DNA of 64,000 nt from an uncultured Poribacteria bacterium (GCA_951812525.1 OX638316.1:4458506-4522505); one strand, 5' to 3'. Counted from the stretch's first letter, positions 1 through 64,000 are shown. The notes: a model not told the origin generated them from the letters alone. Numbers and translations: made by a program.

Positions 1-1581
1 ATACGCCTCCCCGATACACCTTATCTCACTTTCGGGGAGGTTGTATATCCGACAGGAGAAGTGCTAAAAATTGATTCAATTGGAGAAGCCCCTGTCTACC
101 ACGATACCATCACTATTGGTATCCAAGTTGACGCAAGTCAAGACGCACCTATCGAGCCGATGGTGCTGGATTTGCAGCTACACTATCAGGCGTGCAATGA
201 CGATGTGTGTTTACAACCAGAAACCATTGCTTTTACCGTACCTGTTGAAATTGTCGGTATAGAAGCACTGGTTCAACGGATGAATGAAGCGGTTTTCGCC
301 AATATCGAATTTGGAGCACCTCCGAGTTCAGGCAGCGATGAGGGAAACCTTGCGCGTGCGCTATCAGGCGGACAGGTATGGCTTGCCTTCCTACTCGTGT
401 TCGCCGGAGGTATCCTGACGAGTTTGACACCGTGCGTCTATCCGCTTATACCGATTACTGTCTCCATCTTCGGCGCAAATGAATCAGCGGGACTCTTTAA
501 ATCTTTTCTGCTCTCTGTTGTATATGTTCTTGGTATCGTTGTCACCTATTCAATTTTAGGCGTTGCTGTTGCATCAACAGGTGCGGTTTTCGGTCAGATA
601 ATGGCAAATCCGTGGGTTGTCGGATTCATTAGTTTGATTCTGGTTTCACTTGGACTCTCGATGTTCGGGGTCTTTGAAATTCGGTTGCCGCATGCGGTGC
701 AGAATCGTCTTAATACCGTTGGCGGCACCGGATTTGCTGGTGGATTCGCTATGGGAACGGTTGCCGGTGTGATCGCTGCGCCTTGCACGGGACCGGCGTT
801 AGCGGTCGTGTTAACTTATATCGCGACGACAGGTAGCCTGTTCCTCGGTTTCTGGCTCATGTTCACCTACGCTCTCGGCATGGGGCTCCTCTTTATCGGC
901 ATTGGCACTTTCTCAGGTCTGCTCTCTGCGCTCCCACGGTCAGGGGGGTGGATGTATGTTTTGGAAAACATCTTCGGCATTGCTATCATTACGATGGCAC
1001 TCTATTTTTTGAAAGATGTATTTCCACCGTTGCAGAACTTCCTTCAGAACTCGCTACCCTTTTTCGCGATTGCTGGTGGTTTAGTGCTGATTGGGCTGTG
1101 GCTCGGTAAGTTAACGGAACGTTTTAGTAGTATCTCTGGAGGCGTGCGAATCCGAAAGGCGTGTGGTCTCTTGCTGGCTATTCTCGGCACTTATATGCTT
1201 GTTGGTGGTATCCAACAACCCGCTGGCCCTCACCTGAATTGGGTTTATGACGAAACGGAAGGTCTTGAAATGGCTAAACGCGAGGATAAACTCGTAATGC
1301 TTGACTTTTATGCGTCTTGGTGTGCGGCTTGCAAGGAACTCGACCATAAGACTTACGCTGATCCAGCAGTGGCGGAGAAACTTGCTGATTATGTCAACGT
1401 CAAACTCGATTTTACGCGCAGTTCTGAGACCACCGAGGCATTAACGGAAAAATATCAGATTCCGGGATTACCTGTCGTCATCTTCATGGACGCTGAAGGG
1501 CAGGTCCTCAAGCGGTTTACAGGTTTTGTTGCGCCAGAAAAGATGCTCAGTGTTCTGAACGAGATTGAGAATGGTATGTAG
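1..1581 (+). CDS. dsbD: Thiol:disulfide interchange protein DsbD, 5' end cut by window
   Basis: Inner-membrane protein that passes electrons from cytoplasmic thioredoxin to periplasmic disulfide proteins and cytochrome c maturation. The reading frame is open back to base 1, so the start lies upstream. All three DsbD parts are visible: the end of the periplasmic immunoglobulin-like domain with its cysteine pair (YQACNDDVC); a hydrophobic domain of about eight membrane segments with the two conserved cysteines in LTPCVYPLIP and AAPCTGPAL; and a C-terminal thioredoxin domain with WCAACK and a cis-proline loop (IPGLPVV). It ends at TAG 1579-1581. A hairpin-repeat array follows before the next gene. 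Identification is secure; only the length is unknown. Confidence 0.93.
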   Translation: MRLPDTPYLTFGEVVYPTGEVLKIDSIGEAPVYHDTITIGIQVDASQDAPIEPMVLDLQLHYQACNDDVCLQPETIAFTVPVEIVGIEALVQRMNEAVFANIEFGAPPSSGSDEGNLARALSGGQVWLAFLLVFAGGILTSLTPCVYPLIPITVSIFGANESAGLFKSFLLSVVYVLGIVVTYSILGVAVASTGAVFGQIMANPWVVGFISLILVSLGLSMFGVFEIRLPHAVQNRLNTVGGTGFAGGFAMGTVAGVIAAPCTGPALAVVLTYIATTGSLFLGFWLMFTYALGMGLLFIGIGTFSGLLSALPRSGGWMYVLENIFGIAIITMALYFLKDVFPPLQNFLQNSLPFFAIAGGLVLIGLWLGKLTERFSSISGGVRIRKACGLLLAILGTYMLVGGIQQPAGPHLNWVYDETEGLEMAKREDKLVMLDFYASWCAACKELDHKTYADPAVAEKLADYVNVKLDFTRSSETTEALTEKYQIPGLPVVIFMDAEGQVLKRFTGFVAPEKMLSVLNEIENGM

Positions 1582-1588
1582 GAATCGT

Positions 1589-1811
1589 CGAGGTTAGAAT
1601 GCAGATCGCATGAATCAGAATCAGAATCAACGGTATGAAGCCCGTGTGGCTTCACCGGGTATTCATGCCGTGAATAAAAATCAACGGTATGAAGTCCGTG
1701 TGGACTTCACCGGGTATGAATGCCTTATGGCATTCAGAATCAACGGTATGAAGTCCGTGTGGACTTCACCGGGGCATGAACCGGGGCGAGTACGCCACAT
1801 AACCTCGCCTA
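1589..1811. repeat. Composite hairpin array inside a family-A REP-like element
   Basis: The outer ends match each other as an inverted repeat (CGAGGTTA at 1589, TAACCTCGCC at about 1800). They are the halves of the short family-A hairpin seen elsewhere in the window. Between them lie repeated units of about 45-50 bp starting AATCAACGGTATGAA, each carrying a small perfect hairpin: GAAGTCC-GTGT-GGACTTC twice, GAATGCC-TTAT-GGCATTC, and a GAAGCCC/GGCTTC variant. The arms differ between units but stay complementary. A second array with the same flanks is at 3458-3680. A 73-codon frame can be read across it but is only repeat sequence. Confidence 0.85.
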
Positions 1812-1841
1812 TCATACGAAACACAAGGTAGAGGAATTAAG

Positions 1842-2951
1842 ATGCCTTTTAACACAAAGTCCCTATTCTCCTTACGGGGTTGGCTATTTTATGCAGAAGC
1901 GTTAGCACTAATTGGCTTTGTCGTACTTGCGGCACTGTATATTCGGCGAGGGAGTGCTGACCCTGAACCACCGCCTCTGTCGCAGGTAGGCACATTTATT
2001 GAAAAAGCGGATGTGCTCTTTGAGAAGCAGGATCTCGTTGATGCTGCACTTTTCTATTGGCAAGCACTGCAAGCGTTAGAAACGAGCAGTGAAGATCAGA
2101 GCGTCGCAATAAATGGTAGATCCCAATCGAGTTCGGAGGTTCGTCTGCACGCGAATCTACGCATTGCGGAGATTTATTCACACAGCAGCTGGCTGAAAGA
2201 TGCCAAGGCACGCCTTGAACACGCTGCACGCATTCAACCTGAACATTCTGGCGTTCGTCTTTTACGCGGTAAACTGTTTCGCGATGAAGGCTTACTTAGC
2301 GAAGCAACGGCGGAGTTTCTCTCAGTTCTCAAACAGGACCCGCATCACGCCGAAACACACTATCTTCTCGGTGTCCTGTATCAGGGGAGCAAGCAATATA
2401 AATCAGCGGCAGAATCCTATAGTAACGCAATCGAAAATGATCCAGATTTGAGAGAAATTTCCTCAGAAAAAGCACCCATCGGTATCCTTGCGCGGCTTCA
2501 GCTGTCAAGGACATACGCCAGAATGCTTCAGGATTATCAGTTCCTTGATCGGGAATTCACCGACGCCGATTTAGCTGATGTTATCAGATTTGAATCGGAG
2601 GCGATTCGCTTATTGGAAGAAGCACATAAAAAGTATCCAGAAATGGACGAAGTGGTGAACGATCTTGTCCGTCTGTTGTTTGCCCGTGCGTCTTCACTTG
2701 AGCGGCAGGATATCGAAACGCGTCAGTACGCAGATGCGCTTCAAGTCTACGAACGTATTGTAGAACTCGATCCGCAAGAAGTTCGCGCATTGGAACGGAT
2801 GGGTGAGATTTATGCCAGTTTCCTTGGTGATAAGGTGTCTGCGCTGGAGATGTACCGAAAGGTGTATGAGATTGAACCACATCCGACTGTCTTAGCGAAT
2901 GTAAAATCGCTTGAGGAGGATGTCGCCGCTGAGATGGCATCGGAAGAGTAA
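1842..2951 (+). CDS. Membrane-anchored TPR protein
   Basis: A 369-residue protein with one N-terminal membrane segment (about residues 14-35, LFYAEALALIGFVVLAALYI), then a soluble region of tetratricopeptide repeats. Clear TPR helices include LRIAEIYSHSSWLKDAKARLEHAARIQP, the next repeat ending VLKQDPHHAE, and LQVYERIVELDPQEVRALERMGEIYA. TPRs bind other proteins, so this is probably a periplasm-facing or cytoplasmic scaffold; no catalytic motif is visible. The ATG start has a Shine-Dalgarno GAGGA six bases upstream. It follows dsbD on the same strand across the repeat array; a role with dsbD in cytochrome c assembly is possible but not shown. The specific function is unknown. Confidence 0.8.
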   Translation: MPFNTKSLFSLRGWLFYAEALALIGFVVLAALYIRRGSADPEPPPLSQVGTFIEKADVLFEKQDLVDAALFYWQALQALETSSEDQSVAINGRSQSSSEVRLHANLRIAEIYSHSSWLKDAKARLEHAARIQPEHSGVRLLRGKLFRDEGLLSEATAEFLSVLKQDPHHAETHYLLGVLYQGSKQYKSAAESYSNAIENDPDLREISSEKAPIGILARLQLSRTYARMLQDYQFLDREFTDADLADVIRFESEAIRLLEEAHKKYPEMDEVVNDLVRLLFARASSLERQDIETRQYADALQVYERIVELDPQEVRALERMGEIYASFLGDKVSALEMYRKVYEIEPHPTVLANVKSLEEDVAAEMASEE

Positions 2952-2958
2952 AACAAAA

Positions 2959-3030
2959 GGCCGATGAGAGGATTTGAACCTCCGACCTACTGATTACGAA
3001 TCAGTTGCTCTTCCACTGAGCTACACCGGC
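2959..3030 (-). tRNA. tRNA-Thr (anticodon CGT)
   Basis: On the minus strand the acceptor arm GCCGGTG pairs with CATCGGC (one G-T pair). The D arm is GCTC/GAGC, the anticodon stem ACTGA/TCAGT encloses loop TTCGTAA, and the T arm is GGAGG-TTCAAAT-CCTCT with a terminal mismatch. The anticodon CGT reads ACG (Thr). The CCA end is not encoded; the base after the acceptor stem is C, unusual for a threonine discriminator. It lies 31 bases downstream of tRNA-Phe on the same strand and was probably co-transcribed with it. Confidence 0.93.
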
Positions 3031-3061
3031 TTAGCAAACTATTACGATTAAAAAGAAAAAA

Positions 3062-3134
3062 TGCCGAGAGGCAGAATCGAACTGCCGACACATAGATTTT
3101 CAGTCTACTGCTCTACCGACTGAGCTATCTCGGC
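3062..3134 (-). tRNA. tRNA-Phe (anticodon GAA)
   Basis: On the minus strand a full cloverleaf is visible: acceptor GCCGAGA with TCTCGGC and discriminator A, D arm GCTC/GAGC, anticodon stem GTAGA/TCTAT with loop CTGAAAA, and T arm GGCAG-TTCGATT-CTGCC. Anticodon GAA reads TTC and TTT. CCA is not encoded. It is the upstream member of a two-tRNA pair with tRNA-Thr. Confidence 0.95.
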
Positions 3135-3457
3135 ATTAGGCTATATAATGATACCATAAAACGGTAGGAATGTCAAGTTTTTTTGAAATGTTGATAGGGT
3201 CATTCAGTTTGCCAATAATTTATATCTGGACGCCCGAACTTGTTCGGGACAAGGCACGTAACCCGAATAAATTCGGGCATCCGTCAACAGGAATCCTTCA
3301 CATAAGTAACCCTATTTCTTAAAACTAAATGACCCTAAAATGTTGAGGCTATCAGTTTTCAGAGGAATAGCAATCAACGGTCTACAGTCCGGAAGGGGTT
3401 TAGCACTATAGAACGGCATGTGTATAGGGGTCGTTTTGGCATGAGATAAAAAAAGAA
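3135..3457. repeat. Gene-free stretch with two adjacent covarying hairpins (3233-3248, 3262-3277)
   Basis: No coding sequence is seen. Two short perfect inverted repeats lie 13 bases apart: CCCGAAC-TT-GTTCGGG and CCCGAAT-AA-ATTCGGG. They differ at one base of each arm and at the loop, and the arm change is compensated. GTCATT(C/T)AG-like flanks around them suggest one mobile hairpin unit. The rest holds nothing recognisable. Confidence 0.6.
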
Positions 3458-3680
3458 GGCGAAGTTAGGAATGCAGGTCGCATGAATCAGAATCAGAATC
3501 AACGGTATGAATGCTTTATAGCATTCACCGGGTATGAAGCCCGTGTGGGCTTCACCGGGTATTCATGCCTTATGGCATGAAAAATCAACGGTATGAAGTC
3601 CGTATGGACTTCAGAATCAACGGTATGAAGCCCGTGTGGGCTTCACCGGGGGTCGAGTACGCCGCAAAACTTCGCCTACC
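3458..3680. repeat. Second composite hairpin array in a family-A element
   Basis: Outer ends are GGCGAAGTTAGGAATGCAGG on the left and AAAACTTCGCCTACC on the right; both outer arms carry the same G-to-A / C-to-T change relative to GGCGAGGTT, so the outer stem is still paired. Inside are GAATGCT-TTAT-AGCATTC, GAAGCCC-GTGT-GGGCTTC (twice), GAAGTCC-GTAT-GGACTTC and a CATGCCTTATGGCATG unit, each in the AATCAACGGTAT...ACCGGGTAT frame. It shares left and right flanks with 1589-1811 but has a different unit order. Confidence 0.85.
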
Positions 3681-3697
3681 GGGGTAGTATGTAAGGA

Positions 3698-3718
3698 GGC
3701 GAGGTTAGAAACCTCGCC
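3698..3718. repeat. Short family-A hairpin
   Basis: Perfect inverted repeat GGCGAGGT-TAGAA-ACCTCGCC without the usual trailing CTAC. It is the simple form of the element that is expanded just upstream at 3458-3680. It lies 43 bases beyond the 3' end of dnaN, so it could also act as a processing or termination hairpin. Confidence 0.75.
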
Positions 3719-3760
3719 AGCAAGATAGATAAGTTTCTCGTTTCACCAAGATATATACTG

Positions 3761-4864
3761 TTAGGATTCCAAACGCATCGGCATCACCAGGCAGACATGT
3801 GCTTCGTCCCCGATGGGTCTGACTAGGACAGGTGAAAATTCGCCTGTGAATTCTATAGCGAGTAACTCCGTTTCAATGTGCGCGAAAATCTCTATGAGCA
3901 GACGGGCATCAATTGCGATTCGGGCATTCGCTGTACAAGACTGGACAGAGACGGTCTCATGTGCCTCCCCTAATTCGGGTGTCTTCGCAGAAATTGTAAT
4001 CTGCTCCGCCTCTATGTCCAAAGAGATAGAATAGTTCTTCGGATTCGACAACAAGGCGACCCTTCGAGACGCACGTAAGATATCCTCTTTGGAGAGAACC
4101 GCTCTACCGGTTGTGGACTCTGGAATGAGTTTCTCATACTTCGGATAATCCCCTTCCACGAGCCGAGCGGTTAAGGTGGCGTGCTCATCAGCAAAAAGGA
4201 TCTGGTTCTCAAACATTGAAATGCTCACTGCAGCCGAGTCAGCGAACGTGCGTGCGATTTCTTTAACGGCTTTAAGGGGTAGGATAAACCCGTCAACATT
4301 CCCTGGTGCCTTGAGTGGGTCGCAGTATGCGAGTGCGAGCCATCTTGAATCGGTGGCTACGACTTCGGTCCTATCTGCGAGAAAATTAAAATAGAGCCCG
4401 TTCAGGAAGTATCGGACATCTTCTGTAGATGCGGCAAATTCTGTTTTGCGGAGGACTGCGCGCAGGATATCGCCATCAATCGTCAACGATTCTCCGTCAA
4501 CAGAAGGTAATTGTGGGAATTCTTCGTCAGGCAGTCCAATAATTCTGTAAACACCGTCGCCACAGGTAATTTCGACGCGGTCATTTGCTGTCGTCGCGAA
4601 GTGTATTGTTTCATCTCCGGGCAATTCTTTAACGATGTCTGCTAATTTTCTGGCAGAGACAGTGATTGCGCCATCTTCTTGGATAACACCTTCCACTCTG
4701 ATTTTGATACCAACTTCTAAATCTGTAGCAATACATTCAATTTTTCCATCTGCTGCTTGGATGAGGACATTTGATAGTATTGGCAGCGTACTACGACCAC
4801 TTGCTACACCTTGTAGCACCTGCAGGGAATATAAGAGGTCATCCTTTTGAAAAGTTAATTCCAT
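3761..4864 (-). CDS. dnaN: DNA polymerase III beta subunit (sliding clamp)
   Basis: Ring-shaped processivity clamp that tethers DNA polymerase III to DNA. The 367-residue product has the usual clamp length. It shows the expected N-terminal core (LPILSNVLI, then a TDLE segment), the middle-domain segment DEEFPQLP, and the C-terminal end with PVLVRP and a VMPMR tail, where the final strand and the hydrophobic pocket for partner proteins sit. Two in-frame ATGs lie six bases apart (4870, 4864); AAGGAG is 2 bases from the first but 8 from the second, so 4864 is preferred. A strong promoter lies just upstream. No dnaA or recF is adjacent, unlike the classic origin-linked order. Confidence 0.96.
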   Translation of the reverse strand: MELTFQKDDLLYSLQVLQGVASGRSTLPILSNVLIQAADGKIECIATDLEVGIKIRVEGVIQEDGAITVSARKLADIVKELPGDETIHFATTANDRVEITCGDGVYRIIGLPDEEFPQLPSVDGESLTIDGDILRAVLRKTEFAASTEDVRYFLNGLYFNFLADRTEVVATDSRWLALAYCDPLKAPGNVDGFILPLKAVKEIARTFADSAAVSISMFENQILFADEHATLTARLVEGDYPKYEKLIPESTTGRAVLSKEDILRASRRVALLSNPKNYSISLDIEAEQITISAKTPELGEAHETVSVQSCTANARIAIDARLLIEIFAHIETELLAIEFTGEFSPVLVRPIGDEAHVCLVMPMRLES

Positions 4865-4899
4865 TTCCATTTCTCCTTATTAAGTATTACCTACAATTA

Positions 4900-4928
4900 A
4901 TTGTACTCAAAAAGTGCGTTAAAGTCAA
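4900..4928 (-). promoter_or_regulatory. Sigma70-type promoter of dnaN
   Basis: On the minus strand TTGACT (4928-4923), a 17-base spacer and TACAAT (4905-4900). Both hexamers match consensus at five of six positions. The predicted transcription start near 4893 leaves a leader of about 25-30 bases before the dnaN start codons. Confidence 0.75.
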
Positions 4929-4959
4929 GTACTTTTTAACTTTCGTTAAGGAGATTTAG

Positions 4960-5310
4960 TTTTTGGCAGTCAGCGGTCGGACATCAGCAGTCAGAGGTTG
5001 GCGGTTGGATGAACATGAAATAGTTGCATTTTATCTTTAGAGATTTGTTGGGTTTCGCTATATCTATCTATACCAATATGTCATCGTAAGAAGTAATTTT
5101 CCGTATCAACACAAGGATCTGTGTCTTTTACCGCTCAACCCAACCCACGTCTATACTATGTTGCGTCTGGCACCCCGCAAACTAACAGTTTGCGGCACAA
5201 AAACTCTGTGAATACTGCGCAAATTTGTAGATCAATTATTAGTGACGCGGTTTAGTGACAAAAAGGTTGCCTAATCAGGTGGAAAACTATGAAAAATGGA
5301 GGTAAGGGTT
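4960..5310. repeat. Gene-free stretch with three repeat types
   Basis: No coding sequence. From left to right: GTCAGCGGTCGG/GTTGGCGGTTGG degenerate short tandem units (about 4968-5006), found at many other sites in the window; a pair of inverted GTTGGGTTTCGC (5047) and GCTCAACCCAACC (about 5137) blocks 75 bases apart, a dispersed hairpin type seen also at about 29548; and a perfect inverted repeat CCGCAAACT-AAC-AGTTTGCGG at 5175-5195. Confidence 0.6.
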
Positions 5311-6336
5311 TTATTCATTCCAGATGGCGATTTCGCGATAGAAACGGATAGCCCCGGGATGGAACGCAGTGCCTGTATCCTTAACGACGTTTTTCGGATT
5401 AATGGCTTTCCCAGCACCGTGCCGTTTGACGACTTCCGCACGATGTGTATACAAGGTCTTTGTGAATTGGTAGACCATATCTTCATCTGCGGTCTCGCCG
5501 GTGATTAGGTGCATCGCGCCTACGTTCATGCTCGGGAACGGATCTGTTTGCCCTTTGTAGGTATTGGCGGGGATCGTTACGGCATTAAAGAACGGATAGT
5601 CTGCAAAAAGTGGCTGTTTTGCTGTTTCGTCAAACGGAATGAAAAAGATGTTTTGAGAGGTACTGGCTTGCGTGGCAGCGGGAGTCGGAATAGCACCCCC
5701 GACGAATGCAGCGGCAGCGGAACCGTCCGCTAACAGATCGACCGCGCCGATGTAAGTGCTGTTGATGGGTGTGAAATCTTCGTACGTGACACCGTGTGCG
5801 GCTAATATAGGTTTAAGAAAATACTCAAAACCTGCGCCTGCCGGTCCAACGACAATCCGTTTTCCAGCGAAATCCTTAATTGTACGGACATCCGACGACT
5901 GTGGCGTAAGAAACAAGCCGACATTAGGGGCAAGCGTCATGACGCTACGGATGGCGTGTTCGGTTTCCCACGCGCCCTCTCCGCGCACTGCAAAATAGGA
6001 GATCGCTGCGTTAGCAAGGGCAAATTCCAGTTCACCACTTACGATGCGGCGGATGTTTTCTTGCGTGCCTTTGGTGGCTTCGGCTGTTACTTCCCAACCT
6101 GTTTCAGGTGCGTTACCAGCAACGACCTCGGCGATCGCGGAACCAACGACGAAAAATGCACCACCAGCAGGGGCTGTGCCGACACTGATATAGCGGCGTT
6201 TTGAGGTGCTATCGTTTACTAATTCGGTAGATGTATCGTCTCTCTGACTCTGGGCGGGATCGGGTTTTGAAGCGTTATCGCATCCCAAGACAAATATAAC
6301 ACAGATAATCGATAGATAGAACAGGACTGATTTCAT
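5311..6336 (-). CDS. TAXI-family TRAP transporter substrate-binding lipoprotein
   Basis: Extracytoplasmic receptor that delivers small organic acids to a TRAP membrane component. The start at 6336 is chosen because it has GGAG seven bases upstream and opens a lipoprotein signal (MKSVLFY, hydrophobic core, VLGC with Cys19); an upstream in-frame start at 6387 would hide the signal. After a low-complexity linker comes the TAXI core: VGTAPAGGAFFVVGSAIAEV, the GTQENIRRI loop, and IVVGPAGAGFEY. No DctQ/DctM or fused TRAP permease is adjacent, so its membrane partner must be elsewhere. Substrate cannot be told. Confidence 0.87.
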   Translation of the reverse strand: MKSVLFYLSIICVIFVLGCDNASKPDPAQSQRDDTSTELVNDSTSKRRYISVGTAPAGGAFFVVGSAIAEVVAGNAPETGWEVTAEATKGTQENIRRIVSGELEFALANAAISYFAVRGEGAWETEHAIRSVMTLAPNVGLFLTPQSSDVRTIKDFAGKRIVVGPAGAGFEYFLKPILAAHGVTYEDFTPINSTYIGAVDLLADGSAAAAFVGGAIPTPAATQASTSQNIFFIPFDETAKQPLFADYPFFNAVTIPANTYKGQTDPFPSMNVGAMHLITGETADEDMVYQFTKTLYTHRAEVVKRHGAGKAINPKNVVKDTGTAFHPGAIRFYREIAIWNE

Positions 6337-6393
6337 GAAATTCTCCAATCTCAGATGAGTTGTTCCGGTCTTACAAAGCCCGTCCACTCCGTA

Positions 6394-7656
6394 CTAATTG
6401 AGTGGCACCTCAGGCGGAAATGGACACATTTCTGCCATAGCGGGGAAGATGTGGGTTACATCTTTTCTAAATACGTCTCCACTCAAAATGTCAACGATAC
6501 CGCCTTGATGTTCTGGGTACTGTGATAAAAACCGTGCGAAACTAAATTCTTTTGTATAAAAAGCATAGACAAGTTTCCGAAACGCCTCCATTCCATCTAC
6601 AAACGCTGGTCCAAAACTCCCAAGCTGCGCTTCGGAAAAGTCATCTTTATGGAAGGCTTCGATGATTGCATCGGCTGCCATCTCACCAGATTTGAGTGCG
6701 AGAAATAGCCCTGTCGAGTAAACAGGATCCAAGAACCCGAACGCATCGCCCACTAACACCCAATTATTCCCTGCGATACGGCTGGCGCGATAGGAAAAGT
6801 CTTTGGTGGTGTGGATTGGGAAGAGTTGCTTTGCGCCTTCAAGCCGTTGCTGTAGCGGCGGACATTTCGCGAGTTCTTCGGTGAAGATTTTCTGAGCATC
6901 AAACCTACCGTTGGCATCTCTTCGGTTCTGAAGGAGGTAGTCGATTTCGCCGACAACACCGATACTCGTGCGATCGTATGGAAGTGGGATTGACCAGAAC
7001 CAAGAGTCTTTCTCTTCGGTGTGTAGAATGAGCGTTGCACCCTCGTCAATGCCGTCGTCTCTATGTCCACCTTCGTAGTGCGTGAAGAGCGATGCCATTT
7101 TGAGGTTTGGTTCTGTTGTGTTTAGGTTTAGCTGCCTTCCGATAAGTGATCGTTGACCAGTAGAATCTACAATGACCGTTGCATTAAGCGTTTGACGGGT
7201 GCGGCTGGTGTCTTGCGTCACAACACCGGTGGCTGTGTCGCCCTCAAAAAGCACCTCTCGCACGCTAATACCGCGTTGCACTTCCACCCCTTTTTCCTTG
7301 GCGTTGTCTAAGAGCATCTCGTCAAACTCGCTTCGCAACACTTGCCACGTAATGGCACTCTCATGCGGGTTGGTTTGAAAAAAGTAGAACGGGCTGGAGG
7401 CTTTGCCGGAGCGAGAATAGAATTGGACGCTGTACTTTTGTGGAAAATGACTTGCCCGCAGTTTTTCAAGGATACCGAGTCGTTTGAAAGTCCAGTAGGT
7501 TGCGGGAATTAGTGATTCGCCTATTTTGAAATTGGGTTCGGCTTCCCGTTCAAGCAGCAGAACACGATGCCCCTGTTCAGCAGCGAGTGCTGCCACAGTG
7601 CTTCCAGCCGGCCCTCCGCCGATAACGATGATGTCGTAATTGGGATGTGTGTTCAT
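6394..7656 (-). CDS. FAD-dependent oxidoreductase, halogenase/geranylgeranyl-reductase-like
   Basis: Flavoprotein of the p-hydroxybenzoate-hydroxylase fold. The N-terminal dinucleotide motif is IIVIGGGPAGSTVA. FKIGESLIPA follows the second strand, as in flavin-dependent halogenases and their non-halogenating relatives. The distal FAD motif is WVLVGDAFGFLDPVYSTG. The lysine-containing WxWxIP signature of true halogenases is not seen; WFWSIPLP stands at a similar place. Start 7656 (MNTHPNYDII) directly precedes the first strand; an ATG at 7725 would add 23 residues and cannot be excluded. It lies 57 bases upstream of the TAXI gene on the same strand. Substrate unknown. Confidence 0.82.
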   Translation of the reverse strand: MNTHPNYDIIVIGGGPAGSTVAALAAEQGHRVLLLEREAEPNFKIGESLIPATYWTFKRLGILEKLRASHFPQKYSVQFYSRSGKASSPFYFFQTNPHESAITWQVLRSEFDEMLLDNAKEKGVEVQRGISVREVLFEGDTATGVVTQDTSRTRQTLNATVIVDSTGQRSLIGRQLNLNTTEPNLKMASLFTHYEGGHRDDGIDEGATLILHTEEKDSWFWSIPLPYDRTSIGVVGEIDYLLQNRRDANGRFDAQKIFTEELAKCPPLQQRLEGAKQLFPIHTTKDFSYRASRIAGNNWVLVGDAFGFLDPVYSTGLFLALKSGEMAADAIIEAFHKDDFSEAQLGSFGPAFVDGMEAFRKLVYAFYTKEFSFARFLSQYPEHQGGIVDILSGDVFRKDVTHIFPAMAEMCPFPPEVPLN

Positions 7657-7737
7657 CTGCTTGTTTTTTGCGGGATTGATCCTACCGGAGTACTGAATAA
7701 CCTTGTCTCTGGGAGATCCTAGCATTGTTTGAGTCAA

Positions 7738-8044
7738 TCAGCAGCGTCTTTATTTTCCAATTTCGGTGATAGTTCGGGCTTCAATGTAATAATTATAGCC
7801 TTCAAGAATTTAGATGTCAATGTAAATCGTTTTACTATTAATAAGGCTCATTGTTTTCGACTTTTTGCCGGTGCTGTAAGATAAGTCGCTTCTACAGATA
7901 GCCGTTGGCGATTGGCAAATAGTTAGGGGAGATCCGCGCAGAACGTAAGCTAAGACATATTATGCTTTAGTAGCATAATTTGGAAACCTCTCCAGTAAAG
8001 AGTCCGGATCCAGAGATCGCTCCTACAGAAGAATTAAATGCCTT
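7738..8044. repeat. Gene-free stretch with REP-like repeats
   Basis: No coding sequence. It holds a GTTGGCGATTGGCAAATAG short-unit repeat (about 7902-7922), an AT-rich hairpin ATTATGC-TTTAGTA-GCATAAT (7958-7978) whose relative ATTATGC...GTATAAT is at 25505, and a degraded family-B element AGTCCGGATC...GATCGCTCCTACAG (8001-8027), 17 bases past the hisA stop codon. Confidence 0.6.
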
Positions 8045-8752
8045 TTAACTGGCTGCAGCAATGGCATCAGGGAGTGAAAGGTCGCCAGTATATAGAGCAC
8101 GTCCGATAATTGCCCCACTAGCACCGATCTGTTTTAAAGCGGTTATGTCAGCAAGGGATGTGACGCCGCCTGAAGCAATTACATTCGCGGACACGGCTTT
8201 GACGATATCTGCGGTGGTGTCAACATTGGGTCCCTTGAGCATGCCGTCGCTTTTAATGTCGGTGTAAATCAGTGTTTGGACCTCCGCCATCTCCTGCGCG
8301 AATTCAACAGCGGGTTTTTGAGATACTTCCAACCACCCATCGGTCGCGACCATTCCATCTCTTGCATCAATACCGACAGCAATGCGTGCTCCATACTTGG
8401 CGCATGCCTGCTTCACGAAGTCGGGTTGTTTGAGGGCAACTGTGCCTAAAATGGCGCGATCCACTCCCAATGCTAACACGGCATCCAATCGTTCCATACT
8501 GCGGATACCACCGCCAAGTTGGACTGGGATTTCAAGTGCGGCGATGATCTCGCCGACGATGTGGAGGTTTGCTGATTCGCCTTGAAACGCGCCGTCGAGA
8601 TCTACGAGATGGAGATATTCTGCGCCTTCTGCTTGCCACCGTAGTGCCATTTCCACCGGTGCGTCGGAGAAGACTGTTTCCTGTGTCGCAATACCTTGAA
8701 CGAGATTCACACATTTTCCACCGCGAAGATCGATTGCGGGTAGTATTTGCAA
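8045..8752 (-). CDS. hisA: HisA, phosphoribosylformimino-AICAR-P isomerase
   Basis: Fourth step of histidine biosynthesis: Amadori isomerisation of ProFAR to PRFAR. The 235-residue beta/alpha barrel carries catalytic Asp8 (LPAIDL) and the second Asp in VGIDARDG, plus phosphate loops LGGGIRS and IASGGV/GAIIGRALY. There is no ATG; a TTG start at 8752 is set by the family's universal N-terminus and by AAGGA about seven bases upstream. No other his gene is near. It is the last gene of a minus-strand run after a sugar-transport binding protein and permease. Confidence 0.95.
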   Translation of the reverse strand: MQILPAIDLRGGKCVNLVQGIATQETVFSDAPVEMALRWQAEGAEYLHLVDLDGAFQGESANLHIVGEIIAALEIPVQLGGGIRSMERLDAVLALGVDRAILGTVALKQPDFVKQACAKYGARIAVGIDARDGMVATDGWLEVSQKPAVEFAQEMAEVQTLIYTDIKSDGMLKGPNVDTTADIVKAVSANVIASGGVTSLADITALKQIGASGAIIGRALYTGDLSLPDAIAAAS

Positions 8753-8828
8753 AGTTTTTCCTTTCTGCTGTTAAGGGCACAACGGCGTGTACATACTACT
8801 ATGTTGACGGCACAACTCTGTATGCCTA

Positions 8829-9728
8829 CTATTCATCTCGGAAGATGCCGAGCAATCTCAATTGTACGATTGAGATTACAGCGATAATGAAAAAAAGCAC
8901 CCATCCGATCGTTGCTGCATAGCCGAGACGCATGAACTGAAACCCGTTTTTGTAGAGATACATGACGATAGTTGAGCCAGCATCAGCGGGTTCGCCACCA
9001 TTTGTCAAAATATAGGGGAGGTCGAAGAGTTGGAGCGAGCCTATCATGGATACGACGAAAACGAAAGCGATCACAGGTCGCAAGGAGGGAAGTGTGATGT
9101 GTAGAAACGTTTGCCACCAATTCGCGCCGTCAACCGATGCTGCTTCATATAACTCCTGTCGGATACCTTGTAGACCGGCTAAAAAATAAATCATGTTGAA
9201 TCCTGCCCACTGCCAAACCCCGGTTAGGATGACTGCTGGCATCACGTAATTTTCTTCGTTTAACCAACCGATCTCTTTGCCAAAGATGAGCAATTCGTTG
9301 TTCACCAAACCTGCCCGTTGGTCGTAGACGAGGTTAAAGATGATAGCGACGAAAACACCAGCGACTAACACCGGCGCAAAGAAAGCGAGCCTAAGAACGT
9401 TCTTTCCTCTGACGAATTTGGAATTGAGTAGAATTGCTAACAACAATGCAATCGGCAATTGGAGTGTCAGCGTGCCTGCAGCAAAATAGGCGGTATTTCG
9501 GAGGGATTTCCAGAAGATTGGGTCGCCGAACAGGTCGATGAAGTTTCCGATCCCGACGAATATTCGACTTTGAAAGCCGCGCATCTCATACAGACTCATA
9601 ACGAGCGACGAAACGAGCGGATACCCCATAAATACAACAAATAGTATATAGAAGGGAGCGATAAAAAGATAGGGTGCGATTTTCTGTTGTTGATTCCAGA
9701 AACGGTATGTCGTTCGGTTTGTTCTCAT
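8829..9728 (-). CDS. Sugar ABC transporter permease (MalF/UgpA type)
   Basis: Inner-membrane subunit of a carbohydrate importer. About six membrane segments are visible, beginning APYLFIAPFYILFVVFMGYP. The cytoplasmic EAA loop that docks the ATPase is present (EAASVDGANWWQTFLHITLP). About 300 residues is normal for this family. The ATG at 9728 is used; the TTG two codons earlier is possible, and no convincing Shine-Dalgarno is seen. The gene follows the binding protein by 75 bases. The usual second permease (MalG type) is missing; hisA follows instead. Confidence 0.9.
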   Translation of the reverse strand: MRTNRTTYRFWNQQQKIAPYLFIAPFYILFVVFMGYPLVSSLVMSLYEMRGFQSRIFVGIGNFIDLFGDPIFWKSLRNTAYFAAGTLTLQLPIALLLAILLNSKFVRGKNVLRLAFFAPVLVAGVFVAIIFNLVYDQRAGLVNNELLIFGKEIGWLNEENYVMPAVILTGVWQWAGFNMIYFLAGLQGIRQELYEAASVDGANWWQTFLHITLPSLRPVIAFVFVVSMIGSLQLFDLPYILTNGGEPADAGSTIVMYLYKNGFQFMRLGYAATIGWVLFFIIAVISIVQLRLLGIFRDE

Positions 9729-9803
9729 AAACAATTTTTTAAACTAGTGTTACGATTAAGAATTAATCTTTTTTTAAACTGCGCCTTGTGCGACACCATA
9801 AAA

Positions 9804-11162
9804 TTACAGTTCTCCCCAGCGTCCTAAGTCTTTTGCCATAAGTGCACGGACTTTCTCGGCAAGCTCTGTTAGTGCTTCTCTGGGTGTCTGCTTTTCCGTT
9901 ACTGCGGCGAAAATAGCATCATTCAACAGGTCCGCGCCTTCCGACCAGTAGGGATTCTGATAACGCGGTGGCATATCAGGTGCGAGTTGGATAAACAAAT
10001 CCCCAAGTGGTTGCCCGCCCAAATAGGTGTCAGGTTCTTTAAAGATAGGCGCATCCCATGCGGATTTGAGAGGCGGAATAATGCGTGTCGTCTCGTACCG
10101 ATTCACGAGTCCAGCACGGTCAAAATACGTGAACTTAAGGAGTTCCCAAGCGCGATCAGGATTGGTGCACTGCTTTGTCATTCCGATCATTGTTCCGCCA
10201 CGAGTTGTGGTTCGCCTGCCGCCTGGATGCCATGCTGGCATGGGTATCGCCTTCCATTTGCCGGACATCTGTGGCACCTGACTTTTAAGAATACCGACGT
10301 ACCAATCTGGCGAGAGAATAGAGAGAATCTTGCCGTCCTGCATGGCGGCGAAATTGCTTGGGTCGCCGTGCCACGTTCCGTACACTGGTGTCGCAATTTT
10401 ATGCTCGTTGAACAACGCCGTAAAAAACTCCAAAGTCTTGATTGCGAGTTCGCTGTCGATAATGACGTTACCTTCCTCGTCAAAAAAGCCGCCACCCTGT
10501 TGGAGGAGTAGACTGAAATAGTCACTCTCTGTTCGGCGATCCAGTACAATGGCGTGTTGATCGATCTCACCGTCACCGTCAAGATCACGGGTGGCTTTTT
10601 TCCCAGCGACGATGAAGTCATCCCACGTTTCAACCTCCGTCATCTCAACGCCTGCGGCTTTAAAGAGATCGTCACGATAGAGAAGAACGACCGGGTGTAA
10701 ATCGTGTGGGATTCCGAAAATCTGTCCACGATAGGACCAAGGGGTGAATCGACTGAGGACCAGCTTCTCCATCCAGCCTTCGCTTTCTAAACGCGGACGG
10801 AGATCAACAAAACCGACCTCGTCAATTGCGCCTTTGAGGAACCGTCCGATGGATGTAATTTCGACTTCAACGAGATCTGGTGCGCCGAAATTGGATAACA
10901 TCGCAGCGAGAAGTTTGTCGTGCATTGTGTTCCCGAAGTTGATAAGCTGCACGTTGACACCGGGGTTCTGTGCCTCAAAGATCGGCACGCGTGCTTGGTA
11001 CTCCTCGTAGTGGGTGTTGGCGAAGATCCAAAATTCGAGACTCTCACCCTCTTCCTCAGAACGACCGAAGATAAAAAAGGTCGATATGACAAAGAGAACG
11101 AGCATTACCATGGGTCCCTTACCGAGTGGAAACCCCTCAGCATCAATAGGAAGGCGAAACAT
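9804..11162 (-). CDS. Extracellular sugar-binding protein of an ABC importer
   Basis: Family 1 solute-binding protein of 452 residues. An N-terminal hydrophobic segment (about residues 17-33, GPMVMLVLFVISTFFIFG) has no lipobox, so the protein is either anchored by it or cleaved after it. Family features follow: FWIFANTHYEEYQARVPIF, the NPGVNVQLINFG stretch and PDLVEVE. GGAG lies about six bases upstream of the ATG. It starts a minus-strand run with a single permease and hisA; no ATPase or second permease is in the window. Substrate unknown, probably an oligosaccharide or polyol. Confidence 0.88.
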   Translation of the reverse strand: MFRLPIDAEGFPLGKGPMVMLVLFVISTFFIFGRSEEEGESLEFWIFANTHYEEYQARVPIFEAQNPGVNVQLINFGNTMHDKLLAAMLSNFGAPDLVEVEITSIGRFLKGAIDEVGFVDLRPRLESEGWMEKLVLSRFTPWSYRGQIFGIPHDLHPVVLLYRDDLFKAAGVEMTEVETWDDFIVAGKKATRDLDGDGEIDQHAIVLDRRTESDYFSLLLQQGGGFFDEEGNVIIDSELAIKTLEFFTALFNEHKIATPVYGTWHGDPSNFAAMQDGKILSILSPDWYVGILKSQVPQMSGKWKAIPMPAWHPGGRRTTTRGGTMIGMTKQCTNPDRAWELLKFTYFDRAGLVNRYETTRIIPPLKSAWDAPIFKEPDTYLGGQPLGDLFIQLAPDMPPRYQNPYWSEGADLLNDAIFAAVTEKQTPREALTELAEKVRALMAKDLGRWGEL

Positions 11163-11372
11163 AGAGAACTCCGATTAGAAAATATTGCTTGACTTTTGCT
11201 GGTGTAACGGTTAAAATTTAGCAGAATCTGTTCTTTTTAGCAACATGTTTTTATAGTTATCAGTTATCAGTTGTCAGTTATCAGTTAAGAGTCGGGATTA
11301 CAAATCCCTCCTACAAGGAGAAAATGACGATTAGAAGTCTGTTTGCGAAATATATTGAAATGGAGGATAATT
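11163..11372. repeat. Short tandem TTATCAG/TTGTCAG units plus family-B hairpin (11291-11315)
   Basis: Four copies of a 7-base unit (TTATCAG, TTATCAG, TTGTCAG, TTATCAG; about 11257-11284) run directly into GTCGGGATTACAAATCCCTCCTAC, a family-B REP-like hairpin with GGGATT/AATCCC arms and the CTAC foot. The same two-part arrangement recurs at 32713-32763 and 45869-45929. Confidence 0.7.
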
Positions 11373-11690
11373 TTGCCTACATACGAGTATAAATGTCTCG
11401 CCTGCGATAACCAATTTGAGCGGTTCCAGGGCATTACTGCCCCACCTATTGAGGAGTGCCCGGAGTGTAATGGTAAAGTGAAGCGGCTTATTGGTGCTGG
11501 TGCGGGGTTGATTTTCAAAGGCTCTGGATTTTACACCACAGACTACCGAAGTGACGGATACAAAGAATCGGCAAAGAAGGATAAAAACTCGTCATCAGAG
11601 AAAAGCAGTTCATCAGACAAAGGCGAGAAAAAAGAGACGAAAACCGATACGAGTAGCGAATCAAAGAGCAAGTCTACTGACTCAGATTAA
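11373..11690 (+). CDS. FmdB-family zinc-ribbon protein
   Basis: Small protein of 105 residues starting at TTG (MPTYEYKC), set by the near-invariant PTYEYKC N-terminus and by GGAGG six bases upstream. A longer frame starting 30 bases earlier lacks this support. Four cysteines (C8, C11, C29, C32; CLAC and CPEC) form the zinc ribbon; GAGAGLIFKGSGFY is the family's conserved tail. The last 45 residues are a disordered Ser/Lys/Glu/Asp tail. FmdB proteins are putative regulators; the role here is unknown. Confidence 0.93.
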   Translation: MPTYEYKCLACDNQFERFQGITAPPIEECPECNGKVKRLIGAGAGLIFKGSGFYTTDYRSDGYKESAKKDKNSSSEKSSSSDKGEKKETKTDTSSESKSKSTDSD

Positions 11691-11753
11691 ACGAACCAGC
11701 ATTATAGGGCGCAGGCTCTATGCCTCTGTCCCGTTACACTTAGGGGAAACACT

Positions 11754-12701
11754 GTGCACAATCACAGTCACGACCATCACCACGATCACGGCGATGGGCA
11801 CGCGCATAGCCACCAGACACACCTCCAGAAGAAATTCAAGTTTGCTGTGCTTATCACGTTTTGCGTCTTCCTCGGCGAACTCATCGGGGGTATCTGGTCG
11901 GGTAGTTTAGCACTGTTAAGCGATGCGGCGCACGTGATGTCGGACGTTTTCTCGCTGGTGATTAGTTGGTTGGCGATTTATCTCTCAACCCGTCCGGCGA
12001 CTGCTTCTCGAACATACGGATACCACCGCGCAGAGGTTTTTGCGGCTTTTATCAACGGTGTGACGCTCATTGGGATCTCGGGTTGGATCTTCTACGCAGC
12101 GTACCAACGGTACATGGCACCAACGGAGATAAAAGTGGAAGGGATGTTCATTGTAGCATGCCTCGGCTTCGCAGGAAACCTTCTCATCTTATGGAAGCTG
12201 CACGGTGAGAGTCACGGAAACCTGAACGTCCGGAGCGCGATGCTCCATGTCATAGGGGATACGCTCTCCTCGGTCGCTGTTGTCATTGGTGGCGCGATTA
12301 TCTACTGGACGGGATGGTATCCGGTCGACGCGTTGCTGAGTTTCCTTATCGGTGGGATTATTGTGATCGGTGCGGTGAATGTTACGCGGGAAGCGGTGCA
12401 TATTTTGCTCGAAAACTCACCGCGGAACGCCGATGCAGAGACCGTCGCTGCGCATCTTCGGGGTTTAGATCCGGTCAAAGATATTCACGACCTGCACATC
12501 TGGTCGCTGTGTTCCAACTATTGTGCGCTGAGTGCGCATGTCGTGGTTGACGAAAATACAACCTTAGCCCCGGATCATATCCTTGAAGAGATTAATGCCG
12601 AATTGCAAACACATTTCGGCATTAGCCATACCACCCTACAACTTGAACAGATAGCGTGTGCACAAGCCGGAAACCTCCTGTGCAATGCGCAACACTCATA
12701 G
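11754..12701 (+). CDS. Cation diffusion facilitator (CzcD/ZitB-like Zn2+ or Co2+ exporter)
   Basis: Proton-driven metal exporter of the inner membrane. A GTG start at 11754 opens a histidine-rich N-terminus (HNHSHDHHHDHGDGHAHSH) typical of zinc CDFs. About six membrane helices follow. The transport-site residues are DAAHVMSD in helix 2 and HVIGD in helix 5, the His/Asp set linked with zinc preference. A cytoplasmic C-terminal domain carries DIHDLHIWSL. A GGGGA lies upstream of the start. The gene ends 15 bases from the convergent ferritin-like gene. Confidence 0.92.
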   Translation: MHNHSHDHHHDHGDGHAHSHQTHLQKKFKFAVLITFCVFLGELIGGIWSGSLALLSDAAHVMSDVFSLVISWLAIYLSTRPATASRTYGYHRAEVFAAFINGVTLIGISGWIFYAAYQRYMAPTEIKVEGMFIVACLGFAGNLLILWKLHGESHGNLNVRSAMLHVIGDTLSSVAVVIGGAIIYWTGWYPVDALLSFLIGGIIVIGAVNVTREAVHILLENSPRNADAETVAAHLRGLDPVKDIHDLHIWSLCSNYCALSAHVVVDENTTLAPDHILEEINAELQTHFGISHTTLQLEQIACAQAGNLLCNAQHS

Positions 12702-12716
12702 CCACATGCAAACACT

Positions 12717-13259
12717 TTAGATGTGTTCTGCTTGCAGACGATGTGCTTTACGAATCACTTCAGGATCCCTCGCAAACCTCTGTGTTGCTTTTACTAACCC
12801 ACCTACATGTGATGTCATGTCCTTCTCCACCTGTACAATCCGGTCCATCAGATAGGGCTGATTGCTCTGCTCAATCGCTTTTCTCATGATAGAGAGGAGG
12901 TACATATAGATGGCATCCGCCTCGCTTCCCTCAATTGCAATCGCAATCGCAAAAGCCTCATCGAGCGAGATATCCCCACTGCTGACCTTCCGTTCATGTG
13001 CATCCAGTGCGTCTGTGATCTGCTGGACTGGGATATCCGCGAACTCGATTACAGGCGAATCAATTCCGAAGGTATCAACGCACAAAGCCCTTCCAAAATC
13101 GACGAGAATATGGTGTTGCCATTCTTCTGTGCTCATCTGCTCCCAAAATCGTGCGATCCGTTCATCAACGTTCCCTAAACGCAACGAGAGAGAGGCGTAG
13201 AGTTTAGCTTGCCGCAGTTCAATGTCTTGACAAAGATCAAAGAGTTCTCCGAGTGTCAA
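12717..13259 (-). CDS. Ferritin-like (rubrerythrin-type) helical protein
   Basis: A 180-residue, almost entirely helical protein. It carries carboxylate/histidine patterns expected for a four-helix di-iron bundle: an early Glu in DIELRQAKLY, EEWQHH (E-x-x-H), a third-helix Glu in AIEGSEADAIY, and a last-helix Glu/His in VEKDMTSHV. The last pair is spaced more widely than the canonical E-x-x-H, so metal binding is probable but unproven. It starts at TTG with GGGAGG five bases upstream. It converges on the CDF exporter gene. Possible roles are iron or peroxide handling. Confidence 0.65.
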   Translation of the reverse strand: MTLGELFDLCQDIELRQAKLYASLSLRLGNVDERIARFWEQMSTEEWQHHILVDFGRALCVDTFGIDSPVIEFADIPVQQITDALDAHERKVSSGDISLDEAFAIAIAIEGSEADAIYMYLLSIMRKAIEQSNQPYLMDRIVQVEKDMTSHVGGLVKATQRFARDPEVIRKAHRLQAEHI

Positions 13260-13309
13260 GTGTTCCTCCCTTGTAGTAGACAGATGCCGTTGTGTCCTAA
13301 ATCGTGCGT

Positions 13310-14347
13310 CTATATCTGAAGCGGCAAAGTAATCGCTGTGCCGGATTGCATGCTCAGCGTGACTGCTTCTGTAAACTCCATGTATTTCACACCGGTCTCA
13401 AAGTCGGTGTGGGTGATAACCTCCTCACCACGGATAGCGTTCACAAATTCTTCCTCGACTCGCCACGCACCAGCCTCTGAATCAGGAATATCGATCTCGG
13501 TTAGTTCAGTGTCGCCTTTCTGTCCGCCATAGAGATTATTTCCTGAAAAGCGTAAGGTCCCGTTGCTACCGAAGACAAAAACTTCCGGTACGCCTGCTAA
13601 TCCGGCAACACTGGAAACTTGTATATGGAGTTGTGCACCGCAGGCGAGATCACCGACAACATCAATATGTTCAGGAATCCGAATAGAACGCATTACACCG
13701 TCAGCATCGGGACGCATTTTGACGAAGACCTTGCCCATTGCCATAATCCGCGTTGCTTCTCCGACCCAACGTATCAATGCCTCGTACCAAATTCCCATGC
13801 TCATGATGTTTAATCCGCTGAGGTCAAAGTCCTGTCGCCACTGTAGGGGTGATTCGCTGTCGAGGAATGCTCCGCCTGCGCGCGCTTCCACGGCAAGCAC
13901 ATCCCCGATATATCCTTCGGCGATGAGGCGTTTGATGGTCTTGTCTGCCCTCAGTGTCATTGGTGACGGGACAATCTGCGCGATGAGATGCGTTTTCTGA
14001 CGCGATACGGCGCGCATGGTATGTGCTTCCCTAGCGTTCATCGCCATGCGTGCCTCGCACATTACATGCTTGTCTGCTTCAAGTGTTGCCACTGTGGCGC
14101 GGCAGTGCATGTAGGGCCATGTACCGATGACGATTGCGTTGGTATCTGGGTCAGCGATGGCGTCTTGCCAATTACCGTAGGTTTTAGCGATGCCGAACTC
14201 GTCCGCTACGCGTTGTGAGGATTCCTGACTTCGGTTGCAGACACCTACGATTTCAACGCCTTCGATTGCCTGTAGTCCCGGAATATGTCTTGATCTTGTG
14301 TTACCACCTGCGCCAATAACACCGACTCGAATTGTTTCTTGTGCCAC
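13310..14347 (-). CDS. Gfo/Idh/MocA-family oxidoreductase with altered EKP motif
   Basis: NAD(P)-dependent sugar or polyol dehydrogenase fold, 345 residues. The Rossmann motif is VGVIGAGGNTRSRHIPGL, followed by a C-terminal alpha/beta domain (VLAVEARAGGAFLD onward). The normal catalytic signature C-E-K-P-M-A reads C-E-A-R-M-A at residues 97-102, so the usual lysine is Ala99 with an Arg next to it. The GTG start at 14347 has AAGGAG nine bases upstream. It may have lost classic dehydrogenase activity or use another base; substrate unknown. Confidence 0.85.
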   Translation of the reverse strand: MAQETIRVGVIGAGGNTRSRHIPGLQAIEGVEIVGVCNRSQESSQRVADEFGIAKTYGNWQDAIADPDTNAIVIGTWPYMHCRATVATLEADKHVMCEARMAMNAREAHTMRAVSRQKTHLIAQIVPSPMTLRADKTIKRLIAEGYIGDVLAVEARAGGAFLDSESPLQWRQDFDLSGLNIMSMGIWYEALIRWVGEATRIMAMGKVFVKMRPDADGVMRSIRIPEHIDVVGDLACGAQLHIQVSSVAGLAGVPEVFVFGSNGTLRFSGNNLYGGQKGDTELTEIDIPDSEAGAWRVEEEFVNAIRGEEVITHTDFETGVKYMEFTEAVTLSMQSGTAITLPLQI

Positions 14348-14804
14348 TTCTTGTTGCTCCTTCCATTTTTTTGTATCGCGTTTTTATTTTAGCAAAAACC
14401 GCGGAGGGTGTCAAGGGGTAATTGCTTGATTGTCTGAATCAGGATTTACAGGATTTTAGGATTGGCAGGATGAAAGATGATAGTCAGCGGTCAGTTGTCA
14501 GCAGAGAATGGGGATCTTTGTTGATTTTATTGGGGAGTCGCGATCGGGAGATCGCTCCTACAGGAAGATGCCTTGTGGAAGGAATTTCATAGTTTTCATA
14601 GTAAAACGTGAAAGGAATAGGATTAAAAACAAGGTGTAAACCCGCATGATGACTGGGTTTTGGGCGTTTGTGGAGAAGGGTTCTCGGAAAGTTACTCTGA
14701 AAATTTTCAGACCTGTGGAGGATGTAATGTTTTTTGGTAGAAGAGATATTGTTTTTAACGAATCAGAAATTATTTATACGCCAATCGTTATTGATTTCTC
14801 CTTA
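14348..14804. repeat. Gene-free stretch with dispersed repeats (14432-14500, 14537-14563)
   Basis: Contains a CTGAATCAGGATTTACAGG-type unit followed by ATTTTAGGATTGGCAGGATG (about 14435-14472), a dispersed type known from many bacterial genomes. Next come GTCAGCGGTCAGTTGTCAGC short units and a family-D hairpin GTCGCGATC-GGGA-GATCGCTCCTACAG (14537-14563). The sequence from 14640 on is AT-rich. A 105-codon plus-strand frame crosses it but has no domain features. Confidence 0.6.
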
Positions 14805-14828
14805 AAATGTTACACTGGTGTAACATTT
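14805..14828. promoter_or_regulatory. Operator-like 24-bp palindrome
   Basis: Perfect 11-base arms AAATGTTACAC / GTGTAACATTT around a 2-base centre TG. A half-site GTGTAACATTTT recurs at about 14926-14937. Perfect dyads of this size with a nearby half-site usually are binding sites for dimeric regulators. It has no GTAG foot and does not resemble the REP-like repeats. It is about 460 bases upstream of the Gfo/Idh/MocA gene and about 220 bases past the end of the restriction-modification gene, so the regulated gene is unclear. Confidence 0.5.
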
Positions 14829-14935
14829 GGTGTAGTGAGGAAATCAGCAGAGAATTCAGTGACCGTAAGGGTTTATAGGACTTTTTCTTTCGGTTTCCTG
14901 TTGAAAAAAAATAATTTTGCGGAAAGTGTAACATT

Positions 14936-15028
14936 TTATTCATTGATAAATTGTTTTAATTGATTGTTGTAAAATATAGGACTAAAGATAGCATATGAAC
15001 AGGTTTTGACGGTTCTTCCTTTTGCCAC
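14936..15028 (-). CDS. Possible 30-residue small protein downstream of the R-M gene
   Basis: A GTG-started frame encodes MAKGRTVKTCSYAIF... ending in KQFINE and stop. It begins 22 bases after the stop codon of the restriction-modification gene. It has a full AAGGAGG Shine-Dalgarno eight bases upstream of the GTG, which a chance frame would seldom have. Basic N-terminal half, no recognised family. It could be a translated small partner of the enzyme or a chance frame. Confidence 0.3.
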   Translation of the reverse strand: MAKGRTVKTCSYAIFSPIFYNNQLKQFINE

Positions 15029-15050
15029 CCTAAACACCTCCTTGAAAGGA

Positions 15051-17954
15051 CTATTCTGCCTCCAACTTAACCTTTTTCTTCTTTCCACCGTGAATACTCG
15101 GCTCTTGACATAGCATTTTTCGGAGCAGAGCAAGTCCTTCATGGACATCAGGACATTCCTCCTCTGTGATCCCAAGCACCTCCGATAACAAGAACCGATC
15201 AAGTGTATGGCGCACCGGATCCGAATCCATTTGATTAAATGGTAGCATCATCTGATCTTTTAGCGTATTGAAGATCTGCTTTGCCTTTGCCAAGGAATCA
15301 TTGGAAAGTTCCCGAACATCAAGTGTGGACATTGATTCTAGAGAAGCTTTTGAACCACTACCTCGACCAGTTTGCTGCTTACCAGCACTTAAAAAATAGC
15401 ATAGAAATCCTAGCGTAGAGTTACTCCATAGCACCCAAGCATAATCATAATTTGAGTTTTCAAATACAACGTTCCTTACAGACCTAATACCGATAGTATC
15501 CCGTTCTGCAAACATTACCGACAACGAGTGCGAACTGAATCCTAAGTCTATGTTAAAATGTACTCTACCTGTACGTTCTAATATCTTTCGTGCCTTGACT
15601 TCTGCATGTGGGCGAATGAACCCGTGAGCATTAGGGGATACAATCATTGATCGCTGCGTTTCGCAATCCAGATGCCACAGACATGGATACTCTGCAGTAT
15701 CAGGGCATCCTTCTTTAACGTCAAATGCTCCACGCTCACTCGGGTCCCGTATATCCCGATGATCTGCCCCGATTATCGCTATATCCGACACCGAACAGAT
15801 AGGAAGCTCTATGGGAGTTTTTTGTCGAGGAAATCGTAACAGTCCATTTTTGAGTTGATATGCCGTTTGGAGGACTGTGACATCCCTAACGCGAGATACA
15901 GGCCATGCGAGCGCATCATCAGGAAGCGAAGCAGAAATAGCAAACCCTACAATATCACCACCGATATAGATAGAACTTCCCAAATTAACACCATCTTCAA
16001 GTCTACGGATATTTTCAAGATTATGGATTTGCTTCACAATCTCTAAAGCCTCCAATTCTCTATCTGGACAACGCTTAAGGCAAATGAACGTCGCACTCCC
16101 TGTGTCGGTCTCCTTACCCTTCGTAGCAACAACAAGACATTCCGCCATGGTGGTATCTGATGAAAAAGTGCAATTTTCGGTGTTTGCATCAGAAATCGTG
16201 AGCACAAAGACATTGTGATATTCCTCTGCCCACAACCTTCGGACTTTATACCAACTATTTCCAGTAATAGCTGTAGCAGGTAACACACACGCCATTACAG
16301 CATTGTGTTTTAGCATCCTATCCGCCAGATCGACAAAGTCGGGACCATACCCAGGATTGTTTCCAGCGAGCCGACGCCCTTGTGCCTTGCGCGCAGCCCG
16401 CATCTCAGGTGCCTCCTTTTTGTCAGCGAATATACTCTTAGGGAGATTGGAGTTACTATCAGCACCACCTCGCGTATAAGGCGGGTTCTGAATAACAATG
16501 TCAAATTCACCATGTTTGAATGCTTCGGTGAGATCAGTAGTTTCAGTGCCTTGTCCAGTGGCAGTTTCTGCTGTTCCCAATTTCAGAGGTAGAGTACCCG
16601 CTGGATCACTAAGCAGATTAAGCGCCCCGATGGCATAAAGCCCATCCGCGCGAGAAGTACCATATGGCATTGTGTGAATACGCGTGCCACCGATACGGAC
16701 ATCAGGATAGGTACTGGCTATGATAGAGGCTGTCAGATGCGCAGCATTTGGCAGAATGTCACATCCGACGAGATTATTCTCCATCATGTACTGGTGGATG
16801 GTTTCTCCGTTCCCACCCATTTGCTCGTGGAGCATGAGAAGTCGTTGATAGACACCGTTGAGAAGTGAACCGGTACCGCAGGCGAAGTCTGCGATTTTTA
16901 GTTTTTTGGGATTTTTTGTGAGTTCTGGTAACGCGAGCGCGCATAATAGTACCGAGGATTCGGGACGGGTGTAGTTTGCCTTGAGGATTTTACGATTGTC
17001 AATGAGTTTCTGAAATACAATCCCGGCGAGTTCGTGTTCTTGTGCGAGCCCCATCCTCTCCAATTCGCGGGCGGTATCTCGTAGGACACTTAAAATTTCA
17101 CCGACGAGCTTATCATCGGCAGCGAGCGTCTCGACGAGATTGTAGGCGACGTTGAAAATTGGAGCGTAGTTAATCTTCTGAATATCTCTCCATGCGCGAA
17201 GGATTTCGTCTGAGTCGAGTTGACCGTAATCAGCAGTGAGTTCGCTGAGTGATGGGACGGTTTTTAAATCTGGTTTCCCTGCAAGAGAACTTTGGAACAC
17301 CAACGCGTTGCTGATGATAAGCATTGCCATCTGTGTTGTTTGTTCGCCAGGCTCTTGTACGAGGAGTTCTCCTATTCTTTCGCTGATATGCGGCCGTTGC
17401 TGAATTGCGCTATTGACGATAACAGCAGCACGGTGAATGCCGTTTTCTAGCACCTCGGCGGCTTTTTCAATTTTAGTGATAGGTGTTGCCCCGATACAGA
17501 TAGCAGTTGCGATGTCGGCAATGCTGCCTTCAAGCCATCCCTTTCGAGGAAATCTGTGTGGTTCATCAATACTAAGCAAAGTATACGCGAAATCATTTGA
17601 TACTTCCAAATTCTCACGGATTTCGTCGCGTGGCATTGTACGAAATCTGTATGGCAGGCGGATTGCTATTGCACTGGTACTTGTTTCTAGTGTTGTACGG
17701 AGGGTTTTACCCAAGTAGTATTCGCGAGCTTGCTTTTCACCTGTTTCATTGGGACCGCGCTTGTGGTCGATTTTTACCTCGACTGCCATTGGATACCGAT
17801 CAACCGTGCGGATAATTACATCCGGTTTTCTTTGATTTTCAACGAGCGGTCTCGTCGTTTGCTCGTGAATGCACCACGTGGAACTCATCGGCATTAAGAT
17901 TTCAACAAATAAGGTGGTGATGGTGTCTTCGCTATTGGTGTGTTGACGGTTCAT
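15051..17954 (-). CDS. Single-chain restriction-modification enzyme (type IIG-like: PD-ExK nuclease + N6-adenine methyltransferase)
   Basis: A 967-residue protein. Residues 44-61 contain P-D-V-I-I...A-V-E-V-K, matching PD-(D/E)xK nucleases (D45, E59, K61). A helical linker leads to a gamma-type adenine methyltransferase with ANYTRPESS (about 326-334), SAM motif I ADFACGTGS (355-363) and catalytic motif IV NPPY (490-493). The remaining 450 residues would hold the DNA target-recognition region. This order fits type IIG and similar one-polypeptide systems; no HsdS, HsdR or separate methyltransferase is adjacent. ATG at 17954 has AAGGA about seven bases upstream. A TPR gene precedes it on the same strand. 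Specificity cannot be predicted. Confidence 0.85.
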   Translation of the reverse strand: MNRQHTNSEDTITTLFVEILMPMSSTWCIHEQTTRPLVENQRKPDVIIRTVDRYPMAVEVKIDHKRGPNETGEKQAREYYLGKTLRTTLETSTSAIAIRLPYRFRTMPRDEIRENLEVSNDFAYTLLSIDEPHRFPRKGWLEGSIADIATAICIGATPITKIEKAAEVLENGIHRAAVIVNSAIQQRPHISERIGELLVQEPGEQTTQMAMLIISNALVFQSSLAGKPDLKTVPSLSELTADYGQLDSDEILRAWRDIQKINYAPIFNVAYNLVETLAADDKLVGEILSVLRDTARELERMGLAQEHELAGIVFQKLIDNRKILKANYTRPESSVLLCALALPELTKNPKKLKIADFACGTGSLLNGVYQRLLMLHEQMGGNGETIHQYMMENNLVGCDILPNAAHLTASIIASTYPDVRIGGTRIHTMPYGTSRADGLYAIGALNLLSDPAGTLPLKLGTAETATGQGTETTDLTEAFKHGEFDIVIQNPPYTRGGADSNSNLPKSIFADKKEAPEMRAARKAQGRRLAGNNPGYGPDFVDLADRMLKHNAVMACVLPATAITGNSWYKVRRLWAEEYHNVFVLTISDANTENCTFSSDTTMAECLVVATKGKETDTGSATFICLKRCPDRELEALEIVKQIHNLENIRRLEDGVNLGSSIYIGGDIVGFAISASLPDDALAWPVSRVRDVTVLQTAYQLKNGLLRFPRQKTPIELPICSVSDIAIIGADHRDIRDPSERGAFDVKEGCPDTAEYPCLWHLDCETQRSMIVSPNAHGFIRPHAEVKARKILERTGRVHFNIDLGFSSHSLSVMFAERDTIGIRSVRNVVFENSNYDYAWVLWSNSTLGFLCYFLSAGKQQTGRGSGSKASLESMSTLDVRELSNDSLAKAKQIFNTLKDQMMLPFNQMDSDPVRHTLDRFLLSEVLGITEEECPDVHEGLALLRKMLCQEPSIHGGKKKKVKLEAE

Positions 17955-18080
17955 GTGTTTTCCTTATCTGAGTGACAGAGAAATATGGAAATATCCTCGC
18001 AATATGCGTAATAATTAGATAATCATAATGGAATTCTGACGTTGTATTTTGAAATGAGTCAGGCATTCTCCAGAAAAAGT

Positions 18081-20735
18081 TTAGTAAACCATTATAGTAC
18101 TTATTAATCTGTTAGGGCAACTTCCTACTTCCTTGACTTGCGCCATTATATCAATTTCTGCAGAATCCTTTTCTACATCTAGCTCCGCAAGGAAAACGAC
18201 TTCAAATCCCAAGTAAGCATCCCGAAGTCCATCATATGCCTCTGTAAAATTCACATCAATAGCAATAGCATTTTCAAAATTCGTAATCGCTTCGTTATAT
18301 TGATTTTCCTCTAAGAAGGTAACACCTAGGTCATAGTAAACATGTTTTATCTTTCTTAAAAGGACAGAGGCAAAATCATCATCTGAATCAAATCGATAAT
18401 CTTCTGGACCAATTTCTAAGACTTCCCTAATCCTTTCTTCCGCAGCCGCTAAGTCACCCTGTGCAAGGTAAGAAAGAACATCCAAACACTCTACTTCTGC
18501 AAAATTAGAATCTATTGTAAGCAGCCTTTCAAAAGAAGCAATCGCTGCATCATATCGATCTTCATTCAAGAAATCAATCACACAATTATAGTATACCTGT
18601 TTCAGATCTTTCAACAGCTCGCGAGCAGACCAAGAATAACGATCAAGATATAAGGCAACACTAACCGCTTTTTCGGCATCCTCAAGTTTGCCCTGATTAA
18701 GACACACACGTCCATGGTTACAGTAGGCATACTTTAAATTTTCTAAAAGCTCGTAGGATGACTCATAATCAGGATCAAGACGTAGGATTTCGGCAATTAC
18801 TGCGTGTGCGTTATCAAGTTCGTTGCACCGAAGATAGAAATTGCCAAGTCGGCAATACGCTTTCACAAGACCAGTTTCTGTAAAACTCACATTAATGGCT
18901 TTAGCTTTTTGAAAATCAGAATTTGCTTGTTCATACCGTCTGTTGTTCAAGAAGATTGTGCCTCTGGCTTTGTAAGTGTGTTTTATTTCCATTAAAAGTT
19001 GGCGGGCATTCTCGTAACTCGAATCAAGGCGTAAGGCTTCGTTAGCAGCTTTCTCCCCAGCTTCCAAATTGCCTTGCTTTAGGTATATACGTCCGTGCTC
19101 ACAGTAGACATCTCTTATTGTTTCCAAGAGATCGCGTGCTGGCTCATAACTTGAATCAAGAATTAAGACCTCCTTGACAGTTTTCTCCACAAGATCATAT
19201 TTGCCCTGACTAAGGTATGCGAGTCCTTGATTGCAATACATATTCTTTATCTTTAATAGCATCTCACCACTTGAATCAAAACGCAAAACTTCTTTAATCG
19301 CTTTTTCGGCATCTGCAAACTTTCCTTGTCCAAGGTATAAAACTCCCGAATTATAATACGCATCTTTTATTTTTTTCAATAATTCGCGGGCAGAATTTGA
19401 ATCAAAGGACAAGACTCCGTTAGCAGCTTTCTCTGCGTCCACCAATTTGCCTTGTGTGAGATACGTATGTCCCTGCTTATAGTAGGCATGCTTAATGTCT
19501 TCCAAATAGGGAGAAGTTGGCTCAAGCCGTAAGATCTGATCAATTGCTTTTTTCGCATCGGTATATTTTCCTCGTCCAAGACACACACAGGCAATTCCAC
19601 AATGCGCTTTCGTAAAGTCTGGATCCATCGCAAGAACACTTTCAAAAGAGGCAATTGCTTTATTATACCATCTTCGTCCTAAAAAATTGAATCCACCATC
19701 ACAGTAGGCATGCTTTATCTCTTCCGAAAGCTTCCGAGCGACCCCATAATCGGAATCTATACGCAAGGCACCTTCAACAGTTTTCCTCGCAAAATCATAT
19801 TCACCACTATTAAGATATACCCGCCCTTGATCGCAGTACATATTCTTTATCTTTAATAGCATCTCACCACTTGAATCAAAACGCAAAACTTCTTTAATCG
19901 CTTTTTCGGCATCTGCAAACTTTCCTTGTCCAAGGTATAAAACTCCCGAATTATAATACGCATCCTTTATTTTTTTCAATAGTTCGCGGGCAGGGGCAGA
20001 ATTCAAATCAAGTCGCTCCCTAAGCACTTCTTCCGCAGATGCCAATGATCGCTGAGTAAGATAGGTGCGGACTATTCCACAATGTGCTTCTGTAAAACAT
20101 GAGTCTATTGCAAGAGCATCCTCAAAAGAAACGATTGCTTTGTTATATTGATTCTGTTCTAAGAAAGTGACACCTTGGTTGTAATATGACCACTTTATTT
20201 GTTCCATAAGTTCGTGGGCGAGCTCATAATTAGAATCAAGTCTCAAGGCTTCATCAACTGCTGCTTTTGCCCCCATTAGTCTGCTGCGTTTAAGGGCTAC
20301 ACGCCCACGAATACAGTATGCATCCGTTATCTGTTCCATAAGTTCGTGGGCGGACACAGAACCAGAATTAAGTCTCAAAATCTTTTTTGCTGTTTTTTCA
20401 GCTGCTTCCAGTTCATTTTTCTTAAGGTATAAACACGCGAGTTGAAAGTATGCATCTGTAAAAGCTGGGTCAATATTAACAGCACACTGGAAGGCAAAAA
20501 TTCCACGATCAATCTTGTTTTCTTTAATGGAAGTAAGACCATTAGTCCAATATTCCTGTTTTATCAGATCCAAAATCGAAAGAGCAGGAGGGTAACCTTG
20601 ATTAATCATTAACGCAGTCTGAGCAGCCTTGGTAGCTAATTCAAGTTCGCCTAGCCTTAGATAACTAATGGCACGATTGTAGTGAGCTTCGATCAATTTT
20701 GTATCAAGGTCGGTGCAATCGAAAAGTCCACCCAT
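18081..20735 (-). CDS. Giant tetratricopeptide-repeat protein
   Basis: About 884 residues built almost wholly of TPR units arranged as alternating pairs of about 70-80 residues. Recurrent phrases are YYNSGVLYLGQGKFADAEKA, YNKAIASFE, FTEAHCGI and LLKKIKDAYY. No signal peptide, membrane segment or catalytic domain is visible. Start 20735 (MGGLFDCTD) is preferred because it directly precedes the first TPR; a GTG at 20804 would add 23 mainly hydrophobic residues, so a membrane-anchored longer form is possible. The gene is visibly richer in A and T than its neighbours. It ends 126 bases before the restriction-modification gene on the same strand. Probably a protein-binding scaffold or sensor. Confidence 0.82.
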   Translation of the reverse strand: MGGLFDCTDLDTKLIEAHYNRAISYLRLGELELATKAAQTALMINQGYPPALSILDLIKQEYWTNGLTSIKENKIDRGIFAFQCAVNIDPAFTDAYFQLACLYLKKNELEAAEKTAKKILRLNSGSVSAHELMEQITDAYCIRGRVALKRSRLMGAKAAVDEALRLDSNYELAHELMEQIKWSYYNQGVTFLEQNQYNKAIVSFEDALAIDSCFTEAHCGIVRTYLTQRSLASAEEVLRERLDLNSAPARELLKKIKDAYYNSGVLYLGQGKFADAEKAIKEVLRFDSSGEMLLKIKNMYCDQGRVYLNSGEYDFARKTVEGALRIDSDYGVARKLSEEIKHAYCDGGFNFLGRRWYNKAIASFESVLAMDPDFTKAHCGIACVCLGRGKYTDAKKAIDQILRLEPTSPYLEDIKHAYYKQGHTYLTQGKLVDAEKAANGVLSFDSNSARELLKKIKDAYYNSGVLYLGQGKFADAEKAIKEVLRFDSSGEMLLKIKNMYCNQGLAYLSQGKYDLVEKTVKEVLILDSSYEPARDLLETIRDVYCEHGRIYLKQGNLEAGEKAANEALRLDSSYENARQLLMEIKHTYKARGTIFLNNRRYEQANSDFQKAKAINVSFTETGLVKAYCRLGNFYLRCNELDNAHAVIAEILRLDPDYESSYELLENLKYAYCNHGRVCLNQGKLEDAEKAVSVALYLDRYSWSARELLKDLKQVYYNCVIDFLNEDRYDAAIASFERLLTIDSNFAEVECLDVLSYLAQGDLAAAEERIREVLEIGPEDYRFDSDDDFASVLLRKIKHVYYDLGVTFLEENQYNEAITNFENAIAIDVNFTEAYDGLRDAYLGFEVVFLAELDVEKDSAEIDIMAQVKEVGSCPNRLISTIMVY
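19237..19993. repeat. Near-identical 157-bp direct repeat, copies 600 bp apart, inside the TPR gene
   Basis: 19237-19393 and 19837-19993 are identical for the first 128 bases and differ at only two positions (19365/19965 and 19382/19982) over 157. The offset is exactly 600 bp (200 codons), so both copies are in the same frame and encode the same peptide around GVLYLGQGKFADAEKAIKEV. All other repeat units of the gene have diverged, so this is a recent duplication or gene conversion. Confidence 0.95.
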
Positions 20736-20887
20736 CTCTACGTTACTCCCATGATAATTTCCTATATCCTCTAACAATATTGAAAGAGAAAAAAAGAATA
20801 CCACAATTCAAGAGGATTTCAATAAAACGAATCCCGTTCATCCTGCCCATTCCAGAAATATAGATCCAGATCATAACATCAAACTTA

Positions 20888-21718
20888 CTACCACATCACC
20901 GTTCCGCCGGTGTTGATGTCTTGTCCTGTCATGTTATCGGCATCTTCTGAAGCGAGAAAGACTGCTAATCCAGCAGCGTCCTCTGACCCAGATCCTTTAT
21001 CGCTGTAGCCTTCATCGCCACACCATCTGCCGGCGATAACGCTTTTCGGGTTTGTTCGTCCGTATCGCTCGCGTAGTGCGTCTTCATCGAAGGGTTTGTT
21101 CATGTATTCGGCTCTGCCCTTTGCGAGTTCAAGGCTTCTTTCTACATGCCAACCGGGACAGATGGCGTTGACGGTGATATTGTAGCGACCGACATCGGCG
21201 GCGAGGGTGCGTGTGAAACCGATAACGCCCATTTTTGAGGTGGCATACGGTGCTCTGTGAGAGAGTGGTTGTTTCCCTGTCCCGGAACTGAAGTTGATGA
21301 TTTTTCCGTATTCTTTGCGGATCATCTCAGGTAGAACGGCTTTGGAACAGATGAACAAGGAGTCAAGGTTGACTTCAAGTGTGCGTCTCCATTCCTCTAA
21401 ACTCATGTCCCAGATGTCTTTCGTGGGTCCGGCGATGCCGACGACGTTGGCGAGTATATCGACTGTGCCGAACTTTTCGATGGTTGCTGCGACCATCTCT
21501 TGGACGGGTGCTTCTTGTGAAACATCGGTCTCGAAGCAGAGCACCTCTCCACCGTCGGCTCTAATTTCTGAACCGACCTTCGCTTCTAACTCTTGGACAG
21601 GAAGGACATCACAGATGGCGACTGCTGCACCTTCTTTTGCAAAACGCCGCGCGACAGCTTCGGCGTGTCCCCTGCCAGCACCTGTTACGATTGCTACCTT
21701 ATTTTCTAATCTTCCCAT
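20888..21718 (-). CDS. Short-chain dehydrogenase/reductase (classical SDR)
   Basis: NAD(P)-dependent oxidoreductase of 276 residues. The cofactor glycine motif is VTGAGRGHAEAVA and the catalytic set is Ser in INFSSGTG and Tyr/Lys in YATSK. The structural NNAG motif is replaced by ANVVG. An Asp after the second strand (CDVLP) suggests NAD preference. GGAGG lies six bases upstream of the ATG. The C-terminal part contains an extra charged insertion (KSVIAGRWCGDEGYSDKGSG) before ASEDADNMTGQDINTGGT. Substrate unknown. Confidence 0.9.
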   Translation of the reverse strand: MGRLENKVAIVTGAGRGHAEAVARRFAKEGAAVAICDVLPVQELEAKVGSEIRADGGEVLCFETDVSQEAPVQEMVAATIEKFGTVDILANVVGIAGPTKDIWDMSLEEWRRTLEVNLDSLFICSKAVLPEMIRKEYGKIINFSSGTGKQPLSHRAPYATSKMGVIGFTRTLAADVGRYNITVNAICPGWHVERSLELAKGRAEYMNKPFDEDALRERYGRTNPKSVIAGRWCGDEGYSDKGSGSEDAAGLAVFLASEDADNMTGQDINTGGTVMW

Positions 21719-21770
21719 AAGAATCCTCCATAAACTACTTTAGATTTTACCACTACCGATATAGTGACCA

Positions 21771-21793
21771 GCGAGGTTAGAAACCTCGCCTAC
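21771..21793. repeat. Family-A REP-like hairpin
   Basis: GCGAGGTT-AGA-AACCTCGC followed by CTAC. It sits between two minus-strand genes, 18 bases past the end of the ABC exporter gene downstream of it in transcription. On the minus strand it reads GTAG then the hairpin. Confidence 0.8.
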
Positions 21794-21810
21794 AGAGTGT
21801 GGAAGTGCCA

Positions 21811-23562
21811 TTATTCGCCTGCCCATAGGCGGCGCATCTCCTCTGAGGAGCGAAGCAATTCATCTAACGTGCCGATGTTGTCAATACGGCCGTCCTTCAG
21901 GACAATAATCTGATCGGCTTGCTGTAAAGCGGCGCGTCGGTGGGAAACGACGAGGCAGGTCGATCGTTTTGTCTCAAAGAGGCGTTTCCATAAGGTCTGC
22001 TCTGTTTCTACGTCAAGTCCAGAGGAGAGGTCATCAAAAACAAGTAGATCTGAATTGCGGATAAACATTCGTGCCGCCGCAGTGCGCTGCATCTGTCCGC
22101 CGGATAACTTTACGCCACGGGGACCAACAACGGTGTCGAGCCCGTCTTCAAGTGTCGGAAGGTCTGTCTCCATGACACTGAGCCGTATCGCACGGTTTAG
22201 GTCGTCCCAATTCCAAGGCAAACCAAGGAGAATGTTATCGCTCAATTTCTCGCTGAAAAGTTTGGGTGCTTGGGGTGTATAGGCACAACGCGGTGGAACG
22301 AAAAACGACTTTGGATCCGTAATGACTTCGCCATTCCAGCGCACCTCTCCCTCCTGCTTGGGTAGTACACCCAAAAGCGTCTGCAGGAGCGTCGTTTTGC
22401 CTGCTCCAATCCGTCCCGTGATAACGGTGAAAGATCCTGTTGGTACTCGAAAACTAATATCCTTAACACCTACTGTTGAATCGTCATAAAGATGGGTCAG
22501 TCCAGTGACAGCGAGTTCATCGAGTCGATCGGCTTCGGTACGTTTAGGCACAACAAGGGGTGGCTGGGTCTCTTGGAGGTAGACGGGTGTATGCGCCACT
22601 AAGTCCTCACCTGGCATCTCCTCGACGGTCTGTGCCATCCGATCAAAGGATACCTCTGCGCGCTTGTGCTGTGCCATAATGCCGCCGATAAGAGATCCGC
22701 TTCTGGCAACATCGCCGACATAAGTCGTGAAAAGCGCGAAATCTCCGACTGTAAATACGCCATCCTTCATCTGTTCAGCAACCAGAATCAGAATGACCCC
22801 TGTTGCGATATGGCTGATACTGTAGTTAATAGATCTGAGGAACTGGTTAAACAGATTATCAACGATCGTTGTTTTGCGGCGCGCATCGTTGAGTTGACGG
22901 AAATGTGCGATGACATTCGCCTCTGTGCGAGCAACTTTCACTGCCAAGATCGATTGGAAGAGTTCGTTGATGAAGTTGGTCGATTTTTCGGTAGCAATTC
23001 GTTGTGCAGTCCGATATCTACGGATGAAACGCCTTGCGAAATTAACGATGGTGATAATCAGAATAGAAGGGATAACGGTGATAAGTGTTACAGTGACATC
23101 AATCCGCGCCATCCAGATAATTGCCAATATAGCGAAGATGGTATTTCCCCAGAGATGGATATACTGTTCGAGATAACGTATAATCGCATCGACATCGTCC
23201 CGTAAGCGGTTGGTTACCTCACCTGACGCTGTTGAGACGCGCTGGGGTGCGGACATGTCCATAATAGCAGTCATGAGATTTTTTCGGAGCAGCGTGGAAA
23301 CGGCAAAACGCCAACGCGCCCATACAAATGCCGAAGAGATGAGTACGCTTCGATCACCGAGTTCAGCGACAAGAAAGAGTGCAACAAATGTCCACGCATT
23401 GAATCCTGCCTCCGCTTCACCGGTGAGTGCATCAAAAAATCCCTTCATGATAAGCCCAACGACAAAGGGCATGAGATCATCTAAGCCTCGAAAGAAAATC
23501 GTGCCGAGGAAGAGAAATGGACGATAACGGATTAATTTAATTACCGATTGTCCTGTTGTCAC
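21811..23562 (-). CDS. ABC exporter half-transporter, subunit with degenerate Walker B
   Basis: A 583-residue fusion of a six-helix exporter membrane domain (about 1-310) and an ATPase domain (about 345-583). Walker A is GRIGAGKTT, the signature is canonical LSGGQ, and the H-loop His is in VVSHR. The Walker B end is LLVFDDLSS, with Asp in place of the catalytic Glu. Its GTG start overlaps the TGA stop of the upstream exporter gene (GTGA) and has GGAGG seven bases upstream, so the two are translationally coupled and expected to form a heterodimer. Substrate (lipid, peptide or drug) unknown. Confidence 0.93.
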
Positions 23563-25316
23563 TGAATCACCTCCTCCATTCCTGTCCTTAGGAGTCCTGA
23601 AAAGAGAGAATCAGGGTTGCGGACGAGTTGCTTGCGTTCGCCATATTCCTGAATTTCACCATCGGAGAGAATCATAATGTCGTCTACTTGTTGAACGGTT
23701 CCCAAGCGGTGGGCAATAATGATACTGGTTCGCCCTCTTAATAAGCGTTGTACGGCGCGGTCGATGCGCTGTTCGGTAGCCGGATCAAGCCTTGAGGAGG
23801 GTTCATCAAGAATAACGAGTCGTGGATCTTTGAGAAAGACGCGGGCAAAGGCGAGGAGCTGCGCCTCTCCAGCAGAAAGTCCCGTATCTTCAAGAAGCGT
23901 ATCCAGCCCATTGGGTAAAGATTTATACCAATCTGACAATTCCAGTTCCTCAATAACTGACAAAATCCGGTCGTCTGGGATTGCGGTATCAAAGAGGGTT
24001 AGGTTCTCGCGCACGGTGGCGTTGAAGAGTTGGACATCCTGGGTGACCATACCAATCTGGCTTCGGAGAGCTTCTAGGCGAATTTCCTCTATCGGTTTAC
24101 CGCCGACCCGAATTTGCCCTTGATTGATTTGATAGAGTCGAAACAGTAGACGGGTAATTGTGGATTTGCCGCTGCCTGTCCGTCCTAATAATCCGAGCGA
24201 TTTTCCAGGTGAAAGTTGAAACGACACATCCTTCAACACGACTTCATCACCTGTGTAGCTAAATATAACACGTTCAAACTCAATATCGAGTGCGTCTGAA
24301 CCCGGCAGATCTTCGGTGCCGTCTTCAATATTTGAGGTAATGCGATAGAGTGTTTCAATCCGTTTCAACCCAGCGGTTGCCCGTTGGAGATCGTTAATCT
24401 GACGGCTTATCATCATAAGGGGCCATCGGAGCATGGCTGTGTAGTGGAAAACCAGGAAGACGGTGCCGATCGTGAAGGCACCTTGTCGATAGAGGTAGAT
24501 ACCCATCCCCATCGAGAGGGCATGCCCTAATGCGTACAGCACGCCGCTAATGGTTCGTAAGACCTCACCCATTACATGCGCTTTCACGGCGCGATCGTAT
24601 ACATCACGATTGACATCGTAAAACCGATCCATTGTATAGCCGACGCCGCCATTGGTCCGAAAATCTTCAATACCGGTCAATCGCTCTTCAAGAAATCCGA
24701 AGAGTCTTGAGTAGCCTTCTCGTTCTGCAGTATAGAGTGGGACGGCAATGTTTCGAGTGAGATTGTAGACTGTGATAGCGATGATTACAAAAGCGGTGAG
24801 TGCGACACCGATACGCCAGTCTTCACGGGCGACCAAAATTAGCACACCTACGAGAAATATCAGACTTCCAATTACTTGAAGAATAAACTCAGAAAAAAAG
24901 TTGGAGAGTGCTGTGGTATCGCCGTCAACCCGCTCGACCATTTCACCCGGTGTGTGCTCATGGTGGAAGGACATATCAAGATTCAAACAGTGGTCGGCGA
25001 GATCGCCGCGCATCTGGTTTGTGGCGCGCCACCCGACGTCTTGTCCTAAATAGGAACTGATTAACACTATTATCTGCCGAAAGAACGCGATCGCGATGAA
25101 TATACCACCGGCGATAATTAGGTCGCGCGTCGCGCCTCCGGCTTTTGCGGTGTCAATGAAATAGCGGATAATCTGTGGGTTAACAAGATTTAGTCCAATT
25201 CCACAAAACATGAATATAGCGAGCAGTGAGACGCGGAACCATTGCGGTTTGAGGTATTGCGAAAGTAGTGCGGCGTATTGCCGGAGGGGTACTCTTTCAA
25301 AATCGGGGTTATCCAT
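23559..25316 (-). CDS. ABC exporter half-transporter, subunit with degenerate signature
   Basis: A 585-residue membrane-plus-ATPase fusion, partner of the overlapping downstream gene. The membrane domain begins around residue 30 ([17 protein letters not shown]). Walker A is GRTGSGKST and Walker B is VILDEPSS with the catalytic Glu. The signature reads LSAGE in place of LSGGQ. The H-loop is IIAHRLG. The defects of the two subunits fall on the same composite site. The ATG at 25316 has no clear Shine-Dalgarno, and its upstream region is a recent 74-bp tandem duplication that includes the start codon. Confidence 0.93.
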
Positions 25317-25430
25317 TTATGGCTGTCCGAGTGATATAAGACCGGCGAGGTTAGAAACCTCTCCTATAAAGTGTGATGGAGGTTATCCATTTATGGCTGT
25401 CCGAGTGATATAAGACCGGCGAGGTTAGAA
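25307..25430. repeat. 74-bp tandem duplication across the exporter start codon
   Basis: The segment GGTTATCCATTTATGGCTGT... beginning at 25307 is repeated beginning at 25381. The identity covers the first codons of the exporter gene, the spacer GTCCGAGTGATATAAGACCG and the first half of a family-A hairpin. The first copy carries a complete hairpin GGCGAGGTT...AACCTCTCC (25344-25364). The second copy's extra start codon runs into a stop within nine codons. Confidence 0.9.
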
Positions 25431-25470
25431 TGCAGATCGCATTTAGTCGAGTACGCCACAAAACCTCACC
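25419..25470. repeat. Family-A element with intermediate-length loop
   Basis: GGCGAGGTTAGAATGCAGATCGCAT joined to GTCGAGTACGCC and ACAAAACCTCACC. These are the same left and right flanks as the two large arrays (1589-1811, 3458-3680), but with no inner hairpin units between them. It looks like an unexpanded form of the composite element. A further hairpin ATTATGC...GTATAAT follows at 25505-25525, with CTCGCCTACC beyond it. Confidence 0.75.
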
Positions 25471-25555
25471 GACCAATCTTAGAGTAACGTAAAGTTAAGA
25501 CAAATTATGCTTTCGTAGTATAATTTTCAAACCTCGCCTACCAATCTTAATCGAC

Positions 25556-25958
25556 TTAATTCCTTTTGAGTGATGCCCAAGTGATGGCGAGTTTTCCAGC
25601 ACTCTCAACAGGTAGTCCGACGGTTGCTAACCTTTTGATGTCATCGTCGTTCAAGGCGCGATCATAAATCATTACCTCGTCGATTAACCCTTTGAAATAT
25701 CTGGCACCACAGCATTCATCCCAACCGAATTTTACGTTTATGACCGTCTGCTCAATATGACCGATGTCATTTATCTGAGCATCAAGTTTGTCCGATGCTT
25801 TGTGATAAATGTAGCTGGTTGCCTGACTCGTCTTTTCCGTTGCCGTCGAGGGGCCAGTAGCCGACAATTCCTTCGTTCAGGTCTTGTGCCGATATGCCGA
25901 TAGCACAAAGGCTAAAGGCAACTATCAAAACCGTAATAACTTGTAGTTTGTGTGACAC
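25556..25958 (-). pseudogene. Decayed LamG-domain secreted protein
   Basis: The true start is GTG 25958 with GGAGG six bases upstream. It encodes a signal peptide (MSHKLQVITVLIVAFSLC, then AIGISAQ) and the start of a LamG jellyroll (GIVGYWPLDGNGKDESGN), then hits TGA at about codon 60. The C-terminal part of a LamG domain (KGLIDEVMIYDRALNDDDI) continues in another frame to the stop at 25556. Intact LamG domains have about 100 more residues between these parts, so there is an internal deletion plus frameshift. Formerly probably a carbohydrate- or protein-binding surface protein. Confidence 0.75.
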
Positions 25959-26029
25959 TTCAAGCCTCCTAACAGGTTGTCGTGTGGATTATCGGGCATT
26001 GTATCATGAAATTGAAATTGCGTCAAGGG

Positions 26030-26090
26030 TTTTTTATGGTGGTTGGCGGTTGACAATTGGCGATTGGTGGCGAGGTTATGAAACCTTGCC
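26030..26090. repeat. GTTGGCGGTTGACAATTGG units plus degraded family-A hairpin
   Basis: Short-unit repeat GGTTGGCGGTTGACAATTGG (about 26041-26060), then GGCGAGGTTATGAAACCTTGCC (26069-26090), a family-A hairpin with one decayed pair and no CTAC. It lies in the divergent gap between the LamG relic and coaE. Confidence 0.65.
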
Positions 26091-26153
26091 AGCGGTGGGA
26101 AAAGGGCGAAGCATGGATTGACAAATTTCGGTGGATGGTATAGACTCGACAGT

Positions 26154-26801
26154 ATGAAAACCGAAAAACACCGCGCACGCGGCATCATTGTAGGCATAAC
26201 AGGCGGAATTGCTTGCGGGAAGACGACTGTCTCTGATTTGCTCGCAGAAAAAGGGGCGATTCCGATTAATGCAGATGAAATCGGACATCAACTCCTCAAA
26301 GCGGACAGTCCAGTTATCAACTTACTGACCGAGGCATTTGGAAGAGGGATACTGGAAGGGAGCGGGGATGTTAGTCGAAAAAAATTGGGGGCTATCGTTT
26401 TCAATGACAAGGCTGCTCGGGAGCGACTGAACAGTATCTTGCATCCGTTAATTATCCAGCGTTCACGCGCACGCGCACGTCAACTCGTCTCGGAGGATCC
26501 ACACTGTATTGTACTCCTTGATGCGCCGCTGCTCATTGAGGCAGGTGCATACGATACCGTTGATCTGATTGTGGTCGTGACGGCTTCGGGAGAGACGCAA
26601 TTGCGACGCACGTTGGATCGGAGCATCGCGCAGGGCAGACCTCTCACGGAAAGCGAGGTACAAGCGCGGATTGACGCACAGATGCCGCTGACAGAAAAAG
26701 TTAAATACGCCGATGTTGTTATAGAGAATGAAGGGACTTCTGAAGAGCTTCAGAGACGAGTGGATGCGCTTTGGGAGGAACTTCAGAGGCGTGTTGAGTA
26801 A
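26154..26801 (+). CDS. coaE: Dephospho-CoA kinase
   Basis: Last step of coenzyme A biosynthesis, phosphorylating the 3'-hydroxyl of dephospho-CoA. The P-loop is VGITGGIACGKTT near the N-terminus, followed by INADEIGHQLL, LHPLI and LLDAPLLIEAG, with the lid/base region QLRRTLDRS and RIDAQMPLTEK. The protein has 215 residues, normal for the family. ATG 26154 starts just before the P-loop strand. A TTG at 26118 would extend it, but that TTG is part of a possible promoter (TTGACA, 15 bases, TATAGA at 26139-26144). No Shine-Dalgarno is evident, so the message may be nearly leaderless. Confidence 0.94.
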   Translation: MKTEKHRARGIIVGITGGIACGKTTVSDLLAEKGAIPINADEIGHQLLKADSPVINLLTEAFGRGILEGSGDVSRKKLGAIVFNDKAARERLNSILHPLIIQRSRARARQLVSEDPHCIVLLDAPLLIEAGAYDTVDLIVVVTASGETQLRRTLDRSIAQGRPLTESEVQARIDAQMPLTEKVKYADVVIENEGTSEELQRRVDALWEELQRRVE

Positions 26802-26815
26802 GCGTAAGCGTAAAC

Positions 26816-26842
26816 GTCGCGATCGGGAGATTGCTCCTACAG
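26816..26842. repeat. Family-D REP-like hairpin
   Basis: GTCGCGATC-GGGA-GATTGC, then TCCTACAG: arms GCGATC/GATTGC with one G-T pair and the CTAC foot. It ends 10 bases before the phytanoyl-CoA dioxygenase start codon and so probably lies in its leader. Confidence 0.7.
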
Positions 26843-26852
26843 GAATGTGTGA

Positions 26853-27788
26853 ATGATGACATTGAACAAACCGAAAAAAATCGCTATGGGAATACCGTTT
26901 GAATTCGGAGAGCATCGTTTTCATTTTGGTGAGGAGATTGTCGAATTAACAGATTCTTCCTCACTTTTGAATAATCTCGGTGCATTGCACAGAAAAATGC
27001 GTGAGGATGGATATCTCTTTATTCGAGGTTTCCATCCACCGGAGCATGCGGAGAAGGCTGCGTGTTGGACATTGCAAGCCATTGCGCAAAGCGGTGGATT
27101 AAAGCCGGATACTCCGGTTGAAGATGGTATTATCGGCGAAGCAAATCGGTCATTTAGCTTCTTTCGGCAAACTGAGGTGGCTCACGCTAAACCGATTCTT
27201 GATGTTGTGGATAGCGAGCGTACGATGCGGTTCTACGAAGAATTCCTCGGCGGTCCAGTTATTACGTTTGACAAACGATGGCTTCGCTGTATGGCGAAGG
27301 GTGGACACAATCATTTTCACTACGATAGTGTTTACGTTGGACGCGGCACACAGAACCGATACACGATGTGGAGTGCGCTGACGGACATCGGTTTGGAAAA
27401 CGGGCCTCTTGTCATCTGCCTTGGTTCCCATCGGCACAATCGGTTAAAGTTGACTTATGGCGCGACCGATACGGACCGCGATTTGACGGAAGCGGTGTTC
27501 AGCACCGACCCACGCGAGATGGTTGAGAAATTCGGATTCACGCTGGCAACGGCACATTTCCAGCCGGGTGACGTTATTATTTTTGGGCTTTATATGATGC
27601 ACAGCAGTGCACCCAATCGCTCTGACCACTATCGTATCAGCATTGATACACGATACCAACTTGCTGGCGCGGAGAAGGATAACCGTTTCTTTTTCCGTGA
27701 AGATGGCAGTTGGCTTGGTAATTATTACAACAAAGACGTGAGTTACAGACCGATAGGGGAACTCCGCCGCGAATGGGGATTGGAATAG
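26853..27788 (+). CDS. Phytanoyl-CoA dioxygenase family (PhyH) Fe(II)/2-oxoglutarate oxygenase
   Basis: A 311-residue jelly-roll oxygenase. The iron facial triad is visible as H-Y-D in HFHYDS and a distal His in MMHSSAPNRS; the Arg in HYRISIDTRYQ is placed to bind 2-oxoglutarate. PhyH-family enzymes hydroxylate lipids, ectoine or secondary metabolites; the substrate cannot be told here. Two adjacent ATG codons (26853, 26856) open the frame. It lies 51 bases after coaE on the same strand with a REP-like hairpin between. Confidence 0.9.
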   Translation: MMTLNKPKKIAMGIPFEFGEHRFHFGEEIVELTDSSSLLNNLGALHRKMREDGYLFIRGFHPPEHAEKAACWTLQAIAQSGGLKPDTPVEDGIIGEANRSFSFFRQTEVAHAKPILDVVDSERTMRFYEEFLGGPVITFDKRWLRCMAKGGHNHFHYDSVYVGRGTQNRYTMWSALTDIGLENGPLVICLGSHRHNRLKLTYGATDTDRDLTEAVFSTDPREMVEKFGFTLATAHFQPGDVIIFGLYMMHSSAPNRSDHYRISIDTRYQLAGAEKDNRFFFREDGSWLGNYYNKDVSYRPIGELRREWGLE

Positions 27789-27880
27789 CACTATTGGCTT
27801 ACATACTTGTTTTTTAGGAATCTGGCAGCACTCTGGTGATATTCACGAAAATGCCATGGTGGTGTCAAAAGGGGATTTGT

Positions 27881-29515
27881 ATGATTTACAAGCAATGGAA
27901 TTTAGGGGTTTTAATTGTCATCTTGATTTTTTCTTGGATTGGAAACAGTGTAGGAGCAGATACAACGGCGACCGGCATAGTATTTTTAGATACAAACAGA
28001 AACCAAGTGAAGGACGACAACGAGAAGGGGTTGCCTGGGGTTCGCGTCTCTAATGGGCAGGATGTTGTAAAAACCGATGCCAACGGGCAATACTCGCTCG
28101 CAGTTAGTGATGATACAATTCTTTTTCTCATTAAGCCCCGTGGGTTTATGACCCCGGTTGATGAAAATCGTCTTCCGAAATTTTATTACATTCACAAACC
28201 GCACGGTTCACCAGAAGGACTGAAGTATGCTGGCATCGCACCAACCGGTCCATTACCAGCGTCGGTTGACTTCCCACTTACTGAGCAATCCGAAGCTGAT
28301 ACTTTCAAGGTACTTGTCTTCGGGGATACACAACCGAAAAATATGCAAGAGATTGAGTGGTTAGCACACGATGTAATTGAAGAAGTTATTGGAATTGATG
28401 CAGTGTTCGGACTCAGTCTTGGCGATTTGGTAGGTGACGATTTAAGCTTATTCCACCCACTTAACGAAGTGATGGCTACCGTTGGGATCCCATGGTACAA
28501 CGTTCACGGTAATCATGATATGAATCTTCTTGCCACTGATGACCGGTACGCCGATGAGACATTTGAGCGTGTTTATGGTCCGACGTGCTATTCATTTGAT
28601 TGGGGACCTGTCCATTTCATCAACATCGACAATGTGTACTTTCACCACAATGAGGAGAAAAAGCCTAGCTACTTGAGTGAGGTAGGAGAACGGCAGTTGA
28701 CGTTCATTCGAAATGATCTCGCTTATGTGCCGAAAGATCAGCTTGTTGTTATATCTCTACATATTCCGTTGACCGAGATGCGTGATGTGAAGAAATTGAT
28801 GAATCTACTCGGCGATCGACCCTACACGTTATCCCTATCAGGACACACGCACTTCCAACGGGATGACTTCGTCGGACCTGAACACGGTTGGCATGGGAAC
28901 GACGCACATCATCACCACAATCATGCAACGGCATCAGGCACTTGGTGGCGGGGCACTCTTGATGAAATCGGTATTCCGCACACGACCATGCGGGATGGTG
29001 CACCGAACGGATATGGCATCTTTACATTTAGCGGAAATCAATATTCTATTCGGTTTAAGGCTGCCCGTCGTCCAGCGGATTATCAGATGAACATCTGGGC
29101 ACCGTGGGAAGTTGCGTCGACAGAAACTGGAAAAACAAAAGTAATCGTTAACGTGTTTGGAGGCACCAAACGCTCAACGGTCGAAATACGTGTAGGCGAA
29201 GTCGGGAGATGGAGACCGATGACCTATATGCCTCAGCAAGATCCATACTATAAAGCACTCAAGGCACGTGACGATATGAACCACCTTGAACGGAGATTGC
29301 ATATTTCCCTTCGGAAAATAATAAAACCACTGTTGAAGGAAGGCAGCGAACTACCACAAAGGGGGAAAAGGCTCAACGCGATGGCAAAATCACAACACAT
29401 CTGGCAAACTAAGCTTCCAGCGAATGTCCGCAAAGGCACGCACGTTATCTATGTCCGTACAACTGATATGTTTGGTCAAACTTACACAGGGCAACGAATC
29501 ATTCGAGTGCAGTAG
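27881..29515 (+). CDS. Secreted metallophosphoesterase with N-terminal CnaB/SdrD-like domain
   Basis: The start at 27881 (MIYKQWNLG) gives a clear signal peptide ending near SVGA and has AGGGG about eight bases upstream; a frame start at 27836 would bury it. After it comes a small beta domain with TGIVFLDTNRN and KTDANGQYSL, as in CnaB/SdrD repeats. The calcineurin-like phosphoesterase core has GDTQ, GDLVGDD, GNHD, a His in SLHIPL and SGHTHFQ, all in order. A C-terminal beta region of about 130 residues follows. Length 544. Expected in the periplasm or outside; substrate unknown. Confidence 0.9.
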   Translation: MIYKQWNLGVLIVILIFSWIGNSVGADTTATGIVFLDTNRNQVKDDNEKGLPGVRVSNGQDVVKTDANGQYSLAVSDDTILFLIKPRGFMTPVDENRLPKFYYIHKPHGSPEGLKYAGIAPTGPLPASVDFPLTEQSEADTFKVLVFGDTQPKNMQEIEWLAHDVIEEVIGIDAVFGLSLGDLVGDDLSLFHPLNEVMATVGIPWYNVHGNHDMNLLATDDRYADETFERVYGPTCYSFDWGPVHFINIDNVYFHHNEEKKPSYLSEVGERQLTFIRNDLAYVPKDQLVVISLHIPLTEMRDVKKLMNLLGDRPYTLSLSGHTHFQRDDFVGPEHGWHGNDAHHHHNHATASGTWWRGTLDEIGIPHTTMRDGAPNGYGIFTFSGNQYSIRFKAARRPADYQMNIWAPWEVASTETGKTKVIVNVFGGTKRSTVEIRVGEVGRWRPMTYMPQQDPYYKALKARDDMNHLERRLHISLRKIIKPLLKEGSELPQRGKRLNAMAKSQHIWQTKLPANVRKGTHVIYVRTTDMFGQTYTGQRIIRVQ

Positions 29516-29685
29516 TTGGTATCCGTAGTGATGTTTAGTGCAGTCAGCATTGGGTTTCACGCTGTTCAACACAACCTACAGGAAAATAGATAATACGGTG
29601 CGGTTGAAAACCGCACCTACCGATATTTGCAGTGAACTACCAATTTTCGTAGTGAAACTGAAAACTGCACCCACATATTTTTCAT
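29516..29685. repeat. Intergenic hairpins, including a clean REP-like element (29597-29621)
   Basis: A TTGGGTTTCACGCTG...CAACACAACCTACAGG hairpin type (about 29551-29582) is followed by GGTGCGGTT-GAA-AACCGCACC with CTACC (29597-29621), nine perfect pairs, and a third weaker copy GAAACTGAAAACTGCACCC (about 29655). Read on the minus strand the middle one is GTAGGTGCGGTT...AACCGCACC. They separate two convergent genes. Confidence 0.75.
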
Positions 29686-30759
29686 CTAATCCCAGAGGCG
29701 GCTGATCGCACTCGCTTTGATGACGCAGTAAACTTCCAAATTTTGTCTTAACTGCATCTGGTCCCGTGCTTCGTGTGTGATCTTCACGGCGAGGTGATGC
29801 CATTCAACGAGAATAGATAACCATGTTCGTTCGCTTCTGACATCAAGATACTGAATTGTTCCGCGCAATATGTTGCGTGCACTAATCGGTAGATTTGGTT
29901 CAAGCGAAATGACAATATCCTCAGCACGGATAGCAATCGGCACGATCTCACCGACCTCTACTTCAGTGTAAGGGATTACAAGATTTTGGTTTCCGATTTT
30001 CAAGGAAGTTAGACCGAGTGCCTTGTCTGAAAGTGTCACAGGAAGGAATAGAATGTTTTCGACCCCCGTCAATTGCGCGATAGGCATTGCGGAAGGGGCA
30101 GTTAGCAACTGGTGTGGTTCACCGTTGGCTATAATTACGCCATCAGCGATCAGAAAAGCCTCATCGGCGAGTGCCATCGCCTCAGAAAAGGCATGGGTAA
30201 CATAGAGGATCGGTATCTCAAAAGCGTCTTTAACATGGTGTAGATAGGGGATAATTCGATCTTTCAGGGCACTATCAAGTGCAGCAAGCGGCTCATCCAT
30301 GAGGAGCATCCTCGGTTCCATAGCGATTGCTCGTGCGATCGCCACCCGTTGACGTTGACCACCAGAGAGTTCTTTCGGATACCGCTGGAGCAGTTCGGAA
30401 ATTTCGAGAACATCTATCGCCGCTGAGAATGTTCGTGGATTGGGTTGTCCATATCGGATGTTCTGGGCGACGGTGAGGTGTGGAAAGAGATATCCTTCTT
30501 GAAAAACGTATCCAAATCGTCGTTTTTCAGGGGGGAGATTAATTTTTGAGGTGGATTCGTAAAGGGTCTCGTCGCCAAAGGCGATCTCACCTTCATCAGG
30601 GGCGAGTGTGCCGCTGACACAATTGAGAAGCGTGCTTTTTCCACTCCCAGATACGCCTAAAAATGCCGATACCTTCTTTTTCAGTGTACAATCGACTGCT
30701 AAGGTGAAACTACCGAGGTTTTTACGAAAATTGAGTCTAATTTTGGTACTATCTGCCAT
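29686..30759 (-). CDS. modC: Molybdate ABC transporter ATP-binding protein ModC
   Basis: ATPase subunit of the molybdate importer, 357 residues. Walker A is GVSGSGKST, the Q-loop FQEGYLFPHLTV, the signature ELSGGQRQR, and Walker B LLLMDEPLAALD. The C-terminal extension (about 285-357, RNILRGTIQYLDV...VKITHEARDQM) has the length and position of the molybdate-sensing MOP domain. It follows a small acidic membrane protein by 11 bases and modB further upstream, all on the minus strand, so the mod genes form one transcription unit with an insertion. Confidence 0.93.
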   Translation of the reverse strand: MADSTKIRLNFRKNLGSFTLAVDCTLKKKVSAFLGVSGSGKSTLLNCVSGTLAPDEGEIAFGDETLYESTSKINLPPEKRRFGYVFQEGYLFPHLTVAQNIRYGQPNPRTFSAAIDVLEISELLQRYPKELSGGQRQRVAIARAIAMEPRMLLMDEPLAALDSALKDRIIPYLHHVKDAFEIPILYVTHAFSEAMALADEAFLIADGVIIANGEPHQLLTAPSAMPIAQLTGVENILFLPVTLSDKALGLTSLKIGNQNLVIPYTEVEVGEIVPIAIRAEDIVISLEPNLPISARNILRGTIQYLDVRSERTWLSILVEWHHLAVKITHEARDQMQLRQNLEVYCVIKASAISRLWD

Positions 30760-30770
30760 AGTGAGACCTA

Positions 30771-31034
30771 TTACTCAAATCCTCCACTATCATCGAATCC
30801 GCCGTCATCCATGAGGTTATGGTCATCGGCATCCACATCGTCAGATGAATCCTGGTCTTCATCATATATCTCACTGAGTAGTACACCCGTCCAGAGTAAA
30901 TTCTCAAACTCATCATTATTCGCCTCAGCATCGGTGGCTTGATCGGGGTCTTCAGTTGTATTGTTTTTTGAACGCTGATAGAGATACCAACCCAATAGGG
31001 CGCATGCAATGACACCTATGAAAATCCAAACCAT
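30771..31034 (-). CDS. Small acidic single-span membrane protein between modB and modC
   Basis: An 87-residue protein: one N-terminal membrane helix (MVWIFIGVIACALLGWYLY), a short basic stop (QRSK), then a highly acidic tail rich in Asp/Glu that ends DDGGFDDSGGFE. AAGGAG lies nine bases upstream of the ATG. No family is recognised. The position, 11 bases before modC, suggests co-transcription and possibly a small partner of the transporter, but an unrelated gene is equally possible. Confidence 0.65.
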   Translation of the reverse strand: MVWIFIGVIACALLGWYLYQRSKNNTTEDPDQATDAEANNDEFENLLWTGVLLSEIYDEDQDSSDDVDADDHNLMDDGGFDDSGGFE

Positions 31035-31069
31035 TGATTGATGCTCCTTTACTCATACACTATGAACCG

Positions 31070-31184
31070 CGAGGTTAGGAAACCTCGCCTACCGTTATTG
31101 GCGAAACGTAGAGAGAGGTAGGAAACCTCGCCTACCGTTATTGGTGACCTATTTACGATGTCGGGATTTGGAAATCCCTCCTAC
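31070..31184. repeat. Three REP-like hairpins in a row (two family A, one family B)
   Basis: CGCGAGGTTAGGAAACCTCGCCTACC (about 31069-31094), GAGAGGTAGGAAACCTCGCCTACC (31115-31138) and GTCGGGATTTGGAAATCCCTCCTAC (31160-31184). The first two are followed by the same CGTTATTGG tail, so they are tandem copies 44 bases apart. They fill the modB-to-small-gene gap, where they could attenuate or stabilise the mod message. Confidence 0.8.
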
Positions 31185-31204
31185 GGGAGAACTGAAGGTC
31201 CTGC

Positions 31205-31870
31205 CTATCGGAGTGTAAAGCGTTCTGTTAACCAGAGTGCTACGAAGGCGACAATGGTCGAAATAAACACCAATCGATAGACAGAGGCATCTTCTCCGAG
31301 ATGGACGGCACTGAAAATTGCTAACGCCATTGTCTGGGTTTTACCCGGAATATTTCCGGCGACCATGATAGTGGCACCAAATTCACCCAAACTTTTGGAG
31401 AAACCGAGGATTGTTCCGCCAATAACGCCACGATAGGCAAGCGGAAGTGTTATCGTAAAAAACACCTTGATGGGTGACGCGCCAAGCGTGCGCGCTGCAT
31501 TTTCAAGCTCCAAGGGGACAGACTCCATCCCTGTCACGATACCACGCACCAACAGTGGAAACGAGATAATTGAGACAGCGATAACAACAGCTATCTGCGA
31601 AAAAACGATTTCTATCCCGAAAGTTTGATAGATAAATCCACCAATAAGTCCATGTTTTCCCAATAGAATGAGGAGTAAATATCCACTTACGATAGGCGGC
31701 AGCACCAACGGACACATCACAAGTGTATTCAGAAAAGCCTTGCCAGGAAATGTCCGTTTTGCCAGTAGCCAACCCACCAGCAATCCTACTGGGAACATCA
31801 TAACAACACTGAGTAAGGCGACTTTTATAGATAGATAGAGTGCGGCAACTTCGGCGGGGGTTATCCTCAT
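31205..31870 (-). CDS. modB: Molybdate ABC transporter permease ModB
   Basis: Membrane channel of the molybdate importer, 221 residues, about five to six helices. The ATPase-docking loop is ENAARTLGASPIKVFFTITLPLAYRG, followed by GFSKSLGEFGATIMVAGN, a ModB hallmark. The ATG start overlaps the stop of modA by four bases. The order modA-modB is standard; modC follows after a 445-base interval that holds three hairpins and a small gene. Confidence 0.95.
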   Translation of the reverse strand: MRITPAEVAALYLSIKVALLSVVMMFPVGLLVGWLLAKRTFPGKAFLNTLVMCPLVLPPIVSGYLLLILLGKHGLIGGFIYQTFGIEIVFSQIAVVIAVSIISFPLLVRGIVTGMESVPLELENAARTLGASPIKVFFTITLPLAYRGVIGGTILGFSKSLGEFGATIMVAGNIPGKTQTMALAIFSAVHLGEDASVYRLVFISTIVAFVALWLTERFTLR

Positions 31871-32652
31871 TTTAGAGCCAAAACGGTGAATCCGTGCTTT
31901 TCAAAAATTTTACATTTGTCGTCAGACTGGAGATAGGTAATGAATTTACGCGCCAACTGTTTTTGGGGGCTATTTTTCATCACGACAGCCGGATAGATGA
32001 TCGGTGTATACGCTTCCGGTGGTACCTGATAAAGCACCTTTATGTGGTGGCTTAGGGTTGTATCGGTTTTGTAAACGATGGCTAGGTCGACATTTCCAGA
32101 TGTCACATAAGCGAGTGTGGCACGGACATCTGCACCGAAGATAAGCTTCGGGTGTATCGTTTCCCACAATCCAAAGTGCGTTAGAGCTTCTTTGGCGTAA
32201 GCACCAGCCGGTACTATACTTGGGTGCCCGATGGCAATTCTCGAAATCTCAGGTGCCGCAAGGTTAGCAGGCGTTTCCACAGAGATCGACGTGTCATCAT
32301 CAGAGACAAGTACCAACCGATTGGTTAGCAAATTTCGACGACTCTCGACTTCAAGGAGTCCATTCGCTTCAAGGGCAACGACTTGGCGTGGACTCGCCGA
32401 GATGAAGACATCAGCGGGTGCGCCCTTCTCCAGTTGGCGTTGTAAGGTTGTAGAGGCGGCGAAATTATAATAGACTTTAACGCCCTTTTCCGTTGAAAAT
32501 GCTGTTCCGATTTCAGCGAGAGCATCCGTCAAACTGATCGCAGCGAAGACGCTTAATTCGATCGGCTTCTGCTTATCAGTCGTACATCCGGAAAACACAG
32601 TGGACACCAGCACTAAAGCAATTACGGCGAGCAATTTAACCCTTCGCTGCAT
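31867..32652 (-). CDS. modA: Molybdate-binding lipoprotein ModA
   Basis: Substrate-binding subunit, 261 residues. Lipoprotein signal MQRRVKLLAVIALVLV then FSGC with Cys23. Oxyanion-site segments are FAAISLTDALAEIG, NFAASTTLQRQLEKGAPADVFISA, and the later GNVDLAIVYKTD. GGAGG lies about six bases upstream of the ATG. The promoter upstream is a consensus sigma70 sequence. Confidence 0.95.
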   Translation of the reverse strand: MQRRVKLLAVIALVLVSTVFSGCTTDKQKPIELSVFAAISLTDALAEIGTAFSTEKGVKVYYNFAASTTLQRQLEKGAPADVFISASPRQVVALEANGLLEVESRRNLLTNRLVLVSDDDTSISVETPANLAAPEISRIAIGHPSIVPAGAYAKEALTHFGLWETIHPKLIFGADVRATLAYVTSGNVDLAIVYKTDTTLSHHIKVLYQVPPEAYTPIIYPAVVMKNSPQKQLARKFITYLQSDDKCKIFEKHGFTVLALK

Positions 32653-32683
32653 TATTCCCTCCTATCAGAAAAAACACTTGACA

Positions 32684-32712
32684 ATTATAGCATATATGGT
32701 AAATTATGTCAA
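32684..32712 (-). promoter_or_regulatory. Consensus sigma70-type promoter of modA
   Basis: On the minus strand TTGACA (32712-32707), 17 bases, TATAAT (32689-32684): both hexamers and spacing are perfect consensus. The promoter is also framed by an imperfect dyad CTTGACA...TGTCAAG, whose right half overlaps the predicted start site, a possible repressor site. The predicted transcript starts near 32677, about 25 bases before the modA start codon. Confidence 0.85.
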
Positions 32713-32880
32713 GCGGCTATCAGTTGTCAGTTAAGAGTCGGGATGCGGAGATCCCTCCTACAGAAGATAGCGATTGAGATAGAGAACCGGTGAGGTATCA
32801 AATCGCGCCTACCGCGATTGGCAGTTAGCGGTTGGCGGTCAGCAGTCAGTTAAGAGTTAAGATTTGTAGGCGGAGATCCC
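32713..32880. repeat. Short-unit repeats and a family-B hairpin
   Basis: TATCAGTTGTCAGTTAAGA leads into GTCGGGATGCGGAGATCCCTCCTACAG (32738-32763). A degraded family-A relic GGTGAGGTATCAAATCGCGCCTACC (about 32788-32812) follows, then GCGGTTGGCGGTCAGCAGTCAGTTAAGAG units and half a family-B element (about 32820-32880). No coding sequence; this is the divergent gap between modA and the isomerase gene. Confidence 0.7.
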
Positions 32881-32901
32881 TGTATAGAAAACAAAGTTTG
32901 C

Positions 32902-32930
32902 TTGCAATCAGCTTGGGCGTGTGGTATCCT
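32902..32930 (+). promoter_or_regulatory. Promoter of the sugar-phosphate isomerase gene
   Basis: TTGCAA (32902-32907), 17 bases, TATCCT (32925-32930). The predicted start near 32937 leaves a leader of about 27 bases to the ATG at 32964. Confidence 0.55.
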
Positions 32931-32963
32931 ATTTTAACAGAAACAGAGATAGGGGAATAAAGA

Positions 32964-33770
32964 ATGAAATTAGGTTTATGCACCATTGCTTTCCAAGAAA
33001 AACCGTTGGAAGAGGTTATTGATATCGCTGCGGATTACGGATTTGAAGGCATCGAACTTTGGGGAAAACCCCCGCACCTACCAACGGAATACGACGAAGC
33101 TTATGTCAAAAACATTAAAGACATGGCACAGCGCAAGGGATTAACGATCTCGGCGTTCGGTTCGTATGTGGATCCGCTGATGGATCTCCACCAGAAACAT
33201 TTCGAGGAAGCCCTTAAAATCGCCCAAGCATTGGGAACCGATCTTGTAAGAATCTGGTCTGGCGGTGGTGCTTCAAAATCGATAGCTCCGACGGATAGAC
33301 GCTTAATTCTTTTCCGACTTGTGAGCATATCACAATGGGCAAATTTCCGCAATATTCGGCTCGGTATGGAAATGCATAACAATAATTTCACCGATAGTGT
33401 TGCGACGATTTTGGAGACAATCGAAGGGATTAGCCTACCCTCCCTAAAAACGTATTACCAACCACTTGCCCGATCAGATGCTGATGAACCGCATACTGCC
33501 GCTGAAAAACTCTCCGAACACATTGTAAATGTTCACGCGCAAAACTTTGATGAAGCCGGAAAATCGTGTCCTATTGCAGACGGCGTTGTGGATTATGCCC
33601 GAATTGTTGAGATTTTGAATGCCGCTGGATACAATGGATATTTAGAGGTAGAGTTCGTCCATGGCGATAACAAATTGGAGGCACTACAGCGCGACCGGGA
33701 CTATCTTGCGAGTTTGATTAATGCGGTAGATGGAGATACGCTGAAAGATTTAGACATCGCACCGGTATGA
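32964..33770 (+). CDS. Sugar phosphate isomerase/epimerase (xylose-isomerase-like TIM barrel)
   Basis: A 268-residue AP-endonuclease-2/IolE-type barrel. It begins MKLGLCTIAFQEKPLEEVIDIAADYGFEGIELWG, the usual first two strands. Metal-site candidates are Glu in LGMEMHNNN, His in IVNVHAQNF and Glu in YLEVEFVHGD, where the last Glu is the conserved C-terminal ligand. An AGGGGA precedes the ATG. It opens a plus-strand gene series with its own promoter. Probably acts in inositol or sugar-acid metabolism; substrate unknown. Confidence 0.87.
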   Translation: MKLGLCTIAFQEKPLEEVIDIAADYGFEGIELWGKPPHLPTEYDEAYVKNIKDMAQRKGLTISAFGSYVDPLMDLHQKHFEEALKIAQALGTDLVRIWSGGGASKSIAPTDRRLILFRLVSISQWANFRNIRLGMEMHNNNFTDSVATILETIEGISLPSLKTYYQPLARSDADEPHTAAEKLSEHIVNVHAQNFDEAGKSCPIADGVVDYARIVEILNAAGYNGYLEVEFVHGDNKLEALQRDRDYLASLINAVDGDTLKDLDIAPV

Positions 33771-33825
33771 AATAGGCATAAACATATCAGAAAAAGCGTC
33801 TCCTATATCCCACTTGGAAAACACC

Positions 33826-34443
33826 ATGCGCCTAGAAATAGGTATCATTAGATTGGTGGAGGAAGTGATTGGAATACCCGCAGAACGCCGTGCCCAATTT
33901 GACTGGCTCCGTAATAAACCGCGTCGTGAAGATTTTGGTGAACATTACGATACGGTGATTGCCCTCTACACTGCGTTAGAAGGAGATTGGGAAGGTACAA
34001 GAGCGAAAGCCGATGGGTATCTGACCCCGGATGCTTATTTTCCGGAGCCTTATCACTTCATTTTTGAGTTCGATGAACTGCAGCATTTCACGGAGTTTCG
34101 GGAGCGAACATTGCAGTTTTACCCATCAAATATTGAGGTAGGTTATTCCGCGGAGGTATACCGCCAGTTTTGCCAGCAATACCACACTGCAGCACTCGCA
34201 AAAGGACCGGATCGATTTCGCAGACGGACTGCAGACTTCCCCTATACAAACGGACGCGCGGCGCAAAGGGCTTTTTTTGATACGTTTCGAGATTGGCTAC
34301 CGCCGTTGCACGGGCTCAACCCAACAGTGCGGTTAGCGGAATTCGAGGTTGCACCTATTCTCAATGGAGAACTAACAGACATCGCAGCGAAGGCCTATAT
34401 GGAACGCTTACTTCACCAACGATTACAAAATGTCATGGATTAA
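33826..34443 (+). CDS. Hypothetical protein with D-E-L-Q-H motif
   Basis: A 205-residue soluble protein not assigned to a named family. Notable segments are PYHFIFEFDELQHFTEFRERT and NGRAAQRAFFDTFRDWLPPLHG. A charged Glu/Asp-Glu-x-Gln-His cluster at the end of a hydrophobic strand followed by an Arg/Gln-rich helix is reminiscent of nuclease active sites, but this is a weak inference. The start is the ATG at 33826; a TTG at 33814 would add four residues. It follows the isomerase by 55 bases and precedes the PLP enzyme by 32, on one strand. Confidence 0.65.
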   Translation: MRLEIGIIRLVEEVIGIPAERRAQFDWLRNKPRREDFGEHYDTVIALYTALEGDWEGTRAKADGYLTPDAYFPEPYHFIFEFDELQHFTEFRERTLQFYPSNIEVGYSAEVYRQFCQQYHTAALAKGPDRFRRRTADFPYTNGRAAQRAFFDTFRDWLPPLHGLNPTVRLAEFEVAPILNGELTDIAAKAYMERLLHQRLQNVMD

Positions 34444-34475
34444 GAAAAACACAAAAGGTAAGGTAATAACGCTAC

Positions 34476-35405
34476 ATGAGCCAGCGAAAGCCTGAAAAGG
34501 TGAATCTTTCAGAATATCCACTGCTCCAAATAATAGGACAGTCCCCGCTCGCGAAAATAGATCTCTTTGTCGATGAGCTGCCGAACGTGGAGATCTACGC
34601 AAAAATAGAAACCTATAACCCAGGCGGCTCGATTAAAGACCGTCCCGTTTTGCGAATGCTGACAGAGGCGATTGCGTCTGGAGAATTGACACGAGAGAAA
34701 GTCATCCTCGACTCAAGTTCGGGTAATGCGGGGATCGCTTACGCAATGATAGGCGCGACACTCGGCTATAAAGTTGAACTGGTCATTCCAAATAACGCCA
34801 GTGAAGAGCGGAAAAAGCGTATTCAGTCACACGGTGCAAGAATTATCTATACCGACGCTATCCTTGGCTACGATGAGGCGTTGCGAGAGGTTGATCGACG
34901 CTACAAAGCGCATCCAGAAAAATATTTTTTCAAATCACAATACGAAAATGAAAATAACTGGAGAGCACATTACGACACCACAGGTGTTGAAATTTGGAAC
35001 CAGACGGGTGGTAAAGTTACGCACTTTGTTGCCGGTGTTGGAACAGGTGGGACTATCACTGGGGTCGGCAAGCGGTTAAAAAACTATAATCCAGATATCC
35101 AGGTCTGCTCGATAGTGCCTGAGGCGTTTCCGGGTATTGAAGGACTCAAACCACTGGGACATCCGGACGACATCGTACCAGAAATCTTGGATGAATCCGT
35201 AATTGATTGTCGCATCCCGGCTACGATTGAAAATGCACATGAAATGTGTAGTCGACTTGCTCGCCGCGGTTGGTTTGTCGGACAATCTTCGGGTGGTTAT
35301 CTTTACGGTGCGTACAAGGTCGCCCAACAGATTCAGGAAGGCATTATCGTCACTGTCTTTAATGACCTCGGTGAGCGTTACTTTAGTACACGATTATGGG
35401 ATTAG
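34476..35405 (+). CDS. PLP-dependent cysteine synthase family protein
   Basis: Fold-type II PLP enzyme of 309 residues, close to cysteine synthase/cystathionine beta-synthase. The PLP lysine is Lys54 in NPGGSIKDRP, the substrate loop is SSSGNAGI and the phosphate-binding loop VGTGGTITGVG. The C-terminal signature is FNDLGERYFSTRLWD. Expected to join O-acetyl- or O-phosphoserine (or a related acceptor) with sulfide; the exact reaction cannot be assigned. It lies 13 bases upstream of the DUF1015 gene. Confidence 0.92.
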   Translation: MSQRKPEKVNLSEYPLLQIIGQSPLAKIDLFVDELPNVEIYAKIETYNPGGSIKDRPVLRMLTEAIASGELTREKVILDSSSGNAGIAYAMIGATLGYKVELVIPNNASEERKKRIQSHGARIIYTDAILGYDEALREVDRRYKAHPEKYFFKSQYENENNWRAHYDTTGVEIWNQTGGKVTHFVAGVGTGGTITGVGKRLKNYNPDIQVCSIVPEAFPGIEGLKPLGHPDDIVPEILDESVIDCRIPATIENAHEMCSRLARRGWFVGQSSGGYLYGAYKVAQQIQEGIIVTVFNDLGERYFSTRLWD

Positions 35406-35418
35406 CCCAAGGAGTTTT

Positions 35419-36681
35419 ATGGAAACAACAGTTATTCCGTTTCGCGGTTTACGCTATAATGCGACGAAGGTAGGGGGGATCGAGAATGTCATCGCACCGC
35501 CGTATGATGTCATCAAAACCGAAGAACGACTTGCCTTAGAGTCGCGCCATCCAGCCAATATTATCCGATTAATTTTAAGCCAACCTTGCGACGACGACCC
35601 TGCGGATGCGAACCAGTACACGCGAGCCGCTGCACTGATGAACCAGTGGATTTCAAACGATACTTTCACACGAGATACAACTCCATGTTATTACATCTAC
35701 GACCAATCGTTTACCGCTCCAGACGGAAAAAACTATACACGCCGTGCTTTGATTGCTCTTGTCAAACTTGAACCTTTTGAAAACAAAGTCATCCTACCAC
35801 ACGAAAAGACCCACGCTGGTCCTAAAGCAGACCGCCTCAATCTCATGCGTGAATGCCACGCGAACCTCAGCCCTATCTTTCTTCTTTATGCTGATCCGGC
35901 AGGCGACATCGAACAGATAATGCAAGGTTTCACTGACGCGCATACGCCCGAAGTTGACTGCGCGGAAACCTTTGGGAGCACACATCAATTGTGGTGCCTA
36001 GATGACGCAGCGCGCAATCGTGAGATCCAAGCCCTTTTCGCATCAAAACCGCTTCTCATTGCTGATGGACATCACCGCTATGAAACAGCACTGGCTTTCC
36101 AAGAAGAAATGGCTGAGAAAATGTCGAATGCGAAAGCGGCAGGCTACGACTATATGATGATGAACCTTGTGAGGATGGAATCACCGGGTTTAGCGGTTTT
36201 AGCGATTCACCGACTCTTGCAAAATCTCAGTGCGGATAGCATTGCGCACGCTGTCTCCAAGCTGCCAGAGGCGTTTGAGGTGCACGAAATCGACACACAA
36301 GCGAATCTTATGGCGAAACTAGATACGTTGAAAGGGCAGTCTCGTGCGATTGGTATGTATACAGCAGATGATCGTTATCGGCTATTAATACCACATTCGA
36401 CTACCGTCGGACATCTGGATGTAACGCTCGTTCAAGAGACGGTTATCAAAGAACTGTTTCAGGTTGAGACGATGGCAGAACATATTAGCTACACGGCTTA
36501 TGCGGACGATGCCGTTGCGCATGTGAAAGGTGGTTCTGACCGCGCTGCGATTCTTATGAATCCTACACCGGTTGAACAGGTATTGGATGTGGCGATGGCG
36601 GGTTTGACGATGCCACAGAAGTCCACTTATTTCTACCCAAAAATGGCAACCGGGTTCGTTTTAAACTTGTTGAACCGATAA
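35419..36681 (+). CDS. DUF1015 family protein
   Basis: A 420-residue protein of uncharacterised function, conserved in many bacteria and archaea. Recognised by IPFRGLRYN near the start, IAPPYDVI, the LPHEKTHAGPKADRL block, and LLIADGHHRYETAL. The ATG at 35419 has AAGGAG four bases upstream and directly precedes the conserved N-terminus; the frame itself is open back into the preceding gene. A role near serine or phosphoserine metabolism has been proposed for relatives, and the neighbour is a serine-type PLP enzyme, but this remains inference. Confidence 0.9.
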   Translation: METTVIPFRGLRYNATKVGGIENVIAPPYDVIKTEERLALESRHPANIIRLILSQPCDDDPADANQYTRAAALMNQWISNDTFTRDTTPCYYIYDQSFTAPDGKNYTRRALIALVKLEPFENKVILPHEKTHAGPKADRLNLMRECHANLSPIFLLYADPAGDIEQIMQGFTDAHTPEVDCAETFGSTHQLWCLDDAARNREIQALFASKPLLIADGHHRYETALAFQEEMAEKMSNAKAAGYDYMMMNLVRMESPGLAVLAIHRLLQNLSADSIAHAVSKLPEAFEVHEIDTQANLMAKLDTLKGQSRAIGMYTADDRYRLLIPHSTTVGHLDVTLVQETVIKELFQVETMAEHISYTAYADDAVAHVKGGSDRAAILMNPTPVEQVLDVAMAGLTMPQKSTYFYPKMATGFVLNLLNR

Positions 36682-36711
36682 CCTAAACGCGCTAACTCCT
36701 GGAGGCACACG

Positions 36712-37752
36712 ATGCATCATGAACAGGAAAGGGACACTTTAGCATTTTCGCACCAGTTATATGCTGATACACCCCGCCAACTTGCGTTTCAGGCAGCGAC
36801 TGTGGCTGAAGCAGAAGTGTGGCAGCGAGAACTTCGGGCAAAACTCATCGAACTGGTCGGTGGGTTTCCACAAGAGCCGTGCGATTTAGAACCTGAAGTT
36901 TTGGAAACGTACGAATTTCCCACCTATTTCCGCGAAACGGTTCAGTTTAAGAGTCGTCCACACATGAGTATCTTCGGCTATGTCCTTTCTCCGAAGCCTC
37001 TCAACGGTTCTGCTCCGAACCCGGCGATTCTTTGTCTGGCAGGACACGGTCGCGGTGTAGATGATATTGTTGGCATTGAAGAAGATGGCACGATGCGATC
37101 AGAATATGGTGGTTATCAGAACGATTTTGCACTCCAATGCGTCGCACATGGCTATAGTGTACTTGCCATTGAACAATTCGGGTTCGGGCATCGACGAGAC
37201 CCAGTGGCTCGCGAACGGGGTGGTGGTAACTCTTCGTGTCAACCGAGTTCGGGTGCTGCACTCTTACTGGGACAGACGATGGTAGGCTGGCGGGTTTACG
37301 ATGCTATGCGAGCCTTTGATTATTTGGAGACACGACCTGAGATTAACATAAATCGTCTGGGCGTGATGGGAATTTCCGGCGGCGGTACAACAACCTTTTT
37401 TACCGCCGCGATTGACACACGTGTTAAGGCGGCTGTTGTGAGTGGTTACTTCAACACATTTCGGGACAGCATCCTGAGTGTAAGCCATTGTATAGACAAC
37501 TACATACCGAATGTGCTACAATATGCAGAAATGTATGATATAGCGGGGTTAATCGCACCGCGTGCGCTGTTTGCCGAATCTGGCACGGAGGATACGATTT
37601 TTCCGATTGAAGCGACTCGCTTTGCAGTTAACGAGGCAAGAGCAATTTTCAAGTGCTTTGACGCCGATGACAAATTAGGACTTGAGGTGTTTGAAGCAGG
37701 TCACAGTTTCTACGGCGTTGGTGCATTTGAGTTTCTCAAAGAGGTCCTGTAA
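36712..37752 (+). CDS. Alpha/beta hydrolase (acetyl xylan esterase/dienelactone hydrolase-like)
   Basis: A 346-residue hydrolase without signal peptide. After an N-terminal helical region comes the fold core ILCLAGHGRGVDDIVG (oxyanion region), the nucleophile elbow MGISGGGTT (catalytic Ser), a probable Asp in ESGTEDTIFP and the His in EAGHSFYG. GGAGG lies six bases upstream of the ATG. It ends 13 bases before the CinA-type gene, so they are probably co-transcribed. Substrate unknown; glycan or xenobiotic esters are likely. Confidence 0.88.
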   Translation: MHHEQERDTLAFSHQLYADTPRQLAFQAATVAEAEVWQRELRAKLIELVGGFPQEPCDLEPEVLETYEFPTYFRETVQFKSRPHMSIFGYVLSPKPLNGSAPNPAILCLAGHGRGVDDIVGIEEDGTMRSEYGGYQNDFALQCVAHGYSVLAIEQFGFGHRRDPVARERGGGNSSCQPSSGAALLLGQTMVGWRVYDAMRAFDYLETRPEININRLGVMGISGGGTTTFFTAAIDTRVKAAVVSGYFNTFRDSILSVSHCIDNYIPNVLQYAEMYDIAGLIAPRALFAESGTEDTIFPIEATRFAVNEARAIFKCFDADDKLGLEVFEAGHSFYGVGAFEFLKEVL

Positions 37753-37765
37753 GAAGGAGGAGCGT

Positions 37766-38557
37766 GTGGCAATTGAGCTGTTTTCGATCGGTACAGAGTT
37801 AGTTCTTGGACAGATTCAGGACACCAATGCGCATTGGATTGCGCAACAAATTCTTCAGATTGGTGGTGAGTTACGGCGAGTCACGATGCTACGCGACATT
37901 CGCGAAGAGATGTCTGAGGCATTGAATTCTGCGGTAGAACGTGAAACGTCGCTGATTCTTACAACAGGAGGGCTCGGTCCGACCCCGGACGATATGACGG
38001 TCGAGGTTATCGCCTCACTGACCGGCACCAAACCTGTAGTGAGCGAAGAAACTGTCGCTGAATTTCGGAAACGTCGTGAGATGTCAGAAAACGACCCAAT
38101 CAGTGAAGCATTGATGAAGATGGCGATTGTGCCAGAAACCGCTGTTGTATTGCAGAACCCAGCAGGATGGGCACCGTGCATTAGCGTTGCCCACAAAGCG
38201 TCAACGTTCATGATGATGCCTGGTCCACCCCGCGAGATGAAGGCGGTCTTTGAAACACACATTCAACCGTTGATTGCTGAACGTTACCGTTCAGAGATTA
38301 TCACGGCGCGGGTTCACGTAAGTATGTTTGAAGCAGAAGTTTCACCGCTGATGCAGAAGGTAATGGAACGCCATCCAGATGTTTATCTGAAGGCTTATGT
38401 AGCCCTTCGTAAAGTAGACGGTGACACTATGCCTGTCGATCTAGTTTCAACAAGTACAGACGAAGCGGATGCTGGAACGCAGCTAGCACTTGCTACGGAT
38501 TATTTCCGTGAACTCGTTGTTGAAGCCGGAAAACGTTTTAGTATCGATGACGAATAA
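37766..38557 (+). CDS. CinA N-terminal (molybdopterin-binding-like) domain protein
   Basis: A 263-residue protein starting at GTG 37766 with AAGGAGG five bases upstream (MAIELFSIGTELVLGQIQDTN). It contains the MoCF-type fold with LTTGGLGPTPDDMTVEV and MMPGPPREM, as in the N-terminal half of CinA. The C-terminal nicotinamide-nucleotide deamidase domain of full CinA (about 410 residues) is absent. Such short forms may act as ADP-ribose or NAD-derivative pyrophosphatases, by analogy only. Confidence 0.88.
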   Translation: MAIELFSIGTELVLGQIQDTNAHWIAQQILQIGGELRRVTMLRDIREEMSEALNSAVERETSLILTTGGLGPTPDDMTVEVIASLTGTKPVVSEETVAEFRKRREMSENDPISEALMKMAIVPETAVVLQNPAGWAPCISVAHKASTFMMMPGPPREMKAVFETHIQPLIAERYRSEIITARVHVSMFEAEVSPLMQKVMERHPDVYLKAYVALRKVDGDTMPVDLVSTSTDEADAGTQLALATDYFRELVVEAGKRFSIDDE

Positions 38558-38561
38558 TAGG

Positions 38562-38567
38562 TATAAT
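38562..38567 (+). promoter_or_regulatory. Possible -10 element for infA
   Basis: TATAAT four bases after the cinA-like stop codon, with no good -35 at the usual distance. It lies 82 bases before the infA start codon. Weak evidence. Confidence 0.3.
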
Positions 38568-38649
38568 TTAAGAGTGTGCCGAGATGTAGATGTTTCGCTT
38601 TATGGCGTGACACGAGATATTGTAACTTACAAACAGGGAGATTTATATT

Positions 38650-39018
38650 GTGAATCGAAGACCCTCAGGAAATAAGCGAAAACCGCAAACGCGGTATACA
38701 AATCCGAAACGTCCGAAACCGAAGTCTAAATACAAGAAGCAACGCGATACCGATGTTGTTGCTGATACTGACGTTGCGGCTGAAGATGCAGAACAAGCCG
38801 CCCCTAAAAACGATAAAATAGAGGTGGAAGGTACTGTTATTGAACCTTTACCAAATGCAATGTTCCGTGTGGAGTTGGACAATAAGCACCAAATTCTTGC
38901 GCACATCTCGGGCAGGATGCGGAAGTTCTTTATCAAAATTTTGCCGGGCGATAAGGTAACTGTGGAGCTATCTCCGTACGATTTAACGCGCGGTCGGATA
39001 ACGTATCGGAAAAAGTAG
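38650..39018 (+). CDS. infA: Translation initiation factor IF-1 with long N-terminal extension
   Basis: The C-terminal 69 residues (about 54-122) are a normal IF-1 OB-fold: [37 protein letters not shown] and [13 protein letters not shown]. Normal IF-1 is about 72 residues; here 53 more precede it: a basic part rich in Lys/Arg/Pro ([16 protein letters not shown] onward) and an acidic part ([17 protein letters not shown]). Between the GTG at 38650 (GGGAG nine bases upstream) and the IF-1 core there is no in-frame ATG, GTG or TTG, so the extension must be translated if the protein is made. It binds the 30S A site during initiation. Confidence 0.9.
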
Positions 39019-39130
39019 ATTTCAGATAGACCTTTAAGGCGAGGTTATCTTTGCGTAGCGGTCATACTTCTTGATAGTGTGCCCGTTTACAATAGGAAAA
39101 TCCTTTTCTGCTGTCCTTTTAGATATTCTT

Positions 39131-39946
39131 ATGAAACCTGATGCCTTAGTCCATATCGATAATCTCGATGAAAAGCAGATAGCTCAGCTTCTGGACGCTA
39201 TCGAAGTGAAACAGGCAGAGGTAGAAGAACTCACAGTGGCAGTCGATACGCTGAAATCGGAAGTAGATCTGTTCCAGCGACGCTACAATGCTCATATTAG
39301 TGGTTACTACCTTGAACTTGATAAGGTTGAACTTGAGACGAAGGAGTACCGTCTTCGACTACAACTGCGTCGAGAGCAGGTAAGTGAGGAAGAGATAGAA
39401 GCGCGTGTGGAATCCTGTTTTAGGGCAAGCCGGGAGCGTATAGATGCCTACGAGGAAGTGGACGCATCAGAACCAGCACCCCCAGAAGACAAACCCACGA
39501 ACGCCAAACCGAAGCACTTGCAAAGCCTTTATCGAAAACTCGCCAAACGTTACCATCCAGATAAGGCTGCGGATGCCGAAGAACAACAACGACGAGAGCA
39601 GTTGATGCCGCTCATTAATCGGGCATATCATGAGCAAGATGTCCAAACCTTAGAGCGGTTAAACCTTGGTGAAACAGAGCCAGATGACATAAACAAAACA
39701 GCGATTGAAAAACGAGCGGCTTTACAGGTAGAACTTCGACAGCTCAACCGTGCGGCGAGTGAACTGCGTTTAGAGATAAACCGACTCAAGACTGGACGCA
39801 CCTATCAACTCAAACAACAGGTAGAGCAGGCTAAAGAAATCGGCAGGGATCTGATAACTGGACTTGCGAAAGACTTAGAGCGGAGAGTTAAAGCGAGCCG
39901 TTCTCATTTGGCGCGTCTAATTAATATGTGGCACCGAGCAGAATAA
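39131..39946 (+). CDS. Coiled-coil protein with internal J-domain
   Basis: A 271-residue protein; the start at 39131 (MKPDALVHIDNLDE) is the second in-frame ATG-type start and precedes the structured part. Residues about 20-110 are a Glu/Lys/Leu-rich coiled coil. A J-domain-like segment follows: LQSLYRKLAKRYHPDKAADAEEQQRR...INRAYHEQD with the HPD tripeptide that stimulates Hsp70. A second long coiled coil (about 190-271) closes it. Classic DnaJ has its J-domain at the N-terminus and a glycine-rich linker; neither holds here. Probably recruits DnaK to an unknown client. Confidence 0.8.
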   Translation: MKPDALVHIDNLDEKQIAQLLDAIEVKQAEVEELTVAVDTLKSEVDLFQRRYNAHISGYYLELDKVELETKEYRLRLQLRREQVSEEEIEARVESCFRASRERIDAYEEVDASEPAPPEDKPTNAKPKHLQSLYRKLAKRYHPDKAADAEEQQRREQLMPLINRAYHEQDVQTLERLNLGETEPDDINKTAIEKRAALQVELRQLNRAASELRLEINRLKTGRTYQLKQQVEQAKEIGRDLITGLAKDLERRVKASRSHLARLINMWHRAE

Positions 39947-39964
39947 GCGAGAAAGGAACTGATG

Positions 39965-40699
39965 ATGCAACTCAAAGACAAAGTCGCTATTATTACGGGT
40001 AGTGGACGCGGTATCGGTAGAGCGATCGCTATTGCCTACGCCGCTGAAGGTGCGCGGGTCGTCGTTGCAGCACGCAGCACGCACGAACTTGATGAAGTGG
40101 CTGCAGAGATAGCGGCGCAAAGCGGTGAAGTCCTTGGGGTGCCAACTGATATGCGAGTTCGGACAGACGTGGAAAACCTCATTCAGCAAACTGTAGATCG
40201 GTTTGGAAGGATAGATATTCTTGTTAACAATGCGGGTGTCAATCCGAGAGGTCTGTTTTTAGATTCCACAGATGAAGAATGGGAGCAGGGGTGGCAGATT
40301 AATGTGATGGGTGTTGTGTACTGTTGTCGTGCGGCGTTACCGATTATGCAGCAACAAGGAAGCGGAAATATTATCAATGTGGGTTCCGGTATGGGGCAAG
40401 TTGGGCATGCGAACCTTAGCGTCTATTGCGCCTCTAAAGCTGCACTCCACGGCTTAACACAAGCAATTGCTGAAGAGGTGTGGCAGGACGGCATCATCGC
40501 GAATGTGCTTATCCCCGGTCCAGTGAAAACCGAACTCTCAAAGTCTGCTTGGGAGAATGCGGGAACCTTCAGAGCGCAAAGCGATCCGTGGAAGGAACCG
40601 GAACAGGTTGTCGCTTCGGCACTGTTCCTTGCGTCACAACCGCCTGCCAGTGGTATGACGGGTCAGATTCTTAGCATCATGCGCCGGAATAGTCCGTGA
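39965..40699 (+). CDS. SDR-family oxidoreductase (FabG-like)
   Basis: A 244-residue classical SDR: ITGSGRGIGRAIA cofactor motif, VNNAGVNP, Ser in INVGSGMG, and YCASK active site. Arg residues after the second strand (AARSTHE) favour NADP. AAGGA precedes the paired ATGs; 39965 has the better spacing. The usual C-terminal VDGG motif is replaced by TGQILSIMRRNSP. It ends 19 bases from the convergent Gfo/Idh/MocA gene. Substrate unknown. Confidence 0.9.
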   Translation: MQLKDKVAIITGSGRGIGRAIAIAYAAEGARVVVAARSTHELDEVAAEIAAQSGEVLGVPTDMRVRTDVENLIQQTVDRFGRIDILVNNAGVNPRGLFLDSTDEEWEQGWQINVMGVVYCCRAALPIMQQQGSGNIINVGSGMGQVGHANLSVYCASKAALHGLTQAIAEEVWQDGIIANVLIPGPVKTELSKSAWENAGTFRAQSDPWKEPEQVVASALFLASQPPASGMTGQILSIMRRNSP

Positions 40700-40718
40700 T
40701 TTAAGGTATTATGTCTTT

Positions 40719-41771
40719 TTAGAGTGGAAATGTGACGCGCCGTCCCTCCTGCGCGGAAAGATATGCCCCTAAGATCATCTCCACGGAAACCCTTCCATCC
40801 TCTACCGTGACATCAGGTTCGGTATCGTTCTTTAGGCAGTCAATAAATGGACGCGGCACACCACCAATTCGCTCCCCGTGACCGTCTGGGATTGAAATCC
40901 CTAAATCCTTCCACGAGGGTTCATCTCGCGTATACAATTTAACTGCGATAGCATCTGCTGGACGTGGAATATTACACGATGGAGCATCGCCATAGTTCTG
41001 AATTACAACGCCTTCATCGCCGTAGATTTCTGTTGTATTTTCACCGGCGAGTGTCACGGAGGTGTTCAATAGGATCGCCATTTCGCCACCAGCGAACCGA
41101 TAGACAGCCAACCCTGTATCATCAGGGGCAACATCTGTCAAGATGTTATCGATTTCTGCGATAACGCTCGTCGGTTTACCGAGCATCCAGTGGATAAAAT
41201 CGGTTGCGTGGGAGGCATCGTCCATGAACATGCCCATGTTTTTCTCTGGATCGATGTGCCAGCGGCTGGGTCCTGTCACGAAGGCTTCGCTAAACAAGGC
41301 GTTGATACAGTGTCGGCGACGTAGCACACCGATTTTCCCTAAAATACCACTGTCAATAAGTTTTTTCATGGCGATGTTCGCTGGATCGCGCCGCATCTGA
41401 TAGCCCATCATAAACTTGACCCCGGTTTTTTCGACTACCGCTGCGATCCGATCGCAGTCTTCTAAGGTGAGTGCCATCGGTTTTTGGCAGAGGATCTGTT
41501 TCCCTTCCGATGCTGCTGCTTCTACCATCTCGGCGTGCCGATTTGTTTCACAGGTCACAATAACGGCGTGAATTTCTGGGTTGTTGACGAGATCTTCGAG
41601 ATGCGGCGTGTAACTCATGCCGTACTGTGTTGCTGCAGCCTCGCCACGCTCAGCGTTATCGTCCCAGCATGCGATGAGTTCAACATCGTCAAACGTCTGC
41701 ATTTGGTTGCAGTAGGCGTTGGCGTGTCCGTGTGCGAAACTAATTATGCCGATACCAATTTTTGTTTGCAT
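40719..41771 (-). CDS. Gfo/Idh/MocA-family oxidoreductase
   Basis: A 350-residue NAD(P)-dependent dehydrogenase fold. The Rossmann region reads IGIGIISFAHGHANAY, a variant of GxGxxG found in one subgroup. The catalytic motif C-Q-K-P-M-A (Lys97) is intact, and DDASHATDFIHWM carries the usual substrate-binding His pair. Unlike the homologue at 13310-14347 it keeps the lysine. A 41-residue frame lies 49 bases upstream on the same strand. Probably acts on sugars or inositols. Confidence 0.9.
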   Translation of the reverse strand: MQTKIGIGIISFAHGHANAYCNQMQTFDDVELIACWDDNAERGEAAATQYGMSYTPHLEDLVNNPEIHAVIVTCETNRHAEMVEAAASEGKQILCQKPMALTLEDCDRIAAVVEKTGVKFMMGYQMRRDPANIAMKKLIDSGILGKIGVLRRRHCINALFSEAFVTGPSRWHIDPEKNMGMFMDDASHATDFIHWMLGKPTSVIAEIDNILTDVAPDDTGLAVYRFAGGEMAILLNTSVTLAGENTTEIYGDEGVVIQNYGDAPSCNIPRPADAIAVKLYTRDEPSWKDLGISIPDGHGERIGGVPRPFIDCLKNDTEPDVTVEDGRVSVEMILGAYLSAQEGRRVTFPL

Positions 41772-41820
41772 ATATTAACTTATCCAATTCGTGAGGGTTT
41801 GTTGTGAATCAAGTTCGGGG

Positions 41821-41946
41821 TTATTTCTCTCGCTCTGCGATGATAGCGCGGCTAAATTCATTGTCCTCCGGTCGGACGCCGCTCTCAACCATACTTCTGC
41901 GAACTTCCTCAAGAGGTCTAAGCTCAAAATCAGGTGAGATCCCCAT
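41821..41946 (-). CDS. Possible 41-residue small protein
   Basis: ATG-started frame MGISPDFELRPLEEVRRSMVES... ending in AIIAEREK and stop. The charged, helix-prone composition looks like real protein rather than intergenic noise, but only an AAAAGA stands as a ribosome site and no family is recognised. It could be a small gene co-transcribed with the downstream oxidoreductase or the tail of a lost gene. Confidence 0.35.
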   Translation of the reverse strand: MGISPDFELRPLEEVRRSMVESGVRPEDNEFSRAIIAEREK

Positions 41947-41997
41947 TCTTTTATATACTCTCGACTTATGATATTAGGGTACCACAAAAATCGTCGA

Positions 41998-42092
41998 ATG
42001 TCACGTCAATATATGGTTTTAGGTTATCAGTTATCGGTTTTAAGTTGAAGTGTTGGCGATTGACAGTCGGGATGCGGAGATCCCTCCTACAG
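41998..42092. repeat. Short-unit repeats plus family-B hairpin
   Basis: TTATCAGTTATCGG-type units (about 42020-42035) and GGCGATTGACA lead into GTCGGGATGCGGAGATCCCTCCTACAG (42066-42092). The hairpin stands four bases beyond the 3' end of the DUF3352-like gene and may serve as its terminator. Confidence 0.7.
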
Positions 42093-42096
42093 CAGA

Positions 42097-43746
42097 TTAT
42101 TTCTCCAAGACGATACGGATTTCTGTACCCACGCCGTCCTGATTAAAATTCATCTCTGCAGAAATTGGACCGAGGGATTCCAATGGAAAGAGATTTTCGG
42201 TGATACGCCGAGTGAGTGTTGCATCCAATTTCTGTCCTGAAAGTGAGAGAATCACGGTTGCTATGGGGAGGATACGTTTTAGTTCTGGCACGAAGAGGTT
42301 GGGTTGAATGAACGCCTGAAGATTATTCGTATCCGCAGAGAATGGAACATCGGTTAAGACTGGGGCATTACCTGTAGTTGTATCAATCACAGATTTTAAC
42401 CCTGCCAGTGTTGTACTTAGAACGAAATAATCCCCAGCGATTGCATATCCACCTGTAACTGCGAGTAGAAAATTGAGGCGGAGTTGGATAGGTTGGACAG
42501 TGACATCCATGTAATTCTGTGGTTCAAGGAACTCAAGTGGTTTGCCTGCCAGAGAGATTTTCCCTTGCTTCACGATTTCTAAAACTGCTTTTAATGGTTC
42601 GGGAGCCTTGGCGTGTGCGAGTAGAACCAACGACGGCATTGCCGATACCTCATCAGGTTCTGGGGCAATCAATAGGACTGTTAAGTCTGTTCCTAAAACT
42701 TGAGAGAGATCGATATTGCTGAAAAGCTCGGATATTTGATTAGAAACAGGGAGCGAAGTAACGAATGCTGTTCGTTCAGGAAAAGCGAGGAACGGTTTTT
42801 CGTTATCCGCAGATGGGAAAACTTGCTGAGACATATCTGTGGACTTGCGGAGATGATGTCGTGAGATAATCACGCCGTCTTCGTAGCGATTGCTGAATGT
42901 CCAATATTTAGCATCCTCAAAGAGATCGAAAAATTGTTTTACGAGCGCGTGGGAACCTAATTTGTCTAATGCAGGTAAGAGTTGAGGTAGGTCTACATAT
43001 ACGGTGCTTTTGTCTTGACGATAGTCTTGCTGAATCTCGTCTGACCTTGGATGTTCAGCGATAAATCCGCCGGTGTTTTGTGATGTCTTTGCGTCAGAAG
43101 CATCGGCGTAGAGGTCAATTGTCTCCGCTAATAATAGTGGATCAAGGCTTAAGATGCCAATTTTTCCGATGAATGTATAACTAAAATCATGCGGGTATCC
43201 TACAATGGTATTAATGGTAAGGTCGCGGTACTCGGTTTGGATCCGCTCGTAATTCGGGTTGATTGCATCTGTTGCGGTAAGTGCCTCAATGCTCAGTTTC
43301 TCCTGTGCTCCGACTGCGGTGATGATCAGAAATGTGATTTCTCCCTCGCGTTGGTAAAATGCGAGGACGGCTTCCTCTCCAAAATAGCCAGTGACGGTCT
43401 TAAGGTCGAGTTTGCCTCCCATTTCGTATTCCCAGAGTTGCTTCTGATAGACAAGTTGATTCCACCAGCGTTGTTCTTTTATTTCGGTGAGGAGTGGCAT
43501 TTTAGCGGTCTGTTTTCCTAACTCGCTACGATTGAAGGTTTGCACTAAGCCTTTCAATTCCTTGAGGGTCAAGTAGCAAATCGGAGATTTGGGTAGCAAT
43601 GTGATCAGACGCTGTTCTGGTTCCCACAATGCGGTCTGGCGATAGATAATGGATAGCAAAATGATAACCCCAATAAAGACGATTAGGCTGATGAGAATGA
43701 TTTTTTTACGTTTGCTGAGGTGCATTGGTTTCGAGACCTTTGTCAT
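42097..43746 (-). CDS. DUF3352-like membrane-anchored protein
   Basis: A 549-residue protein with a basic N-terminus, one membrane segment (about residues 16-35, IILISLIVFIGVIILLSII) and a large extracytoplasmic part. The opening LLPKSPICYLTLKELKGLVQTF and later repeats such as ERTAFVTSLPVSNQISELF resemble DUF3352 proteins, where such LP...a-y-v segments recur. No catalytic motif is seen. Function unknown. It is divergent from the DUF6785-type gene. Confidence 0.65.
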   Translation of the reverse strand: MTKVSKPMHLSKRKKIILISLIVFIGVIILLSIIYRQTALWEPEQRLITLLPKSPICYLTLKELKGLVQTFNRSELGKQTAKMPLLTEIKEQRWWNQLVYQKQLWEYEMGGKLDLKTVTGYFGEEAVLAFYQREGEITFLIITAVGAQEKLSIEALTATDAINPNYERIQTEYRDLTINTIVGYPHDFSYTFIGKIGILSLDPLLLAETIDLYADASDAKTSQNTGGFIAEHPRSDEIQQDYRQDKSTVYVDLPQLLPALDKLGSHALVKQFFDLFEDAKYWTFSNRYEDGVIISRHHLRKSTDMSQQVFPSADNEKPFLAFPERTAFVTSLPVSNQISELFSNIDLSQVLGTDLTVLLIAPEPDEVSAMPSLVLLAHAKAPEPLKAVLEIVKQGKISLAGKPLEFLEPQNYMDVTVQPIQLRLNFLLAVTGGYAIAGDYFVLSTTLAGLKSVIDTTTGNAPVLTDVPFSADTNNLQAFIQPNLFVPELKRILPIATVILSLSGQKLDATLTRRITENLFPLESLGPISAEMNFNQDGVGTEIRIVLEK

Positions 43747-43837
43747 GGCAACGAGAATTTTGCCAATGGCTTCTGCGGTGAGCTTGCCTTTGAAATCATA
43801 AAATGATTATATCATATCTGTTTTGTGTAAACAATGT

Positions 43838-43897
43838 AATTGGCGGTTCGTGGTTGGCGGTGGCGGTGAGGTCGGGATTCAGAGATCCCTCCTACAG
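43838..43897. repeat. GGCGGTTCGTGGTTGGCGGTGG units plus family-B hairpin
   Basis: Short-unit repeat followed by GTCGGGATTCAGAGATCCCTCCTACAG (43871-43897), in the divergent gap upstream of both neighbours. Confidence 0.7.
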
Positions 43898-43928
43898 ATG
43901 ACGGGCGTTGGTGTTCAGTAAAAATTGT

Positions 43929-43957
43929 TGCGAGCAAACGAAAAACGATGTAAAATA
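43929..43957 (+). promoter_or_regulatory. Promoter of the first DUF6785-type gene
   Basis: TTGCGA (43929-43934), 17 bases, TAAAAT (43952-43957). Predicted start near 43964, 17 bases before the GTG start codon at 43981. Confidence 0.6.
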
Positions 43958-43980
43958 TTAGTGTTATATCTTGAAAGAAG

Positions 43981-45867
43981 GTGAAAAACGTTCCGACCCA
44001 AAATCTCAGAATTCGGCCATTCACTATTTTCCTTATCTGCGTGTTAGTGCCTGTCAACTGTTGGTGGGTATCCGCCTCTATTATCCGTGGTGGCGGGAGT
44101 CCGACGCAGGTTTCACTTTTCTATAATGCCGTTATCACCATTTTAATCCTATTGGGCATCGGGGTTCTTTTGCGCCGATTGCATCACGCCCTCGTTCTCA
44201 ACCGCGCCGAATTGCTCGTCATCTATACCTGCATTTCAGTGGGTGCGGGGCTTGCAGGCGTTGATAGATTCCTTGTCCTCATGCCTATTATTGGGCATGC
44301 GCACTGGTATGCGACACCAGAAAACGACTGGGCAAATTTGTTCCACCTTCACATTCCGCCGTGGTTGGTTGTCAGCGATAAACACGCACTGGAGGGCTAT
44401 TACAACGGCTTCGCCAGTATTTATGAATCGCGGTACTTAACGGCTTGGCTGCCTGCGATCTTTTGGTGGACGCTTTTTCTGGTTGCTGTCCATCTCGTGA
44501 TGCTTTGTTTGTGTCTGCTCTTTCGGCGACAGTGGGTTGAGTCGGAGCGGCTGAGTTATCCGATCATCCAATTGCCCTTTGAGATGACGACGCGCAGCCG
44601 TAGGTTCTTCGGTTCACCGTGGATGTGGCTTGGACTCTCGATCGGCGTTTCGATAGATATTATCAATGGGTTAAACTTCCTGTTTCCTGCGGTTCCAAGT
44701 CTCGGTGGAAAGTTGTATGATTTGCGGCAGATTTTCACAGAACGTCCCTGGAGTGGGATAGGCTGGAGTCCGCTTGGTGTTTTCCCGTTCGGCGTTGGGC
44801 TTTCGTTCTTTATACCGCTGGACCTCTCTTTCTCTTGCTGGGCTTTCTGGCTAATCTGGCGAGCCGAACGTTTATTAGGGGTCATCGCAGGGTGGCGGGG
44901 ACTCCCACGCTTCCCGTATGAAGCGGAACAATCACATGGCGCATATTTAGGCTTGTGTGTTGTGGCTATCTGGATGAGTCGTCGCTATTTGATGGGGATT
45001 GCGCGCCAACTCATATCTCCAAACAAAGATGAACCGATTTCATACCGTTTGATTGTTCTCGGATTTCTCGGTGCCTCGGTATTCATTGTCGGATTCTGTC
45101 TGAAGATGGGCATGAGTTTTTGGATAATCATTGTCTATTTCTCGATTTGGTTTGCGATAGCGATAGCGATTACACGTCTGCGTGCAGAACTCGGTTCGCC
45201 AGTCCACGACTTGCACTTCATTGGACCTGATGAAATGCTGCCTAGGTTGTTAGGCATCCGCCGGCTGGGAGCAGTGAACTTAACAGGATTTGCTTATCTT
45301 TACTGCCTGAACCGTGCCCACCGTTCACACGCCATGCCTCATCAGCTTGAAGGTTTTAAGTTAGCAGAGGGTGCCAACATTCCGTTACGGCGGTTTGCGG
45401 TTCTTATGATGCTGGCTTCTGCGTTGGGTGCTCTCGGTTCATTCTGGGCGTATTTGTCCATGTACTACTCAGAAGGCGGTTTTTCAAGTTTCGGACGTGA
45501 ATCCTTTAACAGGTTAGAGACGTGGTTAACTTACGCAGCACCACCGGATGTGCCAGCCATCAGTTTCGCGTCGTTTGGGTTTGTGCTGACACTCCTTCTT
45601 GCAGCGATGCGGATGCGATTTCTCTGGTGGAACTTACACCCTGTGGGTTATGCCATTTCTGGCAGCTGGGCAATTAACCCGATGGTGGGTTCTATCTTTG
45701 TGGGATGGTTGCTCAAATGGTTGGTGTTGAAATATGGGGGTATTCGCTTACATCGGAAAGCAGTTCCCTTTTTCCTCGGTATTGTACTGGGTGAGTTTGT
45801 GATTGGTTCTTTTTGGAGTCTCTTGTCTGTTGCGCTTGATCAACCGATGTATCGTTTTCTGTTTTGA
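43981..45867 (+). CDS. Large polytopic membrane protein, DUF6785/DUF6784 type (paralogue 1)
   Basis: A 628-residue protein with about 14 hydrophobic segments, starting at GTG 43981. It is clearly paralogous to 51390-53360: shared blocks are YATPEND/EW, a RRQWVESERLSYPIIQLP block (RKQWVEHERFTFPIVQLP in the other), WWNLHPVGYAI, and near the end KYGGIRLHRKAVPFFLGIV followed by LGE. The charged motif WVExER...P...QLP in a loop may be functional. The overall shape recalls oligopeptide-type transporters, but substrate and activity are unknown. It has its own promoter. Confidence 0.78.
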   Translation: MKNVPTQNLRIRPFTIFLICVLVPVNCWWVSASIIRGGGSPTQVSLFYNAVITILILLGIGVLLRRLHHALVLNRAELLVIYTCISVGAGLAGVDRFLVLMPIIGHAHWYATPENDWANLFHLHIPPWLVVSDKHALEGYYNGFASIYESRYLTAWLPAIFWWTLFLVAVHLVMLCLCLLFRRQWVESERLSYPIIQLPFEMTTRSRRFFGSPWMWLGLSIGVSIDIINGLNFLFPAVPSLGGKLYDLRQIFTERPWSGIGWSPLGVFPFGVGLSFFIPLDLSFSCWAFWLIWRAERLLGVIAGWRGLPRFPYEAEQSHGAYLGLCVVAIWMSRRYLMGIARQLISPNKDEPISYRLIVLGFLGASVFIVGFCLKMGMSFWIIIVYFSIWFAIAIAITRLRAELGSPVHDLHFIGPDEMLPRLLGIRRLGAVNLTGFAYLYCLNRAHRSHAMPHQLEGFKLAEGANIPLRRFAVLMMLASALGALGSFWAYLSMYYSEGGFSSFGRESFNRLETWLTYAAPPDVPAISFASFGFVLTLLLAAMRMRFLWWNLHPVGYAISGSWAINPMVGSIFVGWLLKWLVLKYGGIRLHRKAVPFFLGIVLGEFVIGSFWSLLSVALDQPMYRFLF

Positions 45868-45929
45868 TTGGTTGTCAGCTATCAGCCGTCTGGAAGAGTA
45901 AGAGTCGGGATCGGAGATCCCTCCTACAG
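45868..45929. repeat. Short-unit repeat plus family-B hairpin
   Basis: GTTGTCAGCTATCAGCCGTC units, then GTCGGGATCGGAGATCCCTCCTACAG (45904-45929). It may also end the upstream transcript; the promoter of the next gene follows after 10 bases. Confidence 0.7.
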
Positions 45930-45939
45930 AAGAAAGGCG

Positions 45940-45967
45940 TTGCTATTTTTTCTGTTTGTGATATAAT
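45940..45967 (+). promoter_or_regulatory. Promoter of nth
   Basis: TTGCTA (45940-45945), 16 bases, TATAAT (45962-45967). Predicted start near 45974, 24 bases before the TTG start codon. Confidence 0.65.
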
Positions 45968-45997
45968 GTTTAAAACACAATATTCGGATGAGAAGCA

Positions 45998-46666
45998 TTG
46001 GAACTGAAAGCGAAGGCAGCACTTATATCAGATACGTTAGAGGGTTTACTCGGTGTGCCGAGTCGTGACGGTCGTGGAGATGTTTTAGAATGTCTCATCT
46101 TAACGATTCTGTCACAAAATACAACCGATGTTAACCGAGACAAGGGATACACCGAACTGAAAGAACGTTTCCCGACATGGGAAGACGTCCTGCAGGCAGA
46201 TGTCAAGGCGATAGAGAAAGCAATAAGACTTGCTGGATTGGGAGCACAGAAGAGTCAAACCATCAAAAACTTCCTCACGTGGCTCAAAACGGAACACGGT
46301 GAACTCTCATTGGAGTTTATCCACGATATAGAAACCGAAGCAGCATTAGAATTGTTGTGTCAACACAAAGGAATCGGTATAAAAACCGCCTGCGTTACGC
46401 TCTCTTTCGCGTGTGGTCGAGAAGTATTCCCAGTCGATACCCACATCCTGAGGATTTCCAAACGCCTTGGATTAATTCCACCGAATTGTAGTGCGGAAAA
46501 AGCACATCAGGTGTTACCGCCTATAATCCCAGTGGGGAAGGCGTACCCATTCCACATGAATTTAATTTACTTCGGCAGACAGATCTGTAACGCCCGAAAG
46601 CCACTATGTGAAAGGTGTCCACTGACGCAGCACTGTCTCTACTATAAAGATAACTTGCCGACTTAG
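45998..46666 (+). CDS. nth: Endonuclease III (HhH-GPD DNA glycosylase/AP lyase)
   Basis: Base-excision repair enzyme for oxidised pyrimidines. The 222-residue protein has the helix-hairpin-helix HKGIGIKTA with the catalytic Lys, the catalytic Asp in PVDTHILRISKRLGL, and a C-terminal 4Fe-4S loop with exact spacing C-x6-C-x2-C-x5-C (CNARKPLCERCPLTQHC). Having both Lys and Asp it should be bifunctional. TTG start at 45998. The N-terminal LTILSQNTTD differs slightly from the usual LSAQTTD, so a broader Nth-like specificity is possible. Confidence 0.92.
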   Translation: MELKAKAALISDTLEGLLGVPSRDGRGDVLECLILTILSQNTTDVNRDKGYTELKERFPTWEDVLQADVKAIEKAIRLAGLGAQKSQTIKNFLTWLKTEHGELSLEFIHDIETEAALELLCQHKGIGIKTACVTLSFACGREVFPVDTHILRISKRLGLIPPNCSAEKAHQVLPPIIPVGKAYPFHMNLIYFGRQICNARKPLCERCPLTQHCLYYKDNLPT

Positions 46667-46695
46667 GTAGTGCTTCCCTGTACCGGAGAGAAAAG

Positions 46696-48798
46696 ATGTT
46701 TAATTGGAGAAGTTTGTCGTGGAAACATATATTTGTGGTGTTGTTGATACTACACCTCCTACCGATCTGGATCTTTGCATATTTCCCCTCTCAAGATGGT
46801 GCCAGCCATATCTATAACGGTTTAGTGTTGAAAGAATATGGAAAACACGAAAACTATAAGATGCGGGATGCTTGGGAACTGAATATCACGGTTTTCCCGA
46901 ACTGGTTGTCCCATATTATGCTGGCGGCACTCCTTTACGTGTTCCCACCTGTTATGTCGGAAAAGGTCTTTTTGACGATTGCGATAGGCATGGTGCCGTT
47001 TGCTTTCTTTTATTTTCTTAATGCTGTCCATAGGGGTCAGAAAGGACAGTATGTGTATGCCTGGCTCGGTTTCCCGTTCGCTTATAACTACCTCCTTTAC
47101 ATGGGATTTTACAACTTCCAGTTGAGCATCTCGTTTTTCTTTTTTAGTTTCGGGTTCTGGTGGAAGCACAAAGACGACATGCAGGTAAGGCATTTGGCTT
47201 GCCTATATGTGCTGTTACTGCTGACCTATCTGTCGCATATTGCCTCATACGGTCTTGTCGTGCTGGGTATCACTATGGCAGGAAGCAGTATGTGGGGTGT
47301 CCCAGCGATAGCTGCAGCGTGGCGAACGCGCGCTGAAGGTTTTATTGCACTATTGCAAACGTTTGTCGTCACCCTCAAGCCTGTCTTCCGTTTACTGCTT
47401 TATATGGTGCCGATGTATTTTGTTCTGGCAGATTACTATTTGCAGAGCGTAAAACAACATACACAAGGCAAGCATCGAGGGGCGGAATGGGTCTGGGAAT
47501 ATTTTTGGGGTGTTAAATCGATCGTCTATTTTACCGACTGGCACGTTACGGTTAATTATTTTCTCCTCGCTGTGTTAGGAATAGCAGCTATTATCTCTAT
47601 CGGTTACCGAATTCAGCGGAAAGAGTGGCTGAAACAGACGGATGCATTTTTGTTAATCGCCTTCATGTTTACTTATATGTTCGTTAGGGCACCGTGGAGT
47701 TACGGACCTGGGGGTTGGATCAACGATAGGATCCATCTCTATATTCTGTTGCTGTTGGGAGCATGGTTAATTCCAAACATGGGCAGACGGTTTCGTCATG
47801 CTATCGCAGCGTGTCTCATCGTTTTTAGCTTACTCCACTTCGGTAGGACTGCCTACGACCATGCGCGTATTGCGCCAGAGATTGCCGAGTTGGTATCGGG
47901 AACACACTTGATCGAACCTCATACAACGTACCAGATGCGGTCGGAAGAAGAGGGATGGCACAAATCTGAAGCGTTGGGGAAGGTTGAATACGTTACACCT
48001 TATGTCCATCACATGGCACTCTATGGTGTATACGCAGATGATGTAGCGCATCTGGCAAATTATGAGGCGGAATTCAATTACTTTCCAGTAAATCGCAACG
48101 CCGAGAACGCGCCAGAGAATTATCTCGATTTGTGGTACCATAAAGCACTCGCAGATTACGTTATTGCGTGGTATCCACCTGATACTGCGGAATTTCGGGC
48201 ATACACCGACGATCACGAAATTATCCACGAAACAAAGCATCTCCAACTCTATAGAAGAAAGCGTGCCCCGGGACCGATACTCGATTTGTGGGACAAAACG
48301 GAAACCGGCAATCTGATAATTCGTTTTGATATGCAACCCTACGGCGGAATAACCGCCCCGGATCATTACGGCATCGGACCCAATACTGAATATGAGAGCG
48401 GTAAATTCGGGTGGCATACGCGGGCACCGTATGAAGCGTTTCAAGATAATGGAGGTAAATCAGCACTGGCACAGGATGGTGTTTGGCATCAGAGGGATGC
48501 TGCCTTCAAACTTGACCTGCCTAACGGAAACTATCGCGTAACCAATACTTTCTGTGCCGATGAAGATAGAACACACACCCTTAGCCTGTTAGCAAACGGC
48601 GCGCAAATTCTTAAAGATTTTACCGTAGACGATAACAAAGTACGTGAGCACACTTATACGATCGAAGTCACGGAGGGTTACCTCACCCAAGTTATCTATA
48701 CATCTAAAGACCGGGTACGCCCTGAAGATGACTGGGAAAACAAATTGCATTTTTGGATTTGGAACGGCTGTACAGTCGAACAGATACAACCAAAATAG
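46696..48798 (+). CDS. GT-C-like polytopic membrane protein with C-terminal beta-sandwich
   Basis: A 700-residue protein: about eleven hydrophobic segments (residues about 10-400), then about 300 soluble residues. The first extracytoplasmic loop contains FPSQDGASHIYNG, where an Asp in this loop is typical of GT-C glycosyltransferases using lipid-linked sugars. The C-terminal region (about 535-700) reads like a carbohydrate-binding sandwich: RFDMQPYGG...AAFKLDLPNGNYRVTNTFCADEDRTHTL, similar in style to malectin or rhamnogalacturonan-lyase domains. GGAGAG stands before the ATG. Probably glycosylates a cell-surface acceptor; not proven. Confidence 0.7.
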   Translation: MFNWRSLSWKHIFVVLLILHLLPIWIFAYFPSQDGASHIYNGLVLKEYGKHENYKMRDAWELNITVFPNWLSHIMLAALLYVFPPVMSEKVFLTIAIGMVPFAFFYFLNAVHRGQKGQYVYAWLGFPFAYNYLLYMGFYNFQLSISFFFFSFGFWWKHKDDMQVRHLACLYVLLLLTYLSHIASYGLVVLGITMAGSSMWGVPAIAAAWRTRAEGFIALLQTFVVTLKPVFRLLLYMVPMYFVLADYYLQSVKQHTQGKHRGAEWVWEYFWGVKSIVYFTDWHVTVNYFLLAVLGIAAIISIGYRIQRKEWLKQTDAFLLIAFMFTYMFVRAPWSYGPGGWINDRIHLYILLLLGAWLIPNMGRRFRHAIAACLIVFSLLHFGRTAYDHARIAPEIAELVSGTHLIEPHTTYQMRSEEEGWHKSEALGKVEYVTPYVHHMALYGVYADDVAHLANYEAEFNYFPVNRNAENAPENYLDLWYHKALADYVIAWYPPDTAEFRAYTDDHEIIHETKHLQLYRRKRAPGPILDLWDKTETGNLIIRFDMQPYGGITAPDHYGIGPNTEYESGKFGWHTRAPYEAFQDNGGKSALAQDGVWHQRDAAFKLDLPNGNYRVTNTFCADEDRTHTLSLLANGAQILKDFTVDDNKVREHTYTIEVTEGYLTQVIYTSKDRVRPEDDWENKLHFWIWNGCTVEQIQPK

Positions 48799-48830
48799 CG
48801 TATAATTAACGCAAATCTATGTATTTGCTG

Positions 48831-48850
48831 GCGAGGTTCATAACCTTACC
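48831..48850. repeat. Decayed family-A hairpin before sat
   Basis: GCGAGGTTCATAACCTTACC, one arm partly decayed, no CTAC. It lies in the probable leader of sat, 26 bases before the start codon. Confidence 0.55.
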
Positions 48851-48876
48851 AATGGAAAAAAGGAGAAACTAGTTTA

Positions 48877-50070
48877 ATGATTAACCCACATGGAGCCGAA
48901 ACCTTACAACCGCTTTACGTTTCGGATGATGCAGAACGTGCTGAGCTGACCAAAGCAGCGGAGCAGCTTCCGTCTGTGTTGCTTTCTTCAGGAGCCGCTG
49001 CATCAGCCGTGATGCTTGCGTCAGGTTACTTCACACCGCTGACGGGCTACATGAACATCGCTGAAGCGATAAGCGTTGCTACAGATATGAAACTGTCGAA
49101 CGGACTCTTCTGGCCCGTTCCTATCATGAATATTGTTCCGTCAGAACAACTCACGGATGCTGTGAGGAACGCCGACAGAATTGCCCTTCGCGACCCGAAC
49201 GTTGAAGGCAATCCACCGATCGCTGTTATGAAGGTTTCGGCAATTGAAACACTTTCAGCAGACCAGAAGCAACTTCTCATTGAAAAGACCTTTGGAACCA
49301 CCGACCCAGAACATCCGGGCGTTCCCGCTTTTGCGGATGTCGGCGACAATGTCCTTTCTGGTCCCATTGATGTTCTGAACTACTCCTACTTCCCAGAAGA
49401 TTTCCCGGATACATTTCGCACAGCAGTTGAAATTCGTGAGGACATCGCGGCACGCGGTTGGAACACAGTCGTCGCTTTTCAGACGCGTAATCCGATGCAC
49501 CGTGCGCATGAAGAACTCTGTAAAATTGCACAAAGAGAGGTCAATGCCGATGGCGTTCTAATTCACATGCTCCTCGGTAAACTCAAACCCGGTGATATTC
49601 CTGCCGGCGTTCGCGATGCCTCTATCCGTGCGATGGTCAAACACTATTTCCCTGAAAATACCGTCTCTATCACGGGCTATGGATTCGATATGCTCTACGC
49701 CGGACCGCGAGAGGCACTGTTGCACGCCGTTTTCCGTCAGAATAGTGGAGCGTCCCACTTCATCGTTGGACGGGATCACGCGGGTGCAGGCGACTATTAC
49801 GGTCCGTTCGAGGCACAAGAGATATTCGACGATATTCCCGAAGGTGCTTTAGAAATCGGGATTTTCCGGGGCGATTTCACGGTCTGGTGCAAAAAGTGTA
49901 ATGAGATTGTTATGATGCGCGACTGCCCGCACGGTGGCGATGATTATTTCAACGTCTCTGGCACAAGACAGCGTGAGATTCTTGCGGCAGGTGAGCCGCT
50001 GCCACCGGAAATTGCGCGTCCTGAAGTCGCTGAGATCCTGATGGAGTATTATCAGGCAGAGGCAAGTTAG
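48877..50070 (+). CDS. sat: ATP sulfurylase (sulfate adenylyltransferase), zinc-type
   Basis: Forms adenosine 5'-phosphosulfate from ATP and sulfate, or the reverse in sulfur oxidation or dissimilatory use. The 397-residue monofunctional enzyme has QTRNPMHRAHE (202-212), GRDHAGAGDYYGPFEAQ (298-314) and SGTRQREIL. C338, C341, C350 and H352 (C-x2-C-x8-C-x-H) form the structural zinc site found in Thermus and sulfur-bacterial enzymes. AGGAG is 11 bases upstream. No APS kinase domain, APS reductase or sulfite reductase is in the window. A zinc alcohol dehydrogenase follows after 9 bases. Confidence 0.95.
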   Translation: MINPHGAETLQPLYVSDDAERAELTKAAEQLPSVLLSSGAAASAVMLASGYFTPLTGYMNIAEAISVATDMKLSNGLFWPVPIMNIVPSEQLTDAVRNADRIALRDPNVEGNPPIAVMKVSAIETLSADQKQLLIEKTFGTTDPEHPGVPAFADVGDNVLSGPIDVLNYSYFPEDFPDTFRTAVEIREDIAARGWNTVVAFQTRNPMHRAHEELCKIAQREVNADGVLIHMLLGKLKPGDIPAGVRDASIRAMVKHYFPENTVSITGYGFDMLYAGPREALLHAVFRQNSGASHFIVGRDHAGAGDYYGPFEAQEIFDDIPEGALEIGIFRGDFTVWCKKCNEIVMMRDCPHGGDDYFNVSGTRQREILAAGEPLPPEIARPEVAEILMEYYQAEAS

Positions 50071-50079
50071 TACAACACA

Positions 50080-51303
50080 GTGGAAGCCGTCCAATATACC
50101 AAAAGCATCCCACGTTATCTTGCGATGCGCTACCTTGGAAAACGGTGGCAAGGTCTCTACACGTCACCATTTTCCTGTACGCGCTTCTCAGACATTCCGG
50201 AGCCACAACTGCCAACACCTAAATGGGTCAAAGTCAAAACTCGACTCAGTGGTATCTGTGGCTCCGATTTAGCGACAATCACTGCGAAAGGTAGCCCCTA
50301 TTTTTCGCCGTTCACCTCAACACCTTTTGTGTTGGGACATGAAATTGTCGGCGAGATTGCAGAGATTGGTGATGCAGTGGATGGCTTCTCCGTTGGGGCA
50401 CGCGTGGTAATTGAACCCGCCCTATCGTGTAAGGTGCGAGGGGTTTCGCCAGCGTGTCATCAGTGTCGAAACGCTCGCTTCGCCAACTGTGAAAACATCA
50501 CAAAAGGCGATATTTCCGCTGGCGTTCAGACAGGCTATTGTCGCGATACGGGTGGCGGGTGGAGTCGATACGTCCTCGCGCATCAAGCACAACTTCATCT
50601 TGTGCCTGACAGTATCTCAGACGAAGCGGCTGTGCTCCTCGAACCGTTTGCCTGTGCGCTACACGGTGCTCTGAAAATGCCCCCTGACCGGACAGCAACC
50701 ATCTGTGTGATTGGCGGCGGCACGATTGGGCTGCTCACTGTCGCCGCGCTTCGGATACTCGGTCACCGGAACCGAATCATCATTTTCGCCAAGTATCCAC
50801 ACCAACAGGAGCTGGCACGTGGACTCGGTGTGGACGATGTGCTATCACCAAACAGAAGTCGATACGAAGATTTCTGTAAATTAACACGGGCAACATCGCA
50901 TCAACCGGAACTCGGACAACAGGTATTAATAGGTGGCGTGGATGTCACTTTTGATTGCATCGGTTCCAGTGTTACGATAGACGATGCACTCCGTTTTACC
51001 CGCACCGGTGGCGAGGTTATCTTAGTCGGTATGCCGGGGATACCCAAAAATGTTGACTGGACCTCGATTTGGTATAAGCAGTTGCGCGTGGAGGGTGCCT
51101 ATACCTACGGCATCGAAACCCATAACGGTGAACAGGTTCATACCTTCACGCTCGGTATGCGACTCCTTCAAAAGATGGAATCCCATTTGCGTCCACTGGT
51201 GAGTGAACTTTTTCCGCTGAAGGATTACAAACGTGCTATCCAGACAGCCTTGAATACTGGAAAGACTGGGACGGTGAAAACCGTATTTGATTTACGGGAT
51301 TGA
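50080..51303 (+). CDS. Zinc-dependent alcohol dehydrogenase (MDR family)
   Basis: A 407-residue medium-chain dehydrogenase. Catalytic-zinc ligands are Cys in GICGSD and His-Glu in LGHEIVGEI. A cluster of cysteines (CKVRGVSPACHQCRNARFANC) matches the structural-zinc lobe with a longer first gap than usual. The NAD motif is VIGGGTIGLL. The GTG start at 50080 is supported by the conserved-looking N-terminus but has no clear Shine-Dalgarno; ATG 50125 is an alternative. It follows sat by nine bases and may be co-transcribed with it. Substrate unknown. Confidence 0.9.
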   Translation: MEAVQYTKSIPRYLAMRYLGKRWQGLYTSPFSCTRFSDIPEPQLPTPKWVKVKTRLSGICGSDLATITAKGSPYFSPFTSTPFVLGHEIVGEIAEIGDAVDGFSVGARVVIEPALSCKVRGVSPACHQCRNARFANCENITKGDISAGVQTGYCRDTGGGWSRYVLAHQAQLHLVPDSISDEAAVLLEPFACALHGALKMPPDRTATICVIGGGTIGLLTVAALRILGHRNRIIIFAKYPHQQELARGLGVDDVLSPNRSRYEDFCKLTRATSHQPELGQQVLIGGVDVTFDCIGSSVTIDDALRFTRTGGEVILVGMPGIPKNVDWTSIWYKQLRVEGAYTYGIETHNGEQVHTFTLGMRLLQKMESHLRPLVSELFPLKDYKRAIQTALNTGKTGTVKTVFDLRD

Positions 51304-51325
51304 TGTTTCATATATGGACAGAGCG

Positions 51326-51382
51326 GTGAGGTTAGATACTTCGCCCACCAATCTTGAGGAGACTATAAACCTCACCTACCAA
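51326..51382. repeat. Two degraded family-A hairpins
   Basis: GGTGAGGTTAGATACTTCGCCCACC (51325-51349) and GGAGACTATAAACCTCACCTACC (51358-51380), joined by AATCTTGA, the linker also seen as CCAATCTTA in the 25470-25550 region. They end seven bases before the next start codon. Confidence 0.6.
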
Positions 51383-51389
51383 TAGTTTT

Positions 51390-53360
51390 ATGACATCTCC
51401 TGCCACTTCGCAGCACCTTCCACAAACTCCCCACTCCACTTATACTGGCATTACCGCGCGGAGTGTACTTATCGGCATGGTCGGTGTGATATGCCAATGC
51501 CTTGCTACTCCCTATAACGATTTTCACGTCGGCGGCACGTATCTCGCTGGGAACCATCTTCCAATCGCGATTGTCTTTTTCATGCTGGTTTTCATCCTGA
51601 GTGTCAACCTTCTTCTCAGGAGATTGAAACCTGGTACAGAACTGCAAGGTAGCGAACTTCTCGTTGTCTGGGGAATGATGATCGTTGCCTCGGGTATTCC
51701 GTCTTCAGGATTGATGCGATATCTCGTTCCACTCGCTGTGAGTCCGCTATACTTCGCAACACCTGAAAACGAGTGGGTTACCTTATTCCACCAGTATCTT
51801 CCAGACTGGATGGTGGTGAAAGATCCGAAAGCGGTTTTCTATTTTTATGAAAAATTACCGGATGGGGATTCGCTTCCGTGGGGAGCATGGTTGAAACCGA
51901 TTGTAGCGTGGAGTGCGTTTGTCCTCATCTTTTATTTCGTTACGATCTGTTGGACAGTCCTCCTCCGAAAACAGTGGGTAGAACACGAACGATTTACGTT
52001 CCCGATTGTTCAATTGCCGATGGAGATGTTTCAACAACCATCAGGTAGTAGTCTCCTTAACAGATTCTTCAAATCACCGTTGATGTGGTGTGGCTTTGCG
52101 ATACCTGTTATACTGCACGGCTTGAGGGGATTGCATCTCTACATTCCATCTATACCGAGACCTCCCCTCGATTTTTCGATCGCTGCATACTTCACCGAGA
52201 AACCGCTATCCGCCTTGGCGTGGTGGCCCAATGTGCATTTCTTTATATACCCTTCAATCATTGCAATCGTCTATCTGCTTACTCTCGAGATTTCGTTCAG
52301 TTTCTGGTTTTTCTTCATGCTCGGAAAAATGGAAACGGTGTTTATCTACGCAACAGGCTCAAAAGTGAACCAGTGGAATTTCCATCAAAATCAACAGATG
52401 GGGGCGCTGCTAGTTTTTTTTGGATTTATTCTATTTATCGGTAAACGACATTTCGGTCGGGCATTCGCTACTATTTTTGGAAAACACACGGGCGATGATA
52501 GTAACGAACCGCTGCCCTACGTCTGGGCAGTCGGGGGATTGATTGTTGGGATACTACTGCTCACGCTGATATGTAGCTTCGCAGGGATGAGTGTGTGGGT
52601 GGCACTTTTTATGCTGGGTATCTTCCTCGCCATAACAACCGTAGGCACGTGGATGGTCGCCAATGGTGGTTTGCTGTTTATTATTTATTCCTTCCTACCG
52701 AGTGAATTTTTGATTACGCTGTTCGGAAGTGCGCGTACGAATGCACCCAGTTGGACATTGGTGGCTTACGAACGGGTTTTGATGTTCGATATGCGGGAGA
52801 TCTTGATGCCGGGGGTAATGAACAACTTCAAACTGGCGGAACCGTTGCGTCTTAGACAACGTCCGTTTCTACTGGCGATAGGTATTGCTATCGTCTTGGC
52901 AATGGGGGTCTCCTACTATTCCTCTTTAGACCTCGCCTACACACACGGTGCTGTGAATCTACAACACTGGACGTATTTTATTTCCACAACGGTTCCATTT
53001 AACCGACTTACCAGCATCCTCCAAAACCCATCTGGTATTGAATTGGAACGGATCGGCTCGTTTATCTTCGGGGGTTTCTCAATGTTCGGGATGCTCTGGA
53101 TGCGGCACCATTATCTCTGGTGGAAACTTCACCCGATCGGTTATTTACTGATGACGAGTTATGCAAGTTTCTGTTTTTGGGGTTCATTTTTCCTCGGTTG
53201 GCTCCTTAAGTACACGGTTCTGAAGTTTGGCGGTGTTGCGCAGTACCGTAAACTTCGTCCGCTTGTTTTAGGGGTCGTGTTAGGGGAATGCTTCATCGGT
53301 GGTATCTGGATTGTCGTTGGGCTTTTTACGGGTATTGGGTATCGTTTGCTTCCGGGTTAA
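51390..53360 (+). CDS. Large polytopic membrane protein, DUF6785/DUF6784 type (paralogue 2)
   Basis: A 656-residue paralogue of 43981-45867 with the same block order: LQGSELLVVWGM, FATPENEWVTLFHQYLPDW, RKQWVEHERFTFPIVQLPME, LWWKLHPIGYLL, and TVLKFGGVAQYRKLRP followed by LGVVLGE. About 14 hydrophobic segments. Functional residues and substrate are unknown. No Shine-Dalgarno is visible at the ATG because a hairpin element ends just before it. A terminator-like hairpin follows the gene. Confidence 0.78.
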   Translation: MTSPATSQHLPQTPHSTYTGITARSVLIGMVGVICQCLATPYNDFHVGGTYLAGNHLPIAIVFFMLVFILSVNLLLRRLKPGTELQGSELLVVWGMMIVASGIPSSGLMRYLVPLAVSPLYFATPENEWVTLFHQYLPDWMVVKDPKAVFYFYEKLPDGDSLPWGAWLKPIVAWSAFVLIFYFVTICWTVLLRKQWVEHERFTFPIVQLPMEMFQQPSGSSLLNRFFKSPLMWCGFAIPVILHGLRGLHLYIPSIPRPPLDFSIAAYFTEKPLSALAWWPNVHFFIYPSIIAIVYLLTLEISFSFWFFFMLGKMETVFIYATGSKVNQWNFHQNQQMGALLVFFGFILFIGKRHFGRAFATIFGKHTGDDSNEPLPYVWAVGGLIVGILLLTLICSFAGMSVWVALFMLGIFLAITTVGTWMVANGGLLFIIYSFLPSEFLITLFGSARTNAPSWTLVAYERVLMFDMREILMPGVMNNFKLAEPLRLRQRPFLLAIGIAIVLAMGVSYYSSLDLAYTHGAVNLQHWTYFISTTVPFNRLTSILQNPSGIELERIGSFIFGGFSMFGMLWMRHHYLWWKLHPIGYLLMTSYASFCFWGSFFLGWLLKYTVLKFGGVAQYRKLRPLVLGVVLGECFIGGIWIVVGLFTGIGYRLLPG

Positions 53361-53419
53361 TATGGCAGACCCTGCCTTCCTCCTAAAGCTGCCCTATTTG
53401 GTGCGGTTTTATACAAGAT

Positions 53420-53441
53420 TTGCCCTGTTGGGGGCAATTTT
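53420..53441 (+). terminator. Possible rho-independent terminator
   Basis: Stem TTGCCC / GGGCAA with loop TGTTGG followed by TTTT, 60 bases past the DUF6785-type stop codon. The stem is short, so strength is uncertain. Confidence 0.45.
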
Positions 53442-53530
53442 CGTCGAGAATATCAGTAGAGAAGGCATTTAGGCTGGCACGAGATTTGCTATGATACCTA
53501 ACAGTGGAATCGAAGAATGAAAGTCGGAAG

Positions 53531-53557
53531 TCGGGATTCGGAGATCTCTCCTACAGG
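53531..53557. repeat. Family-B REP-like hairpin
   Basis: GTCGGGATTCGGAGATCTCTCCTACAG, arms GGGAT/ATCTC with one decayed pair and the CTAC foot, in the 300-base gene-free interval before the LarA-like gene. Confidence 0.7.
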
Positions 53558-53588
53558 AACGCATGCCCTTGTAATTTGGCAAAAAGAC

Positions 53589-53618
53589 TTGCAATACGGC
53601 TATAAACTATGCTAAAAT
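53589..53618 (+). promoter_or_regulatory. Promoter of the LarA-like gene
   Basis: TTGCAA (53589-53594), 18 bases, TAAAAT (53613-53618). Predicted start near 53625. A GGAGG at 53632-53636 is too far (28 bases) from the ATG at 53664 to act as its ribosome site. Confidence 0.55.
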
Positions 53619-53663
53619 AGATTAAAAATTGGAGGCATACCGGGACTCAGTTAAAACCATCGC

Positions 53664-55214
53664 ATGAAATATTTTACCTACTTCGGAAACGATCTCATCA
53701 ACGCGAAATTGCCGGATAATTCAGAGGTTTATTACGCTAAGCCACCGTTGCCCGGAATTAAGCGTGATGCGCTCAGTGAACATACACAGCGTGCTTTTGA
53801 AAACCCACTTGAGATGCCGCCGTTGCATGAACTCGTTGATGGCAACTCTAAAGTCCTCATTCTCTTTGACGATAACTGCCAACCTTTTCCACTCACCAAA
53901 AAACCGGATATGCGGCAGATTATGATTGAGACGCTTCTGAAGATGCTATCTGGGTACGGCGTGGAAAAAAAGAACATTCAACTGATATGTGCTGTTGCAC
54001 TGCACCGTAAGATGAAGGAGCACGAACTCGCCTATATGCTTGGGAAAGATATTATGGACGAGTTCTATCCAGATCAGCTTAGAAACTTTGATGCGGAAGA
54101 TGTTGACCAGATTGCTTATGTAGGGAAGACAGAAAAGGATGAAGTGGTTGAGACGGATAAGGCAGTTCTTGAATCCGATTTGGTGATTTATGTCGATATG
54201 ATACAGATTCCGCTCAACGGTGGGCATAAGTCTGTAGCGGTGGGTCTCGGCACGTATAACTCTATTGCGCCACACCACTCACCACACATGACCTCGGAGA
54301 GTCCGCATGTGATGCAACCTGAAGGTTCACACATGCATGCGTGTATTGAGCGGATGAGTCGTCTTATTCAGAAAGAGACACCTATCTTGGTTCTCGAAGC
54401 GGCGATGAATGGCGCGATCTATCCGTTTCATCTTCGCTACGTCGGGAAACCTAACCGGGACTGCAACATTGCAGAGCGGGTTGTGAAAACCTTCACACCG
54501 GCAACTTTGTCGCTTTTACCTGAATCGGCGCGTTACTCGATTCTTAAGAGTGTGCGGACGGACTACGAGCCGATACAGATTAACGCAGGCGATATTGATG
54601 CTGTCCACGCCAGGACGTTGGCGTCAATGAAGGAGCAGTTGACCGTAGACATTCCACGTCAGTTCAGCACGTTGGTGTTTGGATTGCCTGATATGAGTCC
54701 TTATGCCGTTGATGCGCGTATCAATCCTGTGTTGGTGGTCAGTGACGTCTTGGGTTATGTTTTCAACTGGTTCTATAACAAACCCATCATCAAAAAAAAT
54801 GGGGTTGTTATTCTCATGAATCCAACTTATGAGATCTTCCACGAGGAGTATCACGTTGCCTATAAGATGTTTTACGATGAGGTCCTTGCTGATACCACAG
54901 AGCCCTTTGAGATGCAACAGAAGTTTCAGGAAAAATATGCGAAAGACCCGTATTTGATTGAATGCTATCGGGACAGGTTTGCACATCACGGTTTCCATCC
55001 GTTTACTGTCTGGTATTGGGCGACGTATCCGCTGAAATATCTTTCAAAGGTAATTCTCGTCGGACCAAAGGAGCCACGAGTGGCGCAACGCTTGGGTGTT
55101 GATTGGGCAAAAAATTTGGATGATGCGCTTGCAATGGCACGCGAAATCTCAGGTGATGATGATGTCGTTGCTTTGACGATGCCTCCGTTTTTCTATGCAA
55201 ATGTTGGAGGATAG
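53664..55214 (+). CDS. LarA-family protein (nickel-pincer racemase-like), divergent
   Basis: A 516-residue protein with the LarA N-domain order: LILFDDNCQPFP (LarA D-x-T-R-P region, Arg replaced), AVALHRKM (the A-t-G-x-H-R segment), then GGHKSVAVGLGTYNSI, whose Lys corresponds to the residue that binds the nickel-pincer cofactor, followed by APHHSPH. The E-P-H segment before it, which supplies one catalytic His in lactate racemase, reads QIPLN here. No larB, larC or larE is adjacent. It is likely a racemase or epimerase for another 2-hydroxy acid, or cofactor-independent. The ATG has no good ribosome site. Confidence 0.78.
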   Translation: MKYFTYFGNDLINAKLPDNSEVYYAKPPLPGIKRDALSEHTQRAFENPLEMPPLHELVDGNSKVLILFDDNCQPFPLTKKPDMRQIMIETLLKMLSGYGVEKKNIQLICAVALHRKMKEHELAYMLGKDIMDEFYPDQLRNFDAEDVDQIAYVGKTEKDEVVETDKAVLESDLVIYVDMIQIPLNGGHKSVAVGLGTYNSIAPHHSPHMTSESPHVMQPEGSHMHACIERMSRLIQKETPILVLEAAMNGAIYPFHLRYVGKPNRDCNIAERVVKTFTPATLSLLPESARYSILKSVRTDYEPIQINAGDIDAVHARTLASMKEQLTVDIPRQFSTLVFGLPDMSPYAVDARINPVLVVSDVLGYVFNWFYNKPIIKKNGVVILMNPTYEIFHEEYHVAYKMFYDEVLADTTEPFEMQQKFQEKYAKDPYLIECYRDRFAHHGFHPFTVWYWATYPLKYLSKVILVGPKEPRVAQRLGVDWAKNLDDALAMAREISGDDDVVALTMPPFFYANVGG

Positions 55215-55280
55215 TTTTCTATTCTCACTACGAAGCAATAGCACTCCGCTGGCGTGCAAGCACCATACAGTCGGATAGGA

Positions 55281-55303
55281 GCGAGGTTGGAAACCTCGCC
55301 TAC
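55281..55303. repeat. Family-A REP-like hairpin
   Basis: GCGAGGTT-GGA-AACCTCGC followed by CTAC, between the LarA-like and MetE-like genes. Confidence 0.8.
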
Positions 55304-55330
55304 TAATGCTAAGGAACAATCAGCGATCTT

Positions 55331-56365
55331 ATGAAAGAATCGGATATTTTAATACCTACCAGTACTATCGGAAGTTATGCACCACCGAGTTGGTTGTGTG
55401 TGACGTTGGAAGCGATTGGACGCGGGGAACTCGGTGAAACTGACATTAACGAAACTTTTGATGACGCAGTTCGCACGGCTATTGCTGATCAAGAACGTGC
55501 TGGCGTTGACATCATCACAGAGGGAGAGATGCGCCGTCAGGACTTTGTTCTCGGTTTCTATGAACGGCTTGCCGGATTAGAAGAGCTGCCAGCACCGAGA
55601 ACACAGGGACCCGATGGACACGATCAGCGCGGGAAATGGTTGCCGTCTGTTCCACTCGCGGCACCTGATGGACTTGGTATCCTGGCGGAATTTGAATTCG
55701 CGAAAGATGAAACGACGAAGCCGCTCAAGGTGACATGTCCGGGTCCGTTTACGCTTTCTGGACGTATTCAGACGGGCGGTATCTATAAAGAACGCCTTGA
55801 AGTTGCCTACGCCTGTGCAGAGATTATCAATACAGAACTTCGGCAGCTGGTTGCCGCAGGGGCAGAATTCATCCAACTCGACGAACCTTCTTATGCTGTG
55901 TATCCAGATCGACCGCAGGAATTTGTGAAGTTGTTCAACCACACCATTGAAGGTGTGTCGGCTAAAATTGGTCTGCATATCTGTTTCGGGAACTACCGCG
56001 GTAGGGCTGTCGGCAAACGTTCATATCGTCCACTCTTTCCACATATTCTTGATGCGAATTTCGACCAACTTGCCCTTGAATTTGCTAATCGAGAGATGGC
56101 AGAAATCGCCTTGTGGAGTGACTTTCCAAACGACAAAGAACTCGCCGCAGGTTTGATTGATGTAAAAAACTACTACGTAGAAACACCAGAGGATGTTGCT
56201 GCGCTCCTACGTGAAGTACTCAAACATGTCCGTCCTGAGAAACTTGGTATCACACCGGATTGCGGTTTTAGCCAGACTGCACGATGGGCAGCTGCCGCAA
56301 AACTAGAAGCGATGGTAGCCGGTACTGAGATTGTTCGTCAGGAATTAACAGGCACAACATCGTAA
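55331..56365 (+). CDS. MetE C-terminal-domain-like protein (cobalamin-independent methionine synthase family)
   Basis: A 344-residue single-barrel relative of MetE (whose full form is about 750 residues). Zinc-thiol ligands are visible as His and Cys in LHICFGN, a later Glu/Asp region (LWSDFPNDKE) and Cys in TPDCGF. The N-terminal IGSYAPP and EGEMRRQDF are family-typical. Small forms of this family transfer methyl from corrinoid proteins, folates or other donors to thiols; the donor here is unknown. It precedes the ClpX-like gene by 17 bases. Confidence 0.87.
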   Translation: MKESDILIPTSTIGSYAPPSWLCVTLEAIGRGELGETDINETFDDAVRTAIADQERAGVDIITEGEMRRQDFVLGFYERLAGLEELPAPRTQGPDGHDQRGKWLPSVPLAAPDGLGILAEFEFAKDETTKPLKVTCPGPFTLSGRIQTGGIYKERLEVAYACAEIINTELRQLVAAGAEFIQLDEPSYAVYPDRPQEFVKLFNHTIEGVSAKIGLHICFGNYRGRAVGKRSYRPLFPHILDANFDQLALEFANREMAEIALWSDFPNDKELAAGLIDVKNYYVETPEDVAALLREVLKHVRPEKLGITPDCGFSQTARWAAAAKLEAMVAGTEIVRQELTGTTS

Positions 56366-56382
56366 GAGAAGAGTCCAAGACC

Positions 56383-57948
56383 ATGAATACAAACAAAAAA
56401 ATACCCACTCCTGAAGAGATTGAAAAAGAGTTTCAAGAATTCGTCCAACGGAAGTACGGTGGTAACGTTCGCGTGGTTAACGCGACTGCGAATCAACAGA
56501 CACCGGATGCACAAACTGAAGAACCTGAGCCGAAAAAGACTTTCGATTTGAAGTTTGACCTCAAGCCGAAGGAAATCAAGAAATATCTTGATCGGTATGT
56601 TATTCAGCAGGACGAAGCAAAGAAGGCACTCGCTATTGCTGTCTGTGACCACTATAACCATGTGCGGGAATGCCACGAAAACCCAAGTGCGGCTGATACC
56701 GACTACTCAAAACAGAACATTGTTATGCTCGGTCCAACGGGCGTTGGTAAAACGTATCTCATCCGACACATTGCTAAACTTATCGGTGTGCCGTTTGTGA
56801 AAGCGGATGCCACCCGATTTAGCGAAACGGGTTACGTTGGTGCGAATGTAGATGACTTGATTCGTGAATTGGTAGCACAAGCTGAAGATAACCTTGAATT
56901 GGCACAATACGGCATCATCTATCTTGATGAGGCGGATAAGATTGCGACCCCACCGAATATCATGGGACGCGACGTCAGTGGACGCGGCGTGCAGATCGGA
57001 CTTCTCAAATTGATGGAGGAGACCGAAGTGGACCTACGCGCCGGCAACGATATGGCTTCTCAGATGCGTGCCGCAATGGAATTTCAGAAAAGCGGGAAGG
57101 TCGATAAAGAGGTTATCAACACTCGCCACATTCTTTTTATCATCAGTGGTGCATTCACCGGTATGGAGAAGATTATCAAGAAGAGACTGCATCAAAGTAG
57201 AATCGGGTTCAATGCCGATGTTGTCAGTCAAAGCGATGATGCGGCATACCATTTTGAGCATGTCGCACCGCGGGACTTTATTGATTTTGGTTTCGAGCCT
57301 GAATTCATTGGACGACTCCCTGTGCATGTGGTTTGCACAGAACTTGCGGTAGATGATCTTTTTTACATTCTGAAACACTCCGAAGGCTCCATTATCCGTC
57401 AATATGAGAACGCTTTTCGGGCGTATGGTATCACGGTTCTGTTTGCAGACAATGGGCTACGTCGAATTGCCGAGAAAGCTATTGAACAGAAAACCGGGGC
57501 GCGTGCCTTAATGACGGTCTGTGAAAAGGTTCTGCGCGACTATAAGTTTGAACTCCCGTCCACAGGTGTTAACGAATTTGTTGTCACTGCTGAAGTGGTC
57601 GATGACCCGGATACCGAACTAAAGCACATAATCGCGGATACTGAACATAACCGGAATACGGTGATGCGCGAGCAGATTCGCCGATATGAAGCACAGTTTC
57701 ATGGAGAACATCAATTGCAAATCCGATTCGACGACGAAGCGACTGCTCTCATTTGCAAACGGGCGATCGCTGATGAAAGATCGATACAACAAGTATGCGA
57801 TGGACTCCTTGAAAGCTACCAGCACGGTCTGAACCTCATCAAACAGAACACTGGACAATCCACATTTACCTTTCCAAAGTCAGTCGTGGAAAATCCTGAC
57901 CAACTCCTTGAAGAATGGATCCGCGAATCGTACACCACAAAACGTTGA
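56383..57948 (+). CDS. ClpX-like AAA+ unfoldase lacking the zinc domain
   Basis: A 521-residue ATPase. Walker A GPTGVGKT (117-124), Walker B IIYLDEAD (178-185), pore loop GYVG (150-153), Arg finger in EFIGRLP (306-312) and sensor-2 GARAL are all ClpX-like. IGF (274-276), the ClpP-docking tripeptide, is present. The N-terminal four-Cys zinc domain that selects ClpX clients is absent; instead there is a charged 60-residue leader. Beyond residue 405 a C-terminal extension of about 115 residues is not in standard ClpX. No clpP or lon is adjacent. Probably a specialised unfoldase that may still use ClpP. Confidence 0.88.
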   Translation: MNTNKKIPTPEEIEKEFQEFVQRKYGGNVRVVNATANQQTPDAQTEEPEPKKTFDLKFDLKPKEIKKYLDRYVIQQDEAKKALAIAVCDHYNHVRECHENPSAADTDYSKQNIVMLGPTGVGKTYLIRHIAKLIGVPFVKADATRFSETGYVGANVDDLIRELVAQAEDNLELAQYGIIYLDEADKIATPPNIMGRDVSGRGVQIGLLKLMEETEVDLRAGNDMASQMRAAMEFQKSGKVDKEVINTRHILFIISGAFTGMEKIIKKRLHQSRIGFNADVVSQSDDAAYHFEHVAPRDFIDFGFEPEFIGRLPVHVVCTELAVDDLFYILKHSEGSIIRQYENAFRAYGITVLFADNGLRRIAEKAIEQKTGARALMTVCEKVLRDYKFELPSTGVNEFVVTAEVVDDPDTELKHIIADTEHNRNTVMREQIRRYEAQFHGEHQLQIRFDDEATALICKRAIADERSIQQVCDGLLESYQHGLNLIKQNTGQSTFTFPKSVVENPDQLLEEWIRESYTTKR

Positions 57949-57985
57949 ATAACCTGAACTGTAAGACAAGACCCAAGAAAAAAAT

Positions 57986-58738
57986 ATGAACACTGAACAT
58001 AAGAGATCTTTATCCCCCGAACCGATAGATATCCGAGAAACCGGTGCGCCGATTGATGGTGAATTACAATTTAGTGACCGGCGACTGTTTTTTCAACTGC
58101 ATGTCTTTGAGGGATGCTTGAATCCTAAATTGATTATAGAAATACTGGCAAAGCGTAGTTTAAATGCGGTATTATACGACGATTTGAACCATCCGACGGG
58201 GATTGGTGTACTTTTTGTTGCAGAGAACCCAGCAGCGTTGATGGCAGAATCGCGTACTCTACTTCTAAAAACACAGGAGCTGCCTGATCTTTCGTATCGT
58301 CCCGAAATGACGATGGTCGGTCGGACGTATTCAAGCGGCAGAGAGCCGAATTTAGAAGAGTGGCTTATCAACAGACCGCGCCAAAATGTTCTTAATCCCG
58401 ATTTTCCGTGGGCGATTTGGTATCCGCTGCGCCGAAAACCTGACTTTTATCGTCTTGACCAGCGTGAACGCGGCAGAATTTTAGCGGAACACGCGATGCT
58501 CGGACGGAGTTACGCCTCTGGTGGGTATGCCAGTGACATTCGGCTTTCCTGCTTCGGGTTAGATACGAACGACAATGAATTCGTAATTGGGTTAGTCGGT
58601 CCCGAATTATATCCGCTATCACGGCTCATACAGGATATGCGCCAAACAGAGCAGACTACGAAATACATTGAATCGCTTGGTCCTTTCTTTATTGGAAAGG
58701 TACGGAAGCAATTTGGGACGGATGAAGACAAAAAATGA
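57986..58738 (+). CDS. Chlorite dismutase/HemQ-family protein
   Basis: A 250-residue protein with the second ferredoxin-like half of the Cld family well preserved: AIWYPLRRKPDFY, RGRILAEHAMLGRSYA, IRLSCFGLDTNDNEFVIGLVG and DMRQTEQTTKYIESLGPFFIGKV. In HemQ this family decarboxylates coproheme; in others it handles chlorite or peroxide. The His in EHAMLGR fits a conserved position, but whether it ligates heme needs an alignment. The first half is divergent. Its stop overlaps the next start by four bases (ATGA), implying translational coupling to the ABC-2 permease. Confidence 0.8.
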   Translation: MNTEHKRSLSPEPIDIRETGAPIDGELQFSDRRLFFQLHVFEGCLNPKLIIEILAKRSLNAVLYDDLNHPTGIGVLFVAENPAALMAESRTLLLKTQELPDLSYRPEMTMVGRTYSSGREPNLEEWLINRPRQNVLNPDFPWAIWYPLRRKPDFYRLDQRERGRILAEHAMLGRSYASGGYASDIRLSCFGLDTNDNEFVIGLVGPELYPLSRLIQDMRQTEQTTKYIESLGPFFIGKVRKQFGTDEDKK

Positions 58739-59460
58739 GAAATATCCTTGCCGTTTGCACAAAAGAACTTTACACCTATTTTGTCTCGCCGATCGCCTAT
58801 TTCGTCTGTTTTGTCTTTACAGCGATTTCAGGTTTTCTTTTCTCTATTCTGCTCATCAGTACAAGTAACATGGGTGGCACCGGTGCGGATGTAATGCAGA
58901 CCCTCTTCGGGAATATGGCTATCATTCTGCTCTTCTTTACACCTGTATTGACGATGAAGCTTTTCGCGGAGGAACGGAAATCGGGAACGATTGAACTCCT
59001 TCTTACCTCCCCAATCACAGATGGACAAGTAGTCCTCGGTAAATTTCTGGCGAGTTGCCTACTTGTGCTTATCATGCTTGCTTTGACGCTGTTGTTCCCG
59101 TTACTTGCACAACGCTTCGGACACATGGATGCGGGTCCCTTGTTAAGCGGTTACCTCGGCATTATCTTGATTAGTTCTTCCTTCCTTGCCCTAGGTCTAC
59201 TCATGTCATCAATGTGCAAAAATCAACTCGTTGCGGCACTGACGAGTTTCGGTATTCTGATAACGCTTTGGGTAATCGGTTCGCTCTCAGCTCGCGGCGG
59301 TCCAATCGGTAAATTCCTGAGCTATCTGTCCCTACCTGAACATTACTATGATTTTGCGCGCGGTGTGATCCTTCTCAAAGATGTCGTCTACTACGTCAGT
59401 TTCACATGCGTTTGCCTGTTTGCAACTTTCAAGTCCATTGAGTCATCAAAATGGAGGTAG
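58735..59460 (+). CDS. ABC-2 type transporter permease (GldF-like)
   Basis: A 241-residue membrane protein with about six helices. It opens with RNILAVCTKELYTYFVSPIA and carries the amphipathic coupling helix KLFAEERKSGTIELLLTSPI, typical of ABC-2/GldF permeases. It overlaps the upstream gene by four bases and is followed by the GldG-like gene after three. In related clusters an ATPase gene precedes the permease; here the Cld-family gene takes that place. Confidence 0.9.
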   Translation: MRNILAVCTKELYTYFVSPIAYFVCFVFTAISGFLFSILLISTSNMGGTGADVMQTLFGNMAIILLFFTPVLTMKLFAEERKSGTIELLLTSPITDGQVVLGKFLASCLLVLIMLALTLLFPLLAQRFGHMDAGPLLSGYLGIILISSSFLALGLLMSSMCKNQLVAALTSFGILITLWVIGSLSARGGPIGKFLSYLSLPEHYYDFARGVILLKDVVYYVSFTCVCLFATFKSIESSKWR

Positions 59461-59463
59461 GGG

Positions 59464-61062
59464 ATGGGTAACAGAAACATTACAGGTCCACTCTTTGGAC
59501 TTCTTACGTTAATTTTTACCTTTATTGCTATCGCCAACTGGATCTTCCAAGCCCGGCTCGCCTTTTGGATTTGTTTACTGCTTGCGGTTGTCTCGCTCGC
59601 TATTTTTGCTCGCTTACGATTTTCAGAGGTGATCGACTTTTTTGTGAGTCGCCAAGCACGCTACGGTGCAAACGTCGCATTGAGTATCATCGGTGTTATT
59701 GGCATTGCAGTCTTCATAAATGCTATTATTGTCCAGCGTCTTGACAAAAGAGTAGATATCACGATTAATAAATTGTACACCCTATCAGAACAGAGCCTCA
59801 AAATTCTCGAATCTGTCGACAATAATATCCGTATCACCGCATTCTTGGGACAAAACGTATCTGCCCAAAACCAGCAACGTGCCAAAGATATATTAGAATT
59901 GTATCAGCGTGAAACTAAATATGTGACAGTTTCTTACGCTGATCCGTACATTGACCAACTTCTTGCGAATAAGTATAATATTCGGGTAGATGGAACGATC
60001 GTCTTTGAAAGTGATACACGGCATGAAAAGGTAACGACGATCGAAGAACAGAAATTCACGAGTGCGATTCTGAAACTTATTCAAGACGAAACGAAAAAAA
60101 TTTACTTCCTTGTCGGTCATAATGAACACGAGATTGAAGATTTTAACAACGAAGGATACAGCGGTGTGCGCGCCGAATTAGAGAATCAGAATTATGCTGC
60201 ACACAGTCTATCGCTTTTGGTGGAACCGGACATCCCAGCGGATTGTGAAGCACTTGTTATTGCTGGACCGAAAAGCACTTTGTCGCGCCATGAACTTGAT
60301 GTAGTGACGGCGTACTTAGCGCGCGACGGAAAATTGCTCCTTATGTTAGATCCATCGCTCACCTCTGCAGAGGATGCAAATATTGGTCTTGTGAGACTCA
60401 TGAAGAAATGGGGCATCACTATAGGCAACGATCTCGTCATCGACCAAATACAGTTTGTTCCGTTGTTTGGACCGAGTGCCCCAGTGCCGGGACTTGAATT
60501 ACATGAAATCACGCGTTCAATGCGGGATTTGGTGGCGTTTCTCCGCACGCGTTCTGTTACACCGAATCGCCAACAGGATCGTCTGGAGCTGAGCGTTAAA
60601 TCGCTGGCAAAGACCATCGGTGGTGCCCAAGATAGTTGGGGAGAAACCGAGCGCGACACAGATGGCACTTTCAGCAGAGACCTAACCTACACTGCTGGTG
60701 TGGATATCCCACCGCCAGTATCCGTTGCTGTGGCAGTTGAAGAAAAAGTTAGCGATAACAATCAAGAGGGAACGACCCGTTCTCCAACGCGGATCGTCGT
60801 TTTTGGAGATTCAGATTTCGCAGCGAATGCTGCCTTACGAGAAGCAAACCGAGACCTCTTTTTAGCCACAATCAATTGGCTGACATTAGAGGAGGATCTC
60901 ATCGCGATCCGGCCTATTGATTTAGAACAACAAGCATTGCGTCAGATGCGTGTCCAAGATGTTCGCTTGGTGCAAATAACATCTGTTTTTCTGATGCCCT
61001 TAATTGTTTTTGTTGCTGGGTTGATCGTCTGGTGGCAGCGTCGCAAAGGAGAGAGCGCGTGA
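59464..61062 (+). CDS. GldG-like ABC-associated membrane protein
   Basis: A 532-residue protein: three N-terminal membrane segments, a large extracytoplasmic domain with INKLYTLSEQSLKIL, LGQNVSAQNQ, FLVGHNEHEIED and LLLMLDPSL as in GldG/DUF4350-type proteins, a second part with VVFGDSDFAANA, and a final membrane helix (VFLMPLIVFVAGLIVWW). GGAGG five bases upstream of the ATG. It forms the substrate-side part of an ABC system with the preceding permease. Its stop overlaps the following GTG start. Confidence 0.9.
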   Translation: MGNRNITGPLFGLLTLIFTFIAIANWIFQARLAFWICLLLAVVSLAIFARLRFSEVIDFFVSRQARYGANVALSIIGVIGIAVFINAIIVQRLDKRVDITINKLYTLSEQSLKILESVDNNIRITAFLGQNVSAQNQQRAKDILELYQRETKYVTVSYADPYIDQLLANKYNIRVDGTIVFESDTRHEKVTTIEEQKFTSAILKLIQDETKKIYFLVGHNEHEIEDFNNEGYSGVRAELENQNYAAHSLSLLVEPDIPADCEALVIAGPKSTLSRHELDVVTAYLARDGKLLLMLDPSLTSAEDANIGLVRLMKKWGITIGNDLVIDQIQFVPLFGPSAPVPGLELHEITRSMRDLVAFLRTRSVTPNRQQDRLELSVKSLAKTIGGAQDSWGETERDTDGTFSRDLTYTAGVDIPPPVSVAVAVEEKVSDNNQEGTTRSPTRIVVFGDSDFAANAALREANRDLFLATINWLTLEEDLIAIRPIDLEQQALRQMRVQDVRLVQITSVFLMPLIVFVAGLIVWWQRRKGESA

Positions 61063-62885
61063 ATTTTCGGACGACCCTTGTCATTATTATTCTGCTTGCG
61101 GGAATTGCTGGAGCGTATTTCCTATTTTTTCAGGAATCGACCGACCAAGCATCGACGGATGAAAAATCTCCGATTCACGAAGTCTACGATATAGAACGGG
61201 ATAGCGTCCAACAGGTGGAACTCTCGTTTGCAGACCCAGCGTATCAAAACCTAAAGTTGGCAAAAGATGTATCGGGCAACTGGCAGTTAAAGGCACCGTT
61301 TCAGGCAGTCGCAGACAATGAAAAAATGAACCAGATGTTAGATGATATCCTAAACAAGCGTGTCAAACATACCATTGAAGTGTCAGAACTGACTCAGTAC
61401 GGACTGGATACACCGAGCATAACACTTGCACTTTGGACGGATGGGACTTCACCGGCGGTAACCTTCCTGATCGGCAAAAAAGCGATTAACTATTCTGTTT
61501 ATATCAAAGAGAAATCCGAAGCACACGTCTTCCTCATTGAATCCAGCGCGCTTGACGATTTGACGAAGTCGCCGACTGACCTCCGCGAACGAGCGGTTGT
61601 CAAGTTCAACGCTGAAACGGTGTCCAATATTCAGCTCACATATCGGGACGTAGGTTCGACTTCGCAATCAAAGACTGTGAACTGTGGAAAGCGAGAGGAT
61701 ACATGGTACGTTACACAACCTATCGAAGCGAAAGCAGATACTCAAGAAATTGAGAGGATTCTTTCGGATCTGCTCTTATTGCGAGTGTCAACCTATGAAG
61801 CAGATGGAGCAGATGCGACTGTCTTAGCCCAATTAGAAAAGTACGGATTAGATGAACCACGTATCCAATTGAAGCTTATAGACAGAGATATTACTCATAC
61901 ACTTAACATCGGCTCGGCAGTTCCCCCCGAAAGTGGGCAACAGGAACACGTTTATGTGAGAGATGCTCATTATGAATCGGTCTATACTATGCCTGATGAC
62001 ATCTACCGACTTCTCAACAAATCCGCTTTCGACCTGCGCGATAAACGGGTTATCGATTTTCAACGTACCGCCACAAACCGCTTTTCTATTTCAATAAGAG
62101 GGCAAGAAGAGGTTGTCTGCACAAAGGGGTACGATAATATATGGGAGTTGCAAACGCCAACAGGAAAAATAAAGACAGATGCGAAAGCGGTGGACGACTT
62201 GCTTTTTGGTGTAGACTCACTTGAAGCCGTCGTATTTGTTGAATCTCCTGTCGGAAACTTGACATCATACGGGTTAGCAGCACCTTCAATGAAGGTTGCC
62301 TTCACACAAAAAGGTGAAGACAAACCAGTGATTCTGCTTATCGGAGATTCGGCGGAAGATGAAACCGTCTATGTTAAATCTGAATATTCACCGCAAGTTG
62401 CCCGTGTTGAACGTGCTCTCATTGACAAGATTGCCTTAGGTGCAGGATGGTTGCGAGATAAACAGGTTCTCAATTTTCATATTGATGACGCAATTCGGCT
62501 CACTTTACGCGGTGAGGATGTAGATTCTCTTACATGCCAACGCCTTGGGACGAATTGGCGACTCACTGCTCCGGTGAAAGAGGAGGCAAACAACGCAGAA
62601 GTAAACGCTATTATCTATGAACTCGATAACCTAACAGCGGACATATTTGTGGGGAACACCTCTGCCCTTACGGATAGTATTACGGGTTTTAATAATCCGG
62701 ATGTGCTGCTTACCGTCGAACTACGTGATCAGAAAGTATATACCCTGCAAGTTGGCAAAAAAGAAGCATCTGGACGTTTTTATGCAAGACTTCAGCACGA
62801 ACCAGATTCAATTTTTCTGCTTAATGCAGAACTCGTTCCAAAACTGAAAACAACACTCACACTGTTTCGGACACCGAAACAGTAA
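61059..62885 (+). CDS. DUF4340 repeat protein
   Basis: A 608-residue protein starting at GTG 61059 (MNFRTTLVIIILLAGIAG) with AAGGAG seven bases upstream; the frame opens earlier inside the GldG-like gene but this start fits a signal anchor. The exposed part consists of at least three repeats of about 150 residues with W-x-L/V-x-x-P, YGLDTPSITLAL, YGLDEPRIQLKL, YGLAAPSMKVAF and LRD/ER(V/A)V segments. DUF4340 proteins regularly follow GldG-like genes. Its role is probably structural or substrate-binding at the cell surface. Confidence 0.9.
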   Translation: MNFRTTLVIIILLAGIAGAYFLFFQESTDQASTDEKSPIHEVYDIERDSVQQVELSFADPAYQNLKLAKDVSGNWQLKAPFQAVADNEKMNQMLDDILNKRVKHTIEVSELTQYGLDTPSITLALWTDGTSPAVTFLIGKKAINYSVYIKEKSEAHVFLIESSALDDLTKSPTDLRERAVVKFNAETVSNIQLTYRDVGSTSQSKTVNCGKREDTWYVTQPIEAKADTQEIERILSDLLLLRVSTYEADGADATVLAQLEKYGLDEPRIQLKLIDRDITHTLNIGSAVPPESGQQEHVYVRDAHYESVYTMPDDIYRLLNKSAFDLRDKRVIDFQRTATNRFSISIRGQEEVVCTKGYDNIWELQTPTGKIKTDAKAVDDLLFGVDSLEAVVFVESPVGNLTSYGLAAPSMKVAFTQKGEDKPVILLIGDSAEDETVYVKSEYSPQVARVERALIDKIALGAGWLRDKQVLNFHIDDAIRLTLRGEDVDSLTCQRLGTNWRLTAPVKEEANNAEVNAIIYELDNLTADIFVGNTSALTDSITGFNNPDVLLTVELRDQKVYTLQVGKKEASGRFYARLQHEPDSIFLLNAELVPKLKTTLTLFRTPKQ

Positions 62886-62995
62886 GTAGTGGCTGTCAAC
62901 TATCGGCTATCAGTATTCAGTCAAGAGATTGCTTTGTTAGAGATGGCATGTTGGTGATTGCCGACCACTGATGTCTATCCGAGTGATTTAATGTT
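62886..62995. repeat. Short-unit repeats without hairpin
   Basis: GTCAACTATCGGCTATCAGTATTCAGTCAAGAG and GGTGATTGCCGACC units of the dispersed short-repeat type, then CTATCCGAGTGATTTAATG, a relative of the spacer found in the 25307 duplication. Confidence 0.5.
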
Positions 62996-64000
62996 ATGCA
63001 GACGTACATTATCGCAACTGCTTATTTCCTTTTTTTCCTTGAACTCCTAATCATTAGCCGATCCTTTTGGTACGCGCGGCGCGAACGCAATACGCAGAGA
63101 CCGGCTTACACCCCAAAGGTGGCGGTTATCGCACCTCATTATGGTTGGGATGCTGACACAGTGGAACATGTCAAAGGGCTGTTGCATCAAGACTATGCGG
63201 GTGTGTACGAAGTGTTCTTTGTGACCCACCAAAATGCGGATTCAGGGCATGATGTTTCTTATCCACACCTATGCGAAATTGCGGAACCGCATCCGAATGT
63301 CCATGTTCTATTAGCACCGAACATCATTGAAAACGAGCTTCCACGTTCGCAAAAAGTGCAGAACTTGCTGACGGTGATAGAACAACTGCAAGGCGATATT
63401 GAAGTTATTGCGTTTGTGGATGCGGATGTTGCTATCCAAGACGATTGGTTAACGTTGCTTGTCAACCCACTCCAAGAACCAGATATAGGAACGACAGTCG
63501 GTGGACGGTTCTATTTTCCTCAGACCTGGAATATCGCATCTCTTGTGGAATCGATATGGGTAAACTTTCAGATGAGTGCCCAAGGTGATCACCCACACAC
63601 GATGGTGTGGGGCGGTTCTAATGCATTTCGACGTGAGATGCTCGAAAAAGCCCAAATCCTTGAACGTTGGGAAGAGGCGACAATTGAAGACCTCAACACA
63701 ACGCTTGCGATGCGGGACGTTAAACAGAAAATTCATTTTGTTCCAGACTGTGTAGCTATTACGCGGACGGCTAATCGGACCTGGCGCCAGATCGTGGAAT
63801 TTACAAACCGTCAGATGATTATGACCTTTCACATGGGACTCTGGCGGCAATGGTTAGCGATTCTGATAGTGTTTTTACCGAAAGGTATCTGCGTGTTTGG
63901 ATCGATTCCGTTTCTATTTTATAGGAGAGAGTTGCTACCGATTGTCTTTATTCCGTTTTTGGAGGCATTCAGCTATCGGCTCTACTCGAAAAACTTACCG
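62996..64000 (+). CDS. GT2/GT21-like glycosyltransferase, 3' end cut by window
   Basis: The frame runs open from ATG 62996 to the window end, 335 codons. An N-terminal membrane segment (IIATAYFLFFLELLII) is followed by a GT-A fold: VAVIAPHYGWD, QDYAGVYEVFFVTH, the metal-binding FVDADVAIQDDW (D-x-D), WGGSNAFRREML, IEDLNTTLAMRD (catalytic Asp pair) and NRTWRQIVEFTNRQ, which resembles the (Q/R)xxRW region. The layout is closest to ceramide-glucosyltransferase-like enzymes and HpnI of hopanoid synthesis. An ATG at 62991 is out of this frame. The substrate is likely a membrane lipid. Confidence 0.85.
   Translation, partial: MQTYIIATAYFLFFLELLIISRSFWYARRERNTQRPAYTPKVAVIAPHYGWDADTVEHVKGLLHQDYAGVYEVFFVTHQNADSGHDVSYPHLCEIAEPHPNVHVLLAPNIIENELPRSQKVQNLLTVIEQLQGDIEVIAFVDADVAIQDDWLTLLVNPLQEPDIGTTVGGRFYFPQTWNIASLVESIWVNFQMSAQGDHPHTMVWGGSNAFRREMLEKAQILERWEEATIEDLNTTLAMRDVKQKIHFVPDCVAITRTANRTWRQIVEFTNRQMIMTFHMGLWRQWLAILIVFLPKGICVFGSIPFLFYRRELLPIVFIPFLEAFSYRLYSKNLP

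Follow-up and report, generated by a model that had tools for sequence, protein, structure and literature searches.

Introduction

Among the described systems closest to the hairpin arrays studied here are the REP sequences, which include subfamilies that differ from each other in complementary residues of the stem, and which have been found inserted within palindromes in A. variabilis, T. roseum and H. neapolitanus (PMC3733652). In the organelle DNA of Volvox carteri, short non-coding intergenic palindromes are often nested and then form larger composite repeats (PMC2670323). The GC clusters of yeast mitochondria, e.g. GC42, are mobile and merging and carry AG or ACT repeats at their flanks (PMC4478555), and fungal double-hairpin elements are attributed to Paquin et al. 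2000 in a later article (PMC5910586). In view of REPs with complementary stem subfamilies and in palindromes (PMC3733652) and of nested palindromes (PMC2670323), the view of the initial annotation that no described element shows the pattern reported below was too strong. A search of the literature found no publication on such elements in Poribacteria. In organelle genomes, nested palindromes without an established mobiliser have long been puzzling, and the case presented here is bacterial.

The window, i.e. the whole stretch of 64,000 nucleotides that was analysed (G000:C1:4458506-4522505), lies within the 5.06-Mb single-contig genome of a Candidatus Poribacteria, a group of sponge bacteria. 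Its two hairpin arrays are probably (with a probability of roughly 0.7) nested mobile palindromes, in which short hairpin units lie within a second insert, termed module 2, and module 2 within a GTAG-tagged REP hairpin.

Anatomy of the two arrays

Both arrays are found where the initial annotation had placed them, at 1589-1811 and 3458-3680. Array 1 occupies a spacer bounded by a DsbD-like gene and a TPR-like gene, and array 2 a spacer bounded by a tRNA-Phe gene and dnaN, the names of the flanking genes being presumed from our reading of the translations. Within a constant frame, array 1 carries three and array 2 five perfect hairpins with an 8-bp stem and a 4-nt loop, the loops in the two arrays being GTGT, GTAT and TTAT. 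Besides these eight, the window holds one imperfect hairpin and one with arms ~100 nt apart. The stem versions and loops listed initially are thus all present, but the version TTCATGCC/GGCATGAA (3562-3581) had been overlooked, and the 7-bp stem ascribed to every unit holds for the eight perfect hairpins but not for the first unit of array 1 (1637-1653, GAAGCC-CGTGT-GGCTTC), which lacks the seventh pair. Both arrays are nested in a longer stem, which likewise covaries (1587-1595/1801-1809 and 3458-3466/3668-3676). As single-stranded DNA, array 1 folds with -55.1 kcal/mol (z -8.1) and array 2 with -58.2 kcal/mol (z -8.4), energies equalled by 0 of 200 dinucleotide shuffles in either case, while a search of the window against Rfam returned two tRNAs and nothing else. 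The features are the following.

Array 1:
1587-1595, minus strand: outer stem arm A of the REP (GTCGAGGTT), pairing with 1801-1809 except for one T.C mismatch
1599-1611, plus strand: 5' hairpin part of module 2, ATGC-AGATC-GCAT
1625-1653, plus strand: unit 1, AATCAACGGTA followed by the imperfect 6-bp hairpin GAAGCC-CGTGT-GGCTTC
1662-1669, plus strand: 5' arm of an opened hairpin, TTCATGCC, with its partner at 1773-1780 and its closed form at 3562-3581
1679-1709, plus strand: unit, AATCAACGGTA and hairpin GAAGTCC-GTGT-GGACTTC
1717-1736, plus strand: hairpin GAATGCC-TTAT-GGCATTC
1738-1768, plus strand: unit, AATCAACGGTA and hairpin GAAGTCC-GTGT-GGACTTC
1773-1780, plus strand: 3' arm of the opened hairpin, GGCATGAA, paired in the DNA fold
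1785-1796, plus strand: 3' hairpin part of module 2, GGCG-AGTA-CGCC
1801-1809, minus strand: outer stem arm B of the REP (AACCTCGCC), followed by TATC
1690-1709, 1717-1736 and 1749-1768: the perfect 8-bp hairpins of this array

Array 2:
3458-3466, minus strand: outer stem arm A of the REP (GGCGAAGTT), fully paired with 3668-3676
3471-3483, plus strand: 5' hairpin part of module 2, ATGC-AGGTC-GCAT
3484-3496, plus strand: (GAATCA)n tail, putative 5' pieces left by units that self-insertion has opened, as suggested by the correlation of tail and hairpin numbers
3497-3527, plus strand: unit, AATCAACGGTA and hairpin GAATGCT-TTAT-AGCATTC
3535-3554, plus strand: hairpin GAAGCCC-GTGT-GGGCTTC
3562-3581, plus strand: hairpin TTCATGCC-TTAT-GGCATGAA
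3583-3613, plus strand: unit, AATCAACGGTA and hairpin GAAGTCC-GTAT-GGACTTC
3615-3645, plus strand: unit, AATCAACGGTA and hairpin GAAGCCC-GTGT-GGGCTTC
3651-3667, plus strand: 3' part of module 2, GGTCGAGTACGCCGCAA
3668-3676, minus strand: outer stem arm B of the REP (AACTTCGCC)
3675-3680, minus strand: CCTACC, i.e. GGTAGG on the minus strand, the GTAG tag of the REP
3698-3718, minus strand: short REP hairpin GGCGAGGTT-AGA-AACCTCGCC, insert-free and equivalent to an empty outer layer
3508-3527, 3535-3554, 3562-3581, 3594-3613 and 3626-3645: the perfect 8-bp hairpins of this array

In array 1 the arms TTCATGCC and GGCATGAA stand ~100 nt apart because other units occupy the loop between them, and a (GAATCA)n tail lies directly upstream of unit 1. 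The spacer of array 2 also holds a palindromic repeat pair of another kind, CCCGAACTTGTTCGGG ... CCCGAATAAATTCGGG, at 3231-3286 of the window.

Outer layer and module 2

In the window's own genome the outer stem occurs in four covarying versions (GGCGAGGTT/AACCTCGCC, GGCGAAGTT/AACTTCGCC, GGCGCGGTT/AACCGCGCC and GGCACGGTT/AACCGTGCC), and the outer-stem family of array 1 numbers ~22 copies. In nearly all copies that bear module 2 the 3' arm is followed by CCTAC(C), which is GTAG on the minus strand, and the TATC behind arm B of array 1 is a degenerate form of this minus-strand tag. Hairpins similar to the insert-free one at 3698-3718 are located at window positions 21771, 31069 and 55281. The genome also encodes a Y1 transposase of the RAYT type (G000:C1:2370012-2370482, positions 1453-1926 of locus L040), a protein of 157 aa which matches Y1_Tnp (1.7e-16) and PDB 4er8 (TnpA-REP), and whose gene has GGCACGGTT REP hairpins on both sides and module 2 copies together with a unit array upstream. 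Homologues of this RAYT (L319-L348, ~50-83% identity) are present in ~30 of the 59 family genomes; among those of 60% identity or more, most are likewise accompanied by GTAG hairpins, and the closer homologues in other genomes mostly have GTAG hairpins alongside, with stems GCGAGGTT, GTGCGGTT or GTTCGGTT of the ..GGTT type. The outer layer therefore shares with GTAG REPs the tag, a RAYT with cognate REPs and complementary stem subfamilies. Judged by these sequence features it is a REP/RAYT system, since it combines a GTAG tag and covarying stems with a RAYT gene situated between such REPs. A dispersed TCATTTAGTTTTAAGAA... repeat is found directly upstream of several REP composites (flanks of L020, L023, L027, L031, L074 and L079), which suggests that this genome has yet another family of intergenic repeats, as yet unnamed.

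Module 2, the middle layer, is a 31-32-nt insert (ATGCAGGTCGCATTTGGTCGAGTACGCCGCAA) in many REP copies of the same genome. Unit-free copies exist elsewhere in the genome (L066, L073, L074), some copies house hairpin units, placed between GCAT and GGTCGAG, and others lie outside REPs in contexts resembling GTCTGA|ATCGCGG (L082, L085). The layering in the window is accordingly one of unit stacks in module 2 and of module 2 in the loop of the GTAG-tagged REP hairpin. Another module 2 without inner units lies within a REP hairpin at window 25448-25464 (L076), and directly upstream of it there is an empty REP copy with duplicated flanks.

Distribution and insertion of the unit

The basic unit, (tail)AATCAACGGTA-[7-8 bp hairpin]-[A/C]CCG, is ~35 nt long. 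A frame-only pattern (AATCAACGGTA-N20-CCGG) was compared with its reversed form as a control in 59 genomes from the Poribacteria family to which the window belongs, and gave 1036 matches in 42 of these genomes against 0 for the control, which excludes a recurrence of the frame by chance. Among 26 other genomes of the phylum there was one match (G074), which forms no hairpin. A match in the window's own genome (L007) was rejected as a unit, being hairpin-free coding sequence, and viral carriers were rejected as the sole IMG/VR match contains no hairpin. Within a single genus, genomes carry between 0 and 188 copies. In other genomes the units occupy many unrelated host repeats, for which reason the possibility of the unit being a built-in component of a single REP family was rejected. 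The units are a spreading, selfish-looking DNA family with more than 1000 copies across related Poribacteria.

Filled and empty versions of host sequences illustrate the process. At L236, CGCGT[unit]GGCATTCC compares with [GT], the unit having opened the loop of the host hairpin GAATGC-GCGTGTG-GCATTC; at L228 and L122 the unit lies within the loop of another unit ([AT] and [GT], respectively); in module 2 at L058, GCAT[unit]GGTCGAG compares with [TT]; and at L094 the insertion point, GCCCCTC^GGGGC, adjoins intact tandem copies of its own target. Further comparisons were obtained at L190, L193 and L206. Under stricter criteria 34 filled/empty pairs remain, none of which represents an orthologous site where the difference is cleanly a single unit; most compare different copies of a host repeat (two candidate orthologous pairs with a difference of ~40 bp were not clean). 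In 32 of the 34, 0-3 host bases have been lost, and there is no duplication. The inserts have a ragged 5' end (N0-10 before AATCAACGG) and a fixed 3' end, CCG. Host sequence resumes with GG in 33 of the 34 pairs, a proportion inflated by the search pattern itself, which ended in CCGG for most loci; where retrieval imposed no GG condition, GG follows the unit at 19 of 30 loci. These comparisons show the unit to be an insert, which enters whole, usually directly before a host GG and with the loss of 0-3 host bases beside it. A precise 3' junction, combined with a ragged 5' junction and missing target bases, resembles the outcome of target-primed copying.

A sister unit, AATCAAC[A/G]C..-AATGC-GCGTGTG-GCATT, was observed at L078, L070, L098, L178 and L236. 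It likewise starts with AATCAAC and ends before GG, and its arms covary (AATGC/GCATT versus AAATAC/GTATTT). REP loops also take another insert, GTTTTTGC..GGGTGTTTC (L042 site 1, near 12487-12729, L178 and L236), which itself bears the sister unit at GC^GGG.

Target choice and growth of the arrays

Of 95 solitary insertions that differ in their flanking sequence, 28 have flanks that form a perfect stem of 5 bp or more, compared to 6.0 expected and to a maximum of 14 in 1000 shuffles of the flanks, and stems of at least 7 bp occur in 10 of the 95 compared to 1.2 expected. The test starts at the host GG, as justified by the filled/empty pairs; a looser one, with its start behind CCGG, showed less enrichment (14 versus 3.9 expected, for stems of at least 6 bp). 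By inspection, about eight unrelated host palindromes contribute to the stems found. The preference for hairpin loops is real but partial, since at ~70% of the solitary insertions the flanks form no perfect stem of 5 bp or more; tandem repeats such as GGATTTnCAGGATTT are the targets of other insertions.

Several filled/empty pairs capture an insertion at the unit's own GG (AATCA[AC]^GGTATG) or at its 3' GG, and the former leaves AATCA to the left and a hairpin to the right. Arrays arise because units insert into each other and into other hairpins, and self-insertion at GG leads to the prediction that AATCA tails and hairpins rise together. The mean number of hairpins is 1.08, 1.42 and 1.86 for 0, 1 and 2 tails, respectively (Spearman 0.47, p 4e-14, n=229). 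Array 2 fits this rule of growth with three AATCA copies, followed by three hairpins ahead of the start of the next unit. An origin of the tail repeats by simple slippage is weakened by this joint rise of tails and hairpins. At L089, however, tails outnumber hairpins: with five tandem AATCAAGG before the unit and two or three hairpins after it, this locus breaks the rule of one tail for one hairpin.

Candidate mobilisers

One tentative possibility is that the units are passengers of a RAYT/IS200-type Y1 (HUH) transposase, which would recognise the hairpin on single-stranded DNA and insert it in hairpin loops; just as tentatively, REP, module 2 and unit could all be substrates of one enzyme family. 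Such an origin would be consistent with the RAYT gene adjoining REPs, module 2 copies and a unit array, with the occurrence of Y1_Tnp in 39 of the 42 unit-bearing genomes, and with palindromes and loop targets, which suit an HUH enzyme acting on single-stranded DNA. The unit, however, has no GTAG tag, and no correlation of its numbers with Y1_Tnp or the L040-like RAYT was seen. Among the 59 family genomes, unit presence is not associated with Y1_Tnp (Fisher p 1.0), and the L040-like RAYT is found in 24 of the 42 genomes with units and in 7 of the 17 without (Fisher p 0.39); this absence of correlation led to the rejection of either as the sole mobiliser. Moreover, one genome has 12 Y1_Tnp and no unit (G056), while in another with 26 units (G018, 94% complete) no Y1_Tnp was found. 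A ragged 5' junction and a loss of target bases are also not typical of IS200/IS605 insertion. With regard to the replication strand, unit orientations are mixed in two single-contig genomes, in which GC skew, taken at 20 points, was noisy.

Covariation of the stem arms

In 199 frame-matched units the seven tested pairs are free of mismatches in 167, with 15 different perfect stems, while 21 units have one mismatch and 11 have two or more. The initial annotation, which held that the arms differ but always pair, was therefore right about the covariation but not about the 32 units with mismatches. The check it proposed, collecting genomic copies by frame and testing arm covariation, yielded 606 Watson-Crick cells out of 712 in 89 distinct hairpins, as against 467 +/- 7 after shuffling, and 91.5% Watson-Crick pairs in register, as against 8-37% when the partner is slid by 1-3 positions, counts that come from related sequences and hence do not represent independent events. 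The covariation of the arms is real and compensatory, and it is therefore the hairpin shape that is being kept. Neighbouring stems differ and yet each pairs because units enter as complete hairpins and the arrays collect different stem lineages. The choice originally offered, between selection on structure and template-switch correction, is borne out as regards compensatory change, but it missed the main feature, an insert that is spread over a whole bacterial family and that builds arrays by entering hairpins and other units.

It is rather unlikely that the covariation reflects template-switch (quasi-palindrome) correction, in which one arm is copied into the other, rather than selection on mobility. 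Mismatched intermediates are indeed uncommon, and some stem changes affect several positions at once (TGAATGCC to TTCATGCC), as such copying would produce. The 21 units with exactly one mismatch, on the other hand, imply that arms do mutate independently, and correction alone leaves insertion, nesting and spread unexplained.

Orthologous sites and the RNA reading

Both arrays are absent from the orthologous spacers of L042 and L044 (dnaN protein identity 94% and 88%), and array 2 is absent from that of L043 (93%); in these comparisons, as in that of the L043 unit, the spacers have diverged and absence is all that they convey. The array 1 spacer of L042 holds a different REP with a different insert, and in eight more distant genomes the site has spacers of 54-209 bp versus 264-292 bp in the window. 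Conversely, the L043 unit is missing from ten orthologous spacers, the window's own among them. On the plus strand, single-mismatch units comprise 16 G.T and 22 A.C (the latter being G.T on the minus strand), and as these counts are about equal, selection on one RNA strand is unsupported.

A conserved RNA function at the array sites is unlikely, since close relatives lack the arrays and single-mismatch units have no strand bias. The wider proposal, that selection maintains the units where they are as structured RNAs or as structural elements within transcripts, is very improbable. Strong compensatory covariation and low folding energy are what would be expected of structured RNA, but conservation at orthologous sites is lacking, in close (dnaN 88-94%) as well as in more distant relatives, the Rfam matches are limited to tRNAs, mismatches have no strand preference, and a copy number that varies from none to 188 within one genus is ill suited to it; a conserved RNA was rejected on the grounds of orthology, Rfam and strand bias. 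Spread by target-primed, LINE-like reverse transcription of a small hairpin RNA is scarcely credible, for although one precise and one ragged junction are seen in target-primed reverse transcription too, units do not correlate with RVT_1 (Fisher p 1.0, 59 family genomes), and this domain is absent from G000 and G021 (both single contig) and from the drafts G045 and G011, the last three with 81, 105 and 54 units, respectively, which makes reverse transcription by the RVT_1 family unlikely and led to the rejection of a reverse transcriptase as mobiliser.

Proposed mechanism

Under the preferred reading of nested mobile palindromes, the REP/RAYT system, with the RAYT at G000:C1:2370012-2370482, would spread the composite around the genome. 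The unit may enter by target-primed copying at single-stranded hairpin DNA, whereby a 3' end ...CC would pair with the GG beside a donor unit, copy the donor and rejoin imprecisely. The arms would covary as only units that still form a hairpin keep spreading, and also as each array probably collects units of different stem lineages. Each self-insertion leaves one AATCA remnant to the left and one hairpin to the right, so that arrays grow inwards, and in array 1 later units have opened the TTCATGCC/GGCATGAA hairpin by inserting into its loop. Rather improbably, the unit could be a selfish hairpin that needs neither a transposase nor a reverse transcriptase of its own, the copying of a donor unit being primed by an exposed loop that ends in GG; the associated idea that the cell's own replication or repair machinery copies the donor, and hairpins in this way breed inside hairpins, is similarly speculative.

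Comparison with known systems

The >1000 copies in 42 genomes, the empty and filled sites, the precise and ragged ends and the 15 interchangeable stems allow the rules of insertion to be read directly from the sequence. Covarying arms are usually read as evidence of an RNA function, but they can also develop in mobile DNA that orthologous sites lack.

Compared to GTAG REP/RAYT systems (PMC3733652, PMC2817692, PMC8266576), the outer layer is alike in its GTAG tag and complementary ..GGTT stem versions, and in being intergenic and dispersed with a RAYT gene between such hairpins. The inner unit differs in that it has neither a GTAG nor a CGTC tag and is bounded by AATCAAC... and ...CCG, targets many unrelated hairpins as well as itself, is ragged at one end, and shows no significant association with the presence of a RAYT. 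The Volvox palindromes resemble the units in being inserted in other palindromes (here L122, L228, L236 and L094), but they belong to eukaryotic organelles, their loops are mostly TAAA/TTTA, and a GG junction rule or precise and ragged ends are not seen reported in the available part of that account (PMC2670323). There is also a likeness to the yeast GC clusters (PMC4478555) and the fungal double-hairpin elements (PMC5910586), which are ~40-nt mobile hairpins with a constraint on the stem, compound clusters and a mobiliser that is not established. The AG/ACT flanks of the yeast clusters, however, resemble a target duplication, whereas the Poribacteria units lose 0-3 bases (32/34), and the stems of the yeast clusters hardly vary, while those of the Poribacteria units change in compensated pairs.
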